From Wenjunlia tyrosinilytica (GTDB taxonomy: Bacteria > Actinomycetota > Actinomycetes > Streptomycetales > Streptomycetaceae), in contig NZ_BMMS01000016.1 of the NCBI RefSeq assembly GCF_014646055.1, forward strand, positions 124,001-188,000: a stretch of 64,000 nucleotides of DNA, written 5' to 3'. The position numbers and the translations under genes were made by a program. This document shows positions 1 through 64,000 of the stretch, piece by piece (position 1 is the first letter of the stretch; each line of letters opens with the position of its first letter). The notes below the pieces were generated by a model that was not told the origin of the DNA, did no database searches, and was given only the letters and a program-made list of their open reading frames with translations.

Positions 1-570
1 ACCGGGCTTGCCCGGCGCGGCGGCCTCCTCGAGCGCCTCCTCGCCCTCGACGGGCTCCTCGCCCTTCTTGGCGGTGGCCTTTTTGGCGGTCTTCTTGGCC
101 GCGGTCTTCTTCACGGCGGTCTTCTTCGCAGCAGCGGCGGCCTTGACCGGCGCCTCGGGCGCGGCGGTCTCCTCCGCCTCGGTGTCGACCGGTGCCTCGA
201 CGACAGCGGTCTTCGGAGCGGCCACGGTCTTCGCGGCCGCGGTCTTCTTGGTCGCGGCGGTCTTCGCGGCAACTGTCTTGGTGGCGGTGCGCTTCGCCGG
301 GCTCTTGGCTGCGACGCTCTTACGGGTGCGCTTCGGAGCCGCCGAATCCGCGGCACTGACCATCAGCGTCACACCCTCCTCGTCGAGGACCTGGTTGAGG
401 CTGCGCAGAACGTTCTTCCACTGGGTTGCCGGGATCTGGTCCGCTTCGAAGGCCTGGCGCACGTCATCGCCGGCGATCTGGCCCTGCGCCTTGCCCCGCT
501 CGATGAGAGCCTGCAGATGCACGGACTCGGCGATCTCCGGCGGGAGCGTACGGGATGTGCTGGCCGACAC
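1..570 (-). CDS. hrdB: RNA polymerase principal sigma factor HrdB, N-terminal part (runs off the window)
   Basis: Sigma-70 group 1 factor that directs RNA polymerase to housekeeping promoters. Only the first 190 codons are inside the window, reading leftward and still open at base 1. The GTG start at 570 has a GAGAGG ribosome site 8 bases upstream. The product begins MSASTSRTLPPEIAES; residues 1-70 form the region 1.1-like part, with motifs QIAGDDVRQAFEADQI and ATQWKNVLRSLNQV. It is followed by a long Lys/Ala-rich linker (repeated AAKKTA-type units, residues about 85-170), typical of Streptomyces HrdB. The conserved regions 1.2 to 4 that bind core and promoter would lie to the left of the window. 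Identification rests on close agreement with the HrdB N-terminus as I remember it. The neighbouring whiH homologue supports this. Confidence 0.93.
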   Translation of the reverse strand, partial: MSASTSRTLPPEIAESVHLQALIERGKAQGQIAGDDVRQAFEADQIPATQWKNVLRSLNQVLDEEGVTLMVSAADSAAPKRTRKSVAAKSPAKRTATKTVAAKTAATKKTAAAKTVAAPKTAVVEAPVDTEAEETAAPEAPVKAAAAAKKTAVKKTAAKKTAKKATAKKGEEPVEGEEALEEAAAPGKPG

Positions 571-778
571 GAACAACCTCTCGGAACGATGGGAACGACA
601 TCCGACCTCACTTGCACTCTGTGGCAGCCGTTCGCGACCGGTGCACCCGGCATGCGAACGACCTCGATGAGCTTCCCCCCGCTGACACCACATGTCGTCG
701 CGTCCGGGAACGGCCGGTCTTGGACTTGCCCGCGGCACACTGGCGCACCACTGGCACGGGTGGAGCCGCATAGCAACA

Positions 779-805
779 CAGCATTGTGACACTCACCTGT
801 ATTCC
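779..805 (-). promoter_or_regulatory. Candidate stress-type promoter in the hrdB leader
   Basis: On the minus strand GGAAT (805-801) stands 18 bases before GCTG (782-779), close to the SigR pattern GGAAT-N18-GTT known in Streptomyces; hrdB is known to have a SigR-dependent promoter in S. coelicolor. The -10 part has one mismatch, so this is tentative. The rest of 571-927 is a long hrdB leader in which I see no convincing gene. Confidence 0.35.
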
Positions 806-927
806 TGGAGCGACTACCACCTCTTACGTCATCGCGCTCTACGGACAAGTGTTACGCCTGCCCCAAGTGGCTCGGGTCACACCCCTTTTACCCCCAAAAC
901 ATTGCCCATTGGACAAATGACCGCACA

Positions 928-967
928 AACGCCGCTGCCCGGTCCCTGGGAACCCGGCAGCGGCGTT
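928..967 (-). terminator. Hairpin terminator downstream of whiH
   Basis: Perfect 12-base inverted repeat (arms 928-939 and 956-967) lying 20 bases beyond the whiH stop. It separates whiH from the hrdB promoter region. There is no strong U tract, which is normal for Streptomyces. Confidence 0.75.
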
Positions 968-986
968 GGCGGGGGCCGCTGGGCAG

Positions 987-1874
987 TCAGTGCTCTCGGG
1001 GAGCGGGGACGACGTGGTCCACCTCGGGCTGGACGGTGAGGAGGGACCGCGTGGCGCTCTCGGCGGCGGCCCCGTCGCCGGAACCGAGGGCCTCGACGAG
1101 GCGGGCGTGGATGCCGACCGAGGACTCCGAGGGGCGCTCGCAGCCGGTGGCCGGGCCGCCGGAGACCTGGAGGGCGGCGACGACGATGCCGGACAGGTGC
1201 TCGAGCATGCGGTTTCCGGCGAGCTGGAGGAGCAGGGCGTGGAACTCGGCGTCGGCGCGCGAGAACGTGATGGCGTCGCCCTGCCCGGCCGCGTGGCCCA
1301 TGATCTCCACCATGTCGATCAGGCGCTGCTGTACGTCGTCGCGGCCGTGGCCGGCGGCCAGGCGGGCGGCGAGGGGCTCGATCGACCAGCGCAGCTCGAA
1401 CAGCTCGCGGCGCTGATCCTCTCGCTGCGGGCCGAAGGCACGCCACTCGATGATGTCCGGGTCGAGGAGGTTCCAGTCGCTGACGGGGCGGACCCGGGTG
1501 CCAACGTTGGGGCGGGCGCTGACGAGGCCCTTGGCCTCCAGCACGCGCAGGGACTCGCGCACCACGGTGCGGGAGACCTCGAAACGCTGCCCGATCTCCT
1601 CGGGCACCAGGGGGCGGTCGGCACCCAGGTCGCCGGAGACGATCATCTGCCCGAGTTGCTGGACGAGCTGGCCGTGCAGGCCGCGGCCACGGCTGCCGCC
1701 CGCCCTGCGGCCGACCCGGCCCATCTCCGAGTCCACGCCGTCCCAGGCGGCGGGGCCGGTGCGCTCGTGGTGCGGAGCGTCGGCGATCGGGAAACGGTCG
1801 AGCTCGCCCGAGCCGGACAGGCTGGGATCGGCGGGGCGAGCCGCGGTCATCATGGTGTGCGCAAGGGTACTCAC
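987..1874 (-). CDS. whiH: Sporulation regulator WhiH, GntR family (FadR/FCD subfamily)
   Basis: Transcription factor needed in Streptomyces for orderly septation of aerial hyphae. The protein has 295 residues: a variable N-terminus, a winged-helix GntR domain at about 64-130 (with EEIGQRFEVSRTVVRESLRV, the recognition helix) and an all-helical FCD ligand/dimer domain at about 145-285. It sits beside hrdB, the position I recall for S. coelicolor whiH (SCO5819), and the sequence reads like that protein. The GTG start at 1874 lacks a good ribosome site; an ATG seven codons later (1853) is an alternative. It is transcribed alone, with a hairpin terminator downstream. Regulation is probably by the sporulation sigma factor WhiG (see the upstream promoter) and by its own product. 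The ligand is unknown. Confidence 0.9.
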   Translation of the reverse strand: MSTLAHTMMTAARPADPSLSGSGELDRFPIADAPHHERTGPAAWDGVDSEMGRVGRRAGGSRGRGLHGQLVQQLGQMIVSGDLGADRPLVPEEIGQRFEVSRTVVRESLRVLEAKGLVSARPNVGTRVRPVSDWNLLDPDIIEWRAFGPQREDQRRELFELRWSIEPLAARLAAGHGRDDVQQRLIDMVEIMGHAAGQGDAITFSRADAEFHALLLQLAGNRMLEHLSGIVVAALQVSGGPATGCERPSESSVGIHARLVEALGSGDGAAAESATRSLLTVQPEVDHVVPAPREH

Positions 1875-1936
1875 GCATCATTTGTCGGCGACGCCCCCGG
1901 ACCCCTTGAGGGCTTTGCAGAAAAGCACACGAAAGG

Positions 1937-1962
1937 GTGATCGCCCATCACGTGATAATTGA
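1937..1962 (-). promoter_or_regulatory. Candidate SigWhiG-type promoter and overlapping palindromes upstream of whiH
   Basis: On the minus strand TCAA (1962-1959) is followed after 13 bases by GGCGATCA (1945-1938), similar to the WhiG consensus TAAA-N15-GCCGATAA; whiH is an established WhiG target. The same place carries two palindromes, GTGAT-N5-ATCAC (1937-1951) and ATCACGTGAT (1947-1956). These could be an operator for WhiH itself, because GntR proteins bind short palindromes near their own promoters. Spacing is not ideal, so confidence is moderate. Confidence 0.42.
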
Positions 1963-2004
1963 CGCCTTATCAGTAGGAAACGGGCTATCCCTCAAATCAT
2001 CCCC

Positions 2005-3900
2005 TCAGCGTCGACGGGCTGTCAGGAGCGCATAGGCGCAGAGCAGTCCCGCGACAGAAATGATCAGGGCGTATTCACCGGGGCCCGCGGCCACGGGTTG
2101 CACGGCGTCGGCGAAGCGCTGGAGCGGGTCCGAGCCGCCGTCCGCGGTCGCGGACACGATGTGACCGGCCGGGGTCCGCGCCGCTTCGGATGACCCGGGC
2201 CCCATCAGCCGACCCACGAGCGGCTCGACGAGCACCGGGACGGCGAGCACACCCAGAGTGCCCACGACCGAGGAGCGGAAAACCCCCGCGGTCAGCAGCC
2301 CCACCCAGCCCGAGCCCATGACGAGCACCGCCCACCACACGAACAGCGGGAGGACGTCCTCGGGAAGCGTCTCGCCTCCGGCTTCCAGCTCCCCGCTCAC
2401 CACGGCCCAGTTGAGGACGAACGCGAGGGCGGCGAGCAGAATGCCTCCGACCGCGCACATGGTGAGCTTCGCGAGCAGCAGGCGCATCCTGCGCCTGACC
2501 GCGACCTGGGCGGGTGCCAGCGCGGGGAAACGGAACTCCTGTCCGAAGGCCAGGGCTCCCAGCACACCCGCGCCCATCGCCGCCGGAGGCAGCGGAAGTC
2601 CGGGAGCCCAGGCCGTGAGCAGGCGGTTGAGGCTCTCGTGGCGGCTGCCCGCGAAGGCGGTGCGCCCGAGGAGCAGGGTGATCACCAGGTCGGCGGCGAG
2701 CACCGCGGCGACGGTCAGCCAGGTGGAGCGGATACCGGCGAGGCGGCGCCACTCGTATCGCAGCAGCCAACTCGGCCCGGGCAGCGCGGGGGCGGGTCTG
2801 TCCTCGGGCGGGGGTCCGCCCCCGGGCGAGAGGACGGATCCCCGTTTCGGACGGGGGCGCGGTTGGGGACGCAGGCCGTCCCTCTCCTGCCCGCTCTTCT
2901 CCTGCCCGCTCCTCTCCTGTCCGAAAACCTCCCTTCCCAACGCCTCATCCTGGCGGGGCCCCTGTCGGTGCGGGTCCTGCCGGTGCGGGCCCTGTACGTA
3001 CCGGTCCTGTCCGGACGCGGGGCGCCGATCCTGTGTGATGGGCGGGCCCGCGTCGATGACCTGGTCGGCGAGTTCGTGCAGCAGGATCCCGTTGCGGTGG
3101 GCGGTCTCGCCGACCTGGGTGCGGCCCACCCCGAGCAGTGCCACGCACGCGCTGCCTTCCCTGGACACCTCGGCGCCCTGCTCGGCGAGCAGGTGTGCGA
3201 GCTCGTGCGCCTGGGGACTGCGGACCACGACCCGGGGACGCAGACGAGTGCGGGCGAACTCCTGTACGGACTGGTCGGCCACCAGCCGTCCCCGGTCGAT
3301 GGAGACGACATGATCGGCGAGTGCGGACATCTCCATGGCGTCGTCCCCGGCCACGAGGACGGTGCCGCCCTGGAGCGCGAACGTACGCAGCAGGGACTTC
3401 ACCCAGGCGGCCTCGCGCGGCGAGAGGCCGGCGCTGGGCTCGTCGAGGACGAGGGCATCGGGGTCGCCGAGAAGCGCCGCGGCGAGCCCGAGGCGGCGTT
3501 CCATTCCGAGGGAGAAAGTGTCCAGCCGCCGACGGGCCACCGCGGTGAGCCCGACGAGCTCCAGCACCTCGTCCGCGCGGGCCGCGGGCACCCCTGCGGC
3601 GGCCGCGAGCATCCGCAGATGGCTTCTCGCGGTCCGGCCGGGGTGGCCGTGCAGGTCGCCGAGGAGGACCCCGACCTCTCGGGCGGGCTGCTTGAGCCGG
3701 TGCATGGGCCGGCCGTCGAAGAGGGTGAGGCCGAGTCCGGGCTCGAGTTCGAGCATGAGCCTCAGCGCGGCGGACTTCCCCGAACCGGCCGCCCCCAGGA
3801 GGCCGGTGACACTGCCGGAGCGCGCCTCGAAGGTCAGGTCGTCGACGGCTGTCCCGCCCGTACGGCGGTGGACGCTGGTCAGACCGATCGCCTGGATCAT
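2005..3900 (-). CDS. Fused ABC transporter: ATPase plus membrane domain in one chain
   Basis: Exporter-type ABC protein of 631 residues. The ATPase is at 1-230: Walker A GAAGSGKS at 36-43, a degenerate signature SLGME at 130-134, Walker B ALVLDEP at 149-155. A second small domain follows to about 285. Residues about 290-375 form a hydrophilic linker rich in Gln, Arg and Gly with short repeats (HRQDP/HRQGP, then QERSGQEKSGQERD). After that come about six hydrophobic segments (390-628), as in ABC-2 type permeases. The ATG start at 3900 has GGAGGA in front. Streptomyces homologues sit at this position next to whiH. Substrate unknown; the simplest reading is a half-transporter that dimerises. A 10-base palindrome GCTCGCGAGC (3935-3944) lies 35 bases upstream and could be an operator. 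Confidence 0.85.
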   Translation of the reverse strand: MIQAIGLTSVHRRTGGTAVDDLTFEARSGSVTGLLGAAGSGKSAALRLMLELEPGLGLTLFDGRPMHRLKQPAREVGVLLGDLHGHPGRTARSHLRMLAAAAGVPAARADEVLELVGLTAVARRRLDTFSLGMERRLGLAAALLGDPDALVLDEPSAGLSPREAAWVKSLLRTFALQGGTVLVAGDDAMEMSALADHVVSIDRGRLVADQSVQEFARTRLRPRVVVRSPQAHELAHLLAEQGAEVSREGSACVALLGVGRTQVGETAHRNGILLHELADQVIDAGPPITQDRRPASGQDRYVQGPHRQDPHRQGPRQDEALGREVFGQERSGQEKSGQERDGLRPQPRPRPKRGSVLSPGGGPPPEDRPAPALPGPSWLLRYEWRRLAGIRSTWLTVAAVLAADLVITLLLGRTAFAGSRHESLNRLLTAWAPGLPLPPAAMGAGVLGALAFGQEFRFPALAPAQVAVRRRMRLLLAKLTMCAVGGILLAALAFVLNWAVVSGELEAGGETLPEDVLPLFVWWAVLVMGSGWVGLLTAGVFRSSVVGTLGVLAVPVLVEPLVGRLMGPGSSEAARTPAGHIVSATADGGSDPLQRFADAVQPVAAGPGEYALIISVAGLLCAYALLTARRR

Positions 3901-4040
3901 CGTGCTCCTCCTGGGGACGAGAGGACACAGCTGCGCTCGCGAGCACGATATCCTGACATTGAGGAATTATCAGACAGTGTGCGGCGGATGCCTCCACGCG
4001 TGTCCTGGGTCGCGCCGGGCCGTCCCCGCCCGGCGCCGGT

Positions 4041-4784
4041 TCAGACCTCGGGGCGCAGCATCGGCGGGTTGAGCACGGTGGCGCCACCGGCTCGGAAGAG
4101 CTGGGCGGGCCTGCCGCCCTGACGGGTCGTCGTGCCACCGGTCGGAACCAGGAAGCCGGGCGTGCCGGTGACCTTGCGATGGAAGTTGCGCGGGTCCAGG
4201 GCGACGCCCCACACCGCCTCGTAGACCCGGCGCAGCTCTCCGACCGTGAACTCGGGAGGGCAGAAGGCGGTGGCGAGGGAGGAGTACTCGATCTTGGAGC
4301 GGGCCCGCTCGACACCGTCGGCGAGGATCCGGGCGTGGTCGAACGCCAGCGAGGTGGCGCTGTCCGCCGTGCGCCCGAGCAGTTCCCCGACGTGTGCCCA
4401 GCGGACGCTGCGGGCGTCGCCGCCGGCGCGGGGGGCGGGCAGGTCGGGAGCGAGCACGAGATGGGCGACGCTGACCACCCGCATACGCGGATCGCGCTGC
4501 GGGTCACCGTAGGTGGCCAGTTGCTCCAAATGGGCACCCAGCCCCGCGCCCGGCCCGCTCGGCTGCTGGGCCCGCAGCCCGGTCTCCTCCGCCAACTCGC
4601 GCGCCGCCGCCTCGGCGAGTCCCTCGTCGGCACGGACGAAGCCGCCGGGCAGCGCCCAGCGCCCCTGGTAGGGCGGCTCTCCCCGGCGCACCACCAGTGC
4701 GGACAGCGCGTGGTCGCGAACGGTGAGCACGACCAGGTCCACGGTGACGGCGAAGGGCGGAAAGGCTGACGGGTCGTAGGGCAT
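4041..4784 (-). CDS. NrtR-type Nudix-related transcriptional regulator
   Basis: Protein of 247 residues with a Nudix fold followed by a winged helix. A full Nudix box is present at about 48-70 (G-x5-E-x7-REL-AEE-TGL). The C-terminal part (about 155-245) contains FTVGELRRVYEAVWG and RNFHRKV, typical of the NrtR winged helix. NrtR proteins use the Nudix domain to sense NAD-related metabolites such as ADP-ribose and repress NAD synthesis or salvage genes. Here no NAD gene is adjacent; the divergent neighbour is an S33 peptidase, so the regulon is unknown. Because the Nudix box is complete, residual hydrolase activity is possible. The start at 4784 is the first ATG. An inverted repeat just upstream suggests autoregulation. 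Confidence 0.82.
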   Translation of the reverse strand: MPYDPSAFPPFAVTVDLVVLTVRDHALSALVVRRGEPPYQGRWALPGGFVRADEGLAEAAARELAEETGLRAQQPSGPGAGLGAHLEQLATYGDPQRDPRMRVVSVAHLVLAPDLPAPRAGGDARSVRWAHVGELLGRTADSATSLAFDHARILADGVERARSKIEYSSLATAFCPPEFTVGELRRVYEAVWGVALDPRNFHRKVTGTPGFLVPTGGTTTRQGGRPAQLFRAGGATVLNPPMLRPEV

Positions 4785-4797
4785 GGCGTGATCATAG

Positions 4798-4812
4798 TCG
4801 TCTGCCTGACGA
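4798..4812. promoter_or_regulatory. Candidate operator between the NrtR-type gene and the S33 peptidase gene
   Basis: Inverted repeat TCGTC-N5-GACGA placed 14 bases upstream of the regulator start, within an AT-rich patch (GATAAAAAGG) that is unusual for this region. The divergent arrangement makes shared control likely. The site is short, so it may also be chance. Confidence 0.35.
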
Positions 4813-4969
4813 TAAAAAGGGGGGCGCGGACAGACTCGGCCACCAGCTCGGAAGGGGGCCGAAAAGCGCCGGATCCCATGGGCGTCCCGGCCCCGTGGCC
4901 CCCTCGCGGGCAGGTCGTAGGGTGGCCGGGCGGCAGTGCGGCCGCACCGGCCATCGACCAGGGACGACC

Positions 4970-6280
4970 ATGAGTGTTTTCCGCCAGCCCGGCACCGTGC
5001 TCACCGACCACACGTTCAGCGTGCCGCTGGACCACGACGATCCGGCCGGGGAGCGGATCGAGGTGTACGCCCGTGAGGTGGTGGCGGCGGGGCGCGAGCG
5101 GGACGACCTCCCTTGGCTGCTGTTCCTCCAGGGCGGTCCCGGTGGCAAGGCGGGACGCCCCATGGGCCGGGACTCCTGGCTGAACCGGGCGCTGGACGAC
5201 TACCGGGTGCTCCTCCTCGACCAGCGCGGGACCGGGCGGTCCGCTCCCGCCAACCGCCAGACCCTCCCGGTGCGCGGCGACGCCAAGGCACAGGCCGAGT
5301 ACCTGGCGCACTTCCGGGCCGACTCGATCGTGCGCGACGCCGAGCTGATCCGGAACGAACTCCTCGGCAAGGGGAACAAGTGGAGCGTCCTCGGCCAGAG
5401 CTTCGGCGGCTTCTGCACGCTCACCTACCTGTCGTTCGCGCCCGAGGGGCTGAACGAGGCGTTCATCACCGGCGGCCTTGCGGGCCTGCGCTCGAGCGCC
5501 GAGGACGTCTACCGCGCCGCCTATCCCCGTGTGGAGCGCAAGAACGACGCCTACTACGAGCGATATCCGCAGGATGTGGCGGTGGTACGCCGGATCGCCC
5601 GTCACCTGGCGGAGAACGAGGTGCGCCTTCCGGCGGGCGGTCGGCTGACCGTGGAGGCGTTCCAGGCCCTGGGCACCCTGCTGGGCTCGGCCGCCGGCCC
5701 CCACTCGCTGCACTACCTGGTGGAGGAGGCCTTCGTCGAGGGCGTGGCGGGCCCTGAGCTGTCCGACACCTTCCTGACCGGCGCGCAGGCGCACCTGTCC
5801 TTCTCCGGGGGCCCGCTGTACGCGGTGATGCACGAGTCCATCTACGGACAGCGCTCGGTCTCCCCCGCCTGCACGGGATGGGCGGCGGAGGCGGTGCGTG
5901 CTGACTTCCCCCGCTGCGACGCCTCGGCGGCGCTGGCGACGGACGCGCCCGTGCTCTTCACCGGCGAGATGATCTACCCCTGGATGTTCTCCACCGACCC
6001 GGCGCTGGCGCCCCTGGCCGAGACCGCGCGGCTTCTCGCGCTGCGTGAGGACTGGCCCGACCTGTACGACCCGAGGCGGCTGGCCGTGAACGAGGTCCCG
6101 GTGGCGGCGGCGATCTACCACGACGACATGTATGTGGACACCGCCGACTCCGTGGAGACGGCGCGGGCGGTACGGGGCATGCGGACCTGGGTGACCAACG
6201 AGTACGAGCACGACGGGCTGCGGGTCGGCGGGGGCAAGGTGCTCGACCGGCTGATCGCCCTGGTCCGCGGCCAGGTCTGA
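4970..6280 (+). CDS. Alpha/beta hydrolase, prolyl aminopeptidase (peptidase family S33)
   Basis: Cytoplasmic serine hydrolase of 436 residues predicted to release N-terminal proline from peptides. Visible motifs are the oxyanion segment LLFLQGGPGGK, the LDQRGTGRS block, the nucleophile elbow GQSFGG and a C-terminal YEHDGLR that supplies the catalytic His. The long insert between nucleophile and His is the cap domain normal for proline iminopeptidases. There is no signal peptide. I chose ATG 4970 because the homologous fold starts directly after it; the reading frame stays open further upstream, but without a good ribosome site. It is divergent from the NrtR-type gene and convergent with the DUF4192 gene, only 13 bases apart. 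Substrate preference is inferred from the family. Confidence 0.85.
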   Translation: MSVFRQPGTVLTDHTFSVPLDHDDPAGERIEVYAREVVAAGRERDDLPWLLFLQGGPGGKAGRPMGRDSWLNRALDDYRVLLLDQRGTGRSAPANRQTLPVRGDAKAQAEYLAHFRADSIVRDAELIRNELLGKGNKWSVLGQSFGGFCTLTYLSFAPEGLNEAFITGGLAGLRSSAEDVYRAAYPRVERKNDAYYERYPQDVAVVRRIARHLAENEVRLPAGGRLTVEAFQALGTLLGSAAGPHSLHYLVEEAFVEGVAGPELSDTFLTGAQAHLSFSGGPLYAVMHESIYGQRSVSPACTGWAAEAVRADFPRCDASAALATDAPVLFTGEMIYPWMFSTDPALAPLAETARLLALREDWPDLYDPRRLAVNEVPVAAAIYHDDMYVDTADSVETARAVRGMRTWVTNEYEHDGLRVGGGKVLDRLIALVRGQV

Positions 6281-6293
6281 CCGCTTCGGCGGT

Positions 6294-7472
6294 TCACGCC
6301 TCACCGCCCGGGACCGGGCGGGCCCGGCGCTCGTCGCGCAGGCAGCGGCGCAGGGGCTCCGGGTCCAGGCCGCCGCCGCAGGCCTCATGGAGGAGCTGGG
6401 CGAAGGTGTAGTCCGGGTCGACGGCGAGGGCCCGCTGGAAGGCGATCCTCGCCTCGCCGTCGTCCCCGCTGGACCAGGCGACCCACCCCGCCAGGGTGAT
6501 GGGGGCGGCGGCGTGCTCGTGGAACGGCCCCACGCAGCGCCTGGCGAGCGCGCGCCACAGCCGCAGCGCGGGCTCCGCGTCGGGGAGCTCCATCCACTCG
6601 GCCGCCCGGTCCCGGGCGACCTTGTCCTGAAGGCCCACGATGATGGTCGCCGCCTCCGCGTCACCGAGGATCGCGTCGTCGGCGCGGTCGAGTTCGCACG
6701 GTGTCTGCGCGCGGACCCGGGAGGAGGGGGTGCGGCGGAAGCGGTCGAGGGCGGCCTCGAGCAGGACGGCGGTCTCCTCGCGGACCCGCGCGACCGTGCC
6801 GGGGTCGAGGATGCGCGGCACCACATCCGCCGACGCCTCGTCCAGTGCCCGCTCCTGAGCCTCGGCGCGGGTGCCCTCGAGTGGGGCGAAGCGGGCGGTC
6901 ATCTCGCTCAGGCTGCCGCGGACCTGGATCCCCGCGTACGCCGCCGCCGCGGCCATGACCGAGGTGCCCGACCGGTCCACGGGTGTGCCGGTGGCGGGGC
7001 AGCACTCGGGATTCGCGCACACATAGGACCACCACCGGCCGCCGCCGATGCAGACCGCCTCGTACACCGGGACGTCCAGATCCCCGCAGGCGGTGCGCAG
7101 CCCCTGGGCCAGGGGACGCAGGGCCTCCATGACCGTCTGCCCCTCCTGCCCCTCGGCGGGGTCCCGGCAGAGGAAGACCAGCACGCCGTCCGGCCTGCCC
7201 GATCGGCGCTCGCTGCCGAGCACCAGATGCCGGGCCAGCTCCCTCGCGGTGTCCGGCCAGTCGGCGGGGTCCGCGGGGATGTCCAGGCGCAGCCGGGCGC
7301 CGAACCGGCTGCGGGAGGTGTGCAGTGCCACCATCACGATGCTGTCGTCCGGATGGAAGCCCAGGAGATAGGGCAGCGCGTCGACCAGCTCGCCGGGGGT
7401 CCGCAGCGTGACGCCGGGCTCCTCGGGAACGCGGGAGAAGGGGATACCGGGTGCGGTGTCGTTCTGTGTCAT
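6294..7472 (-). CDS. DUF4192 domain protein
   Basis: Protein of 392 residues belonging to the actinobacterial DUF4192 family, whose function is unknown. The N-terminus VTLRTPGELVDALPYLLGF and the segment PDDSIVMVAL are the family hallmark. A Cys pair in NPECCPATGTP lies near residue 175. No signal peptide, no transmembrane segments. The C-terminal quarter (WVAWSSGDDGEARIAFQRAL and the following lines) resembles a TPR-like pair of helices. It stands alone, convergent with the S33 peptidase gene. Upstream are two perfect Streptomyces DnaA boxes facing each other, which is unusual for a gene of this family and is the only hint about regulation. Confidence 0.85.
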   Translation of the reverse strand: MTQNDTAPGIPFSRVPEEPGVTLRTPGELVDALPYLLGFHPDDSIVMVALHTSRSRFGARLRLDIPADPADWPDTARELARHLVLGSERRSGRPDGVLVFLCRDPAEGQEGQTVMEALRPLAQGLRTACGDLDVPVYEAVCIGGGRWWSYVCANPECCPATGTPVDRSGTSVMAAAAAYAGIQVRGSLSEMTARFAPLEGTRAEAQERALDEASADVVPRILDPGTVARVREETAVLLEAALDRFRRTPSSRVRAQTPCELDRADDAILGDAEAATIIVGLQDKVARDRAAEWMELPDAEPALRLWRALARRCVGPFHEHAAAPITLAGWVAWSSGDDGEARIAFQRALAVDPDYTFAQLLHEACGGGLDPEPLRRCLRDERRARPVPGGEA

Positions 7473-7522
7473 GCCTCGAAGATCCCTCGTGACCGAGGGC
7501 CGTGGAGCGCCGAGAACGAATC

Positions 7523-7591
7523 TGTGGACAACCCGGCAAAGTCACAAGAATGACGAATACCGTACGGGTGAAACGGCCGAACTTGTCCACA
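7523..7591. promoter_or_regulatory. Two inverted DnaA boxes upstream of the DUF4192 gene
   Basis: TGTGGACAA (7523-7531) and TTGTCCACA (7583-7591) are both exact matches to the Streptomyces DnaA box TTGTCCACA, in opposite orientation with centres 60 bases apart. They lie 51-119 bases upstream of the gene at 7472. The spacer to the next gene (7473-7772, 300 bases) holds nothing else that I recognise. Confidence 0.55.
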
Positions 7592-7772
7592 GGAAGGCCC
7601 CTCCCCCGGGGCTCCTCGTGCGCCGCACCGTGGCCGTCAACGCGCCGCAGACGCTGAGCCGCGGACCCTGAGCCGCGGACCCTGAAAAGGCGACCGCGTT
7701 CCTCGCCCCGGGCGCCTGTCGGATGCGGACCGGTGGCCCACGCGTTCGACCGCTGGGGTCGGCGAGGCTCGC

Positions 7773-9941
7773 TCACCCGGCCAGGGCGAGGACGAGTGGG
7801 AGCACCTGGTCCGCGCCGGTCCCGCGCAGGACGCGTGCGCCCACGGCCAGGGTCCAGCCGGAGTCGGTGTAGTCGTCGACGAGCAGGACCGGGCCGGGGG
7901 TGTCGGCCAGGGCTGCGGCGAGTTCGTCGGGCACGGTGAACGAGGCGGCCAGGGCACGCAGCCGCTGGGCGGAGTTGCTGCGGTGCGCCGCATACTCGCC
8001 CGCCCGCGCGGCGTAGGCCAGGCTGCCCAGCAGCGGGAGCCTGCCGACCCGGGCCAGGCCCCCGGCCAGTGAGGCCACCAGTTGCGGACGGGTGCGGGAG
8101 GGCATGGCGACGATCCCCACCGGCCGCGCCACCGCGTCAGGGTCACCGCTGGCCCAGCCGCGCGGCGAGCGCGCCCAGTCGGCCACCACCGTCACGACGG
8201 CGGCCAGCACGTCGTCCGGAACCGGTCCGTCCGCGGCCTGCGCCGACAGGAGAGGACGCAGGCGGTTGCCCCAGCCGATGTCCGACAGCCTTCCCAGCGC
8301 ACGCCCGGTGGCCGCCTGCTGGCCCGCGGGGATACGGCCCTTGAGGTCGACCCCGACCGCGGGCATGCCCGACGGCCACATACGGCGCGGCTCGACCTCG
8401 ACTCCCGGACGGTCCAGCTCGCCGGTGGCTGCCGCGAGGGCCCCGGGCGAGACGGCGGGATCGAGCCAGGGCCCGGCGCAGGAGTCGCAGCGACCGCACG
8501 GGGCCGCCTTCTCGTCATCGAGCTGCCTCTGCAAATACTCCATCCGGCATCCCGTGGTCGCCACGTAGTCCCGCATGGCCTGCTGCTCCGCCTCCCGCTG
8601 CCGGGCCACCCACGCATACCGCTGAGCGTCGTACGCCCACGGCTGCCCCGTGGCGGTCCAGCCCCCCTTCACGCGCTCGACCGCCCCGTCCACGTCCAGG
8701 ACCTTCAGCATCGTCTCCAGCCGCGAACGCCGAAGATCCACCAACGGCTCCAGGGCCGGCAGCGACAACGGACGACCCGCCTGCTCCAGAACCGCCAGCG
8801 TCCGCCGCACCTGCTCCTCGGGCGGGAAACCCACCGAAGCGAAGTACGCCCAGATCGCCTCGTCCTCCCGCCCCGGCAGCAGCAGCACATCCGCATGGTC
8901 CACCCCGCGCCCCGCACGCCCCACCTGCTGGTAGTAGGCGATCGGGGACGAAGGCGACCCCAGGTGCACCACGAACCCCAGGTCCGGCTTGTCGAAACCC
9001 ATCCCCAGCGCCGAGGTCGCCACCAGCGCCTTCACCCGGTTCGCCAGCAGATCCTCCTCCGCCTGCAACCGATCGGCGTTCTCCGTCCTCCCCGTATAAG
9101 AGGCCACCGGATACCCGCGCCGCCGCAGGAACGCCGCGACCTCCTCGGCCGCCGCCACCGTCAGCGTGTAGATGATCCCCGAACCCGGCAGATCCCCCAA
9201 ACGCTCGCTCAGCCACGCCAGCCGATGCGCCGCATCCGGCAACTCCAGCACCCCCAACCGCAGGCTCTCCCGGTCCAGCGGCCCCCGCAGAACCAGGGCA
9301 CCCTCGCCCCCCGTCCCCAACTGCTCGGCCACATCCGCGGTCACCCTCGCGTTCGCCGTCGCCGTCGTGGCCAGCACCGGCACACCCGTCGGCAACTCGG
9401 CCAGCATCGTGCGCAACCGCCGGTAGTCCGGGCGGAAGTCATGGCCCCAGTCGGAAATGCAGTGCGCCTCGTCGACCACCAACAGACCGGTCGTGGCCGC
9501 AAGCTTGGGCAGCACCTGATCGCGAAAATCCACAGAGTTGAGTCGTTCCGGACTTACGAGGAGAACGTCGGTCCCGCCCCGCTCGACCTCCTCGTAGATG
9601 GTGTCCCACTCCTCCGGGTTGGCCGAGTTGATGGTGCGCGCCCGGATCCCGGCCCGCGCCGCAGACTCGACCTGGTTGCGCATCAGGGCCAGCAGCGGCG
9701 AGACGATCACTGTGGGGCCCGATCCACGTCGGCGCAGCAGGGCGGTGGCAACGAAGTACACCGCCGACTTGCCCCAGCCGGTGCGCTGCACCACCAGGGC
9801 GCGCCGACGCTCCTCGACCAGAGCCGCCACCGCCTGCCACTGGTCCTCCCGCAACCGCGCCGAACCCCCCGGGGCACCGACGAGCTCGGCGAGGATGGCA
9901 TCGGCTTCAGTGCGGAGCTCCAGATCGTCCATGTCCCCCAT
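7773..9941 (-). CDS. recQ: RecQ-family DNA helicase with C-terminal phosphoribosyltransferase-like domain
   Basis: ATP-dependent 3'-5' helicase of about 722 residues. Superfamily 2 motifs are visible: QRTGWGKS (motif I), VVDEAHCISDWGHDFR (motif II, DEAH), ATTATAN (III), GMGFDKPD (V) and QQVGRAGR (VI). A Zn-binding Cys cluster (CRMEYLQRQL then CGRCDSC) follows, as in RecQ. The last 200 residues are extra. They contain RSNSAQRLRAL and LLVDDYTDSGWTL, which match the PRPP-binding loop of type I phosphoribosyltransferases such as ComF. This looks like a RecQ-PRTase fusion. I chose ATG 9941; TTG 9962 and ATG 9932 are possible. Role in recombination or replication repair is inferred from the family; the tail may bind nucleotide or PRPP. 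Confidence 0.88.
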   Translation of the reverse strand: MGDMDDLELRTEADAILAELVGAPGGSARLREDQWQAVAALVEERRRALVVQRTGWGKSAVYFVATALLRRRGSGPTVIVSPLLALMRNQVESAARAGIRARTINSANPEEWDTIYEEVERGGTDVLLVSPERLNSVDFRDQVLPKLAATTGLLVVDEAHCISDWGHDFRPDYRRLRTMLAELPTGVPVLATTATANARVTADVAEQLGTGGEGALVLRGPLDRESLRLGVLELPDAAHRLAWLSERLGDLPGSGIIYTLTVAAAEEVAAFLRRRGYPVASYTGRTENADRLQAEEDLLANRVKALVATSALGMGFDKPDLGFVVHLGSPSSPIAYYQQVGRAGRGVDHADVLLLPGREDEAIWAYFASVGFPPEEQVRRTLAVLEQAGRPLSLPALEPLVDLRRSRLETMLKVLDVDGAVERVKGGWTATGQPWAYDAQRYAWVARQREAEQQAMRDYVATTGCRMEYLQRQLDDEKAAPCGRCDSCAGPWLDPAVSPGALAAATGELDRPGVEVEPRRMWPSGMPAVGVDLKGRIPAGQQAATGRALGRLSDIGWGNRLRPLLSAQAADGPVPDDVLAAVVTVVADWARSPRGWASGDPDAVARPVGIVAMPSRTRPQLVASLAGGLARVGRLPLLGSLAYAARAGEYAAHRSNSAQRLRALAASFTVPDELAAALADTPGPVLLVDDYTDSGWTLAVGARVLRGTGADQVLPLVLALAG

Positions 9942-10174
9942 GCAACCCGATGGCAAGGACAATCGGCCACTTCACCCAGCGTGACAAACAGCTCGTGACC
10001 GGTCCACCTGCGCCTGCGCACCATGCCGGCGGCCGAGCTGCCCGAGGGCGGCTGCGCCCGAGGTTCGCGCCGGACGCGGCGGACGGACCGGTTCGGGACG
10101 AAGTCGCCGACGCGGTCGCGCGGGTGCTCGCGGACCGGGGTCCTGCCGCTCGTGCCGGCCGCACAGGGCTGAGG

Positions 10175-10215
10175 GTTCGGTGCAGTCCGGTGGAGTTCGG
10201 GGGAGGTTCGGAGGA
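10175..10215. repeat. Degenerate 10-11 base tandem repeat in the recQ upstream spacer
   Basis: About four imperfect copies of a unit near GTTCGGNGGA. The spacer 9942-10491 (550 bases) separates divergent genes and must hold promoters for both, but apart from this repeat I recognise no gene, operator or RNA in it. Confidence 0.4.
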
Positions 10216-10491
10216 GTTCCGGGGACGAGGCCGGCAGGGAACAGAGGGGGAGCGGGGGTGATCGAGAGGGATTCGAGGGCATAGAGGTAGGCAGGGAGGC
10301 AGAGACGTGCCCGCGGCCGGGAGGGTGATCCAACCGACGCACCGGCCGATACCAGACGGGTCATCCAATTGGTCATTGCCGCCGGCGGTCGGGGCAGGAA
10401 GAATTGGTCTGTACCCGCTTTCTGGCTCCTCGAGCCCGCGGCATCGCCGTGCGCCCGACCACGTCGGGCCGCGCGCAGGAAGGGAGGTCCG

Positions 10492-11082
10492 TTGACCATT
10501 GGTTTCGCCCCCGCCCAGAACGATGCCACGGGCCCAATGGGCCGCTCCCTCGAGCCGGAGGACTGGACCGTCGTCGGCGCGCCCCTGCTGCGCGATCCAC
10601 GGGCGCTGGTCAAGGAGTTGCACAGCAGGCATCTGCCGTCCGCGTCCACCGCGGTGGTCGCCGTCCTCGACCGGGAGCACCGCCTCGCCGCCAGTGCCTC
10701 CTTCACCCAGCGCAAGGACAACACCGACGGCTGGGAGCACCGCAACGCGCTGCTGTGGCACCTGCGCCGAATAGTCCCCCACGATCTGCGCCTGCGAGCG
10801 CCGGTGCGCACCGGAGTGCTCCTGCTCTGCCGGGACGGCGATCCGGAGTGGACGGGCTCGGACGGAGCGTGGATGTGGGGACTGCGTGACGCCTGCACCC
10901 TGCACGGGCTGCGCTGCGGCTCCTACATCACGCTGACCGCGGACGGGTGGCATGTGCTCGGCGACGGCCGCCGAGGGCGCAGCCCCCACTCGGGTTCGTG
11001 GGCGCGGGAGGCGGCCGACGGCGCGGCGCTGCGCCCGGTGGCCGGAGCCCCCGAGGCACTGCGCCGCACCGCGGCCCGCTGA
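10492..11082 (+). CDS. Uncharacterised protein, 196 residues
   Basis: I do not recognise a family with certainty. The TTG start at 10492 is chosen because AGGGAGG lies 6 bases upstream; the frame is open further upstream but has no other good start. The chain has an N-terminal extension of about 30 residues, then a compact alpha/beta-looking core (residues about 40-150: STAVVAVLDREHRLAAS, GVLLLCRDGDPEWTG, GLRCGSYITLTADGWHVL) and an Arg/Ala-rich tail. There is no signal peptide or transmembrane segment. The pattern of a stretch beginning with VVAVLDREHR followed by a buried hydrophobic strand weakly recalls JAB/RadC-like domains, but the metal-binding His-x-His motif is not seen. Convergent with the next gene, 13 bases apart. 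Confidence 0.7.
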   Translation: MTIGFAPAQNDATGPMGRSLEPEDWTVVGAPLLRDPRALVKELHSRHLPSASTAVVAVLDREHRLAASASFTQRKDNTDGWEHRNALLWHLRRIVPHDLRLRAPVRTGVLLLCRDGDPEWTGSDGAWMWGLRDACTLHGLRCGSYITLTADGWHVLGDGRRGRSPHSGSWAREAADGAALRPVAGAPEALRRTAAR

Positions 11083-11095
11083 CGTTCAGCGGCGA

Positions 11096-11737
11096 TCAGT
11101 GACGTTCGCCGCCGGGCGTTCGCCGCGGCTGCACCAGGGCGCGCAGACGCTCCGGGTCGCCGACGACGATGAGTTCGGCGGCCGCGCGCTCGAGCGCCGA
11201 GGGCAGGGCCTGTGCGGCCGCTTCGTCGGTGCCGCCGTTGACCGCGAGCACGACGACGGCACGCCGGGAGGCACGCTCGGCGCCCGCCCGGGCGTAGAAC
11301 ACATCGCCGCCCTCGTCGTGCTGGCGCCAGTACGACTCCTCGCCGAAGGACAGCTCGTGGCTCTCCCACGGATGGGGGTCGCCCGTGGCCAGGACCAGGA
11401 TGTCGCCGGGCGTGCGTCCGGCGTCCAGGAGCCTGTCCACCACCTCGTCGGCGGCGTCGAGCGCGGTCTGCGTGGAGGCGGGGATCAGTTCGATCCTCGC
11501 GGTCTCACGGGGGGCCCGGGGCTGCGCGGGCGCGGCGGAGCGCGAGGCGCCCGGACGGCCGGGGCCGGGATGGGTGGCGCGGCTCGCGGTGCGCGCGGGC
11601 ACCGGACGAGGCGCGGCGGGACGGGGACCAGGGGCCGGAACGGGGCGAGGGGCCTGCGCGGTACGGCCGTTGGCCGATCCGGTGCGAGGCCCCGGGACAC
11701 TCTCGCGAATCTGCGGCTCCTCAGGCATGAGAGGCAT
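11096..11737 (-). CDS. Uncharacterised protein with Pro/Arg-rich N-terminus
   Basis: About 210 residues. The first 75 are low-complexity (Pro, Ala, Arg). The rest is a folded region: IELIPASTQTALDAADEVV, then GDILVLATGDPHPW, HDEGGDVFYARAG, RAVVVLAVNG and AELIVVGDPERL. The order of these strands resembles the C-terminal RecA-like domain of UvrD/Rep helicases (where a residue run near GDILVL precedes a call to the strand with the Val-rich core), but there is no Walker motif in this protein, so it cannot be an ATPase by itself. The start is uncertain: in-frame starts exist at 11809, 11797, 11737 and 11728, none with an ideal ribosome site. It follows rnhB by a few bases and is probably co-transcribed with it. 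Confidence 0.65.
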   Translation of the reverse strand: MPLMPEEPQIRESVPGPRTGSANGRTAQAPRPVPAPGPRPAAPRPVPARTASRATHPGPGRPGASRSAAPAQPRAPRETARIELIPASTQTALDAADEVVDRLLDAGRTPGDILVLATGDPHPWESHELSFGEESYWRQHDEGGDVFYARAGAERASRRAVVVLAVNGGTDEAAAQALPSALERAAAELIVVGDPERLRALVQPRRTPGGERH

Positions 11738-11815
11738 AAGCGGATGTCTATCAAATGGCGCGCGGCGGCGCAGCGGCGCCCCTCCCTTAAGCGCCATCCC
11801 AACCGTCAAAAATGG

Positions 11816-12502
11816 TCAGAACCCCAGTTCGAGCTGTCCCGCCTCTTCCTGAACGAGAGTTCGGATCTTCTTCAGATGGCGCCACTGCGGAAGGGAGTCC
11901 ATGAACACCCACGACACCCGGTGGTACGGGGTGGGCCCGAGTTCGGTGAGGGCGCCGCGGTGCACGGGCGAGGGGTAGCCGGCGTTGTCCTCGAAGGCGA
12001 ACCGGGGGTGCTCCGGTGAGAGTTGGGCCATCAGCGCGTCTCGCTCGACCTTCGCGAGCACGGACGCGGCGGCCACCGCGACACAGGACTGGTCGCCCTT
12101 GATGACCGTGCGGACGTTCCAGGGCATGCCCAGGTAGTCGTGCTTGCCGTCGAGGATCACCGCGTCCGGCCGGACGGGCAGCGCCTCCAGCGCACGCTCG
12201 GCGGCAAGTCGCAGCGCCGCCGTCATCCCCAGCCGGTCGATCTCCTCGGGCCAGGCGTGGCCCAGGGCGTGGGAGCGCACCCAGCTCCGCAGCTCGACGT
12301 GGAGTTCCAGTCGGCGCCTGGGCGGGAGGAGTTTGGAGTCGGTCAGCCCCTCGGGCGCCCTGCGCAGTCCCGTGACCGCCGCGCAGACCGTGACAGGCCC
12401 GGCCCACGCGCCCCGGCCGACCTCGTCGACCCCCGCCACGACCATTGCCCCGGCCCGGCGAAGGGACCGTTCGACGCTGTGGGTGGGGGGTTCACAGGGC
12501 AT
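11816..12502 (-). CDS. rnhB: Ribonuclease HII
   Basis: Endonuclease that cuts RNA in RNA-DNA hybrids and at single ribonucleotides misplaced in DNA; 228 residues. The acidic catalytic residues are visible: AGVDEVGRG (Asp and Glu, near residues 26-27), then DSK in [21 protein letters not shown] (third Asp) and the later [21 protein letters not shown] with the fourth. The SVLAKVERD block is diagnostic for type 2 RNase H. Start ATG at 12502. The downstream gene begins within a few bases of its stop, so the two form an operon. Confidence 0.95.
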
Positions 12503-12595
12503 GGCACCACCCTACGCGGGGCGGATGAACGGATCCGCCCCGCCCCCGACCCGCTCGAGGCGGCGGCCGGGAGGCGGCAGCCAGGAGGCGGGCGG

Positions 12596-14158
12596 CTAAG
12601 CGGGGGAGGAGCAGGCGTCCTCCTTGATCATGTCCGAGCACTTCTCCCCGATCATCATCGTCGTGATGCACGGGTTGACCGCTACGAGGAAGGGCATCAC
12701 GGAGGCGTCGGCGACCCGCAGTCCGCGGATGCCCTTGACCCGCAGCCGCGAGTCGAGGGGGGCCGAGGCGTCGTCGTCCGCGCCCATCGCCACCGTCGAG
12801 GACGGGTGGTAGACGGTGTTGTGCGTCCTGCGGATGTAGGCGGCGAGCTCATCGTCGGTGCGGACGTCCCGCCCCGGTGCCAGCTCCGCGCCCGCCCACT
12901 CCTCCATCTCCGGCTGCCCGGCGATCTCCCGCGCGAGCCGCAGCCCGTAGGTCATCACCCGCACGTCGTACTCATCGGTGAAATAGCGGGGGTCCACCTT
13001 CGGCTTGTCCCGGAAGTCCCTGGTCCGCAGCCGGACAGTCCCTCTGGAGCGGGCGCGGGTGACGTTCGGGGTGAGGCAGAAGCCGTTCTCGGTGGTCGGG
13101 TAGCCGTGCCGCAGCGTGTTCATGTCGAAGGGCACCGAGCCGTAGTGGAACATCAGGTCGGCCCGGTCGAGACCGTCCCGCGTCGCGGCGAAGATCCCGA
13201 TCTCCCACCATTGCGTGGAGCGGGTGACCATGGGCTGCTTGGCGTCCCACATGACCAGCCCCTCGGGATGGTCCTGGAGGTTCTCCCCCACTCCCGGGGC
13301 GTCGAGGACGACCTCGACCCCGACCTCCCGCAGATGCTCCGCCGGTCCGATCCCGGAGAGCATGAGCAGCTTCGGGCTGTCGAGGGCTCCGCAGGAGACG
13401 ACGACCTCGCGGCGAGCGCCCGCCTTGTGGCTGTGGATGCCGTCGGGGGCGAGGTACTCCACGCCGGTGCAGCGCCGCTCCCCGTCGATCAGTAGCCGCT
13501 TGGCGCGCACGTCGGTGAGCACGCGCAGGTTTCGCCGGGTGGCCATGACGGGGTGCAGGTAGGCGACCGAGGAGGACGAGCGGATGTTGTTCTCGTCGGC
13601 GTTGATCTGGAACCAGTTGGCGCCGCGGACGACGGTCGCCCCGCCGTTGAAGGGGACCCTGGGGATGCCGATGCTCTCGCACGCCTCGAGCAGCCGCATC
13701 CCGCAGGGGTCCCGGGGCTGGATGGTGCGGATCCGCACCGGCCCCGAGCGGCCGTGGTGGTCGCCGGGGGCGTCGTTGTCCTCCAGCCGCTCGAACAGCG
13801 GGAAGGTGCTCAGCCGGCTCCAGCCGGCGCATCCCATGGCCGCCCACTCGTCGAGGTCCTCGGCGGGCGCCCAGAAAGCGATGCACGAGTTGTGCGAGGA
13901 ACAGCCGCCGAGGACGCGGGCCCGGGCGTGCCGCAGGAAGGAGTTGCCGTTCTCCTGCGGCTCGACGGGGTAGTCCCAGTCGAAGCCGGACTCCAGCAGG
14001 CCCATCCACTGGTCGAGGTGCAGCACCTCCTCCAGTGCCACGTCCACCGGCCCGGCCTCCAGCAGGCACACCGTCACCGCCGGGTCCTCGGTGAGCCGCG
14101 CCGCCACCACCGCCCCCGCGGTGCCCCCGCCGACCACTACGTAGTCGAACTCTTCCAC
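12596..14158 (-). CDS. GMC-family FAD-dependent oxidoreductase (choline dehydrogenase-like)
   Basis: Flavoprotein of 520 residues that oxidises a primary alcohol. FAD-binding Rossmann motif VVVGGGTAGAVVAARL at about 7-22; GMC signature LGGCSSHN near residue 85 and the second signature GALDSPKLLMLSGIGP around 280. The C-terminal catalytic His-Asn pair is represented by YHPSSTVAMG (His) and VNPCITTMMIGEK (Asn). The GTG start at 14158 follows GGGGAGAG. It is third in a leftward operon: broken aldehyde dehydrogenase, APC permease, GMC oxidoreductase. That set normally imports an alcohol or amino alcohol and oxidises it by way of the aldehyde to the acid; choline to glycine betaine is one candidate. 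The substrate cannot be told from sequence. Confidence 0.88.
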   Translation of the reverse strand: MEEFDYVVVGGGTAGAVVAARLTEDPAVTVCLLEAGPVDVALEEVLHLDQWMGLLESGFDWDYPVEPQENGNSFLRHARARVLGGCSSHNSCIAFWAPAEDLDEWAAMGCAGWSRLSTFPLFERLEDNDAPGDHHGRSGPVRIRTIQPRDPCGMRLLEACESIGIPRVPFNGGATVVRGANWFQINADENNIRSSSSVAYLHPVMATRRNLRVLTDVRAKRLLIDGERRCTGVEYLAPDGIHSHKAGARREVVVSCGALDSPKLLMLSGIGPAEHLREVGVEVVLDAPGVGENLQDHPEGLVMWDAKQPMVTRSTQWWEIGIFAATRDGLDRADLMFHYGSVPFDMNTLRHGYPTTENGFCLTPNVTRARSRGTVRLRTRDFRDKPKVDPRYFTDEYDVRVMTYGLRLAREIAGQPEMEEWAGAELAPGRDVRTDDELAAYIRRTHNTVYHPSSTVAMGADDDASAPLDSRLRVKGIRGLRVADASVMPFLVAVNPCITTMMIGEKCSDMIKEDACSSPA

Positions 14159-14218
14159 GTGCTCTCCCCTTCCGTCGGGGCCGGGGCCGGGGCCGGGGCT
14201 CAGGTGCTCGGGTCGGGC

Positions 14219-15847
14219 TCAGTCGCTGCTGGAGTCGGGGGCCGCGTTACCGGGGGCCGTACCCGGGCCTCGGCGGTGCCGGCCGCTGGGCTCGGGCCCG
14301 GCCACGGGCGCCGCGTGCTCGGCGAGGACACCGGTGCGGTGGCGCTGGACGAACCAGTAGTACGCGAACCCGCCCACGCCGACGATGCCGATGAACAGGA
14401 TCGCGCCCCACTGCAGGTACCAGTGGTGCGGCTCCGTGGCGTTGTAGACCTCCCGGCGGGGCCAGGCGAGGTTCACCGTCATACCGAAGCCCCACAGCAC
14501 GGCCAGGAGGTTCACCGCGAACCCGAATCGGCCCAGGGAGAACCTCCCCGGCAGCGCGTCGGCCGACGACCACCGGCCCCGGATGCGGGCGACCAGCATG
14601 GGCCCGGTGACCAGCAGATACGCCATGTAGATCATCACGATGGCGAGGGAGGTGACGATGGAGAAGATCTGCGGCTGGTTGATGTTGATCACCAGGATGC
14701 CGACCGCGAGGACACCGATGAGCACGGCGGGAAGCAACGGAGTGCCGAACCTCGGGCTGACCCGCGCCATCACCGAGCTGCCCGGCAGGTTGTTGTCGCG
14801 GGCCATCGCGAACGCCATCCGGACGCCGGCCGTGTGCACGGCGAGCACGCACACGGTCACCGCGATCACCACGCACCACAGCAGCGCCTTGCCGAGGGTG
14901 TCCCCGAGCACGCTGATCACCACGTACTGCAGGCCCTCGGTGCTGAGCTGCTTGGCCTTGGTGTCCTCCACCGACAGGATCGCGAACAGCAGGATAAGCC
15001 CGCCGATCACGAACGAGGCGCACAGCGCCCGGAGGATGGCGCGCGGGGCGTTGCGGCCCGGGTCCTTCGACTCCTCGCCGAGGGAGGACGCGGTGTCAAA
15101 GCCGTACAGGACATAAGCGGAGGCGAGGGAAGCGACCAGGAAGGCCCCGAAGTAGCCCATGTACCAGCCCTCACCTGTCCCATTGGTGTCGGTGAGCACA
15201 CCGGGGCCCCGGGTGACGTGCGCGGCGAGCAGCCCGATGAGGACGCAGGCCGCGATCAGTTCGACGAGGACACCCGCGCTGTTGATGCGCGCCATGAGCT
15301 TGACGCCGAAGGCGTTCACGAGGGTGGAGAAGGCGATGAGTACGGCGCCGAGGAGAACGGCGTTGGCCGCGAAGTCGTTCTTGCCCTGGCCGCTGCCGAC
15401 CACCTGAAAGACGCTGGAGATCCTCGGCAGCGTGATCTGGTAGGCGAGCACCACGGCGGCCAGGGTCACGATCGTGGCGACCAGCATGATCCAGCCGGCG
15501 AGCCAGGCGATGTGGGGATTGCTCAGGCGCTTGGACCAGTTGTAGATCGAGCCCGCGACCGGGTAGCGGGCGGCCAGCTCGCAGAAGCACAGGGCGACCA
15601 TCAGCTGCCCGCAGAAGACCATCGGCCAGGACCACCAGTAGGAGGGGCCGCCGTGTCCGTAGCCGAAGTAGAACAGCTGGAAGGTGCCGGTGAGGATGGA
15701 GATGTAGCTGATCCCGGCGGCGAAGGTGTGGAAGTTCCCGAGCGAGCGCTTGAGCTCCTGTTTGTAGCCGAACTCGTTCAGCTCGGCGTCGTCCGCGCCC
15801 GGGGCCCGGGGCGTCCCGCTCTTCTCGGGGGCGCTGCCAGAGGTCAC
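14219..15847 (-). CDS. APC-superfamily amino acid/amine permease
   Basis: Integral membrane importer of 542 residues with about 12 hydrophobic segments. The segment ELKRSLGNFHTFAAGISYIS at the first helix and GFDTASSLGEESKDPGRNAP in the middle (the conserved loop after helix 6, with Glu-Glu) are typical of APC transporters of the amino acid/choline type. The N- and C-termini are hydrophilic and inside. GTG start at 15847; the stop codon of the upstream aldehyde dehydrogenase remnant overlaps this start (GTGA), a coupling that must date from when that gene was intact. Likely substrate is the same amino alcohol or polyamine that the downstream GMC enzyme oxidises. Confidence 0.88.
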   Translation of the reverse strand: MTSGSAPEKSGTPRAPGADDAELNEFGYKQELKRSLGNFHTFAAGISYISILTGTFQLFYFGYGHGGPSYWWSWPMVFCGQLMVALCFCELAARYPVAGSIYNWSKRLSNPHIAWLAGWIMLVATIVTLAAVVLAYQITLPRISSVFQVVGSGQGKNDFAANAVLLGAVLIAFSTLVNAFGVKLMARINSAGVLVELIAACVLIGLLAAHVTRGPGVLTDTNGTGEGWYMGYFGAFLVASLASAYVLYGFDTASSLGEESKDPGRNAPRAILRALCASFVIGGLILLFAILSVEDTKAKQLSTEGLQYVVISVLGDTLGKALLWCVVIAVTVCVLAVHTAGVRMAFAMARDNNLPGSSVMARVSPRFGTPLLPAVLIGVLAVGILVININQPQIFSIVTSLAIVMIYMAYLLVTGPMLVARIRGRWSSADALPGRFSLGRFGFAVNLLAVLWGFGMTVNLAWPRREVYNATEPHHWYLQWGAILFIGIVGVGGFAYYWFVQRHRTGVLAEHAAPVAGPEPSGRHRRGPGTAPGNAAPDSSSD

Positions 15848-16137
15848 GCGATGCCACCTCCGGCCGGGTCGAACCAGCCTTGAGGCTTCGGGTTCACGGT
15901 GCGCCAGATGTGTTCGGGCTCGCGGTACTCAGCCGGACCCGCGGAGCGGACCTGGCCCGAATGGAGGAAGACCGCCAGGAGGGCGTGGTCGGCGGCGGTC
16001 CCGGAGTCGGCGGCGGCGAAGACGGTGTCGGGGTTCTTGCCGCCGAGTTCCACGGCGATCCTGTTCACCATGGAGGCACAGGCCGCCATGACGGCGCGGC
16101 CGGTGACCAGGCCCCCGGTGAACGAGGCCATGTCCAT
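15844..16137 (-). pseudogene. Aldehyde dehydrogenase (betaine-aldehyde type), decayed remnant
   Basis: A 97-codon remnant of a roughly 490-residue enzyme. It reads DMASFTGGLVTGRAVMAA and VELGGKNPDTVFAAADS, both standard blocks from the middle of aldehyde dehydrogenases, then HSGQVRSAG, where the family has HSGQVCSAG: the catalytic Cys is Arg here. Directly after this the sequence jumps to a normal C-terminal end, REPEHIWRTVNPKPQGWF, so about 170 residues are missing inside and about 230 in front. The remnant overlaps the start of the permease gene. The 363 bases to its right (16138-16500) are GC-rich and contain no recognisable part of the missing N-terminus and no other gene that I can support. 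Confidence 0.85.
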
Positions 16138-16500
16138 CGCGTCCTCCGTCGGTGTCGAGCGGCTGGAGCGGATGTGCGGGTCGGGGCGCGCTGGGACGCG
16201 CGCGCCGCTCCCGGCGCGCGCAGGCGCGGGAGATGCCCGTTGATCCAGCACACCACTGCTGGGCCGCGCCCGCGAATTCAGAGTGCGGCGGGCGCGGGGA
16301 GGGGCGCCGGAGAACGCTTGGGGGGCGGCGGGCAGAGGACGCGCATTCGCGCAGCGGTGGAGCCCGTCCCCCGTGCGGGGCCAGAGCTGGGCCCCGCGGG
16401 GTCTCCTCGGCACACCGGCGGCGCCGTTCCCGTCGCACGGCTCGGCCTTCCGACGTCCGCGGCGCCGTGGAAAGGGTGACGGCGGCGGGCCGCGTGGCGG

Positions 16501-17421
16501 TCACTCGTCCGGGGAGAAAGCCCACTCCGGGAGGGGTTCGGTGTGTTCGTCCCACTGCGCCGGGGGACGGCCGCCGGGGCCCACGGCCACTATGCCGCCG
16601 ACGATCGCGCAGGTGGTGTCCACGTCGCCGCCCGCGCGGGCGGTGGTCCAGAAGGCCTCCGTGAAGTCCCCCAGGTTGCGGGCGGCGGCCCACAGGGCGA
16701 AGGGGACGGTGTCCTGCGCGCTGGTGCGCCTGCCGCAGCCGAGGACGGCGGCGACCGTGCCCACGTCGCCGTAGTCCAGCATGTCCCTGGCCCGCCGTAT
16801 GCCCATGTGCACGGCGCTGCGCGGGACGAACTCCAGGACGTCCCCGAAAAGCGCCGACGGGTCCAGCGGCCCGGTGGAGGCCGCGACCAGCGAGGCCGCG
16901 ACGGCGACGGCTATCGTGCCCGCGACCGCCTCGCGGTGGGTGTGGGTGACCGTCGCCGACAGCTCCGCCTGCTCGGCCGCGCTCTCCGCCTCACCCGCGA
17001 ACCAGGCCCCCAGCGGAGCGACCCGCATGGGCGCCCCATTGCCCCAGGACCCCTGCCCGTTGAAGAGCTCGGCCGCGAGCTCGCGCCAGTCGCCGCCCTC
17101 GCGCACGAGCCGCAGCATGCGGTTCACCGCCGGGCCGTATCCGCGGTCGAAGTCATGGCGCCGCGCGAACGAGGCGGCCAGCGAGTCCTGGTCGATCCTG
17201 CCGTGCCCGACCAACTCCGCCGCCACCGACGCGGCCATCTGCGCGTCGTCCGTCCACCGCCACCGACCGGGTGGAAGGGTGCGCTCGAGCAGCGCCTGCC
17301 GGTTCGCGGGTACGAAGAACTGGGAGCCGAGGGCATCCCCTACGGCGAGGCCCCGCAGCGAGGCGCGGGCATGACGGAGTCGGTGGTCGTCGGCGGTCAT
17401 CGCGACGAACTCTGACATCAC
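16501..17421 (-). CDS. ADP-ribosylglycohydrolase family protein (DraG/ARH)
   Basis: Hydrolase of about 306 residues that removes ADP-ribose from proteins or small molecules, using two Mg ions. Metal-ligand motifs are present: an early block GLAVGDALGSQFF, then RWTDDAQMA (Thr-Asp-Asp) and, near the C-terminus, RAGGDVDTTCAIVGGIVA (Asp-x-Asp-Thr). Length and motif order fit the family. Start at 17421 (GTG) or 17400 (ATG, MTADDHRL); the second may be better by homology. Cytoplasmic. It is followed to the left by the degenerate region of the aldehyde dehydrogenase remnant and preceded on the same strand by a histidine phosphatase gene, 82 bases apart. The ADP-ribosylated target is unknown. Confidence 0.88.
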   Translation of the reverse strand: MMSEFVAMTADDHRLRHARASLRGLAVGDALGSQFFVPANRQALLERTLPPGRWRWTDDAQMAASVAAELVGHGRIDQDSLAASFARRHDFDRGYGPAVNRMLRLVREGGDWRELAAELFNGQGSWGNGAPMRVAPLGAWFAGEAESAAEQAELSATVTHTHREAVAGTIAVAVAASLVAASTGPLDPSALFGDVLEFVPRSAVHMGIRRARDMLDYGDVGTVAAVLGCGRRTSAQDTVPFALWAAARNLGDFTEAFWTTARAGGDVDTTCAIVGGIVAVGPGGRPPAQWDEHTEPLPEWAFSPDE

Positions 17422-17503
17422 CGCTCATCGCGGTCAATCGTCCTGTGCTCAACCTCACCCCCTTCAGTCCCAGGTCAGGGCGAGGGTGGCACCGATTCCG
17501 GGG

Positions 17504-18136
17504 TCATCGCGAGCCCTCGAACGGGCGATCGAGCCGGTACCGCCCGTTGGGCCCGAGCAGCAGGGCCCGCATCTCGCCGTTCGCCGGGTTGCGCAGCGCC
17601 TCGAACTCCTCGACCGTCCAGTGGAACCAGCGCATGCAGAACAGCCGCATCATCAGGCCGTGGGTCACCAGGAGCGCGTTCGGGGGGAAGTCCCACTCGG
17701 CGAAGTCCCGGTGGAGCGTCTCGAAAAACGCTCCCACCCGGTCGTACACGTCCGCCCCCGACTCCCCCTGGGTGAACCGGTAGTAGAAGTGCCCGTACGC
17801 GTCCCGTGCCTTGCGCTGCGCCCGGATGTCCTCGACGTTCTGCAGATTGCCCCAGTCCTGCTCGCGCAGCCGGGGCTCCTCCTGCACCTTGCACAACCGG
17901 GGGTCGAGTCCCAGGGCCTCGAACGTCTGCCGGGTACGGCGGTAGGGGGAGAGGAAGACCTGCACCCGCTCCCGCCCGAAGAGCCCTCTCAGCTGCCCTC
18001 CGAGCTCATGGGACTGCTCCAGTCCCCGCTCGGTCAGCCCCAGAGCGTGGTCGGGCACCCGCTCGTAGATCGTCTCGTCGACATTGCCCTGGGACTCCCC
18101 GTGCCGCACCAGCACAATGCGTTGAGGCCGCGCCAT
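17504..18136 (-). CDS. Histidine phosphatase superfamily protein (phosphoglycerate mutase-like)
   Basis: Branch 1 histidine phosphatase of 210 residues. The catalytic core is clear: IVLVRHGESQGNVDE (phospho-acceptor His at about 12), the conserved Arg in SPYRRTRQTFEAL, acidic residues in REQDWGNLQ and the second His in LLVTHGLMMR. These enzymes dephosphorylate sugar phosphates, nucleotides or other metabolites; the substrate cannot be told. Start ATG at 18136. It is divergent from the LysR gene and on the same strand as the ADP-ribosylglycohydrolase gene. Confidence 0.88.
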   Translation of the reverse strand: MARPQRIVLVRHGESQGNVDETIYERVPDHALGLTERGLEQSHELGGQLRGLFGRERVQVFLSPYRRTRQTFEALGLDPRLCKVQEEPRLREQDWGNLQNVEDIRAQRKARDAYGHFYYRFTQGESGADVYDRVGAFFETLHRDFAEWDFPPNALLVTHGLMMRLFCMRWFHWTVEEFEALRNPANGEMRALLLGPNGRYRLDRPFEGSR

Positions 18137-18384
18137 GCTTTCACCTTAACGAGGTCCAGGCCCGGCCCTCGGACGAGGTCCGGGGGCCGGGCCCCCTGTC
18201 GCCCTCGTCACAGCGCGGCCGCCACTTCGCCATCGCGCGTCCCCAGGTCGGTCGGCGCCGTCGGTCGGCGCGGTCGGCGGCGGCTCCGTGCCAGGCCCAC
18301 CGCAGGTACGCGGCATACGAATGTCTGGCATGGTTGGCATGCGGGCCGCGCATATCTCCTCGGCTTCGCGTTCGGGAGGCCCGG

Positions 18385-19308
18385 CTGGACACCGGATGGC
18401 TGGAAGTGCTCCGTGAGGTGGCCCGTCGCGGCTCGTTCACCGCGGGAGGGCAGGCGCTCGGCTTCACGCAGTCCGCGGTCTCCCGGCAGGTCTCGGCGCT
18501 GGAGGACGAACTCGGTACCCGCCTGTTCGACCGGCTCCCGCGCGGGGTGCGGCTCACCGAGGAGGGCAGGGCAGCGCTCGTCCACGCGGAGGCGGCGCTG
18601 GAGCGGCTCGACGCCGCCCGCCGTGACATCGCGGCACTGCGCGGCCTGGCCGCCGGGCGTCTGCGCATGGGCGCCTTCCCCACCGCCGAGACCGAACTCG
18701 TCCCCCGGGCCACGGCGGCGTTCCGCACCGCCCACCCCGCTGTGTCGGTCGGCGTCACCGAGGGGCCGACGCATGAACTCGTCGGGCTCCTCCGCACGGG
18801 GGAGATCGACCTCGCGGTGATCACCGCCCACCCCGACCGGGTGGCCGAGCTTCCGCCCCTCGCTCTGCGCCATCTGCTGGACGACCCGATCCTGGTGGCG
18901 CCCCCCCAGAGGCATCCGCTGGCCCATCGAGGGGTGCTCGGGCTGGGTGAACTCGCCGAGGAGACCTGGATCGCCGACGGCGACACCGCCGAGGAGACCT
19001 TGCTGAGCGCCTGCCTGCGCAAGGGCTTCCGGCCACGCATCGACTACGTGGCCCGCGAGTGGACCGCCAAGCAGGGCTTCGTCGCCGCGGGTCTGGCGAT
19101 CACGCTTGTGCCGTCACTGGCCTCGAGCGCCGTGCGCCCCGACATCGTCCTCGCCGCCCTCCATCCGGACGACGCGCCGATTCGGGCCGTCTACACGGCC
19201 ACCGCTCCGGGCGTTGCGGCGTCGGCGTCCGTCGAGGGGTTTGTGCCGTTCCTCGTGGAAGCGGCCGCCGCAATGCGCGAACGCGCCCCGGGGCGGCCGG
19301 GTACCTGA
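18385..19308 (+). CDS. LysR-family transcriptional regulator, possible CTG start
   Basis: DNA-binding regulator of 307 residues. Winged helix at about 1-60: EVLREVARRGSFTAGGQALG, TQSAVSRQVSALEDELG and TRLFDRLPRGVRLTEEG. The effector-binding part (about 90-300) is a periplasmic-binding-protein-like fold. The frame contains no ATG or GTG near the expected N-terminus. A CTG at 18385 lies 5 bases after GGAGG and gives LDTGWLEVLREV, exactly where LysR proteins of this type begin, so CTG may be the true start; a TTG at 18334 is the nearest alternative and has no ribosome site. Divergent from the histidine phosphatase gene across 18137-18384, which holds the promoters and a short direct repeat around TTGGCATG. 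Target unknown. Confidence 0.88.
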   Translation: MDTGWLEVLREVARRGSFTAGGQALGFTQSAVSRQVSALEDELGTRLFDRLPRGVRLTEEGRAALVHAEAALERLDAARRDIAALRGLAAGRLRMGAFPTAETELVPRATAAFRTAHPAVSVGVTEGPTHELVGLLRTGEIDLAVITAHPDRVAELPPLALRHLLDDPILVAPPQRHPLAHRGVLGLGELAEETWIADGDTAEETLLSACLRKGFRPRIDYVAREWTAKQGFVAAGLAITLVPSLASSAVRPDIVLAALHPDDAPIRAVYTATAPGVAASASVEGFVPFLVEAAAAMRERAPGRPGT

Positions 19309-19365
19309 TGCCGAAGAGACGGGCGCACACGGCACTTCACCTGCGGGGCATGCCCGGCATGGCAC

Positions 19366-19380
19366 CATGGGTAACCCATG
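19366..19380. promoter_or_regulatory. Perfect palindrome between the LysR and TerD genes
   Basis: CATGGGT-A-ACCCATG: two 7-base arms with one central base, 101 bases upstream of the TerD start. It stands where an operator for the TerD gene would be expected. No regulator is known for it. Confidence 0.4.
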
Positions 19381-19481
19381 TGGAGCTCCTGGTAGTCACG
19401 TACATGATCTTGGGTTGAGGCCCGTTGAGGCCATTGGGGCCCGTTCCACCGGGGGCTCGATGTCCAAGGAGGGGAAGTCTG

Positions 19482-20012
19482 GTGAGCAGTCTCAGCAAGG
19501 GGCTCGAGAAGGTCCAGGTGATGGTCAGGTGGGACCCCAGTCCCCTTGGCGCACCGGCCAACGATCTCGACATCGTCGCCGCGACCTACTCGGCGGCCGA
19601 TCCGTACGGCGAGCCCAGGTATCTCGTCCACTTCGACAGCCGCTCGCCGGACGGCACCATCAATCTGAACCGGGACAGCAGGACGGGTCAGGGCCTCGGC
19701 TACGACGAGGTCATGACCCTGGAGCTCGACCGGTTAGCTTCCGAGTACGCCCGTGTGGTCGTCGGTGTCGTCATACAGCAGCGGGAAGTACGCAAGACCT
19801 TCGGCGAGGTGGCGAACAGCGGATTCAGGATTGTCGAGGGTTATGTGGAGTTGGCGAAGGACGACTTCGCCGCGGTCGCCGGAGCCACGGCGGCGACCGT
19901 CGCGGAATTCGTTCGCGACGATTCCGGGGAATGGGCCATGCGCAAGGCGTTTCGCGGCTTCGACGCCGATCCGGTCGCTTTCGCCCAGGTGATGGGCGGG
20001 CGGTACTCCTGA
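19482..20012 (+). CDS. TerD-family (tellurium resistance type) protein with a TTA codon
   Basis: Cytoplasmic calcium-binding-type protein of the TerD family, 176 residues. Family features: a start MSSLSKGLEKVQVMVRW (TerD proteins open with a strand of this kind), an acidic loop NDLDIVAATYSAADPYG, DEVMTLELDRL, and VVVGVVIQQ. Family members act in general stress, tellurite, phage or membrane-related processes; a specific role is not known. The GTG start at 19482 has AAGGAGGGG just upstream. A TTA leucine codon is at 19734-19736. TTA is read only by the bldA tRNA in Streptomyces, so translation would be tied to development. Some of the acidic residues that bind calcium in other TerD proteins are not clearly conserved. 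Confidence 0.8.
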   Translation: MSSLSKGLEKVQVMVRWDPSPLGAPANDLDIVAATYSAADPYGEPRYLVHFDSRSPDGTINLNRDSRTGQGLGYDEVMTLELDRLASEYARVVVGVVIQQREVRKTFGEVANSGFRIVEGYVELAKDDFAAVAGATAATVAEFVRDDSGEWAMRKAFRGFDADPVAFAQVMGGRYS

Positions 20013-20083
20013 CCTTCAAGGCTCCTGATGGGCACGGACTCCGGACCGGCAAGGACTCCTGGCGGGCCTCGGCATCCTGACGG

Positions 20084-20189
20084 GTCTGGACTCCTTGACG
20101 GGCCTCCGACTCCTGACGGGCATGGACTCCTGACGGGTCTGGACTCCTTGACGGGCCTCCGACTCCTGACGGGCATGGACTCCTGACGG
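20084..20189. repeat. Exact 53-base direct repeat, inside a longer degenerate 18-base tandem array
   Basis: Bases 20084-20136 and 20137-20189 are identical. Each 53-base unit is built of three 17-18 base sub-units sharing ACTCCTGACGGG. More degenerate sub-units extend the array from about 20020 to 20225. The array lies between the TerD gene and nrdJ in a 636-base spacer (20013-20648). The rest of that spacer holds a small candidate ORF and the nrdJ terminator. Confidence 0.9.
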
Positions 20190-20374
20190 GCATGGACTCC
20201 TGACAGGCCCCGGACTCCTGACGGGCGAGACCGCTGGCCGGCACGTACGGCTGACGCACAAGCCGCCCATTGACATCGAGTGCGCTCCAAGTGATGAGAT
20301 CCCCGCCATGGCAAGGGCGGTGGTCCCGGCGGAACAGGGCCGCCGACTTCATCACACGATTCACGGGGTACGCG

Positions 20375-20488
20375 ATGACGGATTCTCCTGTCACCCTGAT
20401 CCCGGCGGCGGCAGCGGCATCGGGGCGGCAACCGACCGGCGTCGACGTGGACAATGTGATCATCCGCCCCATAGGTCAGCCCGTGTAA
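20375..20488 (+). CDS. Possible small protein, 37 residues
   Basis: ORF MTDSPVTLIPAAAAASG followed by RQPTGVDVDNVIIRPIGQPV, with CACGGGG nine bases before the ATG. Codon third positions are mostly G/C. It has no recognised family and no neighbour that would give it a role. It may be a real small gene or chance, and it is listed because nothing else explains the stretch after the repeat array. Confidence 0.25.
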   Translation: MTDSPVTLIPAAAAASGRQPTGVDVDNVIIRPIGQPV

Positions 20489-20541
20489 CCCCCGTGGCCC
20501 CGGCCGCCCCAGCAGCCGCCGCGGCCAGGAACGGAGGGACA

Positions 20542-20582
20542 AGCGAGGAGGGGATCGGCCAGTGGTCGATCCCCTCCTCGCT
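20542..20582 (-). terminator. nrdJ terminator hairpin
   Basis: Perfect 16-base inverted repeat (20542-20557 and 20567-20582) with a 9-base loop, 66 bases past the nrdJ stop. Confidence 0.8.
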
Positions 20583-20648
20583 CAGCCGAGTGTCAGCCGC
20601 GTCCGCGGACCACGCCGGACACCTCGTCCGGAGTGGTCGCGCCCGGCG

Positions 20649-23543
<2,895 letters not shown>

Positions 23544-23656
23544 GCCGCCTCCCTCTGGGCAAAACGCCCTGATGTGCCACGGTTCTTCCCGGAAGCACGG
23601 TGTCTTTCGCCGGGACTGGGCCACCGCCCGGCAAGTCGTCTGTCGCGCGCGGAGGC

Positions 23657-24178
23657 CTACTCCGCGGCTTGGGCGGGTGCGAGGACGGACGCGTCCTCTT
23701 CGGCCCCGCCGGGGTCCTTCGTCTGACCGGTGGGCCGCGCGTCACGCAGTTCCGCGATGGCGGCCTCGAAGTCCTCGAGCGTGTCGAAGGCTCTGTAGAC
23801 GGACGCGAAGCGCAAGTAGGCGACGAGGTCGAGCTCCTGGAGCGGGCCGAGTATCGCCAGTCCCACGTCGTGGGTGGACAGCTCGGCGCTCCCCGTGGCC
23901 CGCACCGCCTCCTCGACCCGCTGGCCGAGCTGGGCGAGGGCGTCCTCCGTGACCGGTCTGCCCTGGCAGGCCTTGCGCACTCCGGCGATGACCTTGTCGC
24001 GGCTGAACGGTTCGGTGACGCCGCTGCGCTTGATCACCATCAGCGAGGCCGTCTCCACCGTGGTGAAGCGGCGGCCGCAGTCGGGGCACTGGCGGCGTCT
24101 GCGGATCGATGTGCCGTCGTCGGTGGTGCGGCTGTCGACGACGCGGCTGTCGGAGTGCCGGCAGAAGGGGCAGTGCAC
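23657..24178 (-). CDS. nrdR: Transcriptional repressor NrdR
   Basis: Nucleotide-sensing repressor of ribonucleotide reductase genes, 173 residues. The N-terminal zinc ribbon carries two Cys pairs ([17 protein letters not shown] and [12 protein letters not shown]); an ATP-cone follows at about 48-140 ([22 protein letters not shown]-type helices, [13 protein letters not shown]). It senses ATP/dATP and represses when dATP is high. Start GTG 24178 with GGAGG upstream. A Glu/Ala-rich tail follows the cone. The first gene of the nrdR-nrdJ unit; two palindromic NrdR boxes lie upstream. Confidence 0.96.
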
Positions 24179-24390
24179 GACCTCTCCCTCCTCCCCGCCG
24201 ACGGCCGGATGTACGGCATCGGCATCACGATGGTCCGTGAGCGTTTCTTCACGTGGGCGCGGCAGCCCTCACTCCGTGTGCATGCGGGCACACGGAGAGG
24301 GCACGGCTGCGCAGCCCCTGGGAGCCGTGTCCGGCCCTCGCGGGGTACCCCCAAGCATAGGCGATCGTGGAGGGCTCACACCCTCCGGGA

Positions 24391-24438
24391 CCACAACTTG
24401 TGGGCTGTCGCCGCCTATGTAACCACTAGATCTGGTGG
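24391..24438. promoter_or_regulatory. Two candidate NrdR boxes
   Basis: Palindromes CCACAACTTGTGG (24391-24403) and CCACTAGATCTGGTGG (24423-24438), centres 33 bases apart, i.e. about three helical turns. NrdR usually binds a pair of about 16-base palindromes separated by whole turns. The position 213-260 bases upstream of nrdR fits autoregulation of the nrdRJ operon. Confidence 0.6.
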
Positions 24439-24566
24439 AGGGGGAGATATTCGGCAAGCGCGTGTCGCGGGTGCGCCGCGGCGTGCCGAGGGTCTGCCCG
24501 AGAGCCCGCAAGAGCCTAGCGAACCGTGTCGCGCCCTCGCGGGCGGGGGCCGCGATGTCACGCTGG

Positions 24567-24626
24567 GTGTCGCGTCGAGTGTCGTGCCGGGTGTCGTGCT
24601 CGGTGTCGTGCCGGGTGTCGTGCCGG
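24567..24626. repeat. Five tandem copies of a 12-base repeat between nrdR and lexA
   Basis: Units of 12 bases close to GTGTCGTGCCGG, starting at 24567, 24579, 24591, 24603 and 24615; three units are identical. They lie between the NrdR boxes and the LexA boxes. Confidence 0.85.
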
Positions 24627-24740
24627 GCGCCCCGAGGACGGCACGCCGGACGACATTCCGAGACCGCGCGCCGAGCCGCCGCACACCCGATACGGTGGCC
24701 ACCGGGCCTCTCGCTCTGACGCTCGGACCACGCGAGATAT

Positions 24741-24756
24741 TCGAACATCGTTTCGA
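24741..24756. promoter_or_regulatory. SOS box (LexA site) upstream of lexA, distal
   Basis: TCGAACATCGTTTCGA, close to the actinobacterial SOS box TCGAAC-N4-GTTCGA. It lies 127 bases before the lexA start. Confidence 0.8.
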
Positions 24757-24805
24757 TCAATACACCCGATACCTTGATCGAGTCAGTATCTTTTTGGAAA
24801 TTCAC

Positions 24806-24821
24806 TCGAACGTGTGTTTGG
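24806..24821. promoter_or_regulatory. SOS box (LexA site) upstream of lexA, proximal
   Basis: TCGAACGTGTGTTTGG, matching TCGAAC-N4-GTTYG, 62 bases before the lexA start and 65 bases from the distal box. Two boxes suggest tight LexA autoregulation. Confidence 0.82.
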
Positions 24822-24882
24822 CGCAACCTTTCGAAACCAACTACCGTTGTCTGAGCGGGAGAACTTCTCGAGAGGGGCCGCA

Positions 24883-25674
24883 ATGACCACCGCGGACATC
24901 GCCACCATGACCGTCCAGGACCATTCCCACGACCGTGCGCACGATGCCCACGACCGCACGCACGAACAGGTCGCCCAGGGGCACGACGATTCGATGAAGC
25001 CCGCACGCTCGATGCCGGGGCGTCCACCAGGCATCCGCGCGGACAGTTCGGGGCTCACGGACCGGCAGCGCCGGGTCATCGAGGTCATCCGCGACTCCGT
25101 GCAGCGCCGGGGCTACCCGCCGAGCATGCGGGAGATCGGCCAGGCGGTCGGGCTGTCCAGCACCTCGTCCGTGGCGCACCAGCTGATGGCGCTGGAGCGC
25201 AAGGGCTTCCTGCGCCGGGATCCGCACCGGCCCCGTGCCTACGAGGTCCGGGGCGCCGACGCGCCGCACACCCAGGCCCCCGACACGACGGGCAAGCCCG
25301 CGGCCTCCTATGTGCCGCTCGTCGGCCGGATCGCCGCCGGTGGTCCGATCCTGGCCGAGGAGTCCGTCGAGGACGTCTTCCCGCTGCCCCGCCAGCTCGT
25401 CGGTGACGGCGACCTGTTCGTGCTCAAGGTGGTCGGCGACTCCATGGTGGAGGCCGCGATCTGCGACGGGGACTGGGTCACCGTGCGGCGCCAGCCGGTC
25501 GCGGAGAACGGTGACATCGTGGCCGCCATGCTCGACGGCGAGGCCACCGTGAAGCGGTTCAAGAGGGAGAACGGGCACATCTGGCTGATGCCGCACAATG
25601 CGTCGTACCAGCCCATCCCGGGTGACGAGGCGACGATCCTCGGCAAGGTCGTGGCGGTTCTGCGGCGCATCTGA
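24883..25674 (+). CDS. lexA: LexA repressor
   Basis: SOS repressor with self-cleaving serine protease domain, 263 residues. Residues 1-55 are an unusual His/Asp-rich extension ([16 protein letters not shown]). The helix-turn-helix follows ([35 protein letters not shown]), then the protease part: cleavage site Ala-Gly in GRIAAGGPI, catalytic Ser in [11 protein letters not shown] and catalytic Lys in [11 protein letters not shown] 24883 is chosen because GAGAGGGG precedes it and the homologous part begins soon after; a shorter start cannot be excluded. Autoregulated by two SOS boxes. It represses DNA repair genes until RecA filaments trigger cleavage; recA is in the same window. Confidence 0.96.
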
Positions 25675-25736
25675 CGCCGATCCTCCGATGGCCCCGTGAC
25701 GGCACCCCCTTACGACGGCATCGGAGTCGCACGCCG

Positions 25737-25776
25737 ACGGCGGGCCCCAGCCGCGAAAGCGGCTGGGGCCCGCCGT
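25737..25776. terminator. Bidirectional terminator between lexA and the dinG-like gene
   Basis: Perfect 18-base inverted repeat (25737-25754 and 25759-25776) closed by a GAAA tetraloop, placed between two convergent genes. Confidence 0.9.
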
Positions 25777-25801
25777 GCGTCGAGGCGTACGCCCCCGGTG
25801 A

Positions 25802-27955
25802 TCAGGGGGCCGGAGCGGTCAGGGTGCGCGATGCCACGGGGCGGGGCTCCGGCGCCGAGGCATTGATGGCGGCCAGCGAGCGGCGCACCTGATTGCGGTC
25901 CACCGTGTACCAGAAGTCCGGCATCGAGGCCCGAAGGAAGCTGCCGTAACGGGCGTTGGCCAGCCTGGGGTCGAGCACGGCCACCACACCGCGGTCGTCC
26001 GCGGCCCGCACCAGGCGGCCCGCCCCCTGGGCGATCAGCAGGGCCGCATGCGTGGCGGAGACGGCCATGAAGCCATTGCCCCCGCGCTGCTCGACATCCT
26101 TGGCCCGCGCGCTCATCAGCGGGTCGTCGGGGCGCGGGAACGGGATACGGTCCATGACCACCAACTGGCAGGCGGAGCCGGGCACGTCCACGCCCTGCCA
26201 CAGTGACAGGGTGCCGAACAGGCAGGTCTCCTTGTCCGAGGCGAAGGCCCGGATCAGCTCGCCGAGGGTGTCCTCTCCCTGGAGGAGGACGGGCAGCTCC
26301 AGACGCCCGCGCATCTCCTCGGCCGCCGCCTGGGCGGCGCGCATCGAGGAGAACAGCCCCAGGGTGCGTCCGCCCGCGGCCTCCATCAGCTCGGCGAGCT
26401 CGTCCAGCATGTCCTTGCGTGAGCCGTCACGGCCCGGCTGGGACAAATGCCTGGCCACATAGAGGATGCCCTGCCGGGGGTAGTCGAACGGCGAGCCGAC
26501 ATCGATCCCGCGCCACTGGGGCTCCCCTCCCCCGTCGTCCCCGCCCCCGGCATCCTCTCCCCCGCCGTCCTCTCCCGCGTCGCCCTCCGCGCCCTCCCCG
26601 TCGGCGGACTCCGCCTCCTCCTCCACCTCAGCCTCAACGGCCCCGGCCCCGGAAGCGGCCGCCCGGACCGGCTCGTCCGGCAGGCGGTGCTCCGCGCTGA
26701 GCCCTACCGACGCCGCCACCCCCGTGAAGTCGCCGCCGAGCTTGAGGGTCGCGGACGTCAGCACGACCGAACGGTCCTCGAAGAGCTTCTCCCGCAACAG
26801 CCCGGAGACATTGAGCGGAGCGACCCGCAAGGAGGCCCCGTAGCGGTCGTGGCGCTCGTACCACACCACGTCGTACTCGGACTCCTCGAGAATCCGCTCC
26901 GCCGTGCCGTGCACACTCTCGATCGACGCCAGGGCCTGCTTGCGGACGACGTCCTCATCGGTCACGGACTTGTCGCGCACCTCCCCGAGCGAGGTGATGC
27001 AGAGCCGGCAGGCGTCCCGCAGGGCGGCCAGAACGTAGCCCAGGTCCTCCGGGATCTCCTCGAGCCGACCGGGCAGGGCGAGCTCCATGATCCGCTCGAA
27101 CCCCTCGGAGGCGCTCTGCAGGGCGTCCGCCGCCTTCTCATTGACCAGTCGGGCGGCCCGCTTCACCGTGCGGTTCACCGCGAACGGGGTCAGCTCGCCG
27201 GTGGCCACCCCGGTGACCCGGGAGACCAGCTCATGTGCCTCGTCCACGATGAGCACTTCATGGCTGGGCAGGACGGGGGCGCCCTCGATGGCGTCGATGG
27301 CGAGCAGCGCGTGGTTGGTCACCACGACATCGGCGAGCTTGGCGCGCTCACGGGCCGCCTCGGCGAAGCACTCGGCCCCGTAGGCGCACTTGGTGGCGCC
27401 CACGCACTCGCGTGAGGTGACGGAGACCTGGGCCCAGGCCTTGTCGGAGACTCCGGGAGTCAGATCGTCTCGGTCGCCGGTCTCGCTCTCGTCGGCCCAG
27501 TCGCGCAGCCGCAGCAGGTCCTTGCCGAGCTTGCTGCTGGGGCCGCCCATGGCCTCCATGGGGTCGAACAGGCCCGCCTCCTCCTCGTCGGGCACGCCCT
27601 CGTGGACCCGGTGGAGGCACAGGTAGTTCGACCGGCCCTTGAGCATGGCGAATTCCGGACGCCGCCGCAGCAGCGGATGCAGGGCCTCCACCGTGCGCGG
27701 CAGATCCCGCTCGACGAGCTGACGCTGAAGCGCGAGGGTCGCGGTGGCGACCACGACACGCTCGCCGTGGGCCAGGGCCGGGACCAGGTAGGCCAGGGAC
27801 TTACCGGTGCCGGTGCCCGCCTGGACGATCAGGTGCTCGCCGTGGTCGACGGCGTCGGCGACGGCTTGCGCCATGGTCACCTGGCCGGGGCGCTCAACGC
27901 CGCCGACCGCGGTGACGGCGGCGTGGAGGAGGTCGGGGAGAGGAGGTCGAGTCAT
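25802..27955 (-). CDS. DinG/XPD-type ATP-dependent DNA helicase
   Basis: Superfamily 2 helicase of 717 residues. Motif I QAGTGTGKSLAYLVPA at about 40, DEAH-type motif II IVDEAHELVSR, and C-terminal QGAGRLVR-type motif VI. Four Cys residues between motifs I and II (in NYLCLH, CVGATKCAYGAECF) fit the iron-sulphur cluster site of DinG/XPD. Between the two helicase halves is a very acidic Gly/Glu/Asp insert of about 50 residues (around 460-510), which I have not seen in other bacteria. The ATG at 27955 overlaps the stop of the siderophore gene upstream (ATGA), with GAAGGAG inside that gene. Convergent with lexA. It may help restart stalled forks; no SOS box is seen near it. Confidence 0.9.
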   Translation of the reverse strand: MTRPPLPDLLHAAVTAVGGVERPGQVTMAQAVADAVDHGEHLIVQAGTGTGKSLAYLVPALAHGERVVVATATLALQRQLVERDLPRTVEALHPLLRRRPEFAMLKGRSNYLCLHRVHEGVPDEEEAGLFDPMEAMGGPSSKLGKDLLRLRDWADESETGDRDDLTPGVSDKAWAQVSVTSRECVGATKCAYGAECFAEAARERAKLADVVVTNHALLAIDAIEGAPVLPSHEVLIVDEAHELVSRVTGVATGELTPFAVNRTVKRAARLVNEKAADALQSASEGFERIMELALPGRLEEIPEDLGYVLAALRDACRLCITSLGEVRDKSVTDEDVVRKQALASIESVHGTAERILEESEYDVVWYERHDRYGASLRVAPLNVSGLLREKLFEDRSVVLTSATLKLGGDFTGVAASVGLSAEHRLPDEPVRAAASGAGAVEAEVEEEAESADGEGAEGDAGEDGGGEDAGGGDDGGGEPQWRGIDVGSPFDYPRQGILYVARHLSQPGRDGSRKDMLDELAELMEAAGGRTLGLFSSMRAAQAAAEEMRGRLELPVLLQGEDTLGELIRAFASDKETCLFGTLSLWQGVDVPGSACQLVVMDRIPFPRPDDPLMSARAKDVEQRGGNGFMAVSATHAALLIAQGAGRLVRAADDRGVVAVLDPRLANARYGSFLRASMPDFWYTVDRNQVRRSLAAINASAPEPRPVASRTLTAPAP

Positions 27956-29790
27956 AGCTCCTTCACTCTACGTGCCTCCACCGACATCGAGGTCCCGCTC
28001 GGGATTCGCGTACGGGGTGCCACGACCGCGGGGGTGTGCAAGGGGTTGGCGACGGTGCCGTGAACGGCGGCGTGCGGGCGTTCGGGCCGGTCGCCGTAGC
28101 CGTCGAGCAGGAGCCGGTTGCGGTTCAGGCACAGGCGCTCGATGCGCGGGGTGAGCAGGTCGAAGGTGGCGAAGCGGTCGGCGAGCTCGGGGAAGCGGTC
28201 GTGGTGGGCGGTGATCTCCTCGCGCAGCAGCCGCCAGAACTCCTCCTCCGGCAGAGCGAGCTGTTCCTCCAGCAGCGGGGCGAGGTAGCGGAAGACCCCG
28301 ACGAACAGCCCGGAGTGGATGAACTGCGTGAGGAACCGAGGCGGCTCGCGCAGCAGGATGCCGGCGACGTCCTCGGGCATGGCCTCGAGCTCGGGGACGG
28401 GCTCCGCGCTCACGTTCACGTCGTCCACGAAGTCCTTGACCGCCAGGCGCGCGGGGACGTCGTACTCGTCGAAGACCACGATGGCGTTCTCGCCGTGCGG
28501 GGAGAACACCACGCCGTAGCGGTAGAGGAAGTGCAGAAGCGGCGGCATCAGGGCGTGGAAGAGGGCACGCAGCCAGTCGGCCGGGCTGAGTTTGGAGCGC
28601 TCGACCAGTTCGGCGGTGAACGAGCGGCCCGCCCCGTCGGTGTGCAGGAGCGCGGCCAGGGTGCGGGCGCGCTCACCGGGTTCGAGGTGGGCTGCGACGG
28701 GCTCGCGCCAGATGGCGCCGAGGAGTTCGCGGTACTGGTACGGGACGGCGGGGATGGCCTCGAGCACCGGGTGGCGGACGGTGACGGAGGCGGTCTCGCC
28801 GAGCAGGATCACCCGGCACTCCTCGCTCAGGAACGGGTCGCGTCCGCGCAGGGAGAGCATCCAGGAGGTCACCGCCGGGGCGGCGAGGGTGCGTTCGGTG
28901 GGCAGTCCGCGCCACACCAGGGTGTTGAGGACGGACAGCGGCAGCTTCACCGTGCGGCGGTGCCGGTGGCTGACGTTGAGGAAGGTGCGGACCGACTGCT
29001 GCGGCAGGCGCAGGTCCGGATCCTCGGGCAGCGGGATGATCCGGTCGGCGGCGATCTCGGCGGCGAACAGCGGCAGGAGCGTTTCTGCCCACTGCCATGG
29101 GTGGACGGGCAGCCAGAGGTAGTCCTCGGGACGGCCGCCGCGGTCCCGTACGGCCGTGTCGAACACCTCCCGTGTGCGGGGGGTCAGCTCCTCCCGGTAC
29201 AGCCGCTCCGCGTCGAGCCCGGGGACGCCCCGGTACTCGGCGAGATCGCGGTGGACGGCGATCCACGGGAGGCTGGTGGGGCGGGCGGCCTCCGGGGCCC
29301 AGCGGTCGGCGTCGGTCGCGGAGAAGCCGATACGGCCCTTGTTGGGGACGATCCAGGGGTGGCCGGTCTGCCGGCCCTCGAGGTCCGCGTAGTCGTACTC
29401 GGCCAGTTGGGCGGCGGTGGGGGTGTCCGCGAGCAGCCGGGTGTCGGCGGTGAGGGTGGCGGACAGCTCACGCACGAGGTGGCCCGCGGTGTCGTCACCG
29501 ATGCCCAAGGTGGTGCGGGCGTCGAGGAGGAAGGTGAGCGGGTCGTCCGCCTCCGCCCCGTCCCGGCGCACGGACGCGGGGTCGATCCGCCAGCTCCCGT
29601 AGGCGGTCCGCCGGGCCCCGAAGCGGTACTCGGTGCCTGACTCCAGGAGCACCCTGTACTCCCCGCCGCCTGCGGGCCGCGGGGTCAGCAGCTCCTCGTA
29701 GGCGAACTCGGAGAGGGCTTTGGCGAGCATCCCCCTTCCGGCGGTGCGCCAGGCGGTACCGGTGAGGTGGGCTGGGCGGAACAACGGCAC
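27952..29790 (-). CDS. IucC-like NIS siderophore synthetase
   Basis: NRPS-independent siderophore synthetase of 612 residues (IucA/IucC family), which joins a carboxylic acid such as citrate or succinate to an amine or hydroxylamine using ATP. Visible motifs: LPVHPWQWAE (about 220, the HPWQ signature), QQSVRTFLNVSHRHRR and VKLPLSVLNTLVWRGLPTE. The C-terminal domain FRYGVVFSPHGENAIVV-like stretch (YRYGVVFSPHGENA, EYDVPARLAVKDFVDDVNV) is the conserved ferric reductase-like FhuF half. GTG start at 29790 with GAGGAG. It follows the acetyltransferase gene by 19 bases and ends inside the dinG start. By position and motif it is the second (type C) synthetase of the operon. Confidence 0.92.
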   Translation of the reverse strand: MPLFRPAHLTGTAWRTAGRGMLAKALSEFAYEELLTPRPAGGGEYRVLLESGTEYRFGARRTAYGSWRIDPASVRRDGAEADDPLTFLLDARTTLGIGDDTAGHLVRELSATLTADTRLLADTPTAAQLAEYDYADLEGRQTGHPWIVPNKGRIGFSATDADRWAPEAARPTSLPWIAVHRDLAEYRGVPGLDAERLYREELTPRTREVFDTAVRDRGGRPEDYLWLPVHPWQWAETLLPLFAAEIAADRIIPLPEDPDLRLPQQSVRTFLNVSHRHRRTVKLPLSVLNTLVWRGLPTERTLAAPAVTSWMLSLRGRDPFLSEECRVILLGETASVTVRHPVLEAIPAVPYQYRELLGAIWREPVAAHLEPGERARTLAALLHTDGAGRSFTAELVERSKLSPADWLRALFHALMPPLLHFLYRYGVVFSPHGENAIVVFDEYDVPARLAVKDFVDDVNVSAEPVPELEAMPEDVAGILLREPPRFLTQFIHSGLFVGVFRYLAPLLEEQLALPEEEFWRLLREEITAHHDRFPELADRFATFDLLTPRIERLCLNRNRLLLDGYGDRPERPHAAVHGTVANPLHTPAVVAPRTRIPSGTSMSVEARRVKEL

Positions 29791-29809
29791 GGGCTTCTCC
29801 TCGGAAGGC

Positions 29810-30607
29810 TCAGTTGCTGGGCGTGGGCTGGACGGAGCTGGTCGGGGGGCTCGCGGGGGAGTTCCGCGGTGCGCTCCCCGCTTTCCGGGGGGTTGTCGGC
29901 GGGCTCACCGGGGGGCCGAGGCGGTGGCGCAGGGCGCGCTCGCGGATCATCAGGGCGGCCGTCTTCTCGGGCAGTCGCACCTCGGCGCTGAAGCGGAACC
30001 CGGCGGTGAGGAAGGCCGCGACGGACGGGGTGTTGCGCAGGTCGGGTTCGGCGATCACACGCGTGCCGGCGGGCCGGTTGTCGAGGACGAGGTCGGCGGC
30101 GGCCCTCAGCAAAGTGGCGCCCAGTCCCCTGCCGCGGTCGCGCACTGCCCCGATCAGCAGGTGGAGCCCGGTGTCCTGGGGCCTTGCCGGGTAGTAGCGG
30201 GCGATCGGATCGAGGTCGGCGCGGTAGACCTCCCAGTAGCTCATGGGAACGCCGTCGAGGACGCCGAGGCAGGGCACACTGCGGCCGTCGCCGTCCAGTT
30301 GGGCCCGCACATGGCGCTCGGTGGCGGCGGCGGGGCCCTCGAGCTCCCAGAACTGCGCCACGGCGGGGTCGTTCATCCAGCGCGCGAGCATGCCGAGGTC
30401 CCGGTCGAGGTCGACGGGGACGAACTCGAACTCGCCCGCGTCGGTGGCGGCCGGACCCCACGCCGCGACGTGGTCGAGCAGGTCGCCGGGTGGGGCTGCC
30501 ATGTCCACGGGGGCGCGGGGCAGTACGGCGACGGTCTCCGCCCCCAGGTGCAGGTCGAGGGTGTCGTCGGCGCGGTCACGCGGCGGTGGCGGCCCTTCGG
30601 GGGTCAT
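29810..30607 (-). CDS. GNAT acetyltransferase, IucB/AlcB-like (siderophore)
   Basis: Acetyl- or acyl-CoA N-acyltransferase of 265 residues of the type that acylates a hydroxylated lysine, ornithine or diamine in hydroxamate siderophore pathways (IucB in aerobactin). Motifs: FVPVDLDRDLGMLARWMNDP, VPMSYWEVYRADLDPIARYY, TGLHLLIGAVRDRGRGLGATLL (CoA-binding loop R-x-x-G-x-G/A), RVIAEPDLRNTPSVAAF and GFRFSAEVRLPEKTAALM. The ATG at 30607 overlaps the stop of the preceding IucA-like gene (ATGA). A Pro/Ser-rich tail of about 25 residues follows. Located between two NIS synthetases, as iucB is between iucA and iucC. Confidence 0.9.
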   Translation of the reverse strand: MTPEGPPPPRDRADDTLDLHLGAETVAVLPRAPVDMAAPPGDLLDHVAAWGPAATDAGEFEFVPVDLDRDLGMLARWMNDPAVAQFWELEGPAAATERHVRAQLDGDGRSVPCLGVLDGVPMSYWEVYRADLDPIARYYPARPQDTGLHLLIGAVRDRGRGLGATLLRAAADLVLDNRPAGTRVIAEPDLRNTPSVAAFLTAGFRFSAEVRLPEKTAALMIRERALRHRLGPPVSPPTTPRKAGSAPRNSPASPPTSSVQPTPSN

Positions 30608-32421
30608 GAGGCGTCCAGGACGACGGGGTTGGGGACGGTCACGTAGACGGACTGGGTGTCGACCGGGCCGACGAGTTCGTCCATGCCGTGCAGCCGCGTC
30701 AGCAGGTTCGCCTTGCACCGCAGCGTGGGTGAGTCGAGGAAGTGGCGGGGCAGTGCGGAGCGGCCGGAGGAAGCGCCCTGGAGGAAGCGGCGCAGTCCCG
30801 CGAGCAGGACGCGTTCGTCGGCGAGCCTCTGGGCGCCGAACGCCCCGATCAGGCCGAGGACGTTGTTGATGCCCAGGTAGTAGGCGAGGCGTTCGTCGGC
30901 CACCTCGTCGGCGACGAAGGTTTCACTGGCGGAGCCGATCCCGGGCAGCCGCGCCTCCAGTTCGGCCCGGCGCGAGGCACGGAAGTAGTAGCCCTGGTTG
31001 TCGCGGTAGCGGCCGCCGGTTGGCCAGCCGTCGGCGTCGAGCAGCACCAGGGTGTTCTGCTGGTGGGCCTCCAGGGCGATTCCGGCCTCGCCGTCGAGCC
31101 AGAGGATGGGCCGCACCACGGCGTCGAGGTAGCGCAGGAACCACTCGGCGGCGACCGCGTCGGCAGGGCGTCCGGTACGGCCCGCCAGCTTGTCCACGAT
31201 GTCGGCCAGGCGGGAGCGCAGGGCCGTGGCGGGCCGTCCCGGCCAGGGGCGCGGGCAGGTGAGCCCGGCGACGCAGGCGGCGTCGTCCGCGGGACCGAAG
31301 GGGTTGTGGCGCAGCACCACGTCGAACCCGGGCAGCGGTTCGGGCGCGGCGACGGCGAGCCAGGCGGGGTCGCGGACGATGTCGAAGCGGGGGTGGACCG
31401 CGTGCCACTGCTTGGCGAGTCCGCCGCGCAGGAGGCGGTGCACCTCGATTCCTCGCTGGAGTTCTTTGTGGAGGTTCTCCCGGCGGGAGTTGGTGATCCG
31501 CAGGGCGAGGGAGAGTTTGAGCATGACGGGCGCCCCGGCGCGGTGGACGGTGCGCACGGAGGAGGTGGGGTGCCAGGGCTCGCCGAGGGGCCCGAGGTCG
31601 TGGAGGAGCCCGGCGTCGAGGAGTTCGCGCACGGCCGGCTGCCGGGAGAGGTGCCCGGCCTGCCATGGGTGGACCGGCATGGCGGCGGTGCCGGGCGGCA
31701 GCGTCAGGGCGGGCCCGGCGAGTTCGGCGGTGAGGGCGTCGGCGGTGACGGGGCGGCCGCCGCGGGTGAAGGCCGAGTCGGCGAGGAGCACGGAGCGGTC
31801 GACGGCGAACCAGTGCAGCGGGAAGCCGCCCCGCAACTCCGGTGAGTAGGCGGCACTCTCGTCGTGGTCGAGCCCTTCGCGGCTCTTGGGCGTCGGGTGC
31901 AGGGGGTGGCCGAGGACGAGGGACTGCTCGGCGTCGAGGAACGGGTGGGTGCCGGGATCGGCGCGGGGCCGGGAGCGGCGGTAGGCGAGGAAGGACTCGG
32001 TGCGGCGTACGGAGTCGGCGACTCGTGCCACGAGGTCGGCGCCGTCCCGCTGGGCCGGGGGCAGTTGGGCGGTCGCCGCGGCTTCCCTGGACAGCAGGGC
32101 GGCGACGGTCACGGCGTCGGCGGCGGTGCCGCCCTCGAGGCTGATCCGCCCGAAGCGGTGGCCTCCGGTGGGCGACCAGTGGCGGACGGGGGCGTGCAGC
32201 GCGGTGCCGCTGGCGGGCAGTGGCAGACGCAGGGTGCCGCCCGTGGGGCGTTCGACGCCGGTCTCGCGGATCCAGCAGCGCAGAAGGCTCTCGGTGGCGG
32301 CCGCGTCGGCCGCGGTGTAGGCGTCCGGGTGGCACAGCGGATCGTGGTCGGCGGTCGGGGCCGCGGCACGGGGGAGCTGTGCGGGTACGCCGACTGCCGT
32401 GGCGTCAGGTGCGGTGTTCAT
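30604..32421 (-). CDS. IucA-like NIS siderophore synthetase
   Basis: First NIS synthetase of the operon, 605 residues. Signature AMPVHPWQAGHLSR around 230, then TSSVRTVHRAGAPVMLKLSL and the Arg/Asn block ITNSRRENLHKELQRG, and in the C-terminal half LEAHQQNTLVLLDADG, GRYRDNQGYYFRASRR. Conserved His, Arg and Lys needed for ATP and carboxylate binding are present. ATG 32421 is chosen; GAGG is 12 bases away. The upstream small gene ends 15 bases before it and its stop codon is within the ribosome site, suggesting translational coupling. The operon order IucA-GNAT-IucC matches aerobactin, but no IucD-type oxygenase is in the window. Confidence 0.92.
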   Translation of the reverse strand: MNTAPDATAVGVPAQLPRAAAPTADHDPLCHPDAYTAADAAATESLLRCWIRETGVERPTGGTLRLPLPASGTALHAPVRHWSPTGGHRFGRISLEGGTAADAVTVAALLSREAAATAQLPPAQRDGADLVARVADSVRRTESFLAYRRSRPRADPGTHPFLDAEQSLVLGHPLHPTPKSREGLDHDESAAYSPELRGGFPLHWFAVDRSVLLADSAFTRGGRPVTADALTAELAGPALTLPPGTAAMPVHPWQAGHLSRQPAVRELLDAGLLHDLGPLGEPWHPTSSVRTVHRAGAPVMLKLSLALRITNSRRENLHKELQRGIEVHRLLRGGLAKQWHAVHPRFDIVRDPAWLAVAAPEPLPGFDVVLRHNPFGPADDAACVAGLTCPRPWPGRPATALRSRLADIVDKLAGRTGRPADAVAAEWFLRYLDAVVRPILWLDGEAGIALEAHQQNTLVLLDADGWPTGGRYRDNQGYYFRASRRAELEARLPGIGSASETFVADEVADERLAYYLGINNVLGLIGAFGAQRLADERVLLAGLRRFLQGASSGRSALPRHFLDSPTLRCKANLLTRLHGMDELVGPVDTQSVYVTVPNPVVLDAS

Positions 32422-32435
32422 GCGTTCGTCATTCC

Positions 32436-32705
32436 TCAACTGCTCTTCGGGGAGTGCGTTCCGCGCTGCGTACAACCTTGCCCGGTGAAGCCGCCGCAGG
32501 ACCGCTGGTTGCCGGTGTGGTGAACGAGGTGGCCGTCCATCGGTGACTCGACGGGGTCCGCGCGCAGGCTCACGGCGGGGTCATCGGCGGCGGCCGATGC
32601 CGTGCCGGAACCGCGAGGGCGGTCGAGGTGGTGGGGGCCGAAGGCGCCGTCGGCCGTCGTGCCGTGGGCGCGCACCGGGCCGGCGCCTTCCGCGGAACCG
32701 ATCAC
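32436..32705 (-). CDS. Small protein of 89 residues leading the siderophore operon
   Basis: First gene after the iron box. GTG start at 32705 with an excellent CAGGAGG ribosome site 5 bases away; stop TGA at 32436 falls 15 bases before the IucA-like start. The chain is hydrophilic, rich in Gly, Ala, His and Ser, and has two Cys at its end (RSCGGFTGQGCTQRG). I recognise no domain, no signal peptide and no transmembrane segment. Options: a small accessory or metallo-regulatory protein, a leader-type peptide coupling translation to the synthetase gene, or the decayed end of a larger siderophore gene. The strong start signal and its place under iron control argue for expression. Confidence 0.6.
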   Translation of the reverse strand: MIGSAEGAGPVRAHGTTADGAFGPHHLDRPRGSGTASAAADDPAVSLRADPVESPMDGHLVHHTGNQRSCGGFTGQGCTQRGTHSPKSS

Positions 32706-32752
32706 GACGCCTCCTGAACCGCCGGTATCCCCGGAGCGGGGAACGAGGGAAA

Positions 32753-32770
32753 AGTAAGGGTCGCCTTACT
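32753..32770. promoter_or_regulatory. Iron box (IdeR/DmdR-type operator) controlling the siderophore operon
   Basis: AGTAAGG-N4-CCTTACT, a perfect 7-base inverted repeat related to the actinobacterial iron box (TTAGGTTAGGCTCACCTAA pattern). It is 48 bases upstream of the small gene and 65 or more from any other start. In high iron DmdR1/IdeR would repress the operon. Confidence 0.8.
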
Positions 32771-32870
32771 CCAACTACCACCGGCAACTTTACGCCGACG
32801 AGCCGTAGTTGTGGTGGCGTGGCCCCGCAGGTCCAACGACCGAAGGCCCGCACGATCACGGGCGGACCCT

Positions 32871-32935
32871 CCACGTACCGGGGGGCGAGCGCCCGCGTAC
32901 CGGGGGGGCGACCGTCCATGTACCGGGGGCCACCG
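32871..32935. repeat. Degenerate repeat built on GTACCGGGGG
   Basis: Three copies of GTACCGGGGG with spacers of about 11 bases, in the divergent spacer between the iron box and the S1 protease gene (32771-33045). The rest of this stretch should hold the protease promoter; no clear -10/-35 is seen. Confidence 0.5.
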
Positions 32936-33045
32936 TCATGGAACCGAGGACCCGACCGAAACCGTCCAGAGCATCACCGGCATAGTGGTGGCGCGTTTCC
33001 CCACGCCGGGGAATGGATCACGTCTCAACAGGGGGAATTGACCCG

Positions 33046-34197
33046 ATGTCATCGATACGCCGACTCGCCGCAGCCTGTGGCGCGGTCACCGCGCTGCTCG
33101 TCGTGACGGCCTGCGGGCCTTCCGACGACAGTGCGGCCTCGGACCCCACGCCCAGCGCCTCCGCGGGGAAGGCGGACGGAAAGGACGGCTTCAAGCTGCC
33201 CGAGGGCCTGCCCACGAGCCTTCAGCAGCTGAAGAACTGGAAGTGGGACGACTGGAAGAACTGGGCCGACCAGCACGCCCAGAGCGCTTTCAAGAACCCG
33301 CTCGTCAAGGACCTGTGGGACGCGTCCCGCATGGCGAAGGCCAAGCCGCTCGACCAGGAGGTCAAGGCTGCCCCGCAGGACGACCAGGGCGTCACCGACC
33401 CCGAGCCGAGCCCGGTCGAGGCCAAGAGGGTGCCGACGCCCTACCACGACCACGCCGCTCCCCCCGGCAAGATCTTCTTCGACTCCCCCCGGGGCTCGAT
33501 GGTCTGCTCCGGCACCCTCGTGAAGGACCCGGCGCACCCGGGCAAGAGCAACCTGGTGTGGACCGCGGGCCACTGCGTGCACGGCGGCAAGGACGGCGGC
33601 TGGTACCGCAACATCCAGTTCGTGCCCGCGTACAACGACAACGGCAAGGACCTCAACAAGGGCGAGTCGGCGACCCAGCAGGACGTCGCGCCCTACGGTG
33701 AGTACTGGGCCGAGTGGGCGCAGACCTCCTCGCAGTGGATCGAGGGCGGCGGCCACACCGGCGGCCCCGCGGCCGCGTACGACTTCGCCATCCTCAAGGT
33801 CACCCCGCTCCGGGGCGGCAAGTCCCTCGAGGAGACGGTCGGCAACGCGCTCCCCGTCTGGTTCAACGCCCCGCGCGGCGCGCTCCAGAAGGGTGTGAGC
33901 GCCTACGGTTACCCCGCCGCTCCCCCGTTCGACGGGCAGCTGATGCACCAGTGCACCGACAGCGCCACCCGCCTGTCCATGGACGCCTCCGCGCCGACCA
34001 TGCTGCGGATCGGCTGCACGATGACGGGCGGCTCCAGCGGCGGTGGCTGGTACACCCGCGGCACCGACGGCAAGCCCGCGCTCGTCAGCAACACCTCGAT
34101 CGGCCCGGTGACCAACACCTGGCTGGCCGGCCCCTACCTGGGCAGCACCGCGCGGAGCGTCTTCAAGGCGCTCAGCGACAAGTTCGCCAACCAGTAG
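33046..34197 (+). CDS. Secreted trypsin-like serine protease lipoprotein (family S1)
   Basis: Exported peptidase of 383 residues. The first 23 residues are a lipoprotein signal (AVTALLVVTACG, lipobox Val-Thr-Ala-Cys), so the mature protein should be anchored to the outer face of the membrane. A Lys/Pro-rich spacer of about 110 residues precedes the protease domain. Catalytic triad: His in VWTAGHCVHGG, Asp in AAYDFAILKV and Ser in TGGSSGGGWY. ATG 33046 has GGGGGAA upstream. It stands alone, with a strong bidirectional terminator after it; hflX converges from the other side. Confidence 0.9.
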   Translation: MSSIRRLAAACGAVTALLVVTACGPSDDSAASDPTPSASAGKADGKDGFKLPEGLPTSLQQLKNWKWDDWKNWADQHAQSAFKNPLVKDLWDASRMAKAKPLDQEVKAAPQDDQGVTDPEPSPVEAKRVPTPYHDHAAPPGKIFFDSPRGSMVCSGTLVKDPAHPGKSNLVWTAGHCVHGGKDGGWYRNIQFVPAYNDNGKDLNKGESATQQDVAPYGEYWAEWAQTSSQWIEGGGHTGGPAAAYDFAILKVTPLRGGKSLEETVGNALPVWFNAPRGALQKGVSAYGYPAAPPFDGQLMHQCTDSATRLSMDASAPTMLRIGCTMTGGSSGGGWYTRGTDGKPALVSNTSIGPVTNTWLAGPYLGSTARSVFKALSDKFANQ

Positions 34198-34234
34198 GCG
34201 CAGCGGAACTCGTCGGCGTCGGTCCCGGCCGACG

Positions 34235-34282
34235 GAAGCGGCCCGCCGCCCCCGTTCGACAACGGGGGCGGCGGGCCGCTTC
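34235..34282. terminator. Bidirectional terminator between the S1 protease gene and hflX
   Basis: Perfect 22-base inverted repeat (34235-34256 and 34261-34282) with a 4-base loop, between convergent genes. Confidence 0.95.
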
Positions 34283-34329
34283 ACGTACCGGTTTGCCGCG
34301 CCTTCGGGCAGAGCCCGGACCTTCGGTGC

Positions 34330-35850
34330 CTAGCGCTGCACCGCCAGGGTGAACGGCTCCAGCTCGGCGGCCAGGAGCTCGTGCACCATGGCCTTGATCC
34401 GGGTGCCCTGCGGCGTGTGCTCCTCGTGGAGCAGCTCGCCGTCGGCGTGCAGCTTCGAGACCAGGTCGCCCCGGGTGAACGGCACCAGTGCCTCGACCAG
34501 GATCGACGGGCGCGGCAACTCGGCGTCGATCAGCGCCCGAAGCTCCTCGATGCCCCGGCCGGTGCGTGCGGAGACCACGATGGCGTGGCTCTCCTGGCGC
34601 AGCAGCCGCCGCAGGACCTCGGGGTCGGCGGCGTCCGCCTTGTTGACCACGACGATCTCGGGCACATCGATCGCGCCCACGTCGCGGAACACCTCGCGGA
34701 CGGCGGCCAGCTGGGCCTCGGGCTCGGCGTGCGCCCCGTCCACCACGTGCAGGATGAGGTCGGCGTCCGCGACCTCCTCCATCGTGGAGCGGAAGGCCTC
34801 CACGAGGTGGTGGGGCAGATGGCGTACGAAGCCGACCGTGTCGGCCAGCGTGTACAGCCGCCCCGTGGGGGTCTGCGCCCGGCGCACGGTCGGGTCGAGG
34901 GTGGCGAACAGCGCGTTCTCCACCAGCACGCCCGCGCCGGTGAGCCGGTTGAGGAGCGAGGACTTGCCCGCGTTGGTGTACCCGGCGATGGCCACCGAGG
35001 GCACCTTGTTGCGCTTGCGCTCCTGGCGCTTGAGGTCACGGCCGGTCTTCATGGCCGCGATCTCCTTGCGAAGGCGGGCCATCTTCTCGTTGATACGGCG
35101 CCGGTCCGTCTCGATCTTGGTCTCACCGGGACCACGGGTGGCCATGCCGCCGCCGGACGACCCGGAGCCGCCACCGCCCATCTGGCGGGACAGGGACTGA
35201 CCCCATCCGCGCAGACGCGGGAGCATGTACTGCATCTGCGCCAGGGAGACCTGCGCCTTGCCCTCCCGGGACTTGGCGTGCTGGGCGAAGATGTCCAGGA
35301 TGAGCGCGGTCCGGTCGACGACCTTGACCTTGACCACGTCCTCGAGGTGGATCAGCTGGCCGGGCGTCAGCTCACCGTCGCACACGACGGTGTCCGCGCC
35401 CGTGGCGGAGACGATGTCGCGCAGCTCCTGCGCCTTGCCGGAGCCGATGTACGTGGCCGGGTCCGGCTTGTCACGGCGCTGGATGACGCCCTCGAGCACC
35501 TCGGAGCCCGCGGTCTCGGCGAGGGCGGCGAGCTCCGCGAGGGAGTTCTCGGCCTCCTCGGCGGTCCCGGAGGTCCACACACCCACGAGCACCACACGCT
35601 CCAGGCGGAGTCGGCGGTACTCGACCTCGGTGATGTCCTCGAGCTCGGTGGACAGTCCCGCCACACGGCGCAGGGCCGCACGGTCGGTCCGGTCGTACTG
35701 GTCGCCGTCGCGGTCGTCCGCGTCGGCGTAGGCCAGCTCCTCGTCCATCAGGGCCTCGGCACGAAGGTCCTCCGGGAGCCGACCGCGGCGCTCATCGGCT
35801 GCTGCGCCGTCGTTGCTGCTGCTGTGGCTGTCGTGAAAAGCGGAGGTCAT
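34330..35850 (-). CDS. hflX: GTPase HflX
   Basis: Ribosome-associated GTPase that splits stalled or heat-damaged 70S ribosomes; 506 residues. N-terminal domain around 110-250 (VLVGVWTSGTAEEAENSL, PDPATYIGSGKAQEL, LILDIFAQHAKSREG, QVSLAQMQYMLPRL), then a Gly-rich linker (MGGGGSGSSGGGM), a helical segment and the GTPase: G1 AIAGYTNAGKSS, G3 LADTVGF, G4 VVNKADAAD, then the C-terminal domain with the FTRGDLVSKLH block. An N-terminal acidic extension of about 90 residues is typical for Streptomyces. Start ATG 35850 with AAAGGA. Single gene, terminator on its left. Confidence 0.96.
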   Translation of the reverse strand: MTSAFHDSHSSSNDGAAADERRGRLPEDLRAEALMDEELAYADADDRDGDQYDRTDRAALRRVAGLSTELEDITEVEYRRLRLERVVLVGVWTSGTAEEAENSLAELAALAETAGSEVLEGVIQRRDKPDPATYIGSGKAQELRDIVSATGADTVVCDGELTPGQLIHLEDVVKVKVVDRTALILDIFAQHAKSREGKAQVSLAQMQYMLPRLRGWGQSLSRQMGGGGSGSSGGGMATRGPGETKIETDRRRINEKMARLRKEIAAMKTGRDLKRQERKRNKVPSVAIAGYTNAGKSSLLNRLTGAGVLVENALFATLDPTVRRAQTPTGRLYTLADTVGFVRHLPHHLVEAFRSTMEEVADADLILHVVDGAHAEPEAQLAAVREVFRDVGAIDVPEIVVVNKADAADPEVLRRLLRQESHAIVVSARTGRGIEELRALIDAELPRPSILVEALVPFTRGDLVSKLHADGELLHEEHTPQGTRIKAMVHELLAAELEPFTLAVQR

Positions 35851-36010
35851 TGTGTCCTTTGGCTCAGTGGATACGTCCAGGTCGACGGGTCTGCCCGCCG
35901 AGGAATACAACCATGCCGAGGGCCTGGAGATTCCCCTGGGCGGTCCGCGTTCCGGGCCGGAGGACCGGGCCGCGCCGTCTCGACGATGGTCGCACGGCGC
36001 GGCACACGCG

Positions 36011-37627
36011 TCACTCGGATTTGCCCTCCGACCCGGCCGGGCCCGCGGGGGCGCTCCGGTGACCCGAGCGGGGCGGCTGCCCGGCCGCGGCCGGCGGTGC
36101 GTCGCCGCTGTCCGCGGTCCAGTCCTGGTGTCCGGGCATGGGCGGGGTGTCCGTGCCGTAGAGCCAGTCGCGCAGGAATGCCTTCTGGTCGCTGCCCGAG
36201 ACCTTCGAGGCCAGCGCGATGAAGTCCGCCGTCGAGGCGGTGCCGTCGCGGTGGTCCGCCACCCAGGCGCGCTCCAGCTTCTCGAAGGCCGCGACGCCGA
36301 TGCGCTGGCGCAGGGCGTACAGGACGAGGGCGCCACCGGAGTACACATTGCCGCGGAAGATCCCCAGCTTGCCGTCCGCGCCCGGTGCCAGCGGGGCGGC
36401 GGGCGGGCCGCCCTGGCGGCGCAGCTTGGGGTCGGCGGCGTAGGCGGCGCGCAGCAAGGCGGTGAGGTCGACGCCCTCCTTGTCGGCGGCGTAGGTCCAC
36501 TCGTACCAGGTGGCATGGCCCTCGTTGAGCCACAGGTCGGACCAGTCGGCGGGGCTGACGCTGTCGCCGAACCACTGGTGGGCCAGCTCGTGCACCATCA
36601 GCGGGGCGACGACTTCCTCGCGCATGAGCATGACCTGCCGCTCGAAGAGGGACAGGGTCTGGGTCTCCAGCTCGAAGCCGGTGGTGGCGTCGGCCGACAG
36701 CACGCCATAGGTCTCGAACGGGAAGCGGCCGACGCGGCGCTCCATCCAGGCGATCTGGCCGGGGGTCATCGCCAGGCGCGGCTCGAGGGCGGCGGCGTCC
36801 TTCTTGGGCACGACGTCGCGCAGCTCCAGGCCGTGTGGGCCGGTCCTGCGGACGACGGCCGAGTCGCCGATGGAGACCTGGGCGAGCTCGGTGGCCATGG
36901 GGTGGGCGGTGCGGTAGGTCCAGGTGGCGCGGTCGCCCACGAAGGCGTGGTCGCGCCGCGTGCCGTTGGCGACGACGGTCAGGGCCCTGGGGGCGGTGAC
37001 GTGGAAGGTGAAGACGGCCTTGTCGGAGGGGTGGTCGCTGCACGGGAAGACGCGGTGCGCGGCATCGGCCTGGTTGGCCATGGCCAGTCCGTCGCCGGTG
37101 GGCAGCCAGCCGCCCTGGCGGACGTCGACGGCGGGGTCGCTGGTGTGGTGGACCTCGATCCGGATGGTGCCGTCCTTGGCGATGGGCAGGACGGGGCTGA
37201 TCTCCAGTTCCTCGCCCTCCCTGCGGAAGGCGGCGGGCAGGCCGTTGACGCGCAGGTCGCGGACCTCGCCGCGGGCGAAGTCGAGGTTGAACCGGTTCAG
37301 GGCGCGGGTCGCGGTCGCGGAGATCCGGGTGACGGCGTCGAGCGGGCGGTCCTTGTCCCGGTAGTCGAGCGAGATGTCGTAGGAGCGCACGTCGTAGCCG
37401 CCGTTGCCGAGCTGGGGATAGAGGCGGTCCCCGACCCCGGCGGCGCCGGGGCCGGGGACCTCGACGGGAGGGGCGGTAGCGGTGACGGCGGAGGCGGCCG
37501 GAACGAAGGCGGCCGGGGCGAACGCGGCGAGCGCGATGACGGCGGCGGCGGTGCGCCTGACCGAGGCCCCGCGGGAGGGCAGGAGACGGGCGGCGATGAC
37601 ACGGACTGAGTCGATGCGGGTGGGCAT
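36011..37627 (-). CDS. Secreted M1-family metallo-aminopeptidase
   Basis: Zn-dependent exopeptidase of 538 residues. Residues 1-47 look like a long export signal (Arg-rich start, then AAVIALAAFAPAAF and Ala-x-Ala). The N-terminal beta domain is followed by the catalytic domain: HELAHQWFGDSV (HExxH) and, 18 residues later, LNEGHATWYEW with the third Zn ligand Glu. The exopeptidase block GxMEN is replaced by TTGFELETQTL, i.e. the N-terminal amino group-binding Glu is still there. C-terminal tail Gly/Pro/Ala-rich. The region to the left (35851-36010) is the hflX promoter side; the region to the right (37628-37894) holds a tandem repeat. Probably nutritional peptide degradation outside the membrane. 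Confidence 0.9.
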   Translation of the reverse strand: MPTRIDSVRVIAARLLPSRGASVRRTAAAVIALAAFAPAAFVPAASAVTATAPPVEVPGPGAAGVGDRLYPQLGNGGYDVRSYDISLDYRDKDRPLDAVTRISATATRALNRFNLDFARGEVRDLRVNGLPAAFRREGEELEISPVLPIAKDGTIRIEVHHTSDPAVDVRQGGWLPTGDGLAMANQADAAHRVFPCSDHPSDKAVFTFHVTAPRALTVVANGTRRDHAFVGDRATWTYRTAHPMATELAQVSIGDSAVVRRTGPHGLELRDVVPKKDAAALEPRLAMTPGQIAWMERRVGRFPFETYGVLSADATTGFELETQTLSLFERQVMLMREEVVAPLMVHELAHQWFGDSVSPADWSDLWLNEGHATWYEWTYAADKEGVDLTALLRAAYAADPKLRRQGGPPAAPLAPGADGKLGIFRGNVYSGGALVLYALRQRIGVAAFEKLERAWVADHRDGTASTADFIALASKVSGSDQKAFLRDWLYGTDTPPMPGHQDWTADSGDAPPAAAGQPPRSGHRSAPAGPAGSEGKSE

Positions 37628-37780
37628 AAAGGTGGCTTATCAGCGCGGCCGCGCGAGGCAGCCGCGACGCGTCAGCGAGGCCCGGCCATCACCCGAACGG
37701 GGGTACGCCGTGCGAGCCGCCGTCGACCTGCGCCGAGGCCCGGCTCCCTCTGTCGCGCCCCCTCGACACTCCCTTGACCC

Positions 37781-37860
37781 GGTCCCGCTCCCTTTGGCTG
37801 GGTCCGGCGCCCTTTGGCTGGGTCCGGCGCCCCTTGGCTGGGTCCCGCTCCCTTTCGCGA
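37781..37860. repeat. Four tandem copies of a 20-base repeat between the M1 peptidase gene and rshA
   Basis: Units starting at 37781, 37801, 37821 and 37841 read GGTCCSGCKCCCYTTGGCTG or close to it; the fourth diverges at its end. The spacer 37628-37894 (267 bases) contains nothing else that I recognise. Confidence 0.9.
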
Positions 37861-37894
37861 GGTCCGCTCCCTCGTCTCCCTCGTCGCTGGACGC

Positions 37895-40174
37895 TCAGGG
37901 GGCGGTCGTCATGTGGGGGCGGTGGTGGGCGCGGTAGACGTCGTAGACGCCGGGGACGTCCCTCATCGCCTTCATCAGCGCGGGCAGGGCGTCCGCGTCG
38001 GGGAGTTCGACGGTGTAGGTGTGCCGTACGCGCAGCTCCTGCGGGGGCTCCACCGCCGCCGAGACGATGCCCACGCCGGCCGACGCGATGGCCTCGGTGA
38101 GGTCCGCCAGCAGTCGCGGCCTGCCCAGCGCCTCCGCCAGCAGCGTCGCCCGGTAGCCGGTGCTCTCGCCGCGCAGCCAGTCGACGTCCACGGGGTCCCG
38201 TCCGTCCCCCCGCATGTCGCGTACGACCGCGCACTCGACCCGGTGCACGGCCACGGTGCCGCCCCGGGTGACGAAGCCGGTGACCGAGTCGGGCGGTACC
38301 GGGGTGCAGCAGCGGGCCAGCCGGACCACCGCGTCGGGGCGGTCGGCGACAGTGACGGACGGGCCGGAGCCGGAGGTCTGCGGGTGGGCGCCGATGACCG
38401 CGCGGCCCCGGCGGGCCGCGCCGCCACGCGGACGGGGCGGGTCCGAGGCAGAGGTGGGGGCCTGCTCGGGCGCGGGGTGCGTCTCGAACCAGCGCCCGAT
38501 GGCGATCCTGGCCAGCGGGGTGCGCGCGTACTCCAGCCAGTCGGCGGAGGGCCCCGAGGACTCGTCGGAGGAGACGAGGAGCTGGATGACGTCCCCCGCC
38601 CGCAGCACCGTCGCCAGGGTGACCAGGCTGCCGTTCACACGCACGCCGATACAGCGGTGGCCGGTTGCCTCCCCCATCGCGTAGGCGGCGTCCACGCAGC
38701 TCGCCCCCGCGGGCAGTTCCACGGTGCGGCCGTCGGTGGTGAACACCGCGATCTCCCGGTCCTCCGCCAGCTCTTCGCGCAGCGCCGACCAGAAGGCGTC
38801 GGTGTCGGGGGTGACGCTCTGCCAGTCCAGCAGGCGCGAGAGCCAGCCGGGCCGGGTGGGGTCGCCGCGCTCCCCTTCGCCTCTGGGCTCGTCCGCGCGC
38901 AGGAGGTCGGCGGCGGATTCGCCGTCGGCCCCCGCCGCCGAGTGGTCGGGGTCGCCGAGCGCCACGACACCGGTCTGCGCCACGCGGTGCATGCGGCGGG
39001 TGCGCACGAGCACCTCGGCGACGCCTCCCTCGGGGGTGGCGACGGCGGTGTGCAGGGACTGGTACAGGTTGAACTTGGGGGCGGCGACGAAGTCCTTGAA
39101 CTCCGCGATGACGGGAGTGAAGCACGTGTGCAGCTCGCCGAGCACCGCGTAGCAGTCCGCGTCCTCCTCGACCACGACGAGCAGCCGTCCGAAGTCGTAC
39201 TCGCCGATCCCGCCGTCGTGTTCACCGCCGCGGCCGCGCTTGAGCCGGACCCGGTGCACGGACACGCAGTGCCGGGCGCGGATCGTCACCTCGCCGCCGA
39301 TCCTGGCCTCGCGCAGCACCTGACGCATCCGCTCGGCCAGCGCCTCCAGGGGGCGCGGGCCCGCCTCATGACGTTCGATCAGCTTCCGTGTGCGGGCGTA
39401 CTCCTCGGGGTGGAGGGTCGCGAAGACGATGTCCTCGAGCTCGGTCTTGATGACCTGGATACCGAGGCGCTCCGCGAGCGGGATGAGCACATCCCGGGTG
39501 ACCTTCGCGATGCGCACCTGGCTGGCGGGCCGCATATGACGGATGGTCCGCATGTTGTGCAGCCGGTCGGCGAGCTTGATCACCATGACCCGGACGTCGT
39601 TGCCGGTGGCGACGAGCATCTTGCGGAAGGTCTCCGGCTCGGCCGCCGCGCCGTAGTCGACCTTCTCCAACTTGGTGACGCCGTCGACGAGGTAGCGGAC
39701 CTCCTCGCCGAACTGCTCGCGCACCTGATCGAGGGTCACTTCGGTGTCCTCGACGGTGTCATGGAGCAGGGAGGCGACCAATGTCGTGGTCTCGGCGCCC
39801 AGTTCGGCCAGGATCATGGTGACGGCGAGCGGATGCGTGATGTACGGCTCACCGCTCTTGCGCATCTGCCCGCTGTGCGAGGAGGCCGCCAACAGGTAGG
39901 CGCGGCGGAGGGCTTCGAGGTCGGCGCGAGGATGGTGGACGCGGTGCACCTTGACGATGTGCTCCAGCGGCTCGGGCATCCGCGGCGGGCGGGCCGGTCC
40001 CAGCACGGCCGCGCGGCCCAGCCTGCGCAACTCGGCCCGGCGGGCCCACATCGCGGGCGGCGGCCAGCCGCGACCGCGCCTGCGGTCGGCGGGAACGCCC
40101 TCCTGCGCGCTCTCGGGCGGCGGCGCGGCGGCAGCGTCCGGCGCTCCCGCGGCATTGCGGTCAACGACGCCCAT
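37895..40174 (-). CDS. rshA: RelA/SpoT homologue RshA-type (p)ppGpp hydrolase/synthetase
   Basis: RSH enzyme of 759 residues. HD hydrolase domain: LLHDTVEDT at about 138-146 and IKLADRLHNMRTI are intact. The synthetase domain is altered: GRPKHYYS of other RSH proteins reads IRARHCVS and the DLVGIRVLV block reads DFGRLLVVV, while KFNLYQSLHT remains. A TGS domain (GASCVDAAYAMGEATG), a CC-type zinc motif (RCCTPVPPDSVTGFVTRGG) and an ACT domain (RATLLAEALGRPRLLADLTEAI) follow. Thus hydrolysis looks secure and synthesis doubtful. Start ATG 40174 with GGAGGTGCCC in front (GTG 40180 is an alternative). Position next to hflX and dapF is that of S. coelicolor rshA; the main relA lies elsewhere in Streptomyces. 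Confidence 0.88.
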   Translation of the reverse strand: MGVVDRNAAGAPDAAAAPPPESAQEGVPADRRRGRGWPPPAMWARRAELRRLGRAAVLGPARPPRMPEPLEHIVKVHRVHHPRADLEALRRAYLLAASSHSGQMRKSGEPYITHPLAVTMILAELGAETTTLVASLLHDTVEDTEVTLDQVREQFGEEVRYLVDGVTKLEKVDYGAAAEPETFRKMLVATGNDVRVMVIKLADRLHNMRTIRHMRPASQVRIAKVTRDVLIPLAERLGIQVIKTELEDIVFATLHPEEYARTRKLIERHEAGPRPLEALAERMRQVLREARIGGEVTIRARHCVSVHRVRLKRGRGGEHDGGIGEYDFGRLLVVVEEDADCYAVLGELHTCFTPVIAEFKDFVAAPKFNLYQSLHTAVATPEGGVAEVLVRTRRMHRVAQTGVVALGDPDHSAAGADGESAADLLRADEPRGEGERGDPTRPGWLSRLLDWQSVTPDTDAFWSALREELAEDREIAVFTTDGRTVELPAGASCVDAAYAMGEATGHRCIGVRVNGSLVTLATVLRAGDVIQLLVSSDESSGPSADWLEYARTPLARIAIGRWFETHPAPEQAPTSASDPPRPRGGAARRGRAVIGAHPQTSGSGPSVTVADRPDAVVRLARCCTPVPPDSVTGFVTRGGTVAVHRVECAVVRDMRGDGRDPVDVDWLRGESTGYRATLLAEALGRPRLLADLTEAIASAGVGIVSAAVEPPQELRVRHTYTVELPDADALPALMKAMRDVPGVYDVYRAHHRPHMTTAP

Positions 40175-40319
40175 GGGCACCTCCGGCTGCGATCACCGGC
40201 GATGGGCGGCCACCGCCCGGTGCTTGATGCTACCGACCCCACCACGCACGGCGACTCGGCTCTCGCCCGGAGTGACTCACATCACCCGTTCGAGCGAACA
40301 TGCGGTTAAATGCCGGGGG

Positions 40320-41225
40320 TTAGCGCGTACCTGACGTCAGCCACGTGCCGTCGATCTCGCCCCGGGCCACGATGACGGCGGGCCCGGTCATCTCGATGCC
40401 GCCGTCCACCCGTTCGGTGATCACCAGTCGACCACCCGGGAGATCCACGGTATAGGTCGCCGGACGGCCGGTGGCAGCCGGGTCCCGCCCATCGCGCCGG
40501 GCGGCGGCCACCATCACCGCGCAGGCGCCGGTTCCGCAGGAGCGGGTCTCGCCGGATCCGCGCTCGTGGACCCGCATGGCCACATGGCCGGGACCGCGGT
40601 CGACCACGAACTCGACGTTGACGCCGGCCGGATAGGCATCCTCGGGGGTCACCCGCGGGGCGGACAGCAGATCGCCCGCGTGGGCAAGGTCGTCCACGAA
40701 GGCGACGGCGTGCGGATTGCCCATGTTGACGCTGCGCACGGGCCATTGGCGGTCCCCGACGGCGACCACGATGCCGTCGACGTCGGGCAGCAGGGCACGG
40801 CCCATGTCCACGGTGACGTCCCCGGGGGTGCCGTCGGCGGCGTCCTTGGCGACGTGGGCGCGCTTGACCCCGGCGCGGGTGGCGATGGCCAGGTCACCCG
40901 GGTCGGCGTATCCGGCCTCCACGAGATACCTGGCGAAGACGCGGCTGCCGTTGCCGCACATCTCGGCGATGCTGCCGTCCGCGTTGCGGTAGTCCATGAA
41001 CCACTCGGCCTGCGCGGCCATCGACTCGGCCTCGGGGTGGGCGGCGGAGCGCACGACTCTCAGCAGGCCGTCCCCGCCGATGCCGGCGCGGCGGTCGCAC
41101 AGCAGCGCCACGTCCTCGGCGGACAGGTCGAGGAGACCGTCCGGGTCGGGGACGATCACGAAGTCGTTCTGGGTGCCGTGTCCCTTGAGGAACGGCACGG
41201 GGCTGGGCTGCTGTGCGCGGGTCAC
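40320..41225 (-). CDS. dapF: Diaminopimelate epimerase
   Basis: Converts LL- to meso-diaminopimelate for lysine and peptidoglycan; PLP-independent racemase with two catalytic Cys. Here 301 residues. First Cys in MCGNGSRVFARYLVEAG (about 90), second in GSGETRSCGTGACAVMVAAARR (about 225). Other family blocks: FLKGHGTQNDFVIVPDPDG, NMGNPHAVAFVDDL, GVNVEFV. Start at 41225 (GTG) by homology; the ribosome site is weak. Downstream 139 bases separate it from rshA. A membrane protein gene lies upstream. Confidence 0.95.
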   Translation of the reverse strand: MTRAQQPSPVPFLKGHGTQNDFVIVPDPDGLLDLSAEDVALLCDRRAGIGGDGLLRVVRSAAHPEAESMAAQAEWFMDYRNADGSIAEMCGNGSRVFARYLVEAGYADPGDLAIATRAGVKRAHVAKDAADGTPGDVTVDMGRALLPDVDGIVVAVGDRQWPVRSVNMGNPHAVAFVDDLAHAGDLLSAPRVTPEDAYPAGVNVEFVVDRGPGHVAMRVHERGSGETRSCGTGACAVMVAAARRDGRDPAATGRPATYTVDLPGGRLVITERVDGGIEMTGPAVIVARGEIDGTWLTSGTR

Positions 41226-41300
41226 GCGCCAAGCCTACGCGTCCGGCGCCGTGCCGCCCCGGCGAGGTGTCCGCCCCTGCCGCCCCGCGCCTCAGCGCGG

Positions 41301-41338
41301 CCCACGCACTCACCCCACGCACTCACCCCACGCACTCA
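41301..41338. repeat. Three 13-base tandem repeats plus a 17-base pair of direct repeats
   Basis: CCCACGCACTCAC-type units at 41301, 41313 and 41326. Further right, GGGCCGCTCACCTCAGA occurs at 41409-41425 and again at 41428-41444. Both arrays lie in the 228-base spacer between dapF and the next gene. Confidence 0.8.
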
Positions 41339-41453
41339 CCCCGCACACTCGGCCCACCCTCTCGGCACAGCCCCGCCGCCCGGCGCAGCCCCGCCACGCC
41401 GCACAGAGGGGCCGCTCACCTCAGATTGGGCCGCTCACCTCAGAGGGGGCCAC

Positions 41454-42044
41454 TCAGCGCAGACGGGCCACCCGCCAGATGGCGAGCACTCCGATCAGCA
41501 CGCTGAGCAGGGCGTAGCCCACGATGTAGCGCCAGTCCGGCCGGTCCCCGGACCCGCGGACGGGAAGTCCGGGCCAGACATGGCCGACCCGGCGTCCGGC
41601 CATGATCCCCCAGCCCGCAGTGGCGGCGCTGGTGAGCAGTCCCAGCATCGCCACGACCGCGCCCCCGTCACCGAATTCGAAGGCGAGCGGAAAGGCGAAC
41701 ATCAGCGAACCGAGCACCCCGAGCGCGACGATCGGCGCGAGCTGCCAGATGCGCAGCCGCCGCTGGGGGCGCAGTTCGTGCTCGTCGGGGCCGGGCACAT
41801 CGTCGAGGGGGCCGTCCGCGGAGAGGGGATCGGCGCCCGGCCCGGCGTACGGGCCCGGCTCGAGGACCGGTTCCAGGCCCGGTTCCAGGACCGGGTCGGG
41901 TACCGGCTCGTCGAGTACCGGCTCGAGGACTGGTTCCAGGACCGGGTCGAGCCCTGTTTCCAGCGGAGAGGAGTCCCTGGAGGGCTCGATCGCGCACGGT
42001 CCCGGTTCACCGTCGTGCGGTCTGTCGCGAGGGCCGGCCTCCAT
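41454..42044 (-). CDS. Membrane protein with acidic Pro-rich repeat region
   Basis: Protein of 196 residues, unknown function. Start ATG 42044 follows GGGAGGG; upstream in-frame starts exist but would add a charged, low-complexity piece. Residues about 25-70 are a repeat region built on EPVLEP and PVPDPVLEP. Then come a basic patch (RPQRRLRIWQ) and three hydrophobic segments at about 105-125, 130-155 and 175-192, ending in ARLR. The order suggests a small inner-membrane protein with a cytosolic acidic tail. Streptomyces genomes carry it between dapF and miaA. Not otherwise recognised. Confidence 0.75.
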   Translation of the reverse strand: MEAGPRDRPHDGEPGPCAIEPSRDSSPLETGLDPVLEPVLEPVLDEPVPDPVLEPGLEPVLEPGPYAGPGADPLSADGPLDDVPGPDEHELRPQRRLRIWQLAPIVALGVLGSLMFAFPLAFEFGDGGAVVAMLGLLTSAATAGWGIMAGRRVGHVWPGLPVRGSGDRPDWRYIVGYALLSVLIGVLAIWRVARLR

Positions 42045-42178
42045 TGCCACGCGCCCTCCCGACCTCGACATCCGTAGCTGAACCGGCGGCGCCCCGCAAG
42101 GGCCGTCTCGCCGAGTTGATGATGGCACGCCTCCGGTGTCGCGCAGCCGCCGCAGAACGTCCCGTGGCCATCACGTGA

Positions 42179-43105
42179 TCAGGCTGTGACCGCCTGTTCG
42201 ACCAACTTCATGGCTTGCTCACACAGTTCCGCCCCACGGGCCCCCAGCCAGTGCACCCTGGGATCCCGGCGGAACCAGGAGTCCTGGCGGCGGGCGAACC
42301 GCTTCGTCGCGCGGACCGTCTCCGCCCGCGCCTCCTCCTGCGAGCACTCCCCCGCCAACTGGGCCAGCACCTGCTGGTAGCCCAGCGCCCGCGAGGCGGT
42401 GCGCCCGGCCCGCAGTCCGACCCGCTCCAGCGCCCGCACCTCGCCGACCAGGCCCGCCTCCCACATGCGGTCCACCCGCAGGGTGATGCGCTCGTCCAAC
42501 TCAGGCCGGGGCACGTCCACCCCGATCTGGACGGCGTCGTAGACGTAGGTGTGGCCGGGCAGGTTCGCCGTGAACGGGCGGCCGGTGATCTCCACGACCT
42601 CCAGGGCGCGCACCACCCGGCGGCCGTTGCTGGGCAGGATCGCCCTGGCGGCCTCGGGGTCCACGGTGGCCAGGCGAGCGTGCAGCGCGCCGGAGCCGCC
42701 CTCCTCCAGCTCCGCCTCGAGACGGGCGCGCACGTCAGGGTCGGTGCCGGGGAACTCCAGGGCGTCGATGGCCCCGCGCACGTAGAGCCCGGAGCCGCCC
42801 ACCAGGATCGGTGTGCGCCCGGCCTCCAGCAGGCGGTCGATCTCGACCCTCGCCAGGCGCTGGTACTCGGCGACGCTGGCGGTCTCGGTGACGTCCCAGA
42901 TGTCGAGCAGGTGGTGCGCCACGCCGCGGCGCTCCTCGTCGTTCAGTTTCGCGGTGCCGATGTCCATGCCGCGGTACAGCTGCATGGAGTCCGCGTTGAC
43001 CACCTCCCCGTTCAGCTCCTGCGCCAGGGCCACGCCGAGGTCGGACTTGCCTGCCGCGGTCGGCCCGACGACCGCGATGACACGAGGGAGGGTTGCGCTG
43101 CTCAC
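42179..43105 (-). CDS. miaA: tRNA dimethylallyltransferase MiaA
   Basis: Puts the isopentenyl group on A37 of tRNAs that read codons starting with U; 308 residues. P-loop VVGPTAAGKSDLGVALA at about 10-26; DSMQLYRGMDIGTAK (substrate-binding Asp); VGGSGLYVRG; NGRRVVRALEVVEITG; and the Arg/Thr-rich tail with RATKRFARRQDSWFRRD. GTG start at 43105 (VSSATLPRVIAVVGP) with GGGAG. Its partner MiaB, which adds methylthio to the same base, lies at 44861-46378. The bldA tRNA reads UUA and therefore is one of the tRNAs expected to carry this modification, which links the gene to development. Confidence 0.95.
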   Translation of the reverse strand: MSSATLPRVIAVVGPTAAGKSDLGVALAQELNGEVVNADSMQLYRGMDIGTAKLNDEERRGVAHHLLDIWDVTETASVAEYQRLARVEIDRLLEAGRTPILVGGSGLYVRGAIDALEFPGTDPDVRARLEAELEEGGSGALHARLATVDPEAARAILPSNGRRVVRALEVVEITGRPFTANLPGHTYVYDAVQIGVDVPRPELDERITLRVDRMWEAGLVGEVRALERVGLRAGRTASRALGYQQVLAQLAGECSQEEARAETVRATKRFARRQDSWFRRDPRVHWLGARGAELCEQAMKLVEQAVTA

Positions 43106-43255
43106 CAACCCAGTCTCCCAAATGCGCGGACCCCTCCGGTCGCGCGCCGCTCGCGCCCGGCGGCCGCGGCCCCGGCAACCCCGCGCGGGTCCGGAACCGA
43201 ACGAGCGACGTGACGGGCCGGGCGGGCCGTCGTTGCCCGTTGGGGGGCTTCCGGT

Positions 43256-43300
43256 CCGCGGCGTCCCCGTCCTCGGTGTCCCCGTCCGCGGTGTCCCCGA
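43256..43300. repeat. Three tandem copies of a 15-base repeat upstream of miaA
   Basis: Units CCKCGGYGTCCCCGW at 43256, 43271 and 43286. The 311-base spacer 43106-43416 is divergent and must contain both promoters; no other element is clear in it. Confidence 0.85.
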
Positions 43301-43416
43301 AGGCGGGCTCCGTTCCTCGGAGTCTCCCGTTCTGTGCGGGGCCCCGTTCCGGGACCGTGGCCCTGGGCCGCACACAGCGCGGATTTCCATCACCGAGCGT
43401 ACGATCTGGAGGAGAT

Positions 43417-43758
43417 ATGGGTGTTTTGGACTGGTTTCGGCGCCGTCAGTTGACTGAGCCGACCAAGGCCGCCGGGGCCGTCACCTTGGTTGCGGCGCCC
43501 GACGCCGAGGCTCCGGTCGCGGCCGGTGACGAGGCTGCGGAGGCCGCCTCCGGTATCCCGAGGCAGCAGAGTGCCGCCGAGGGAGAAGCCGTCGACAGCG
43601 CGGTCGCCGCGGCCGCTCAGGCCGCACAGGAGGCCGCTGAGCGAGCCGGGACGGGGACGGCGGACCGAGGCAACGGGACGGCGCGGGCAGAGGCGCCCGC
43701 GCGGGCGGACGCCACCGGTGAGAGCACCCGCGGGCCCTCCGACGAAGGAGATGGGTAA
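43417..43758 (+). CDS. Small Ala/Glu-rich protein, first gene of the antitoxin pair
   Basis: 113 residues with start ATG 43417 preceded by GGAGGAG. It begins MGVLDWFRRRQLTEPTK, an amphipathic Trp/Phe-rich helix, and continues as a low-complexity Ala/Glu/Gly sequence with one long predicted helix (AVAAAAQAAQEAAERAG). Not a recognised family. Its stop codon overlaps the next start (TAATG), so the two are translationally coupled, and it probably works with that protein. Confidence 0.75.
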   Translation: MGVLDWFRRRQLTEPTKAAGAVTLVAAPDAEAPVAAGDEAAEAASGIPRQQSAAEGEAVDSAVAAAAQAAQEAAERAGTGTADRGNGTARAEAPARADATGESTRGPSDEGDG

Positions 43759-43958
43759 TGGGCTTCATGGACAAGGTCAAGGAGATGTTCGGCGGCCACA
43801 AGGACGAGACGTCGCGGGGCATGGACAAGGCCGGCGACATGATCGACGAGCGGACGGGGGAGAAGTACGGCTCCCGGATCGACACCGGCGTCGACAAGGG
43901 CAAGGACAGGCTCGGCCTCGGCGACGAGCGGGGCCCGGACGACTCCACGCCCGCCTGA
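43758..43958 (+). CDS. MT0933-type antitoxin-like small protein
   Basis: 66 residues: MGFMDKVKEMFGGHKDE, then GMDKAGDMIDERTGEKYGS, then IDTGVDKGKDRLGLG. The repeated D-x-x-x-D-K-A/G pattern and the length fit the Pfam MT0933 antitoxin family (Mycobacterium Rv0909-like), which is annotated as antitoxin although activity is rarely shown. The expected toxin (a START-like protein in Mycobacterium) is not next to it; the coupled gene upstream is of a different kind. Start ATG at 43758 overlaps the stop of the gene before it. Confidence 0.8.
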   Translation: MGFMDKVKEMFGGHKDETSRGMDKAGDMIDERTGEKYGSRIDTGVDKGKDRLGLGDERGPDDSTPA

Positions 43959-44023
43959 CTCCTCGCGGACGAAGTGCCCCGGATACGCCCCGGGCACGCA
44001 CACCGGTGAACAGAAGACACGAA

Positions 44024-44063
44024 GCGGCGGCCGTGGCGGCGAACATCGCGCCACGGCCGCCGC
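44024..44063. terminator. Bidirectional terminator between the antitoxin pair and the LigB-like gene
   Basis: Perfect 15-base inverted repeat (44024-44038 and 44049-44063) between convergent genes. Confidence 0.88.
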
Positions 44064-44113
44064 ACGTGCGGTCACAGCGCTCGTCGCACCGCCGCAAGGG
44101 CGGGGTCCGCCCG

Positions 44114-44827
44114 TCAGCTCCAGAGGGCGACGAAGTAGCCGACCCCGTAGGGCGCCTCTTCCCTCAGCAGGCGCCCCTTGAGCCCCGCCCCCTCGGCCGC
44201 CCCCGCGAGGACCTGCCAGGGAGCGCGCCCGAGCGCCATCAGCTCCGAGGCCAGCCGCGCGTCCAGCCCGATCAGGGCCGCGGTGTCGGCGGTGGCCAGC
44301 GCGGCGGCGACCGTCCCGTCGAACGCGGCGGCCCGCTCGTCGAAGTAGCCGGGTGCCTTCACCGTCCGGCAGGCGCTGCCGTCGCCCATGACGAGCAGGG
44401 CCAGCCGCTCCTTGGCGGCGGCGAGGTCATGGCCCACACGGACGCACTCGGACGGATCGAACGGCTCCCCGACGCCGAGCCCCTGGCAGGGCCCGGCCGA
44501 CCAGCCGCTCTCGCGCAGCAGCCACGCCCCGATGGCCAGCGCAGGGGGCAGCGGGCGGGCGGGCGCGGTCTCCATGGGCGGGCCGAGCGTCACCTCGAGG
44601 TCCACTCCGAAGGCATGGAAGGAGCCCACGGCGCCCTGGTCGTGCATCCCGCTCCCGTCCTCCTCGACGGGACCCACGACGACGAGTCGCTCCGCCCCCG
44701 ACGCCGCGAGCCCCTCCACGGCCTCGGCGCAGGCCTCGCGCAGGGAGTCGAGCTCGGGAGCGGCGCCCGCGGCGACCTCGGGGACGAGCATCGGCGGGGC
44801 TGGGCAGACGGCGGCGGCGACCAACAT
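44114..44827 (-). CDS. Class III extradiol dioxygenase subunit B-like protein
   Basis: Protein of 237 residues of the LigB/MEMO-like superfamily. Visible: AAAVCPAPPMLVPEVAAG (a His-Pro-Pro type start here reading CPAPP), ERLVVVGPVEEDGSG, KERLALLVMGDGSACR and the final APYGVGYFVALW. True extradiol dioxygenases bind Fe through two His and a Glu. Here the first His position is Cys and I see no convincing second His, so catalysis is doubtful. It lies directly downstream of miaB on the same strand in Streptomyces and in Mycobacterium, 33 bases away, so it may be a conserved partner of the tRNA gene cluster rather than a ring-cleaving enzyme. Confidence 0.78.
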   Translation of the reverse strand: MLVAAAVCPAPPMLVPEVAAGAAPELDSLREACAEAVEGLAASGAERLVVVGPVEEDGSGMHDQGAVGSFHAFGVDLEVTLGPPMETAPARPLPPALAIGAWLLRESGWSAGPCQGLGVGEPFDPSECVRVGHDLAAAKERLALLVMGDGSACRTVKAPGYFDERAAAFDGTVAAALATADTAALIGLDARLASELMALGRAPWQVLAGAAEGAGLKGRLLREEAPYGVGYFVALWS

Positions 44828-44860
44828 GATGGGAACCCTAGTGTGCGGCCGGTCCTGCGG

Positions 44861-46378
44861 TCAGTCCATGCACGGCCCGCAGGCCGAAGCCGGAGACGGG
44901 GAAGGGGCGGGAGCGCCGACGGACGGCAGTCCGAGCAGCACCCCCTGCGGCTTGGGGGCCGAGGTGCGCCTCTCCCACGCGTCACCGGCGGGGGTGCGGC
45001 GCACGGCGTGGGCCGGGCCCTCCGCGAGCAGGTGGTGCGGGGCCGCGTAGGTGATCTCGACGGTGACGATGTCGCCCGGACGGACCCGGCCGCCGGGGTC
45101 GCCGGCGGGCAGGCCGTCGCGGCCGCGCGCAGTCGGGTCGAAGTGGACGAGGCGGTTGTCGGGGGCGCGACCGGACAGGCGGTGGGTGCGCTCGTCCTTG
45201 CGTCCCTCGCCCTCGGCGACGAGCACCTCGAGGGTGCGGCCGACCTGCCCCTTGTTCTCTTCCCAGGAAATCTCCTCCTGGAGGGCGACCAGGCGCTCGT
45301 AGCGGGCCTGCACGACCTCCTTGGGGATCTGCCCGTCCATCTCGGCCGCCGGTGTGCCGGGGCGCTTGGAGTACTGGAAGGTGAAGGCCTGGGCGAAGCG
45401 TGCCTCGCGGACCGTGTGCAGGGTCTGCTCGAAGTCCTCCTCGGTCTCGCCGGGGAAGCCCACGATGATGTCGGTGGAGATGGCCGCGTCCGGCATGGCG
45501 GCGCGGACCTTCTCGATGATGCCGAGGTAGCGGTCCTGGCGGTACGAGCGGCGCATGGCCTTCAACACCGCGTCGGAGCCGGACTGCAGCGGCATGTGCA
45601 ACTGGTGCATCACATTCGGCGTCTCGGCCATGGCGGCGATGACGTCGTCGGTGAAATCGCGGGGGTGCGGGGAGGTGAAGCGGACCCGCTCCAGGCCCTC
45701 GACACGGCCGCAGGCGCGCAGGAGCTTGGAGAACGCCTCGCGGTCGCCGATGTCGGAGCCGTACGCGTTGACGTTCTGCCCGAGCAGGGTCACCTCGATG
45801 ACGCCCTCGTCGACGAGTGCCTCCACCTCCGCGAGGATGTCGCCGGGGCGGCGGTCCTTCTCCTTGCCGCGCAGCGCCGGGACGATGCAGAAGGTGCAGG
45901 TGTTGTTGCAGCCGACGGAGATCGCCACCCATGCCGCGTAGGCGGACTCGCGGCGGGTCGGCAGCGTGGAGGGGAAGGTCTCCAGGGACTCCAGGATCTC
46001 CACCTGGGCCTCGTCCTGGACCCGGGCGCGCTCCAGCAGCGTCGGCAGGTGGCCGATGTTGTGGGTGCCGAAGACCACGTCCACCCAGGGGGCGCGCTTC
46101 ACGATCGTGTCGCGGTCCTTCTGCGCCAGGCAGCCGCCGACGGCGATCTGCATGCCCGGGCGCGCGGCCTTGACCGGGGCGAGCCGGCCGAGGTTGCCGT
46201 AGAGGCGGTTGTCGGCGTTCTCGCGCACCGCGCACGTGTTGAACACCACGATGTCGGCGTCGTCCTCGGCGGACGCCCGTACATACCCCGCGCCCTCCAG
46301 AAGACCGGACAGGCGCTCGGAGTCGTGGACGTTCATCTGACAGCCGTATGTCCGCACGGCGTAAGTTCTGGCACTCAT
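44861..46378 (-). CDS. miaB: tRNA-2-methylthio-N6-dimethylallyladenosine synthase MiaB
   Basis: Radical SAM methylthiotransferase of 505 residues. N-terminal cluster Cys in [22 protein letters not shown] and GGCLAQKD; radical SAM motif [14 protein letters not shown] (CxxxCxxC); C-terminal TRAM domain ([23 protein letters not shown]). ATG 46378 gives [14 protein letters not shown]; some relatives are longer here. Partner of MiaA. C-terminal tail of about 50 residues Pro/Ala-rich. Two Fe-S clusters needed. Confidence 0.95.
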
Positions 46379-46483
46379 CTCAATCAACCAGAGTACGCGG
46401 TGCGCGAACCGGCGCCCGCCCGACTCCGGCCCCCGCCCGGTCCGCGCTTTCCGTGGGCCGGGTGGCCTGGCAGGATGCCGCAC

Positions 46484-47515
46484 ATGTCCCAGGTCGAATC
46501 AGGCAGCCGACGGCGCCTCCAGTGGCGCGCGTGGCGCCGCCCGCTGCGCTCGCCGGCCGCGCGCTGGGCCGTGGTCGGACTGGTGCTCACGGGAATGCTC
46601 GCCTGGTGGCTCGTCCCCTCCGATGCCACCCCCTACCGCAAGGGCACGATCTCCCTCGCCACCGGCGTCTCCAAGGGCGTGTACGCCAAGTACGGCGACC
46701 TCCTCAAGCCGCGAGTGGAGCGGGATCTGCCCGGGGTGCACATGACGCTGCACCCCAGCGCGGGCTCCGTCGACAACGTCCAACGGGTCGCCCAGGGACG
46801 CGACACCTTCACCATCGCGGCGGCGGACGCTGTGGCCGACTACAGCGGGCCGGGGGCCGGGCGGCTGCGTGCCTGCGCCCGGCTGTACGACGACTACGTG
46901 CAGCTCGTGGTCCCCAACGACTCCCCGGTCAGCTCGCCGCAGGACCTCAAGGGGCTGCGCGTCGGGGTGGGCGCGCAGGGCTCCGGGGTGTACCTGCTGG
47001 CCAACCGCCTCCTGCACGCCGCGGGTCTCGGCCGCAAGGACTCGATCCGCCCGGTCAAGGCGGGGATCGACCGGGCGCCGCGGCTGCTGCGCGAGGGGAA
47101 GCTGGACGCCTTCTTCTGGTCCGGAGGGCTGCCGACGGCCGCGGTCAGCGACCTGGCCAAGGAGCTCCCGATCCGGCTGGTGCCGCTCGGCCCGCTGGCG
47201 AAGCACCTGCGCGAGGAGGAGACCGACGCCGCCATCTACTACCGGCAGGCGACCATGCCCGGTGACGCCTATCCGAACGCCTACCCCTACGGCAAGTCGG
47301 TCTCGACGATCGCCGTGTCCAACCTCCTCGTGACCACCGACCGCGTCCAGGCCTCGCTGGTCGAGCGGCTGACCCGCAGCGTGATCCACAGCCGGGACAC
47401 CATCGGCCGCCAGGTGCACGCCGCCCAGCTCGTGGACGTGCGCACCGCCGTCTACACCGATCCGCTGCCGCTCCACGAGGGCGCCCGCCGCTACTACCGC
47501 TCGGTCAAGCCCTGA
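46484..47515 (+). CDS. TAXI-family solute receptor with N-terminal membrane anchor
   Basis: 343-residue relative of the TRAP-transporter receptors of the TAXI type, which bind small organic acids, glutamate or glutamine. Arg-rich start, one hydrophobic segment at about 28-45 ([16 protein letters not shown]), then the receptor: [95 protein letters not shown]. There is no cleavage site, so it is probably anchored outside. No dctQ/dctM-type permease genes are in the window. That makes transport unlikely and sensing likely. ATG 46484 is chosen; ATG 46475 is also possible. Next to the glutamate kinase-receptor gene. A palindrome (47513-47525) overlaps its stop. Confidence 0.85.
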
Positions 47516-47615
47516 GGTCACCTCAGGTCACATCCGAAGTCCCGCCACCCACCGCGGGGCTGCCGATAACGGACATTCCCATATGATTCAGCGCCGTTGG
47601 CGCGGGGGCACGGTG

Positions 47616-47666
47616 AGGTTACGGATCAGTGCCGTCATGTTCAGACAGCACTGATCCCCCTAACCT
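47616..47666. promoter_or_regulatory. Long leader hairpin or bipartite operator upstream of the kinase-receptor gene
   Basis: GGATCAGTGC (47623-47632) is exactly complementary to GCACTGATCC (47648-47657), with outer arms AGGTTA (47616-47621) and TAACCT (47661-47666). The 15-base loop is 47633-47647. The structure ends 31 bases before the start codon, so it could form in the mRNA leader, or serve as an operator in DNA. Confidence 0.6.
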
Positions 47667-47697
47667 GAACCCCTACAATTCTTCAGGGGGCTTGCGC

Positions 47698-49581
47698 ATG
47701 CGAACCGTGGGACCGACGCCGGGCGGAGATCCGCGCGGGCACGCCGGTACGGGGACGGGGTCGCCGCATGCCCTCATCGACAACCGCTACGAGCTGCAAC
47801 GCCCGTTGGGCCGCGGCGGCATGGGCGTCGTCTGGGAGGCCCTCGACACCCGGCTCAACCGCCAGGTGGCGATCAAGGAGCTGCTCTTCCGCGGCGCGGT
47901 CGACCCGGAGACGCAGGCCCAATGGGTGGAGCGGGCCAGGCGCGAGGCACAGGCGATCGCCAGGATCGGGCACGAGCACGTGGTCGCGGTGCACGACGTC
48001 ATCGAGGACGACGGCCAGGTGTGGATCGTCATGGAGCAGGTCAACCCCCGCTCCCTGTCGGATCTTCTGCGCGACCATGAGCGCCTGCCCGTGGCCAGCG
48101 CCGCCCGTGTGGGTCTCGAAGTGCTGCGCGGATTGCGGGCGGTGCACGCCGCCGGGGTGCTGCACCGCGATGTGAAACCGCACAATGTGCTCTTCCGCAA
48201 GGACGGCCGGGCGGTGCTGATGGACTTCGGCATCGCCACGTTCGAGGGCGCGGCACAGGTGACACGCCGTCATGAGACGGTGGGCACACCGCAGTACCTG
48301 CCGCCGGAGCTGGCCGTGCCGTGGACCAGGGAGCAGAGGACGGCGACTCCCGCCTCCGATCTGTGGTCCCTGGGTGTGACGCTGTACGAGATGGTCGAGG
48401 GGCGGGCGCCGTTCCGCGGGCCGACTCCGTTCGAGGTCCTGGAGGCGGTGCGCGAGGAGGAGCCCCCGGAGATGGTGCACGCGGGCCCGTTGCGCCCGCT
48501 GATCGAGGGGCTGCTGGTCAAGGATCCGGAGAAACGGCTCTCCGCCGAGCGGGCCGAGGAGTTGCTCCAGCACGTCGCCCAGGAGACCCCCTCCACGGCG
48601 CACTCGATCCCCCATCAGTTCTACGACCCCTCCGCCGCACCGGACCCCCCGAGGTCGGAGACCTCCCGGCTGCGGGCGGTCGGCCGTCCCTCCCGCAGGG
48701 TCCGCCGGGCCGCGGGCGCCGGCGCCCTGGCCGTCGCGCTGCTGGCGGGGACCGGCTGGGTAGCCGTGAATGTCTTCGGCAGCGACTCCGCCCCCTCCCT
48801 GCACCAGTCCGACACCTACCGGCGGGCCAAGCAGCTCGGCCTGCTGCGGATCGGCGTCAAGTCCGACCAGCCGGGCCTGAGCGAGGTGGTCAACGACAAG
48901 GAGGTCACCTACCGGGGCTTCGACATCGATATCGCCCACGCCATCGCCAAGCGGCTCGGCTTCCGGGAGGACCAGGTCGACTTCCAGGTGGTGAACACGG
49001 CCAGCCGTGAATACCGGCTGAGCCAGGGCAAGGTGGACCTGATAGTGGCCAGCTACAGCATCACCGACGAGCGCAAGAGGCAGGTGGACTTCGCCGGCCC
49101 GTACTACATCGCGGGCCAGGACTTCCTGGTGCGCAAGAAGGACACCTCGATAGACGGCAAGGAGGACCTGGGCGGCAAGACGGTCTGCACGGTCGACAAG
49201 TCAACCCCGGCGGCCCAGTTGCCCCTGCTCTCCCCCAAGCCGAATGTGACGCTGCGCAACCAGTACGGCAAGTGCATCGAGGCCCTGCTCGCGGGCGCGG
49301 TCGACGCGGTCAGCACGGACGATGTGATCCTCGCCGGCTACCGGCGCGAGCACCCGCGCGATCTGCGCCTGCTGGGCGACCCGTTCACCACCGAGGCCTA
49401 CGGCATCGGCCTGCCGAAGGACGACCCGGCGCTCAAACGCGCGGTCTGCGACGCGCTCAAGAAGGAAGTGGCCAACGGGGACTGGGACCGCTTCTACCGC
49501 AAGAACCTCAAGCCCCTGGACCCCGAGCAGTTGGGGGATCTGAGGCCGCCGGAGCCCCGCGAGTGCGGGGCCGCGCAGTGA
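47698..49581 (+). CDS. Transmembrane Ser/Thr protein kinase with extracellular glutamate-binding-type receptor domain
   Basis: Single chain of 627 residues. Cytoplasmic kinase at 28-300: P-loop LGRGGMGVVWEA (38-49), catalytic Lys in AIKEL (60), VLHRDVKPHNVL (156-166), DFG (176-178), VGTPQYLPPE, DLWSLGVTLYEM. Basic juxtamembrane segment 320-338 and one transmembrane helix at about 339-360. The outer domain (380-605) is a type 3 amino-acid-binding protein and is clearly a paralogue of the neighbouring GluB: both share DQPGL, GFDI-IA, DERK-QVDF/QIDF, GPYY-AGQD. GTG/TTG starts upstream exist, but ATG 47698 has AGGGGG nine bases before it. Convergent with gluK. Reading: an extracellular amino acid, probably glutamate, controls an internal kinase. 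Kinase targets are unknown. Mycobacteria split the same idea over GlnH, GlnX and PknG. Confidence 0.9.
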   Translation: MRTVGPTPGGDPRGHAGTGTGSPHALIDNRYELQRPLGRGGMGVVWEALDTRLNRQVAIKELLFRGAVDPETQAQWVERARREAQAIARIGHEHVVAVHDVIEDDGQVWIVMEQVNPRSLSDLLRDHERLPVASAARVGLEVLRGLRAVHAAGVLHRDVKPHNVLFRKDGRAVLMDFGIATFEGAAQVTRRHETVGTPQYLPPELAVPWTREQRTATPASDLWSLGVTLYEMVEGRAPFRGPTPFEVLEAVREEEPPEMVHAGPLRPLIEGLLVKDPEKRLSAERAEELLQHVAQETPSTAHSIPHQFYDPSAAPDPPRSETSRLRAVGRPSRRVRRAAGAGALAVALLAGTGWVAVNVFGSDSAPSLHQSDTYRRAKQLGLLRIGVKSDQPGLSEVVNDKEVTYRGFDIDIAHAIAKRLGFREDQVDFQVVNTASREYRLSQGKVDLIVASYSITDERKRQVDFAGPYYIAGQDFLVRKKDTSIDGKEDLGGKTVCTVDKSTPAAQLPLLSPKPNVTLRNQYGKCIEALLAGAVDAVSTDDVILAGYRREHPRDLRLLGDPFTTEAYGIGLPKDDPALKRAVCDALKKEVANGDWDRFYRKNLKPLDPEQLGDLRPPEPRECGAAQ

Positions 49582-49659
49582 CGGCGCCCTCCGTGTGAAC
49601 ACCCAGCCGGGTGAACGTTCTTCGCGGTCCGGCGGTGGCAACCCCTTGTCGGGCGGCGC

Positions 49660-51090
49660 TCACCACGTGTCCGTCGGCTCCTCCCGGGGCAGTGAGAGCG
49701 TCACCACGAGCCCCCTCGGGGCGTTCGCCGCGAACGAGATCTCGCCGCCGCCCGCGGTCAGGAGCGTGCGGGCGATGGACAGGCCGAGGCCCGAGCCGTT
49801 CACATTCTGGTGCCGGTTGCTGCGCCAGAACCGGTCGCCGACGCGGGCGAGTTCCTCCTCGCTCAGTCCGGGCCCCTCGTCCGCGACCGTGGCCGTCACC
49901 GCGCCGTCACGCCGGGCCACGCTCACCAGCACCCGGCCGCCCTCGGGGGTGAACTTCAGGGCGTTGTCGACCACGGCGTCCAGGGCGCTGGACAGGGCCA
50001 CCGGATCGGCCCAGCCGGTGGCCGCCGAGGGGCCCTCGAAGCGCAGGTCCACGCCGTCCCGTTCCGCGATCACACGCCAGGCCTCGACCCTTTCCGCGGC
50101 CAGGCCCGCGATGTCCGTGCTGTGCAGATCGGGCGTGGCGTGCTCGGCCAGGGCGAGGCCGAGCAGATCCTCCAGGACACGTGCGAGCCGCTTGCCCTCC
50201 TCGCGGACGCTGTCGAGTTCCTCCTCGTGGCCCCCGGGCAGTTCCATGCCCAGCGCCTCGATCCTCAGCAGGAGCGCCGAGAGCGGGTTGCGCAGCTGGT
50301 GGGAGGCGTCGGCGACGAAGGCCCTCTGCTGTTCCAGGACGCTCTCCACATTGTCGGCCATCTCGTTGAACGAGCCCGCGAGCCGCTGGAGCTCCGGTGG
50401 GCCGCCGGCCGCGGCGACACGGGAGGCCAGACGCCCGGTGGCGATGTCATGGGTGACCCGGTCCAGCACCCGCACCGGCCGCAGCACCCACTCGGTCAGA
50501 CGGACCGCTCCCAGCACGGCGAGCAGCATCGCGACGGTCTCCCCCGCCGCGACGAGCGCCCACGCGTGCAGGATCCGCGAGCGCATGGGGCCCGTCGGGG
50601 AGTCGGTGAGCACCACCGCGATCACATCGCCGTCCTGCACCACCGGCGAGGCCACGACGAGGCGGTGGTCCTGCCAGGGCCAGACCTGCTGGGGGTCGTG
50701 GCTGCGTCTGCCGTCCAGGGCCTCGTCGAACGCCCGCTGCACGTCCCGGTCGTTCCAGGGCACGATCCAGCTGGTCGGGGAGACGGCGTTGACCGAGCCG
50801 TCACGGGCGAAGACGCCGACCTTGATGCCGTAGAGGTCGTAGTAGCGGGCCAACTCGGCCTTGAGCGTCAGGCTCCGGTCGGGCTGCTCGGTCCTGGCTA
50901 TGGCCCTGGCGTCCCTGGGGTCCCTGGTGAGGTTCTCGGCGAGCGCGGCGAAGCGGGCGGTGTCGTCGATGCGGTCGACCACGACATGCTGCTGCTGCGC
51001 CCTCGCCTGGCTGATGGCGAGCGGCAGGCCGAGGGCGAGCAGCACACCTGCCAGGAGGGACAGCAGGATCGCGAGGAGCCGGGTGCGCAA
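49660..51090 (-). CDS. gluK: Sensor histidine kinase GluK
   Basis: Membrane kinase of 476 residues. Helix 1 at about 5-27, an extracellular sensor part of about 145 residues, helix 2 near 175-196, HAMP linker, then HisKA with phospho-acceptor His264 in FVADASHQLRNPLSAL, and an ATPase domain (DAVVDNALKFTPEGG, DEGPGLSEEE, GSGLGLSIARTLL). TTG start at 51090; GAGGTG is 9 bases before. It follows gluR by 6 bases on the same strand. The GluR-GluK pair in S. coelicolor was reported to sense glutamate and control gluABCD, which starts divergently here. I infer the same role from position and domain layout. Confidence 0.9.
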   Translation of the reverse strand: MRTRLLAILLSLLAGVLLALGLPLAISQARAQQQHVVVDRIDDTARFAALAENLTRDPRDARAIARTEQPDRSLTLKAELARYYDLYGIKVGVFARDGSVNAVSPTSWIVPWNDRDVQRAFDEALDGRRSHDPQQVWPWQDHRLVVASPVVQDGDVIAVVLTDSPTGPMRSRILHAWALVAAGETVAMLLAVLGAVRLTEWVLRPVRVLDRVTHDIATGRLASRVAAAGGPPELQRLAGSFNEMADNVESVLEQQRAFVADASHQLRNPLSALLLRIEALGMELPGGHEEELDSVREEGKRLARVLEDLLGLALAEHATPDLHSTDIAGLAAERVEAWRVIAERDGVDLRFEGPSAATGWADPVALSSALDAVVDNALKFTPEGGRVLVSVARRDGAVTATVADEGPGLSEEELARVGDRFWRSNRHQNVNGSGLGLSIARTLLTAGGGEISFAANAPRGLVVTLSLPREEPTDTW

Positions 51091-51096
51091 CGACGG

Positions 51097-51798
51097 TCAC
51101 ACCTCGGGGACGACGAGCCGGTATCCGACCCCGCGCACGGTCTCGATCAGGGTCGGCAGGCCGAGCTTGGAGCGCAACGACGCCACATGCACCTCGAGGG
51201 TCCGCCCTGTCCCCTCCCAGCTCGTGCGCCACACCTCGCTGATGATCTGCTCGCGGCGGAAGACGACGCCGGGGCGCTGGGCGAGCAGCGCCAGCAGGTC
51301 GAACTCCTTGCGGGTCAGCGCGACGCCCTTGCCGTCCACGGTGACCCTGCGGGTGGACAGGTCCAGGGCGATCGGGCCCAGGGCCGAATCGGAGCCGGCG
51401 GGCTCGTCGCCGCCCGCGGCCTCCGCCACGGTCTCGGACCTGCGGCTGACCGCGTGGATGCGGGCCAGCAGCTCCCCGGTGTCGTAGGGCTTGACCACGT
51501 AGTCGTCGGCGCCGAGGTTGAGGCCGTGGATCCGGGAGCGGATGTCGGCCCTGGCGGTGACCATGATGACCGGCACGGCGGTACGGCGGCGGATGCGGCT
51601 GCACACCTCGAAGCCGTCCTGGTCGGGCAGGCCGAGGTCGAGCAGCACCACACCGAACGGCTCCCCGCTGTCCGGCAGGAGCGCGCGCAGTGCCTCCTCG
51701 CCGCTGCGGGCGTGGGTGACCTGGAAGCCGTGCTTGCCGAGGACCGCGGAGAGGGCGGCGGCGACGTGGTCGTCGTCCTCGACGAGTAGCAGTCGCAC
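51097..51798 (-). CDS. gluR: Response regulator GluR (OmpR/PhoB type)
   Basis: 233 residues. Receiver domain (VRLLLVEDDDH; phospho-Asp54 in GVVLLDLGLPDQDGF; VTARAD; Lys in YVVKPYDTGELLARI) and a winged-helix output domain (LTRKEFDLLALLAQRPG, VFRREQIISEVWRTSWEG, TLEVHVASLRSKLG, VRGVGYRLV). The GTG start at 51798 follows GGGGAG. It probably activates gluABCD from the divergent spacer, where a heptamer occurs four times. Confidence 0.92.
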   Translation of the reverse strand: MRLLLVEDDDHVAAALSAVLGKHGFQVTHARSGEEALRALLPDSGEPFGVVLLDLGLPDQDGFEVCSRIRRRTAVPVIMVTARADIRSRIHGLNLGADDYVVKPYDTGELLARIHAVSRRSETVAEAAGGDEPAGSDSALGPIALDLSTRRVTVDGKGVALTRKEFDLLALLAQRPGVVFRREQIISEVWRTSWEGTGRTLEVHVASLRSKLGLPTLIETVRGVGYRLVVPEV

Positions 51799-51902
51799 GG
51801 TGGCTCCCCTCGATTCTGTCGTGTTCCTCCCAGGTCGATCCCGGTGGGTGCGAGCAGTCACGCCGATGGCGCGGTGCCGAGTCAAGCGGTACGCCCCCCA
51901 GC

Positions 51903-52078
51903 TGAGCGGACTGTTACGCAGCCGGTACGGGGCACCCCGGGACCGCCTACCGACGTTATCCCAATGAGCGGCTCCGCGCCGCTGCCGCCCGTCGTCCACC
52001 GGCCCGCGCCCGCCGAGCACAAACCACACATGAGCGGTAGCGCTGAGTGTCCGGATCGTTATGCTCAACTTCCGCTCA
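51903..52078. promoter_or_regulatory. Four copies of heptamer TGAGCGG between gluR and gluA
   Basis: TGAGCGG at 51903-51909, 51965-51971 and 52031-52037, and inverted as CCGCTCA at 52072-52078. The last two face each other around the most probable gluA promoter (a TATGCT at 52060-52065). The 403-base spacer 51799-52201 holds no gene. These sites are candidates for GluR binding. Confidence 0.5.
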
Positions 52079-52201
52079 GATGTACTGACGCCCGAGTTTG
52101 GGGCTCATATGGTCTCTGCCAACCGAAGCGCCCGACGCATGACATGCACAAGCACGCTGCTGATCCGCGGTGCCGCGAACCTTTGAGGGAGCATCCCGTC
52201 C

Positions 52202-52978
52202 ATGAGCGAGGTTGATGTGACCAAGGACTCCGCCCCCGGCGGGGACGACCTGGTCGTACTGGAGAACGTGAACAAGCACTTCGGCGCTCTGCACGTGCTC
52301 CAGGACATCGACCTGACCATCGCCCGGGGCGAGGTCGTCGTGGTCATCGGGCCGTCCGGATCGGGCAAGTCCACCCTCTGCCGAACCATCAACCGCCTCG
52401 AGACCGTGGACAGCGGCACCATCCGCATCGACGGCGAACCTCTGCCCGCCGAGGGCCGTGAACTGGCCCGTCTGCGCGCGGACGTGGGCATGGTCTTCCA
52501 GTCGTTCAACCTCTTCGCGCACAAGACCGTCCTGGAGAACGTGACACTCGGCCAGATCAAGGTGCGCAAGGCCGCCAAGGCCAAGGCGGAGGAGAAGGCG
52601 CGTCAGCTCCTCGACCGCGTGGGCGTGGGGAGCCAGGCCGACAAGTACCCCGCGCAGCTCTCCGGCGGACAGCAGCAGCGGGTCGCCATCGCCCGCGCCC
52701 TGGCGATGGACCCGAAGGTCATGCTCTTCGACGAGCCGACGTCCGCGCTCGACCCCGAGATGATCAATGAAGTGCTCGAGGTCATGCAGCAGTTGGCACG
52801 CGACGGAATGACCATGGTCGTGGTCACCCATGAGATGGGTTTCGCCCGCTCCGCCGCCAACCGCGTGCTGTTCATGGCCGACGGGCGGATCGTCGAGCAG
52901 GCCAGGCCCGACCAGTTCTTCACGGCGCCGAAGAGCGACCGTGCGAAGGACTTCCTGTCGAAGATCCTCCATCACTGA
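52202..52978 (+). CDS. gluA: Glutamate ABC importer ATP-binding protein GluA
   Basis: 258-residue ATPase of a polar amino acid importer. Walker [10 protein letters not shown] (about 50-58), Q-loop [12 protein letters not shown], signature LSGGQQQR, Walker [15 protein letters not shown] and the H-loop VTHEMGFAR. First gene of gluABCD. ATG 52202 follows GAGGGAG. The chain has a short hydrophilic N-terminal addition of about 15 residues. Transcribed from the spacer shared with gluR. Confidence 0.95.
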
Positions 52979-53080
52979 ATCACCACTGAGCGCGCCAGCA
53001 CCCTCAAGCCTTCACTACCGTTCACCCTCCGAAGCGCCTCAATGACCGCCCGTGAGGGCGGCGAACCGCAAGGAAGTGTC

Positions 53081-54001
53081 ATGAAGCTCCAGAAGACCGC
53101 CCTCGTCGCCTGTGCGGCCCTCACCCTCCTGGCCACCGCCGCGTGCGGCAAGGAAGGCAGCCCGGACGACGCGGGCAGCTCCAAGAAGCCCGGCGGCAGC
53201 AACGCCCCCAAGGCGCCCGCCTACAAGGTGAACACGGCCGCCGACCTCAAGGGCTCGCCCGTCTGGGAGAAGATCAAGGGCAAGAAGATCACGATCGGCA
53301 CCAAGGCCGACCAGCCCGGCCTCGGCTTCGAGAACCCCGGCACCAAGGAGCGCACCGGCTTCGACATCGAGATCGCCAGGATGATCGCGGCGGACCTGGG
53401 CTTCGACAAGGACCACATCGTCTTCAAGACGGTCCCCTCCGAGGCCCGCGAGACCCAGATCTCCAGCGGCGGCGTCGACCTGTACGTGGGCACGTACACC
53501 ATCAACGACGAGCGCAAGAAGCAGATCGACTTCGGCGGCCCGTACTACGTCGCCGGCCAGGACCTCCTGGTCAAGAAGGACAGCTCCGCCAAGGGCCCCG
53601 AGGACCTCAAGGGCAAGAAGGTCTGCTCGGCCACCGGCTCCACCTCCCTGGAGCGCATCAAGGACAAGAAGTACGGCGTCAAGGAGGCCAAGGCGCAGCA
53701 GGGCTACCAGCTGTGCGTGCAGGACCTCGTCAATGGCACCGTCGACGCCGTCACCACCGACGACGCGATCCTCAAGGGCTACGCCGCCCAGAACGCCGGC
53801 GCTCTCAAGGTCGTCGGCAACCCGTTCTCCGAGGAGCCCTACGGCGTCGGCCTGAAGAAGGGCGACAAGGTCCTGCGCGAGGCGGTCAACAAGGCGCTCG
53901 AGGCCCACGAGAAGAGCGGCGACTGGAAGAAGGCCTACGACGCCACCCTGGGCCTGTCCGGCGCGGCCGCCCCGACGCCGCCGCAGATCGTCCGCTACTG
54001 A
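53081..54001 (+). CDS. gluB: Glutamate-binding lipoprotein GluB
   Basis: 306-residue receptor (SBP family 3). Lipobox at LLATAACGKEG (Cys22); the mature part begins with a Gly/Ser/Lys-rich tether. Domain blocks: IGTKADQPGLGFE, RTGFDIEIARMIA, SSGGVDLYVGTYTINDERK, IDFGGPYYVAGQD, GKKVCSATGSTSLE, EEPYGVGLKKGDKV. The outer half of the Ser/Thr kinase upstream is its closest relative in this window. Start ATG 53081 with AAGGAAG. A strong hairpin follows, so more of it is likely made than of GluC/GluD. Confidence 0.95.
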   Translation: MKLQKTALVACAALTLLATAACGKEGSPDDAGSSKKPGGSNAPKAPAYKVNTAADLKGSPVWEKIKGKKITIGTKADQPGLGFENPGTKERTGFDIEIARMIAADLGFDKDHIVFKTVPSEARETQISSGGVDLYVGTYTINDERKKQIDFGGPYYVAGQDLLVKKDSSAKGPEDLKGKKVCSATGSTSLERIKDKKYGVKEAKAQQGYQLCVQDLVNGTVDAVTTDDAILKGYAAQNAGALKVVGNPFSEEPYGVGLKKGDKVLREAVNKALEAHEKSGDWKKAYDATLGLSGAAAPTPPQIVRY

Positions 54002-54047
54002 CGGGACGTCGGCCGTGACCGGCGCCTGACCGGTCGCGAGCGCCGAC

Positions 54048-54088
54048 GGTGGTGCGGGCGGGGCAGTCCCCTCCCCGCCCGCACCACC
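54048..54088 (+). terminator. Intra-operon hairpin between gluB and gluC
   Basis: Perfect 16-base inverted repeat (54048-54063 and 54073-54088) with a 9-base loop. It can act as a leaky terminator or an mRNA stabiliser that raises the ratio of binding protein to permease, a common arrangement in ABC importer operons. Confidence 0.8.
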
Positions 54089-54149
54089 CGGCCTCGCACG
54101 GCCCGCACCACCCGGACCTCGCCGCCACGCGCAACCTCGGAGACTTGAC

Positions 54150-54800
54150 TTGAACGTACTGCTGGACAACTTCGCGGCATTCCGCGAGGGGTTCTGGGGG
54201 ACCGTCGAACTGACGGGACTCAGTACGCTGCTCGCCCTCGTGCTGGGCACGCTCATAGCAGCGTTCCGCGTCTCTCCGGTCCCCGCGCTGCGGATCTTCG
54301 GGGCCACCTGGGTGACCCTGCTGCGCAACACCCCGCTGGTGCTGCTCTTCCTCGTCGTCACCCTCGGACTTCCCGCGCTCGGCCTCAAGGGCTGGGACTC
54401 GTTCTGGCTCGCCGTCATGGCGCTGGGCTGCTACACCTCGGCGTTCATCTGCGAGGCCGTCCGCTCGGGCATCAACACGGTGCCGGTCGGCCAGGCCGAG
54501 GCGGCGCGCAGCGTCGGGATGACCTTCACCCAGACGCTGGGCAACGTCGTCCTCCCGCAGGCCGTGCGCACGGCCATCCCGCCCATCGGCAGCCTGATCA
54601 TCGCGCTCGCCAAGAACTCGGCCATCGCCTCCGGGTTCAACGTGGTCGAGCTCGGCTCGGTGATGAAGACCCTCAACTCGGCGGCGGGCTACAACATCTA
54701 CGTGATCTTCTTCTGGATCGCGCTGTGCTACCTGATCATCACCTTCGCGGTCAGCGGCCTGTTCCGGCTGCTGGAGCACAAGCTGGCGGTGCCCCGATGA
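54150..54800 (+). CDS. gluC: Glutamate ABC importer permease GluC
   Basis: Membrane subunit of 216 residues with about five hydrophobic segments and the BPD loop EAARSVGMTFTQTLGNVVLPQA that contacts the ATPase. The start is TTG 54150 (LNVLLDNFAAFREGFW) with GGAG eight bases in front. Its stop overlaps the gluD start (ATGA). Confidence 0.94.
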   Translation: MNVLLDNFAAFREGFWGTVELTGLSTLLALVLGTLIAAFRVSPVPALRIFGATWVTLLRNTPLVLLFLVVTLGLPALGLKGWDSFWLAVMALGCYTSAFICEAVRSGINTVPVGQAEAARSVGMTFTQTLGNVVLPQAVRTAIPPIGSLIIALAKNSAIASGFNVVELGSVMKTLNSAAGYNIYVIFFWIALCYLIITFAVSGLFRLLEHKLAVPR

Positions 54801-55711
54801 GTTCCAGCGTCCTGTACGACGTCCCAGGCCCCAGGACCCGGCTGCGCTTCCGCGTCTACGGCGTCGTCTCCGTCATCGGCATCGCCGCGCTGCTCGCCTT
54901 CGTGGTCTACAAGTTCAACGACACCGGCCAGTTCCAGGCCGGGCTGTGGGACGACTACGAGTACTCCAACACCCAGCAGCGCATCGTCGACGGCCTCCTG
55001 ACGACCTTGAAGACCTTCGCTCTGGCGGCGCTGTTCTCACTCGCCCTCGGAGCGGTCCTGGCCTCGGGGCGGCTGTCGGACCACCGGCCCGTACGGGTGG
55101 TCTCCTCGCTGGTCGTGGAGTTCTTCCGCGCCATGCCGCTGCTGATCATGATCTTCCTGCTGTACTACGCGATCTTCACCACCAGCCCCATGTGGGCCGT
55201 GGTGATCGGGCTGACCCTCTACAACGGCTCGGTCCAGGCGGAGATCTTCAGGGCGGGCATCAAGGCCGTCTCCAAGGGCCAGAGCGAGGCCGGGTACGCG
55301 ATCGGGCTGCGCAAGACGCAGCTCATGGTGCACGTCCTGATCCCGCAGGCCGTCCGCTCCATGCTGCCGTCGATCATCAGCCAGCTCGTGGTGACGCTCA
55401 AGGACACCTCGCTCGGCTTCATCATCCTCTTCCACGAACTGCTCTTCGTGGGCAAGTCGTTCGCCGAGCAGACCCCTCCGGTCGGCGGTGTCTACGCCTT
55501 CATCCCGATGGTGATCGTCTTCGGCTCGATCTACATCGTGATGTGCCTGACGCTCTCCTCGCTGGCCACCTGGATCGAGCGGCGCACCCGCCGCAGCAAG
55601 AAGGGCACCCCTCCCCCGCTCGACACCCCCGCGACCCTGATGGCCGACCCGGGGCACACCGTCGAGTTCGAGCCGCGCGACGGGCGGCCGGAAGACCCGA
55701 AGGCCCTCTGA
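54797..55711 (+). CDS. gluD: Glutamate ABC importer permease GluD
   Basis: Membrane subunit of 304 residues. It begins with a hydrophilic piece and an extra hydrophobic segment (VVSVIGIAALLAFVVYKF), then the permease core with loop SEAGYAIGLRKTQLMVHVLIPQA. The C-terminal tail of about 45 residues is Pro- and charge-rich. Start ATG 54797 overlaps gluC. A hairpin terminator follows. Confidence 0.94.
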   Translation: MSSSVLYDVPGPRTRLRFRVYGVVSVIGIAALLAFVVYKFNDTGQFQAGLWDDYEYSNTQQRIVDGLLTTLKTFALAALFSLALGAVLASGRLSDHRPVRVVSSLVVEFFRAMPLLIMIFLLYYAIFTTSPMWAVVIGLTLYNGSVQAEIFRAGIKAVSKGQSEAGYAIGLRKTQLMVHVLIPQAVRSMLPSIISQLVVTLKDTSLGFIILFHELLFVGKSFAEQTPPVGGVYAFIPMVIVFGSIYIVMCLTLSSLATWIERRTRRSKKGTPPPLDTPATLMADPGHTVEFEPRDGRPEDPKAL

Positions 55712-55730
55712 CCCGGGCTCCTTCGCACAT

Positions 55731-55763
55731 GCGCCCCGGCGGCCCGAACGGCCGGCGGGGCGC
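55731..55763 (+). terminator. gluABCD terminator
   Basis: 14-base inverted repeat with one mismatch (55731-55744 and 55750-55763), loop of 5, 20 bases past gluD. The rest of 55712-55957 is the promoter side of the next gene and shows nothing else. Confidence 0.7.
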
Positions 55764-55957
55764 ACGTGTGTCCGCTCCGGCGCGCGCCCACGCGTCCGCC
55801 CCGGCTTGACGCGGCAAGCCGCAGTGGGTTGCATACGGTTTGTGATCGAAGGTCGGGCAGGTACGCGCCCAGGCAAGCCGCCCTGGGCCCTCACGCGGGC
55901 TCGGACGCCCGTCGGGTCCATGACGCGAGCGGACTCCACGCGAGCAGGGGTGGCCGC

Positions 55958-57733
55958 GTGGACCCTGTGATCGTGGTCGGCGGGGGGCCCGTCGGCCTGG
56001 CCCTGGCGCTCGCCCTCGCCCGGCAGGACGTGCCGAGCGTGGTGATCGAGCAGGGCGAGGGGCGGCCACGCGAGAACCCCCGCACGGTGGTGCTGCGCCC
56101 CGACACCGCGGCCCTGCTGACCCGGCTCGGCTACAAGAGCGCTTGCTCCGACGGGGCGTCATGGACCGTGTGGCGCACGATGCGGCGGCGGCGGGAACTC
56201 CTGCGGGTGGAGTTCGGCGGCGGTGACCGCTTCGGCGACCACGAGGGGATCGCTCCCGGGCCGCGCCCCGCCGACGGGGCCCGCCCCACCGGGCCTCGCC
56301 CGGCTGCCGGATACCGCCCCGCCGCCGGCCAGGACGACGGCTACGCCGACGGGGTGATGGGCCGTCAGCCCTCCCCGCTGCATCTGCGGCAGAACCTCCT
56401 CCTGCGCGGACTCGCCGACGCGGCCGCCGCCTCCGGACTCATCCAGCTGGCCACCGGCTCCCACGTCGACGCCGTCGAACAGGACGACGACGGGGTGACC
56501 GTGCACACCCGCGGCGACGCGACCACCTGGTGGCGGGGCAGCCACCTCGTCGGCTGCGACGGAACGCGGTCCATCGTCCGCAAGCTCCTCGGCGTCCGCT
56601 TCCCCGGCCGCACCGCGGTGGACCGCTACGCCGTCGCCACCGTCCGGGCCGAACTCCCCTTCCCGGGCGAGGCGCTGCTGCACTGGGAGCCGCCGTGGCG
56701 CGGTGACAGCGAGGTGACCGCCCGCCCGCTGCCGGACGGGGTGTGGCGCGTCGACTGGCGGCTGCCTCCCGTCTCCAGCACGGCGGCGATGGCCTCTCAC
56801 GGCGACCTGCTGACCCCGGACGCGCTGATCACCAAGATCCGCGACACACTCGCCGGCTGGTGCGGGAGCGTCCCCCGGTACGATCTGCTCGCCTCCGCCG
56901 AGTACGGGGTGCACCAGCGGCTGGCGCAGCGATGGCGCGTCGGACGGGCGTTCCTGGCCGGGGACGCGGCGCACCAGCTCGGGGCGCTGGGTGTGCAGTC
57001 CGTCGACGAGGGCCTTCGCGACGTCGACAACCTCGCCTGGAAGCTCGCCGCCGCCTGGCACCGCCACGCCTCGGACACCCTGCTCGACAGCTACCAGGCC
57101 GAGCGGCGCGGCGCGGTCGGCGCCCGGCTGCGGGCCGCCGACCAGGCGCTGCCGCTGCTGCGCTCCTCGGGGGCGCTGCGGTCGGCGCGCCGCTCCCTGC
57201 TGTCGGGGCCGGCGCGCAAGCACGGCTCCCTGCTGAGCGACGGGAATGTGGGGACGGGGCTGCTCGGCGGCCCGTCGGTCTACCGCCGCTCCAGGCTCTC
57301 GGCCCCCTCGTCCTCGGCCACCACCGACACTCCGGTGGGCGGGCAGGTCGACGATGTGCCGGTCACCGCGCTCGACGGTTCCCGCACCCGGCTGCGGGAG
57401 CGGCTCGGGCGCGATCTGCTGGTCGTGCTGGTGGCACCGGGGACGGGGGTGTGGGACAGCAGGCACTGGCTGTCCGCCGGACTGATGCCCGCCCTGTCCG
57501 CGGCCACCGCCGCCCTGCCCGTCCCGGCGGAGCTGCTGGTCGCCGAGACCTATCCGGGCTCGACGGCCCACACCGTCCTGCTGGTGCGCCCCGACGGGCA
57601 TCTGGCGGCGGTGATGAACGGCTTCCGTCCGGCGGAGCTGCACGCGAGCGCCGAACTGGCGCGGGGCGGCTCGCCGGAAGCGGAGGCGGAGACCGAGGCG
57701 GAGCAGTCCCAGGACCGGGTGGGTACCGGCTGA
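55958..57733 (+). CDS. FAD-dependent aromatic-ring-type monooxygenase (PheA/TfdB family)
   Basis: 591 residues. FAD-binding VVGGGPVGLALALALARQ at the N-terminus, the middle block HLVGCDGTRSIVRKLLG and the second FAD motif RAFLAGDAAHQLGALGVQSVDEGLRDVDNLAWKL split over about 30 residues. These are the motifs of class A flavoprotein hydroxylases (phenol hydroxylase, polyketide tailoring enzymes). The usual PxGGQGMN sequence after GDAAH reads LGALGVQSVDEG here, so the flavin site may differ. An additional thioredoxin-like C-terminal domain (residues about 450-570) is present as in PheA. A low-complexity linker (around 105-125, GARPTGPRPAAGYRPA) interrupts the N-terminal half. GTG start 55958 with AGGGGTG. 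Substrate unknown. Confidence 0.85.
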   Translation: MDPVIVVGGGPVGLALALALARQDVPSVVIEQGEGRPRENPRTVVLRPDTAALLTRLGYKSACSDGASWTVWRTMRRRRELLRVEFGGGDRFGDHEGIAPGPRPADGARPTGPRPAAGYRPAAGQDDGYADGVMGRQPSPLHLRQNLLLRGLADAAAASGLIQLATGSHVDAVEQDDDGVTVHTRGDATTWWRGSHLVGCDGTRSIVRKLLGVRFPGRTAVDRYAVATVRAELPFPGEALLHWEPPWRGDSEVTARPLPDGVWRVDWRLPPVSSTAAMASHGDLLTPDALITKIRDTLAGWCGSVPRYDLLASAEYGVHQRLAQRWRVGRAFLAGDAAHQLGALGVQSVDEGLRDVDNLAWKLAAAWHRHASDTLLDSYQAERRGAVGARLRAADQALPLLRSSGALRSARRSLLSGPARKHGSLLSDGNVGTGLLGGPSVYRRSRLSAPSSSATTDTPVGGQVDDVPVTALDGSRTRLRERLGRDLLVVLVAPGTGVWDSRHWLSAGLMPALSAATAALPVPAELLVAETYPGSTAHTVLLVRPDGHLAAVMNGFRPAELHASAELARGGSPEAEAETEAEQSQDRVGTG

Positions 57734-57805
57734 AGGGTGGCGCCTGGGCCGCCCGGCCTGTTATCGGACAGGCATTCGAGTCGCGTCGGTGCGCTCGCAG
57801 GGTCG

Positions 57806-59302
57806 TCAGCGCGCGTACTCCGTGGCGCGGCTCTCCCGCACCACGGTGATCCGGATCTGGCCCGGATAGGTCAGCTCCTGCTCGACCTGCTTGGCCACAT
57901 CACGCGCGATCACCTGCGCCTGGAGGTCGTCCACCTCGTCCGGGCGCACCATCACCCGGATCTCGCGGCCCGCCTGCATGGCGAAGACCTTGCCCACACC
58001 CTCGTGGGAGGCGGCGATGCGCTCCAGGCGTTCCAGGCGCTTGACGTACGCCTCCAGCGATTCGCGCCGGGCACCGGGCCGCCCTCCTGAGATGGCGTCG
58101 GCGGCCTGGGTCAGCACGGCCTCGACGGTGCGCGCCTCCACCTCGTTGTGGTGCGCCTCGATGGCGTGCACGACGTCCTCGTCCTCGCCGTAGCGGCGGG
58201 CGACGTCCGCGCCGATATGGGCATGGCTGCCCTCGACCTCATGAGTGAGGGCCTTGCCGATGTCGTGCAGCATCGTGCCGCGTTTGACCGGCGCCGGGTC
58301 CAGGCCGAGTTCGCAGGCGATCATCGCGGCGATGTGCGCCGACTCGACGAGATGGCCGAGCACGTTCTGGCCGTAGGAGGTGCGGTAGCGCAGGCGGCCC
58401 AGCAGCCGTACGAGTTCCGGGTGCACATCGGTGATCCCGACATCCACGAGCGCCTCCTCCGCCGCCCGCTGGCACAGTTGCTCGACCTCGGCATTGCTGC
58501 GCTCGTAGACCTCCTCGATCCGGTGGGGGTGGATGCGGCCGTCGGCGACCAGGGAGTCCAGGGTGAGCCGGCCGACCTCCCGGCGCACGGGGTCGAAGCA
58601 GGACAGCAGGACGGCCTCGGGGGTGTCGTCGATGATCAGGTTCACCCCGGTGACCGACTCGAAGGCCCTGATGTTGCGCCCCTCACGGCCGATGATCCGG
58701 CCCTTCATGTCGTCGCTGGGCAGGTGGAGCACGGAGACGACGGACTCGGCGGTCTGCTCGCCGGCCACGCGCTGGATCGCGGACGCCACGATCCTGCGGG
58801 CCCGCTCCTCCCCGCGCTCACGGGCGGCGTTCTCGATGTCCCTGACCAGCACGGCGGCCTCGCGCTTGGCCTGGTTCTCCAGGGTCTTGACCAGCTCGGC
58901 CCTGGCCGCGGCGGCGGTCAGCCCGGCGGCGCGCTCCAGGATCCGGCGGCGGTCGTCCGCCACGTCCCGCAGCTCTGCCCGCTTGGCCTCCACGACCCGC
59001 TCGGCCGAGGCGAGTTCGCGCCTGGCGAGCTGGATCCGGTCCGCCTCGGCATCGATGCGCTCCTCGCGGTCGGCCAGCCGCTGCTCGCGCCGTTCGAGAT
59101 CGGCGCGCAGCTCACGCACCTCGTTCTTGAGCGCCCGGATCTCCTCCTCCGCCTCCTCCGTGGCCCGGCGGGCGTCCTCGTGGGCCACGGCCTTGATGGC
59201 CTCGGCCTCCTGACGGGCCGTCGAACGAAGCCGCCACATGAGCACGGCGGCGATGGTCGCGAGAATGGACAGACCCGACCCGGTCCCCAGCGCGAGCTCC
59301 AT
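57806..59302 (-). CDS. rny: Ribonuclease Y
   Basis: Membrane-anchored endoribonuclease of 498 residues that starts decay of many mRNAs. One N-terminal hydrophobic segment (LSILATIAAVLMWRL), a long coiled coil rich in Arg/Glu/Ala (35-170), the KH domain (MKGRIIGREGRNIRAFESVTGV) and the HD domain (TMLHDIGKALTHEVEG). ATG 59302 with GGGAG; the frame is open further, but the homologous part begins here. Convergent with the monooxygenase gene, 72 bases apart, with no clear terminator between. The name rny is by homology. Confidence 0.94.
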   Translation of the reverse strand: MELALGTGSGLSILATIAAVLMWRLRSTARQEAEAIKAVAHEDARRATEEAEEEIRALKNEVRELRADLERREQRLADREERIDAEADRIQLARRELASAERVVEAKRAELRDVADDRRRILERAAGLTAAAARAELVKTLENQAKREAAVLVRDIENAARERGEERARRIVASAIQRVAGEQTAESVVSVLHLPSDDMKGRIIGREGRNIRAFESVTGVNLIIDDTPEAVLLSCFDPVRREVGRLTLDSLVADGRIHPHRIEEVYERSNAEVEQLCQRAAEEALVDVGITDVHPELVRLLGRLRYRTSYGQNVLGHLVESAHIAAMIACELGLDPAPVKRGTMLHDIGKALTHEVEGSHAHIGADVARRYGEDEDVVHAIEAHHNEVEARTVEAVLTQAADAISGGRPGARRESLEAYVKRLERLERIAASHEGVGKVFAMQAGREIRVMVRPDEVDDLQAQVIARDVAKQVEQELTYPGQIRITVVRESRATEYAR

Positions 59303-59895
59303 GGCCCCAACTCCCGTTCTCCCGCGCGCCACGGCAGCCCTCGGCCGACACCGGAGCAGGACAGACGGGACGCGGTGCCGCGTCACCGCGAGGACCAGGA
59401 CCGATTACCCGTACGGGTGAACCCGAAAAGGGAAGACGCCACCCCTGCGTGTGAACCGGGTGCCGACTGCAGGCGCACCGGATCCTGTGGCGGACCGGAC
59501 GGGAGGGCGGTTCGGAAATGGTCGGTCGTGGCCTGCTCGGCTTCTGTTCCGGACACTGCTGGAGACGTGTTCGGCCTTGCGTGTTCGGCGAGGCTGCCCC
59601 TCACTCACTGTGAGGCTAGGGCGCCGCAGAGTCAGGGTCAAGAAAACCGACAACCCCCGAACGGCACCCGGCCCGAGGGGCCTGGGTCACTCATGAGCGG
59701 GTCGCTCGGTCACCCGCGCACGGGCCGCCCGGTCCCCCCCCCCGCCCGTCGAGGGGACCTCCGGTCCCCGGACCTCACGTCCGCGCCACCCGCACCGGTG
59801 GGGCGATCACCGGGGAGATGGGCCTGCTCGTCACTCACGAGCGGATCCTGCCGGTCACCCGGACCGCATCTGCCCGTCCCCTACCGGTCTCTCGG

Positions 59896-60067
59896 CACTC
59901 GCGAGGTGTCCGGGTCACTCGTGACCGGATCTCCCGGATCGCCTGGACCGGCGCTGCCCGCCCCCGCATCTGCCCGTCCCCGTATCCGCCTCCGGGACAC
60001 TCGCGAGGTGTCCGGGTCACTCATGACCGGATCTCCCGGATCGCCTGGACCGGCGCTGCCCGCACTC
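59896..60067. repeat. Long tandem repeat, period 102 bases, in the rny-recX spacer
   Basis: A 66-base block at 59896-59961 recurs at 59998-60063 with one mismatch; the start of a third copy (CACTCGCGAGG) is at 60115. Diverged copies reach back to about 59690. The spacer 59303-60212 is 910 bases, the longest in the window, and no gene is seen in it. A short inverted repeat CCTCAC-N5-GTGAGG at 59599-59615 is the only other structure. Confidence 0.9.
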
Positions 60068-60212
60068 ATAGCTGCCCGCCCTCGTATCTGCCCGTCCCGT
60101 ATCCGCCTCGGGGACACTCGCGAGGTCTTCCGGCCACCCCGCGCGGGTCGCCGCGGGGAGGGCGGCCTCGTCACTCGTGAAACGGATCCCCGGGCCACCC
60201 GTCCAGGGGTGT

Positions 60213-60836
60213 TCACTCGGGGAGGTACTGCTCCAGCGCCTCCGCGTCTTCGCCTTCCTCCTCCAGCGCCGCGCGGACCACGCTCAGGGCGAGGCCCTCG
60301 CTGTAGCCCTTGCGGGCGAGCAATCCGGCGAGGCGGCGGATGCGTTTCTCGCGCTCGAGGCCGCGCGTCGCGCGGAGTTTGCGCTCCACCAACTCGCGGG
60401 CCGTGGCCTCCTCCTGTGCGGCGTCGAGCTGCCCGACCGCCTCGTCCACCAGCTCGCCGTCCACTCCCCGCGTGCGCAGCTCGCGCGCGAGGGCGCGCCG
60501 GGCCAGGCCGCGGCTGTGGTGCCGGGACTCGACCCAGGCGTTGGCGAAGGCGCTGTCGTCGATGAGCCCCACATCCTCGAATCTGGCCAGGACATGCTCG
60601 GCCACGTCCTCGGGGATGTCCCTGCGGCGCATGGCTTCGGCGAGTTGCCCACGAGTGCGCGGAGTGCCCGTCAGCAGGCGCAGGCACAGCGCGCGTGCCG
60701 CCTCCTCGGGATCGCGGGGAGGCGTCGGCTCCTCCCCGTCGGTCCTGCGGCGCCCTCTCCGCCCCCGTTTCGGCGGCCCCTCGCTCCCGGTGCCGGGACC
60801 GCCACTACCGGAGAGGGCGCCCGTCTCCTCCCGCAC
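60213..60836 (-). CDS. recX: Regulatory protein RecX
   Basis: 207-residue RecA modulator made of three-helix repeats (ALCLRLLTGTPRTRGQLAEAM, DVAEHVLARFEDVGLIDDSAFANAWVESR, GLARRALARELRTRGV, REKRIRRLAGLLARKGYSE). It binds RecA filaments. N-terminal basic extension of about 40 residues. GTG 60836 lies 8 bases after the recA stop; recA and recX form an operon. Confidence 0.95.
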   Translation of the reverse strand: MREETGALSGSGGPGTGSEGPPKRGRRGRRRTDGEEPTPPRDPEEAARALCLRLLTGTPRTRGQLAEAMRRRDIPEDVAEHVLARFEDVGLIDDSAFANAWVESRHHSRGLARRALARELRTRGVDGELVDEAVGQLDAAQEEATARELVERKLRATRGLEREKRIRRLAGLLARKGYSEGLALSVVRAALEEEGEDAEALEQYLPE

Positions 60837-60843
60837 TCCCGCC

Positions 60844-61971
60844 TCAGCTCTTGACGGTCGCGGTCGCCTTCGCCGCCTTCGCGCCCTTGGCCGTGGCAGC
60901 GACGGCCTTCGCCGGGGCCGCGGGCTCCTCTGCCGCCTTGGCGGCGGGCTCGGCCGCGGCCGCCGGGGCGTCGAGCTTCGGGCCGATGCCCAGCTTCTCC
61001 TTGATCCGCTTCTCGACCTCGTCGGCGAGGTCGGGGTTGTCCCGAAGGAAGTTACGGGCGTTCTCCTTGCCCTGGCCGAGCTGGTCGCCCTCGTACGTGT
61101 ACCAGGCGCCCGACTTGCGGATGAAGCCGTGCTCCACGCCCATGTCGATCAGGCCGCCCTCGCGGCTGATGCCGTGGCCGTAGAGGATGTCGAACTCGGC
61201 CTGCTTGAAGGGCGGGGCCATCTTGTTCTTGACGACCTTGACGCGCGTGCGGTTGCCGACGGCCTCGGTGCCGTCCTTGAGGGTCTCGATGCGGCGGATG
61301 TCCAGACGCACGGAGGCGTAGAACTTCAGCGCGCGGCCACCGGTCGTGGTCTCGGGCGAGCCGAACATCACGCCGATCTTCTCGCGGAGCTGGTTGATGA
61401 AGATCGCGGTGGTCTTCGACTGGTTCAGCGCGCCGGCGATCTTGCGCAGGGCCTGGCTCATCAGGCGGGCCTGGAGGCCGACGTGGGAGTCGCCCATCTC
61501 GCCCTCGATCTCCGCCCGCGGCACCAGCGCGGCCACGGAGTCGATGACGATGAGGTCGAGCGCGCCGGAGCGCACGAGCATGTCGACGATCTCGAGCGCC
61601 TGCTCACCCGTGTCCGGCTGGGAGATGATGAGCGAGTCGGTGTCGACTCCGAGCTTCTTGGCGTACTCCGGGTCGAGCGCGTGCTCGGCGTCCACGAACG
61701 CCACCGCGCCGCCCATCTTCTGCGCGTTCGCCACCGCGTGCAGGGTCATGGTCGTCTTGCCGGAGGACTCCGGACCGTAGATCTCGACGACCCGGCCGCG
61801 CGGGAGCCCGCCGATGCCGAGGGCGACGTCGAGGGCGGTCGACCCCGTCGGGATGACCTCCACCGGCTCGCGCGCGCCGTCTCCGAGGCGCATGACGGCA
61901 CCCTTGCCGAACTGCCGTTCAATCTGTGCGAGCGCGGCGTCCAGCGCCTTCTCGCGGTCGGTTCCTGCCAT
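60844..61971 (-). CDS. recA: Recombinase RecA
   Basis: Strand-exchange ATPase and co-protease of LexA, 375 residues. Walker [10 protein letters not shown] (about 68-76), Walker [20 protein letters not shown]-binding loop [21 protein letters not shown] and [23 protein letters not shown] 61971 with GGTGGA; longer in-frame ORF upstream has no better start. The C-terminal Ala/Lys-rich tail (about 45 residues) is typical of Streptomyces. SOS-type site 121 bases upstream. A DnaA box is in the same region. Confidence 0.98.
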
Positions 61972-62060
61972 CGGTTCCACCCTGGGGGTCTGTGTCGAGC
62001 GCTTCACGTCCACGACGCTAGCCGGTCCCACTGACATCGCGCCCCGGCTCGTACCCGACC

Positions 62061-62069
62061 TGTGGACAA
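62061..62069 (-). promoter_or_regulatory. DnaA box in the recA promoter region
   Basis: TGTGGACAA, i.e. TTGTCCACA on the minus strand, an exact Streptomyces DnaA box 90 bases upstream of the recA start. Confidence 0.45.
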
Positions 62070-62091
62070 CTCACCGCCCACCATCCTATGG

Positions 62092-62103
62092 GAATGGATG
62101 TTC
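62092..62103 (-). promoter_or_regulatory. SOS/Cheo-type LexA site of recA
   Basis: GAACATCCATTC on the minus strand, the same sequence as the Cheo-like box described for a Streptomyces recA promoter. Right half is a perfect SOS half-site (GTTCGA on the plus strand), left half is partial. 121 bases upstream of recA. Confidence 0.75.
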
Positions 62104-62154
62104 GATTGTCGGTCCGGGGCGCACCGTGCCCTGGACCGGAAGGGGAAATGCCAG

Positions 62155-62260
62155 GTCAGCGGCAGAACAAAGCGACGGCAGAACAAGCAACGGCGGAACG
62201 GACAGCGGCCGGACAGGCAGCGGCGAAACGGTCACCGGCCGAACAGACAGCGGCGACGGC
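62155..62260. repeat. Degenerate 15-base tandem repeat upstream of recA
   Basis: About seven units built on AGCGGCNGAACA (near 62155, 62170, 62186, 62201, 62216, 62231 and 62246), between the recA promoter and the 3' end of the AI-2E permease gene. Spacer 61972-62275 contains the recA regulatory sites and this array. Confidence 0.8.
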
Positions 62261-62275
62261 CGGCGGCGGGAAGAG

Positions 62276-63571
62276 TCAGCGGCGGAACATCCGGCGCACC
62301 ACGGCCGCCGCCGAGGCGCCCGACCGCCGCCGGATCCGCTGCTGGGCCCGAGGATCCGTCACTTCGTAACGTTTGATGTACGCGCCCAAGAAGCTCTGGA
62401 GGGTCGCCGTCGCCGGGATGGCGATGAGCGCGCCGACCGCGCCCATCAGCGCCGTTCCGGCGATCACGGAGCCGAACGCGACCGCCGGGTGGATGTCCAC
62501 GGTCCTCGCCGTGATGCGGGGCTGGAGCAGGTAGTTCTCGAACTGCTGGTAGATCACCACGAAGACGAGCACCCACAGCGCGTCCCACGGATCGACGGTG
62601 AACGCCAGCAGCATGGGCAGCGCCCCGGCCATGTAGGTGCCCACCGTGGGGATGAACTGCGAGACCAGGCCCACCCAGACCGCCAGCGCGGGCGCGTAGG
62701 GGACCCCCACGAACTCGAAGAGGATGTAGTGGGCGACCGCCGAGACGATCGCCATGAGCGCGCGCGAGTAGAGGTATCCGCCGGTCTTGGCGACGGCGAT
62801 CTCCCACGCCCGCAGCACCTCGGCCTGGCGTGCAGGGGGCAGGACCGAGCACACCGCCCGGCGCAGCCTCGGCCCCTCGGCGGCGAAGTAGTAGGCGAAC
62901 AAGGTGATGGTCAGCCCCTTGAACACCGCGCTGAGCACGGTGGCGGACAGCCCCCACACACTGAAGGCGCCCTCCTGCAGATACCTGCGCAGCCAGCTCG
63001 AGTGCAGGACGTTCTCCTGCACCTTGCCCGGGGACAGCTTCTGGTCGAAGGTGCTGTTGATCCACAGGATCACGGAGTTGATGTAGTCGGGCAGGTTCTC
63101 CACCATCGTGCGGATCTGGTCGATCAGCAAGGAGCCGAGCGCGGCGGTGAACCCCGCGGCGAACAGCAGCAGGCCGAGGAAGACAACGCCCGTCGCCAGT
63201 CCCCGGCGCATCCCGCGCGCGGCCATGCGGTCCACCGCCGGCTCCACCGCGAGCGCCAGGAAGAACGCGATCAGCACCGACATCAGCAGGCCCAGCAGTT
63301 GATGGAAGGCCCAGCTGACGAAGCGGAACGCGCCGAACAGCGCGAACGCCAGGAGCATGGCGCGCGGAAGCCACCGCGGCATCCGGTCGCGGTCGCGTTC
63401 ACCGCCACGGCCGGGAGAACCGTCGCGGTCGCCGTCGCGACCGGCGGTGTCTCCCTCGGCGGTGTCTCCCTCGGCGGCCTCGCCGTCGGCGGCGTCTCCC
63501 TCGGCGTCGCCACCCGGTGTCCCGTCCGATGGCTCGCCCGACGTCTGCGGTATCTGATCACTGCTCGGCAC
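62276..63571 (-). CDS. AI-2E family transporter (TqsA/PerM-type)
   Basis: Membrane protein of 431 residues with about eight hydrophobic segments. Family blocks: GVVFLGLLLFAAGFTAALG, VGLVSQFIPTVGTYMAGALPMLLAF, YQQFENYLLQPRI and GALIAIPATA, all standard for the superfamily. The first 70 residues form a charged tail with repeated EGDTAEGDTAGRDGDRDG units. Start GTG 63571 is chosen by family length; the ribosome site is weak. Transport substrate is unknown (the family name comes from E. coli TqsA); a role as Na+/H+ antiporter has been described for some members. Same strand as recA but separated from it. Confidence 0.9.
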   Translation of the reverse strand: MPSSDQIPQTSGEPSDGTPGGDAEGDAADGEAAEGDTAEGDTAGRDGDRDGSPGRGGERDRDRMPRWLPRAMLLAFALFGAFRFVSWAFHQLLGLLMSVLIAFFLALAVEPAVDRMAARGMRRGLATGVVFLGLLLFAAGFTAALGSLLIDQIRTMVENLPDYINSVILWINSTFDQKLSPGKVQENVLHSSWLRRYLQEGAFSVWGLSATVLSAVFKGLTITLFAYYFAAEGPRLRRAVCSVLPPARQAEVLRAWEIAVAKTGGYLYSRALMAIVSAVAHYILFEFVGVPYAPALAVWVGLVSQFIPTVGTYMAGALPMLLAFTVDPWDALWVLVFVVIYQQFENYLLQPRITARTVDIHPAVAFGSVIAGTALMGAVGALIAIPATATLQSFLGAYIKRYEVTDPRAQQRIRRRSGASAAAVVRRMFRR

Positions 63572-63714
63572 GCGGTCAGTCTGGCCTACCGCGTGCGCCG
63601 CGGCTAACCCCTGGCGCCACCCGTCCGGCACGGCCGGGCGCCGTTGCCGCCCAACACCGCCGTCGAGCCACGCCGTTCGGCGCACCCGTCGAGCAGGCGG
63701 CTTCCTTGACGAGA

Positions 63715-63768
63715 GCTTCCGTGCGACAGCTTTCGTTCAGCGCTTCCGTGCGACAGCTTTCATTCAGC
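63715..63768. repeat. 27-base direct duplication overlapping the DUF3046 stop codon
   Basis: 63715-63741 and 63742-63768 are identical except one base. The right-hand copy covers the last residues and the TGA of the DUF3046 gene (63764), so the duplication also copies a stop context. The rest of 63572-63763 has nothing recognisable. Confidence 0.85.
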
Positions 63769-63958
63769 GCTTCGACGCGGGCACGTCCATGGCCGCGCAC
63801 ACCGCGCGCCAGACATCCTTCGCGTCCCACCCCGCGTCGAGCGCCTCCATCACGGTGCGCCCGCCGAGCTGGGACATGACATGGTCGCGGGCGAACGAGT
63901 CGGCGTACGCCTCCCCGAAGTGAGCGCGCATCCGCCGCCAGAACTCCGTCAACCTCAT
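63764..63958 (-). CDS. DUF3046 protein
   Basis: Small actinobacterial protein of 64 residues: MRLTEFWRRMRAHFG, then YADSFARDHVMSQLGGRTVMEALDAG, then AKDVWRAVCAAMDVP. This is the whole DUF3046 family domain. ATG 63958 with GGAG eight bases upstream. It is conserved near recA in actinobacteria; function unknown. The bases to the window's right end (63959-64000) are its leader. Confidence 0.88.
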   Translation of the reverse strand: MRLTEFWRRMRAHFGEAYADSFARDHVMSQLGGRTVMEALDAGWDAKDVWRAVCAAMDVPASKR

Positions 63959-64000
63959 GCGCTCCAGTATCCCGCCTCGGCGGGCGAGCGTTCCCACGGC

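Follow-up and report, generated by a model that had tools for sequence, protein, structure and literature searches.

The window, a 64-kb stretch of the Wenjunlia tyrosinilytica genome (64,000 nucleotides), contains on its plus strand at positions 47698-49581 a gene, here termed SBPK, for a predicted receptor-type Ser/Thr kinase of 627 amino acids with an SBP_bac_3 sensor, as delimited by the open reading frame, Pfam matches and orthologs. Its upstream neighbour, also on the plus strand, encodes a membrane-anchored solute-binding protein of the TAXI family (TIGR02122/PF16868; 46475-47515), assigned by profile and structure match. Convergent with SBPK on the minus strand lies gluK (49660-51090), a sensor histidine kinase gene with HisKA, HATPase_c and HAMP domains that is named by synteny and homology, and next to it gluR (51097-51798, minus strand), which codes for an OmpR-type response regulator with Response_reg and Trans_reg_C domains. 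The transporter genes occupy the plus strand: gluA (ABC ATPase, 52202-52978), gluB (glutamate-binding lipoprotein, 53042-54001, with the same type of pocket residues as SBPK) and the permease genes gluC (54150-54800) and gluD (54797-55711); gluA and gluC were assigned by open reading frame and synteny. The neighbours gluK, gluR and gluABCD are present as an earlier note on this DNA had described them; the TAXI-family gene was missing from that note. The TAXI gene is easily overlooked, as an open reading frame on the opposite strand resembles a gene. This conserved minus-strand frame (46499-47521) was rejected as the upstream gene, being on the wrong strand and having no Pfam match; the plus frame encodes the TAXI protein.

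The SBPK protein is composed of a Hanks-type kinase domain (residues about 30-290; 47785-48567, plus strand), a single transmembrane helix (residues about 336-360; 48703-48777, plus strand) and a C-terminal sensor (48799-49578, plus strand). The kinase domain matches Pfam Pkinase (PF00069) with an E-value of 2.5e-51 and 175 bits (gathering cut-off 31.7), and the sensor matches SBP_bac_3 with an E-value of 1.5e-28 and 99.6 bits (cut-off 26.4). The GRGGMG, VAIK, HRD..K..N, DFG and [AP]PE motifs are complete in 24 of 24 aligned fusions, with a variable second P-loop residue in three of them; by fold score and intact motifs SBPK is a predicted Hanks-type Ser/Thr kinase. Exactly one hydrophobic segment separates the two domains by hydropathy, in SBPK as in each intact ortholog, and it forms a helix in the AlphaFold model. 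An arginine-rich segment (RRVRR) flanks this helix on its N-terminal side and, by the positive-inside rule, would make the kinase cytoplasmic and the SBP domain external, a location that the two conserved cysteine pairs of the sensor fit. Open reading frame, Pfam and hydropathy agree with the complete kinase, one membrane helix and outer domain that the earlier note had seen at this position and strand, and the domain architecture supports its proposal that one polypeptide does the whole job as a single-chain receptor kinase.

The ATG at 47698 is the preferred start over a longer GTG start at 47629, since it is closely preceded by a conserved TAACCT and by AGGGGGC, a ribosome-binding site. Both belong to a probable promoter and leader of SBPK's own at 47656-47697 on the plus strand (CCCCCTAACCTGA, with TAACCT at 47661-47666), which is similar in relatives; the CCCCTAACCTGA block upstream of the start recurs at other loci, including that of Wenjunlia vitaminophila, and its promoter role is putative. 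Directly upstream of the putative -10 lies a 10-bp perfect inverted repeat, GGATCAGTGC/GCACTGATCC (47623-47657), a possible operator or terminator.

When the SBP domain was modelled alone, the mean pLDDT was 93.9; the full-length AlphaFold model is of moderate confidence (pLDDT 73.4, pTM 0.45) and gave the same top structure matches. The top solved match of the sensor is 5eyf, an Enterococcus receptor with glutamate bound (Z 31.1), followed by M. tuberculosis GlnH with Asp or Glu (Z 30.9 for 6h1u, and 30.8); structures within 1 Z unit of the top are to be read as ties, and general amino-acid receptors stand close behind. The structure prediction that the earlier note had proposed hence places the sensor with glutamate- or aspartate-bound SBP_bac_3 receptors. 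Because the fold alone does not fix the ligand, the pocket residues were also checked. In M. tuberculosis GlnH the alpha groups of the ligand are bound by Ser164, Arg169 and Asp250, and the side-chain carboxyl by Arg147, Trp232 and Thr162 (PMC6069109). SBPK carries S454, R459 and D541 at the aligned alpha-group positions, so that the Arg and Asp whose loss would, according to the earlier note, have argued against amino-acid sensing are kept by alignment. At the positions of Arg147, Thr162 and Trp232 it carries R437, S452 and Y523, of which the Tyr is as in glutamate-bound 5eyf and the Ser for Thr is conservative. The pockets of 5eyf and of the window's GluB have T, R and D for the alpha groups and R, Y and T for the side chain. 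Three more distant SBP_bac_3 proteins of the same genome (L039, L040 and L041) are without the Arg at position 147. Since the aligned residues are of the same type as those of 5eyf, GlnH and GluB, and the three distant proteins are without this Arg, the alignment indicates that the SBPK pocket is of the acidic-amino-acid kind, and the sensor is predicted to bind glutamate or aspartate.

At two pocket positions the hydroxyl residue of SBPK is Ser in place of Thr, and behind the first cysteine SBPK has the loop KSTPAA where GluB has GSTSLE. Ligand affinity or preference may therefore differ. One conserved cysteine pair is common to the fusions and GluB, and a second is specific to the fusions, in nearly all members, being incomplete in L025 and L092. 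The pocket residues are kept in SBPK and in all other checked fusions except L092. This diverged kinase-SBP fusion (L092:8305-10188, genome G007) has the eroded pocket R G S L R L D and adjoins sugar-type ABC transporter genes for a binding protein and a permease.

A scan of named genomes located 13 loci in Streptomycetaceae, distributed over Wenjunlia, Actinacidiphila, Peterkaempfera, Mangrovactinospora, Streptacidiphilus and some Streptomyces. The twelve intact proteins, including the window's, align over their length with 56-72% identity to the window protein, and the closest ortholog is that of Wenjunlia vitaminophila. In Streptomyces sp. SPB162 (L027:9986-11927) the kinase-SBP gene lies in two frames, owing to a sequencing error or as a pseudogene. 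Outside Streptomycetaceae, no kinase motif was found in the checked long open frames of 198 scanned genomes of the class, a sample subject to an E-value limit, and a search of plasmid records for the fusion returned a kinase-domain match only. Values of dN/dS were 0.08-0.16 for the kinase, 0.12-0.43 for the SBP domain and 0.19-1.12 for the linker and helix (simple Nei-Gojobori, seven pairs). By these low ratios relative to the linker, kinase and SBP domains are both under purifying selection and thus maintained, with the sensor evolving faster than the kinase.

The SBPK sensor shares 38-43% identity with GluB proteins over the SBP domain, about 41% with the neighbouring GluB, which is far beyond chance. 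In a 60-row tree, a quick tree with some long branches (chiefly L091 and L092), the fusion sensors form one clade (SH-aLRT 97) that is apart from all GluBs and sister to GluB, and the SBPK sensor falls outside the GluB clade. On this phylogeny the fusion is old, and its sensor diverged long ago from GluB, the sister lineage. A recent duplication of the neighbouring gluB as the source of the sensor was rejected, given the separate fusion clade. The earlier note had called the sensor a copy of GluB; the similarity is real, but the sensor is a relative and no copy.

The order miaB, TAXI gene, SBPK, gluK, gluR, gluABCD recurs in the loci read, and the place beside gluRK-gluABCD is conserved in several genera, in keeping with the synteny that the earlier note had singled out. 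Of 121 Streptomycetaceae genomes sampled, 22 have SBPK in the interval from the TAXI gene to gluK; its absence in most of the other 99 means no match at E <= 1e-70, rather than a reading of the locus. A GluK ortholog occurs in 119 of the 121, most of them without SBPK, which indicates that the glutamate system does not need it, and in two genomes (G006 and G015) the locus is otherwise identical in layout but lacks SBPK. Mapped on a GluK+GluR tree, SBPK presence involves four changes, and the spread over outer branches fits an ancestral SBPK that was lost several times, the root of this tree not being fixed. SBPK is an optional branch, absent from some lineages. Because miaB and further genes keep their order too, adjacency by itself says little about a shared function, and the place of SBPK beside the glu genes may reflect general gene-order conservation. 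Diverged fusions are found away from glu genes in at least four genomes (G023, G007, G075 and G113); those at L161:2790-4934 (G113) and L152:1800-3806 (G075) have no glutamate transport genes nearby. Elsewhere, inserts of about 3-7 kb separate the kinase gene from gluK (L021:12007-15274, L022:11914-18973 and L093:7699-14588), and those of L022 and L093 contain another ABC ATPase gene. One genus has a second gluB-like gene downstream of gluD (L089:14171-15166 and L090:15321-16328), a lineage-specific duplication.

The gluR-gluA intergenic region contains a conserved element, CTCAACTTCCGCTCAGATGT (52064-52083, plus strand), which is likely a GluR site, given the reported binding of GluR to a motif that precedes gluA (PMC10345050). 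In the form CTCAASTTCNGCTCAGATGT this probable GluR operator or promoter is less recognisable in L084-L090, L022, L023 and L025. The match at 52064-52083 is the only one within the 64-kb window. Upstream of SBPK the element is absent, the best matches there being not clearly above shuffles. Control of SBPK by GluR through this putative site was rejected on that absence.

The TAXI protein scores 237.6 bits against TIGR02122 (cut-off 84.35) and has an N-terminal hydrophobic anchor. Its top solved match is 1us4/1us5, a 'putative GluR0 ligand binding core'. The identified neighbours of the gene include no TRAP permease. Where SBPK is lacking, the 1.5 kb read on the far side of gluK contained the TAXI gene in 17 of 18 gluK loci, and with few exceptions the Streptomycetaceae loci read have this gene next to gluK. 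As it is tied to gluK more constantly than SBPK is, the TAXI protein may be the real partner of GluK and a possible co-receptor.

Taken as a whole, SBPK is best explained as a membrane-bound receptor kinase whose ligand is glutamate and/or aspartate outside the cell, a reading to which we assign a probability of roughly three in four. The amino acid would be bound between the two lobes of the outer Venus-flytrap SBP domain. Lobe closure would alter the arrangement of the single helix, probably through dimerisation, the mode inferred for other receptor kinases with one helix, and this rearrangement would switch the cytoplasmic Hanks kinase on or off. Presumably, Ser/Thr phosphorylation of cytoplasmic targets would then let nitrogen or carbon metabolism track the external supply. 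We infer both ligand binding and its coupling to the kinase, as well as the topology. Such a receptor would run parallel to GluRK and the TAXI protein, and also to GlnH-PknG, a separate pathway that this genome encodes.

A rival reading gives SBPK a more local role as an accessory of the glutamate module, with GluR, GluK or the Glu permease as its phosphorylation target or with ligand being passed on to GluCD. SBPK lies beside and convergent with gluK in 22 of 22 glu-locus cases, 3-7 kb insertions intervening in only a few, and its sensor belongs to the sister clade of GluB. We nevertheless consider this role unlikely: GluK occurs mostly without SBPK, the gluR-gluA element is missing from the SBPK promoter, related fusions are located far from glu genes, and no Ser/Thr in GluR or GluK follows SBPK presence in the expected direction. 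The earlier note had listed GluR, GluK and the permease as possible substrates, and nothing found here points to them. A search for co-varying sites in GluR or GluK was set aside, as the only strong differences were Ser/Thr residues that are commoner without SBPK. About as doubtful is an action on the global nitrogen switch, with SBPK serving as a GlnR kinase in rich nitrogen or, as PknG does, acting at the 2-oxoglutarate node. In S. coelicolor, GlnR carries Ser/Thr phosphorylation when nitrogen is abundant, its kinases having been left for future work (PMC4977719), and SBP-coupled kinase signalling to glutamate metabolism has been described for GlnH-GlnX-PknG (PMC6069109); against this, the window genome has its own PknG and GlnH-like protein, and many Streptomycetaceae have no SBPK at the locus. 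GlnR is a candidate substrate, with nothing in the analysis linking the two. That SBPK links external glutamate directly to nitrogen regulators, GlnR for example, by phosphorylating them on Ser/Thr, and so is one missing nitrogen-rich kinase, appears somewhat less likely still.

The eroded pocket of L092 and the faster evolution of the sensor than of the kinase would be expected if the SBP domain were structural only, without amino-acid sensing, and the kinase answered envelope partners or the TAXI protein. This reading is improbable, given the intact pocket residues in SBPK and every checked fusion besides L092, and the purifying selection on the SBP domain. Least probable is that SBPK belongs to the StpK7 type and, in the manner of MSMEG_1200, keeps a nearby BREX-like defence island repressed. 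Although the StpK7 profile (NF052427) aligns over 53-619 of the 650-residue open reading frame with identical domain order, the score is 185.2 bits versus a cut-off of 900, none of the 25 relatives' genomes passes, and the neighbours of SBPK are glutamate genes, with no defence genes. Membership in the StpK7 equivalog was rejected on these scores.

The stimuli of bacterial Ser/Thr kinases have been termed an outstanding question (PMC6069109). A receptor in one chain, with a ligand predictable from a conserved pocket, would make ligand control of a bacterial kinase easily testable, and in Streptomycetaceae SBPK, if the receptor reading is right, would add a glutamate input to those of GluRK, the TAXI protein and GlnH-PknG. 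The surprise is limited by an architecture already noted in 2018, when Bhattacharyya et al. described kinase and SBP domains in one polypeptide with MSMEG_1200 as an example, a kind conserved in Mycobacterium and Streptomyces, and 260 further SBP kinases in InterPro (PMC6069109). MSMEG_1200 (StpK7) has been described to phosphorylate MSMEG_1198 and to determine susceptibility to phage TM4 (PMC13355554), so that the architecture, for which the earlier note had named no described function, has a precedent; a literature search on the annotation 'bifunctional kinase/glutamate SBP' found no paper in the collection searched. The architecture being known, SBPK appears from its sequence to be an uncharacterised glutamate-locus member with a predicted ligand.

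Among the known systems, StpK7 of Mycobacterium smegmatis likewise has a kinase followed by an SBP-type domain in one polypeptide, and the C-terminal half of its profile matches free SBPs; SBPK differs in its low profile score and its neighbourhood. PASTA kinases (PknB/PrkC/Stk1) share the kinase, single helix and extracytoplasmic sensor, but SBPK has no PASTA repeats by Pfam and reaches 235.9 bits with NF033483 (cut-off 450), over the kinase part only. GluB of gluABCD resembles the SBPK sensor in fold, pocket type, one cysteine pair and the level of identity given above, yet it is a free transport lipoprotein, whereas the fusion sensors form their own clade, nearly all of whose members have a further cysteine pair. 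Glutamate binding by GluK itself has been reported in S. coelicolor, where GluRK regulates gluABCD (PMC9739842); GluR-GluK shares glutamate sensing and the locus with SBPK, but is a histidine kinase/response regulator pair found in most genomes without it. GlnH-GlnX-PknG of M. tuberculosis and C. glutamicum couples an SBP to a kinase via separate proteins (PMC6069109) and has, like SBPK, an SBP_bac_3 Asp/Glu pocket with the same positions and a Ser/Thr kinase. The window genome also encodes a PknG, with an SBP that groups with GlnH about 3 kb away, and SBPK has no Pfam match to the TPR domain of PknG, which sets it apart from that family. GlnH-GlnX-PknG consists of three proteins with a soluble kinase, whereas SBPK unites sensor, helix and kinase in one chain.
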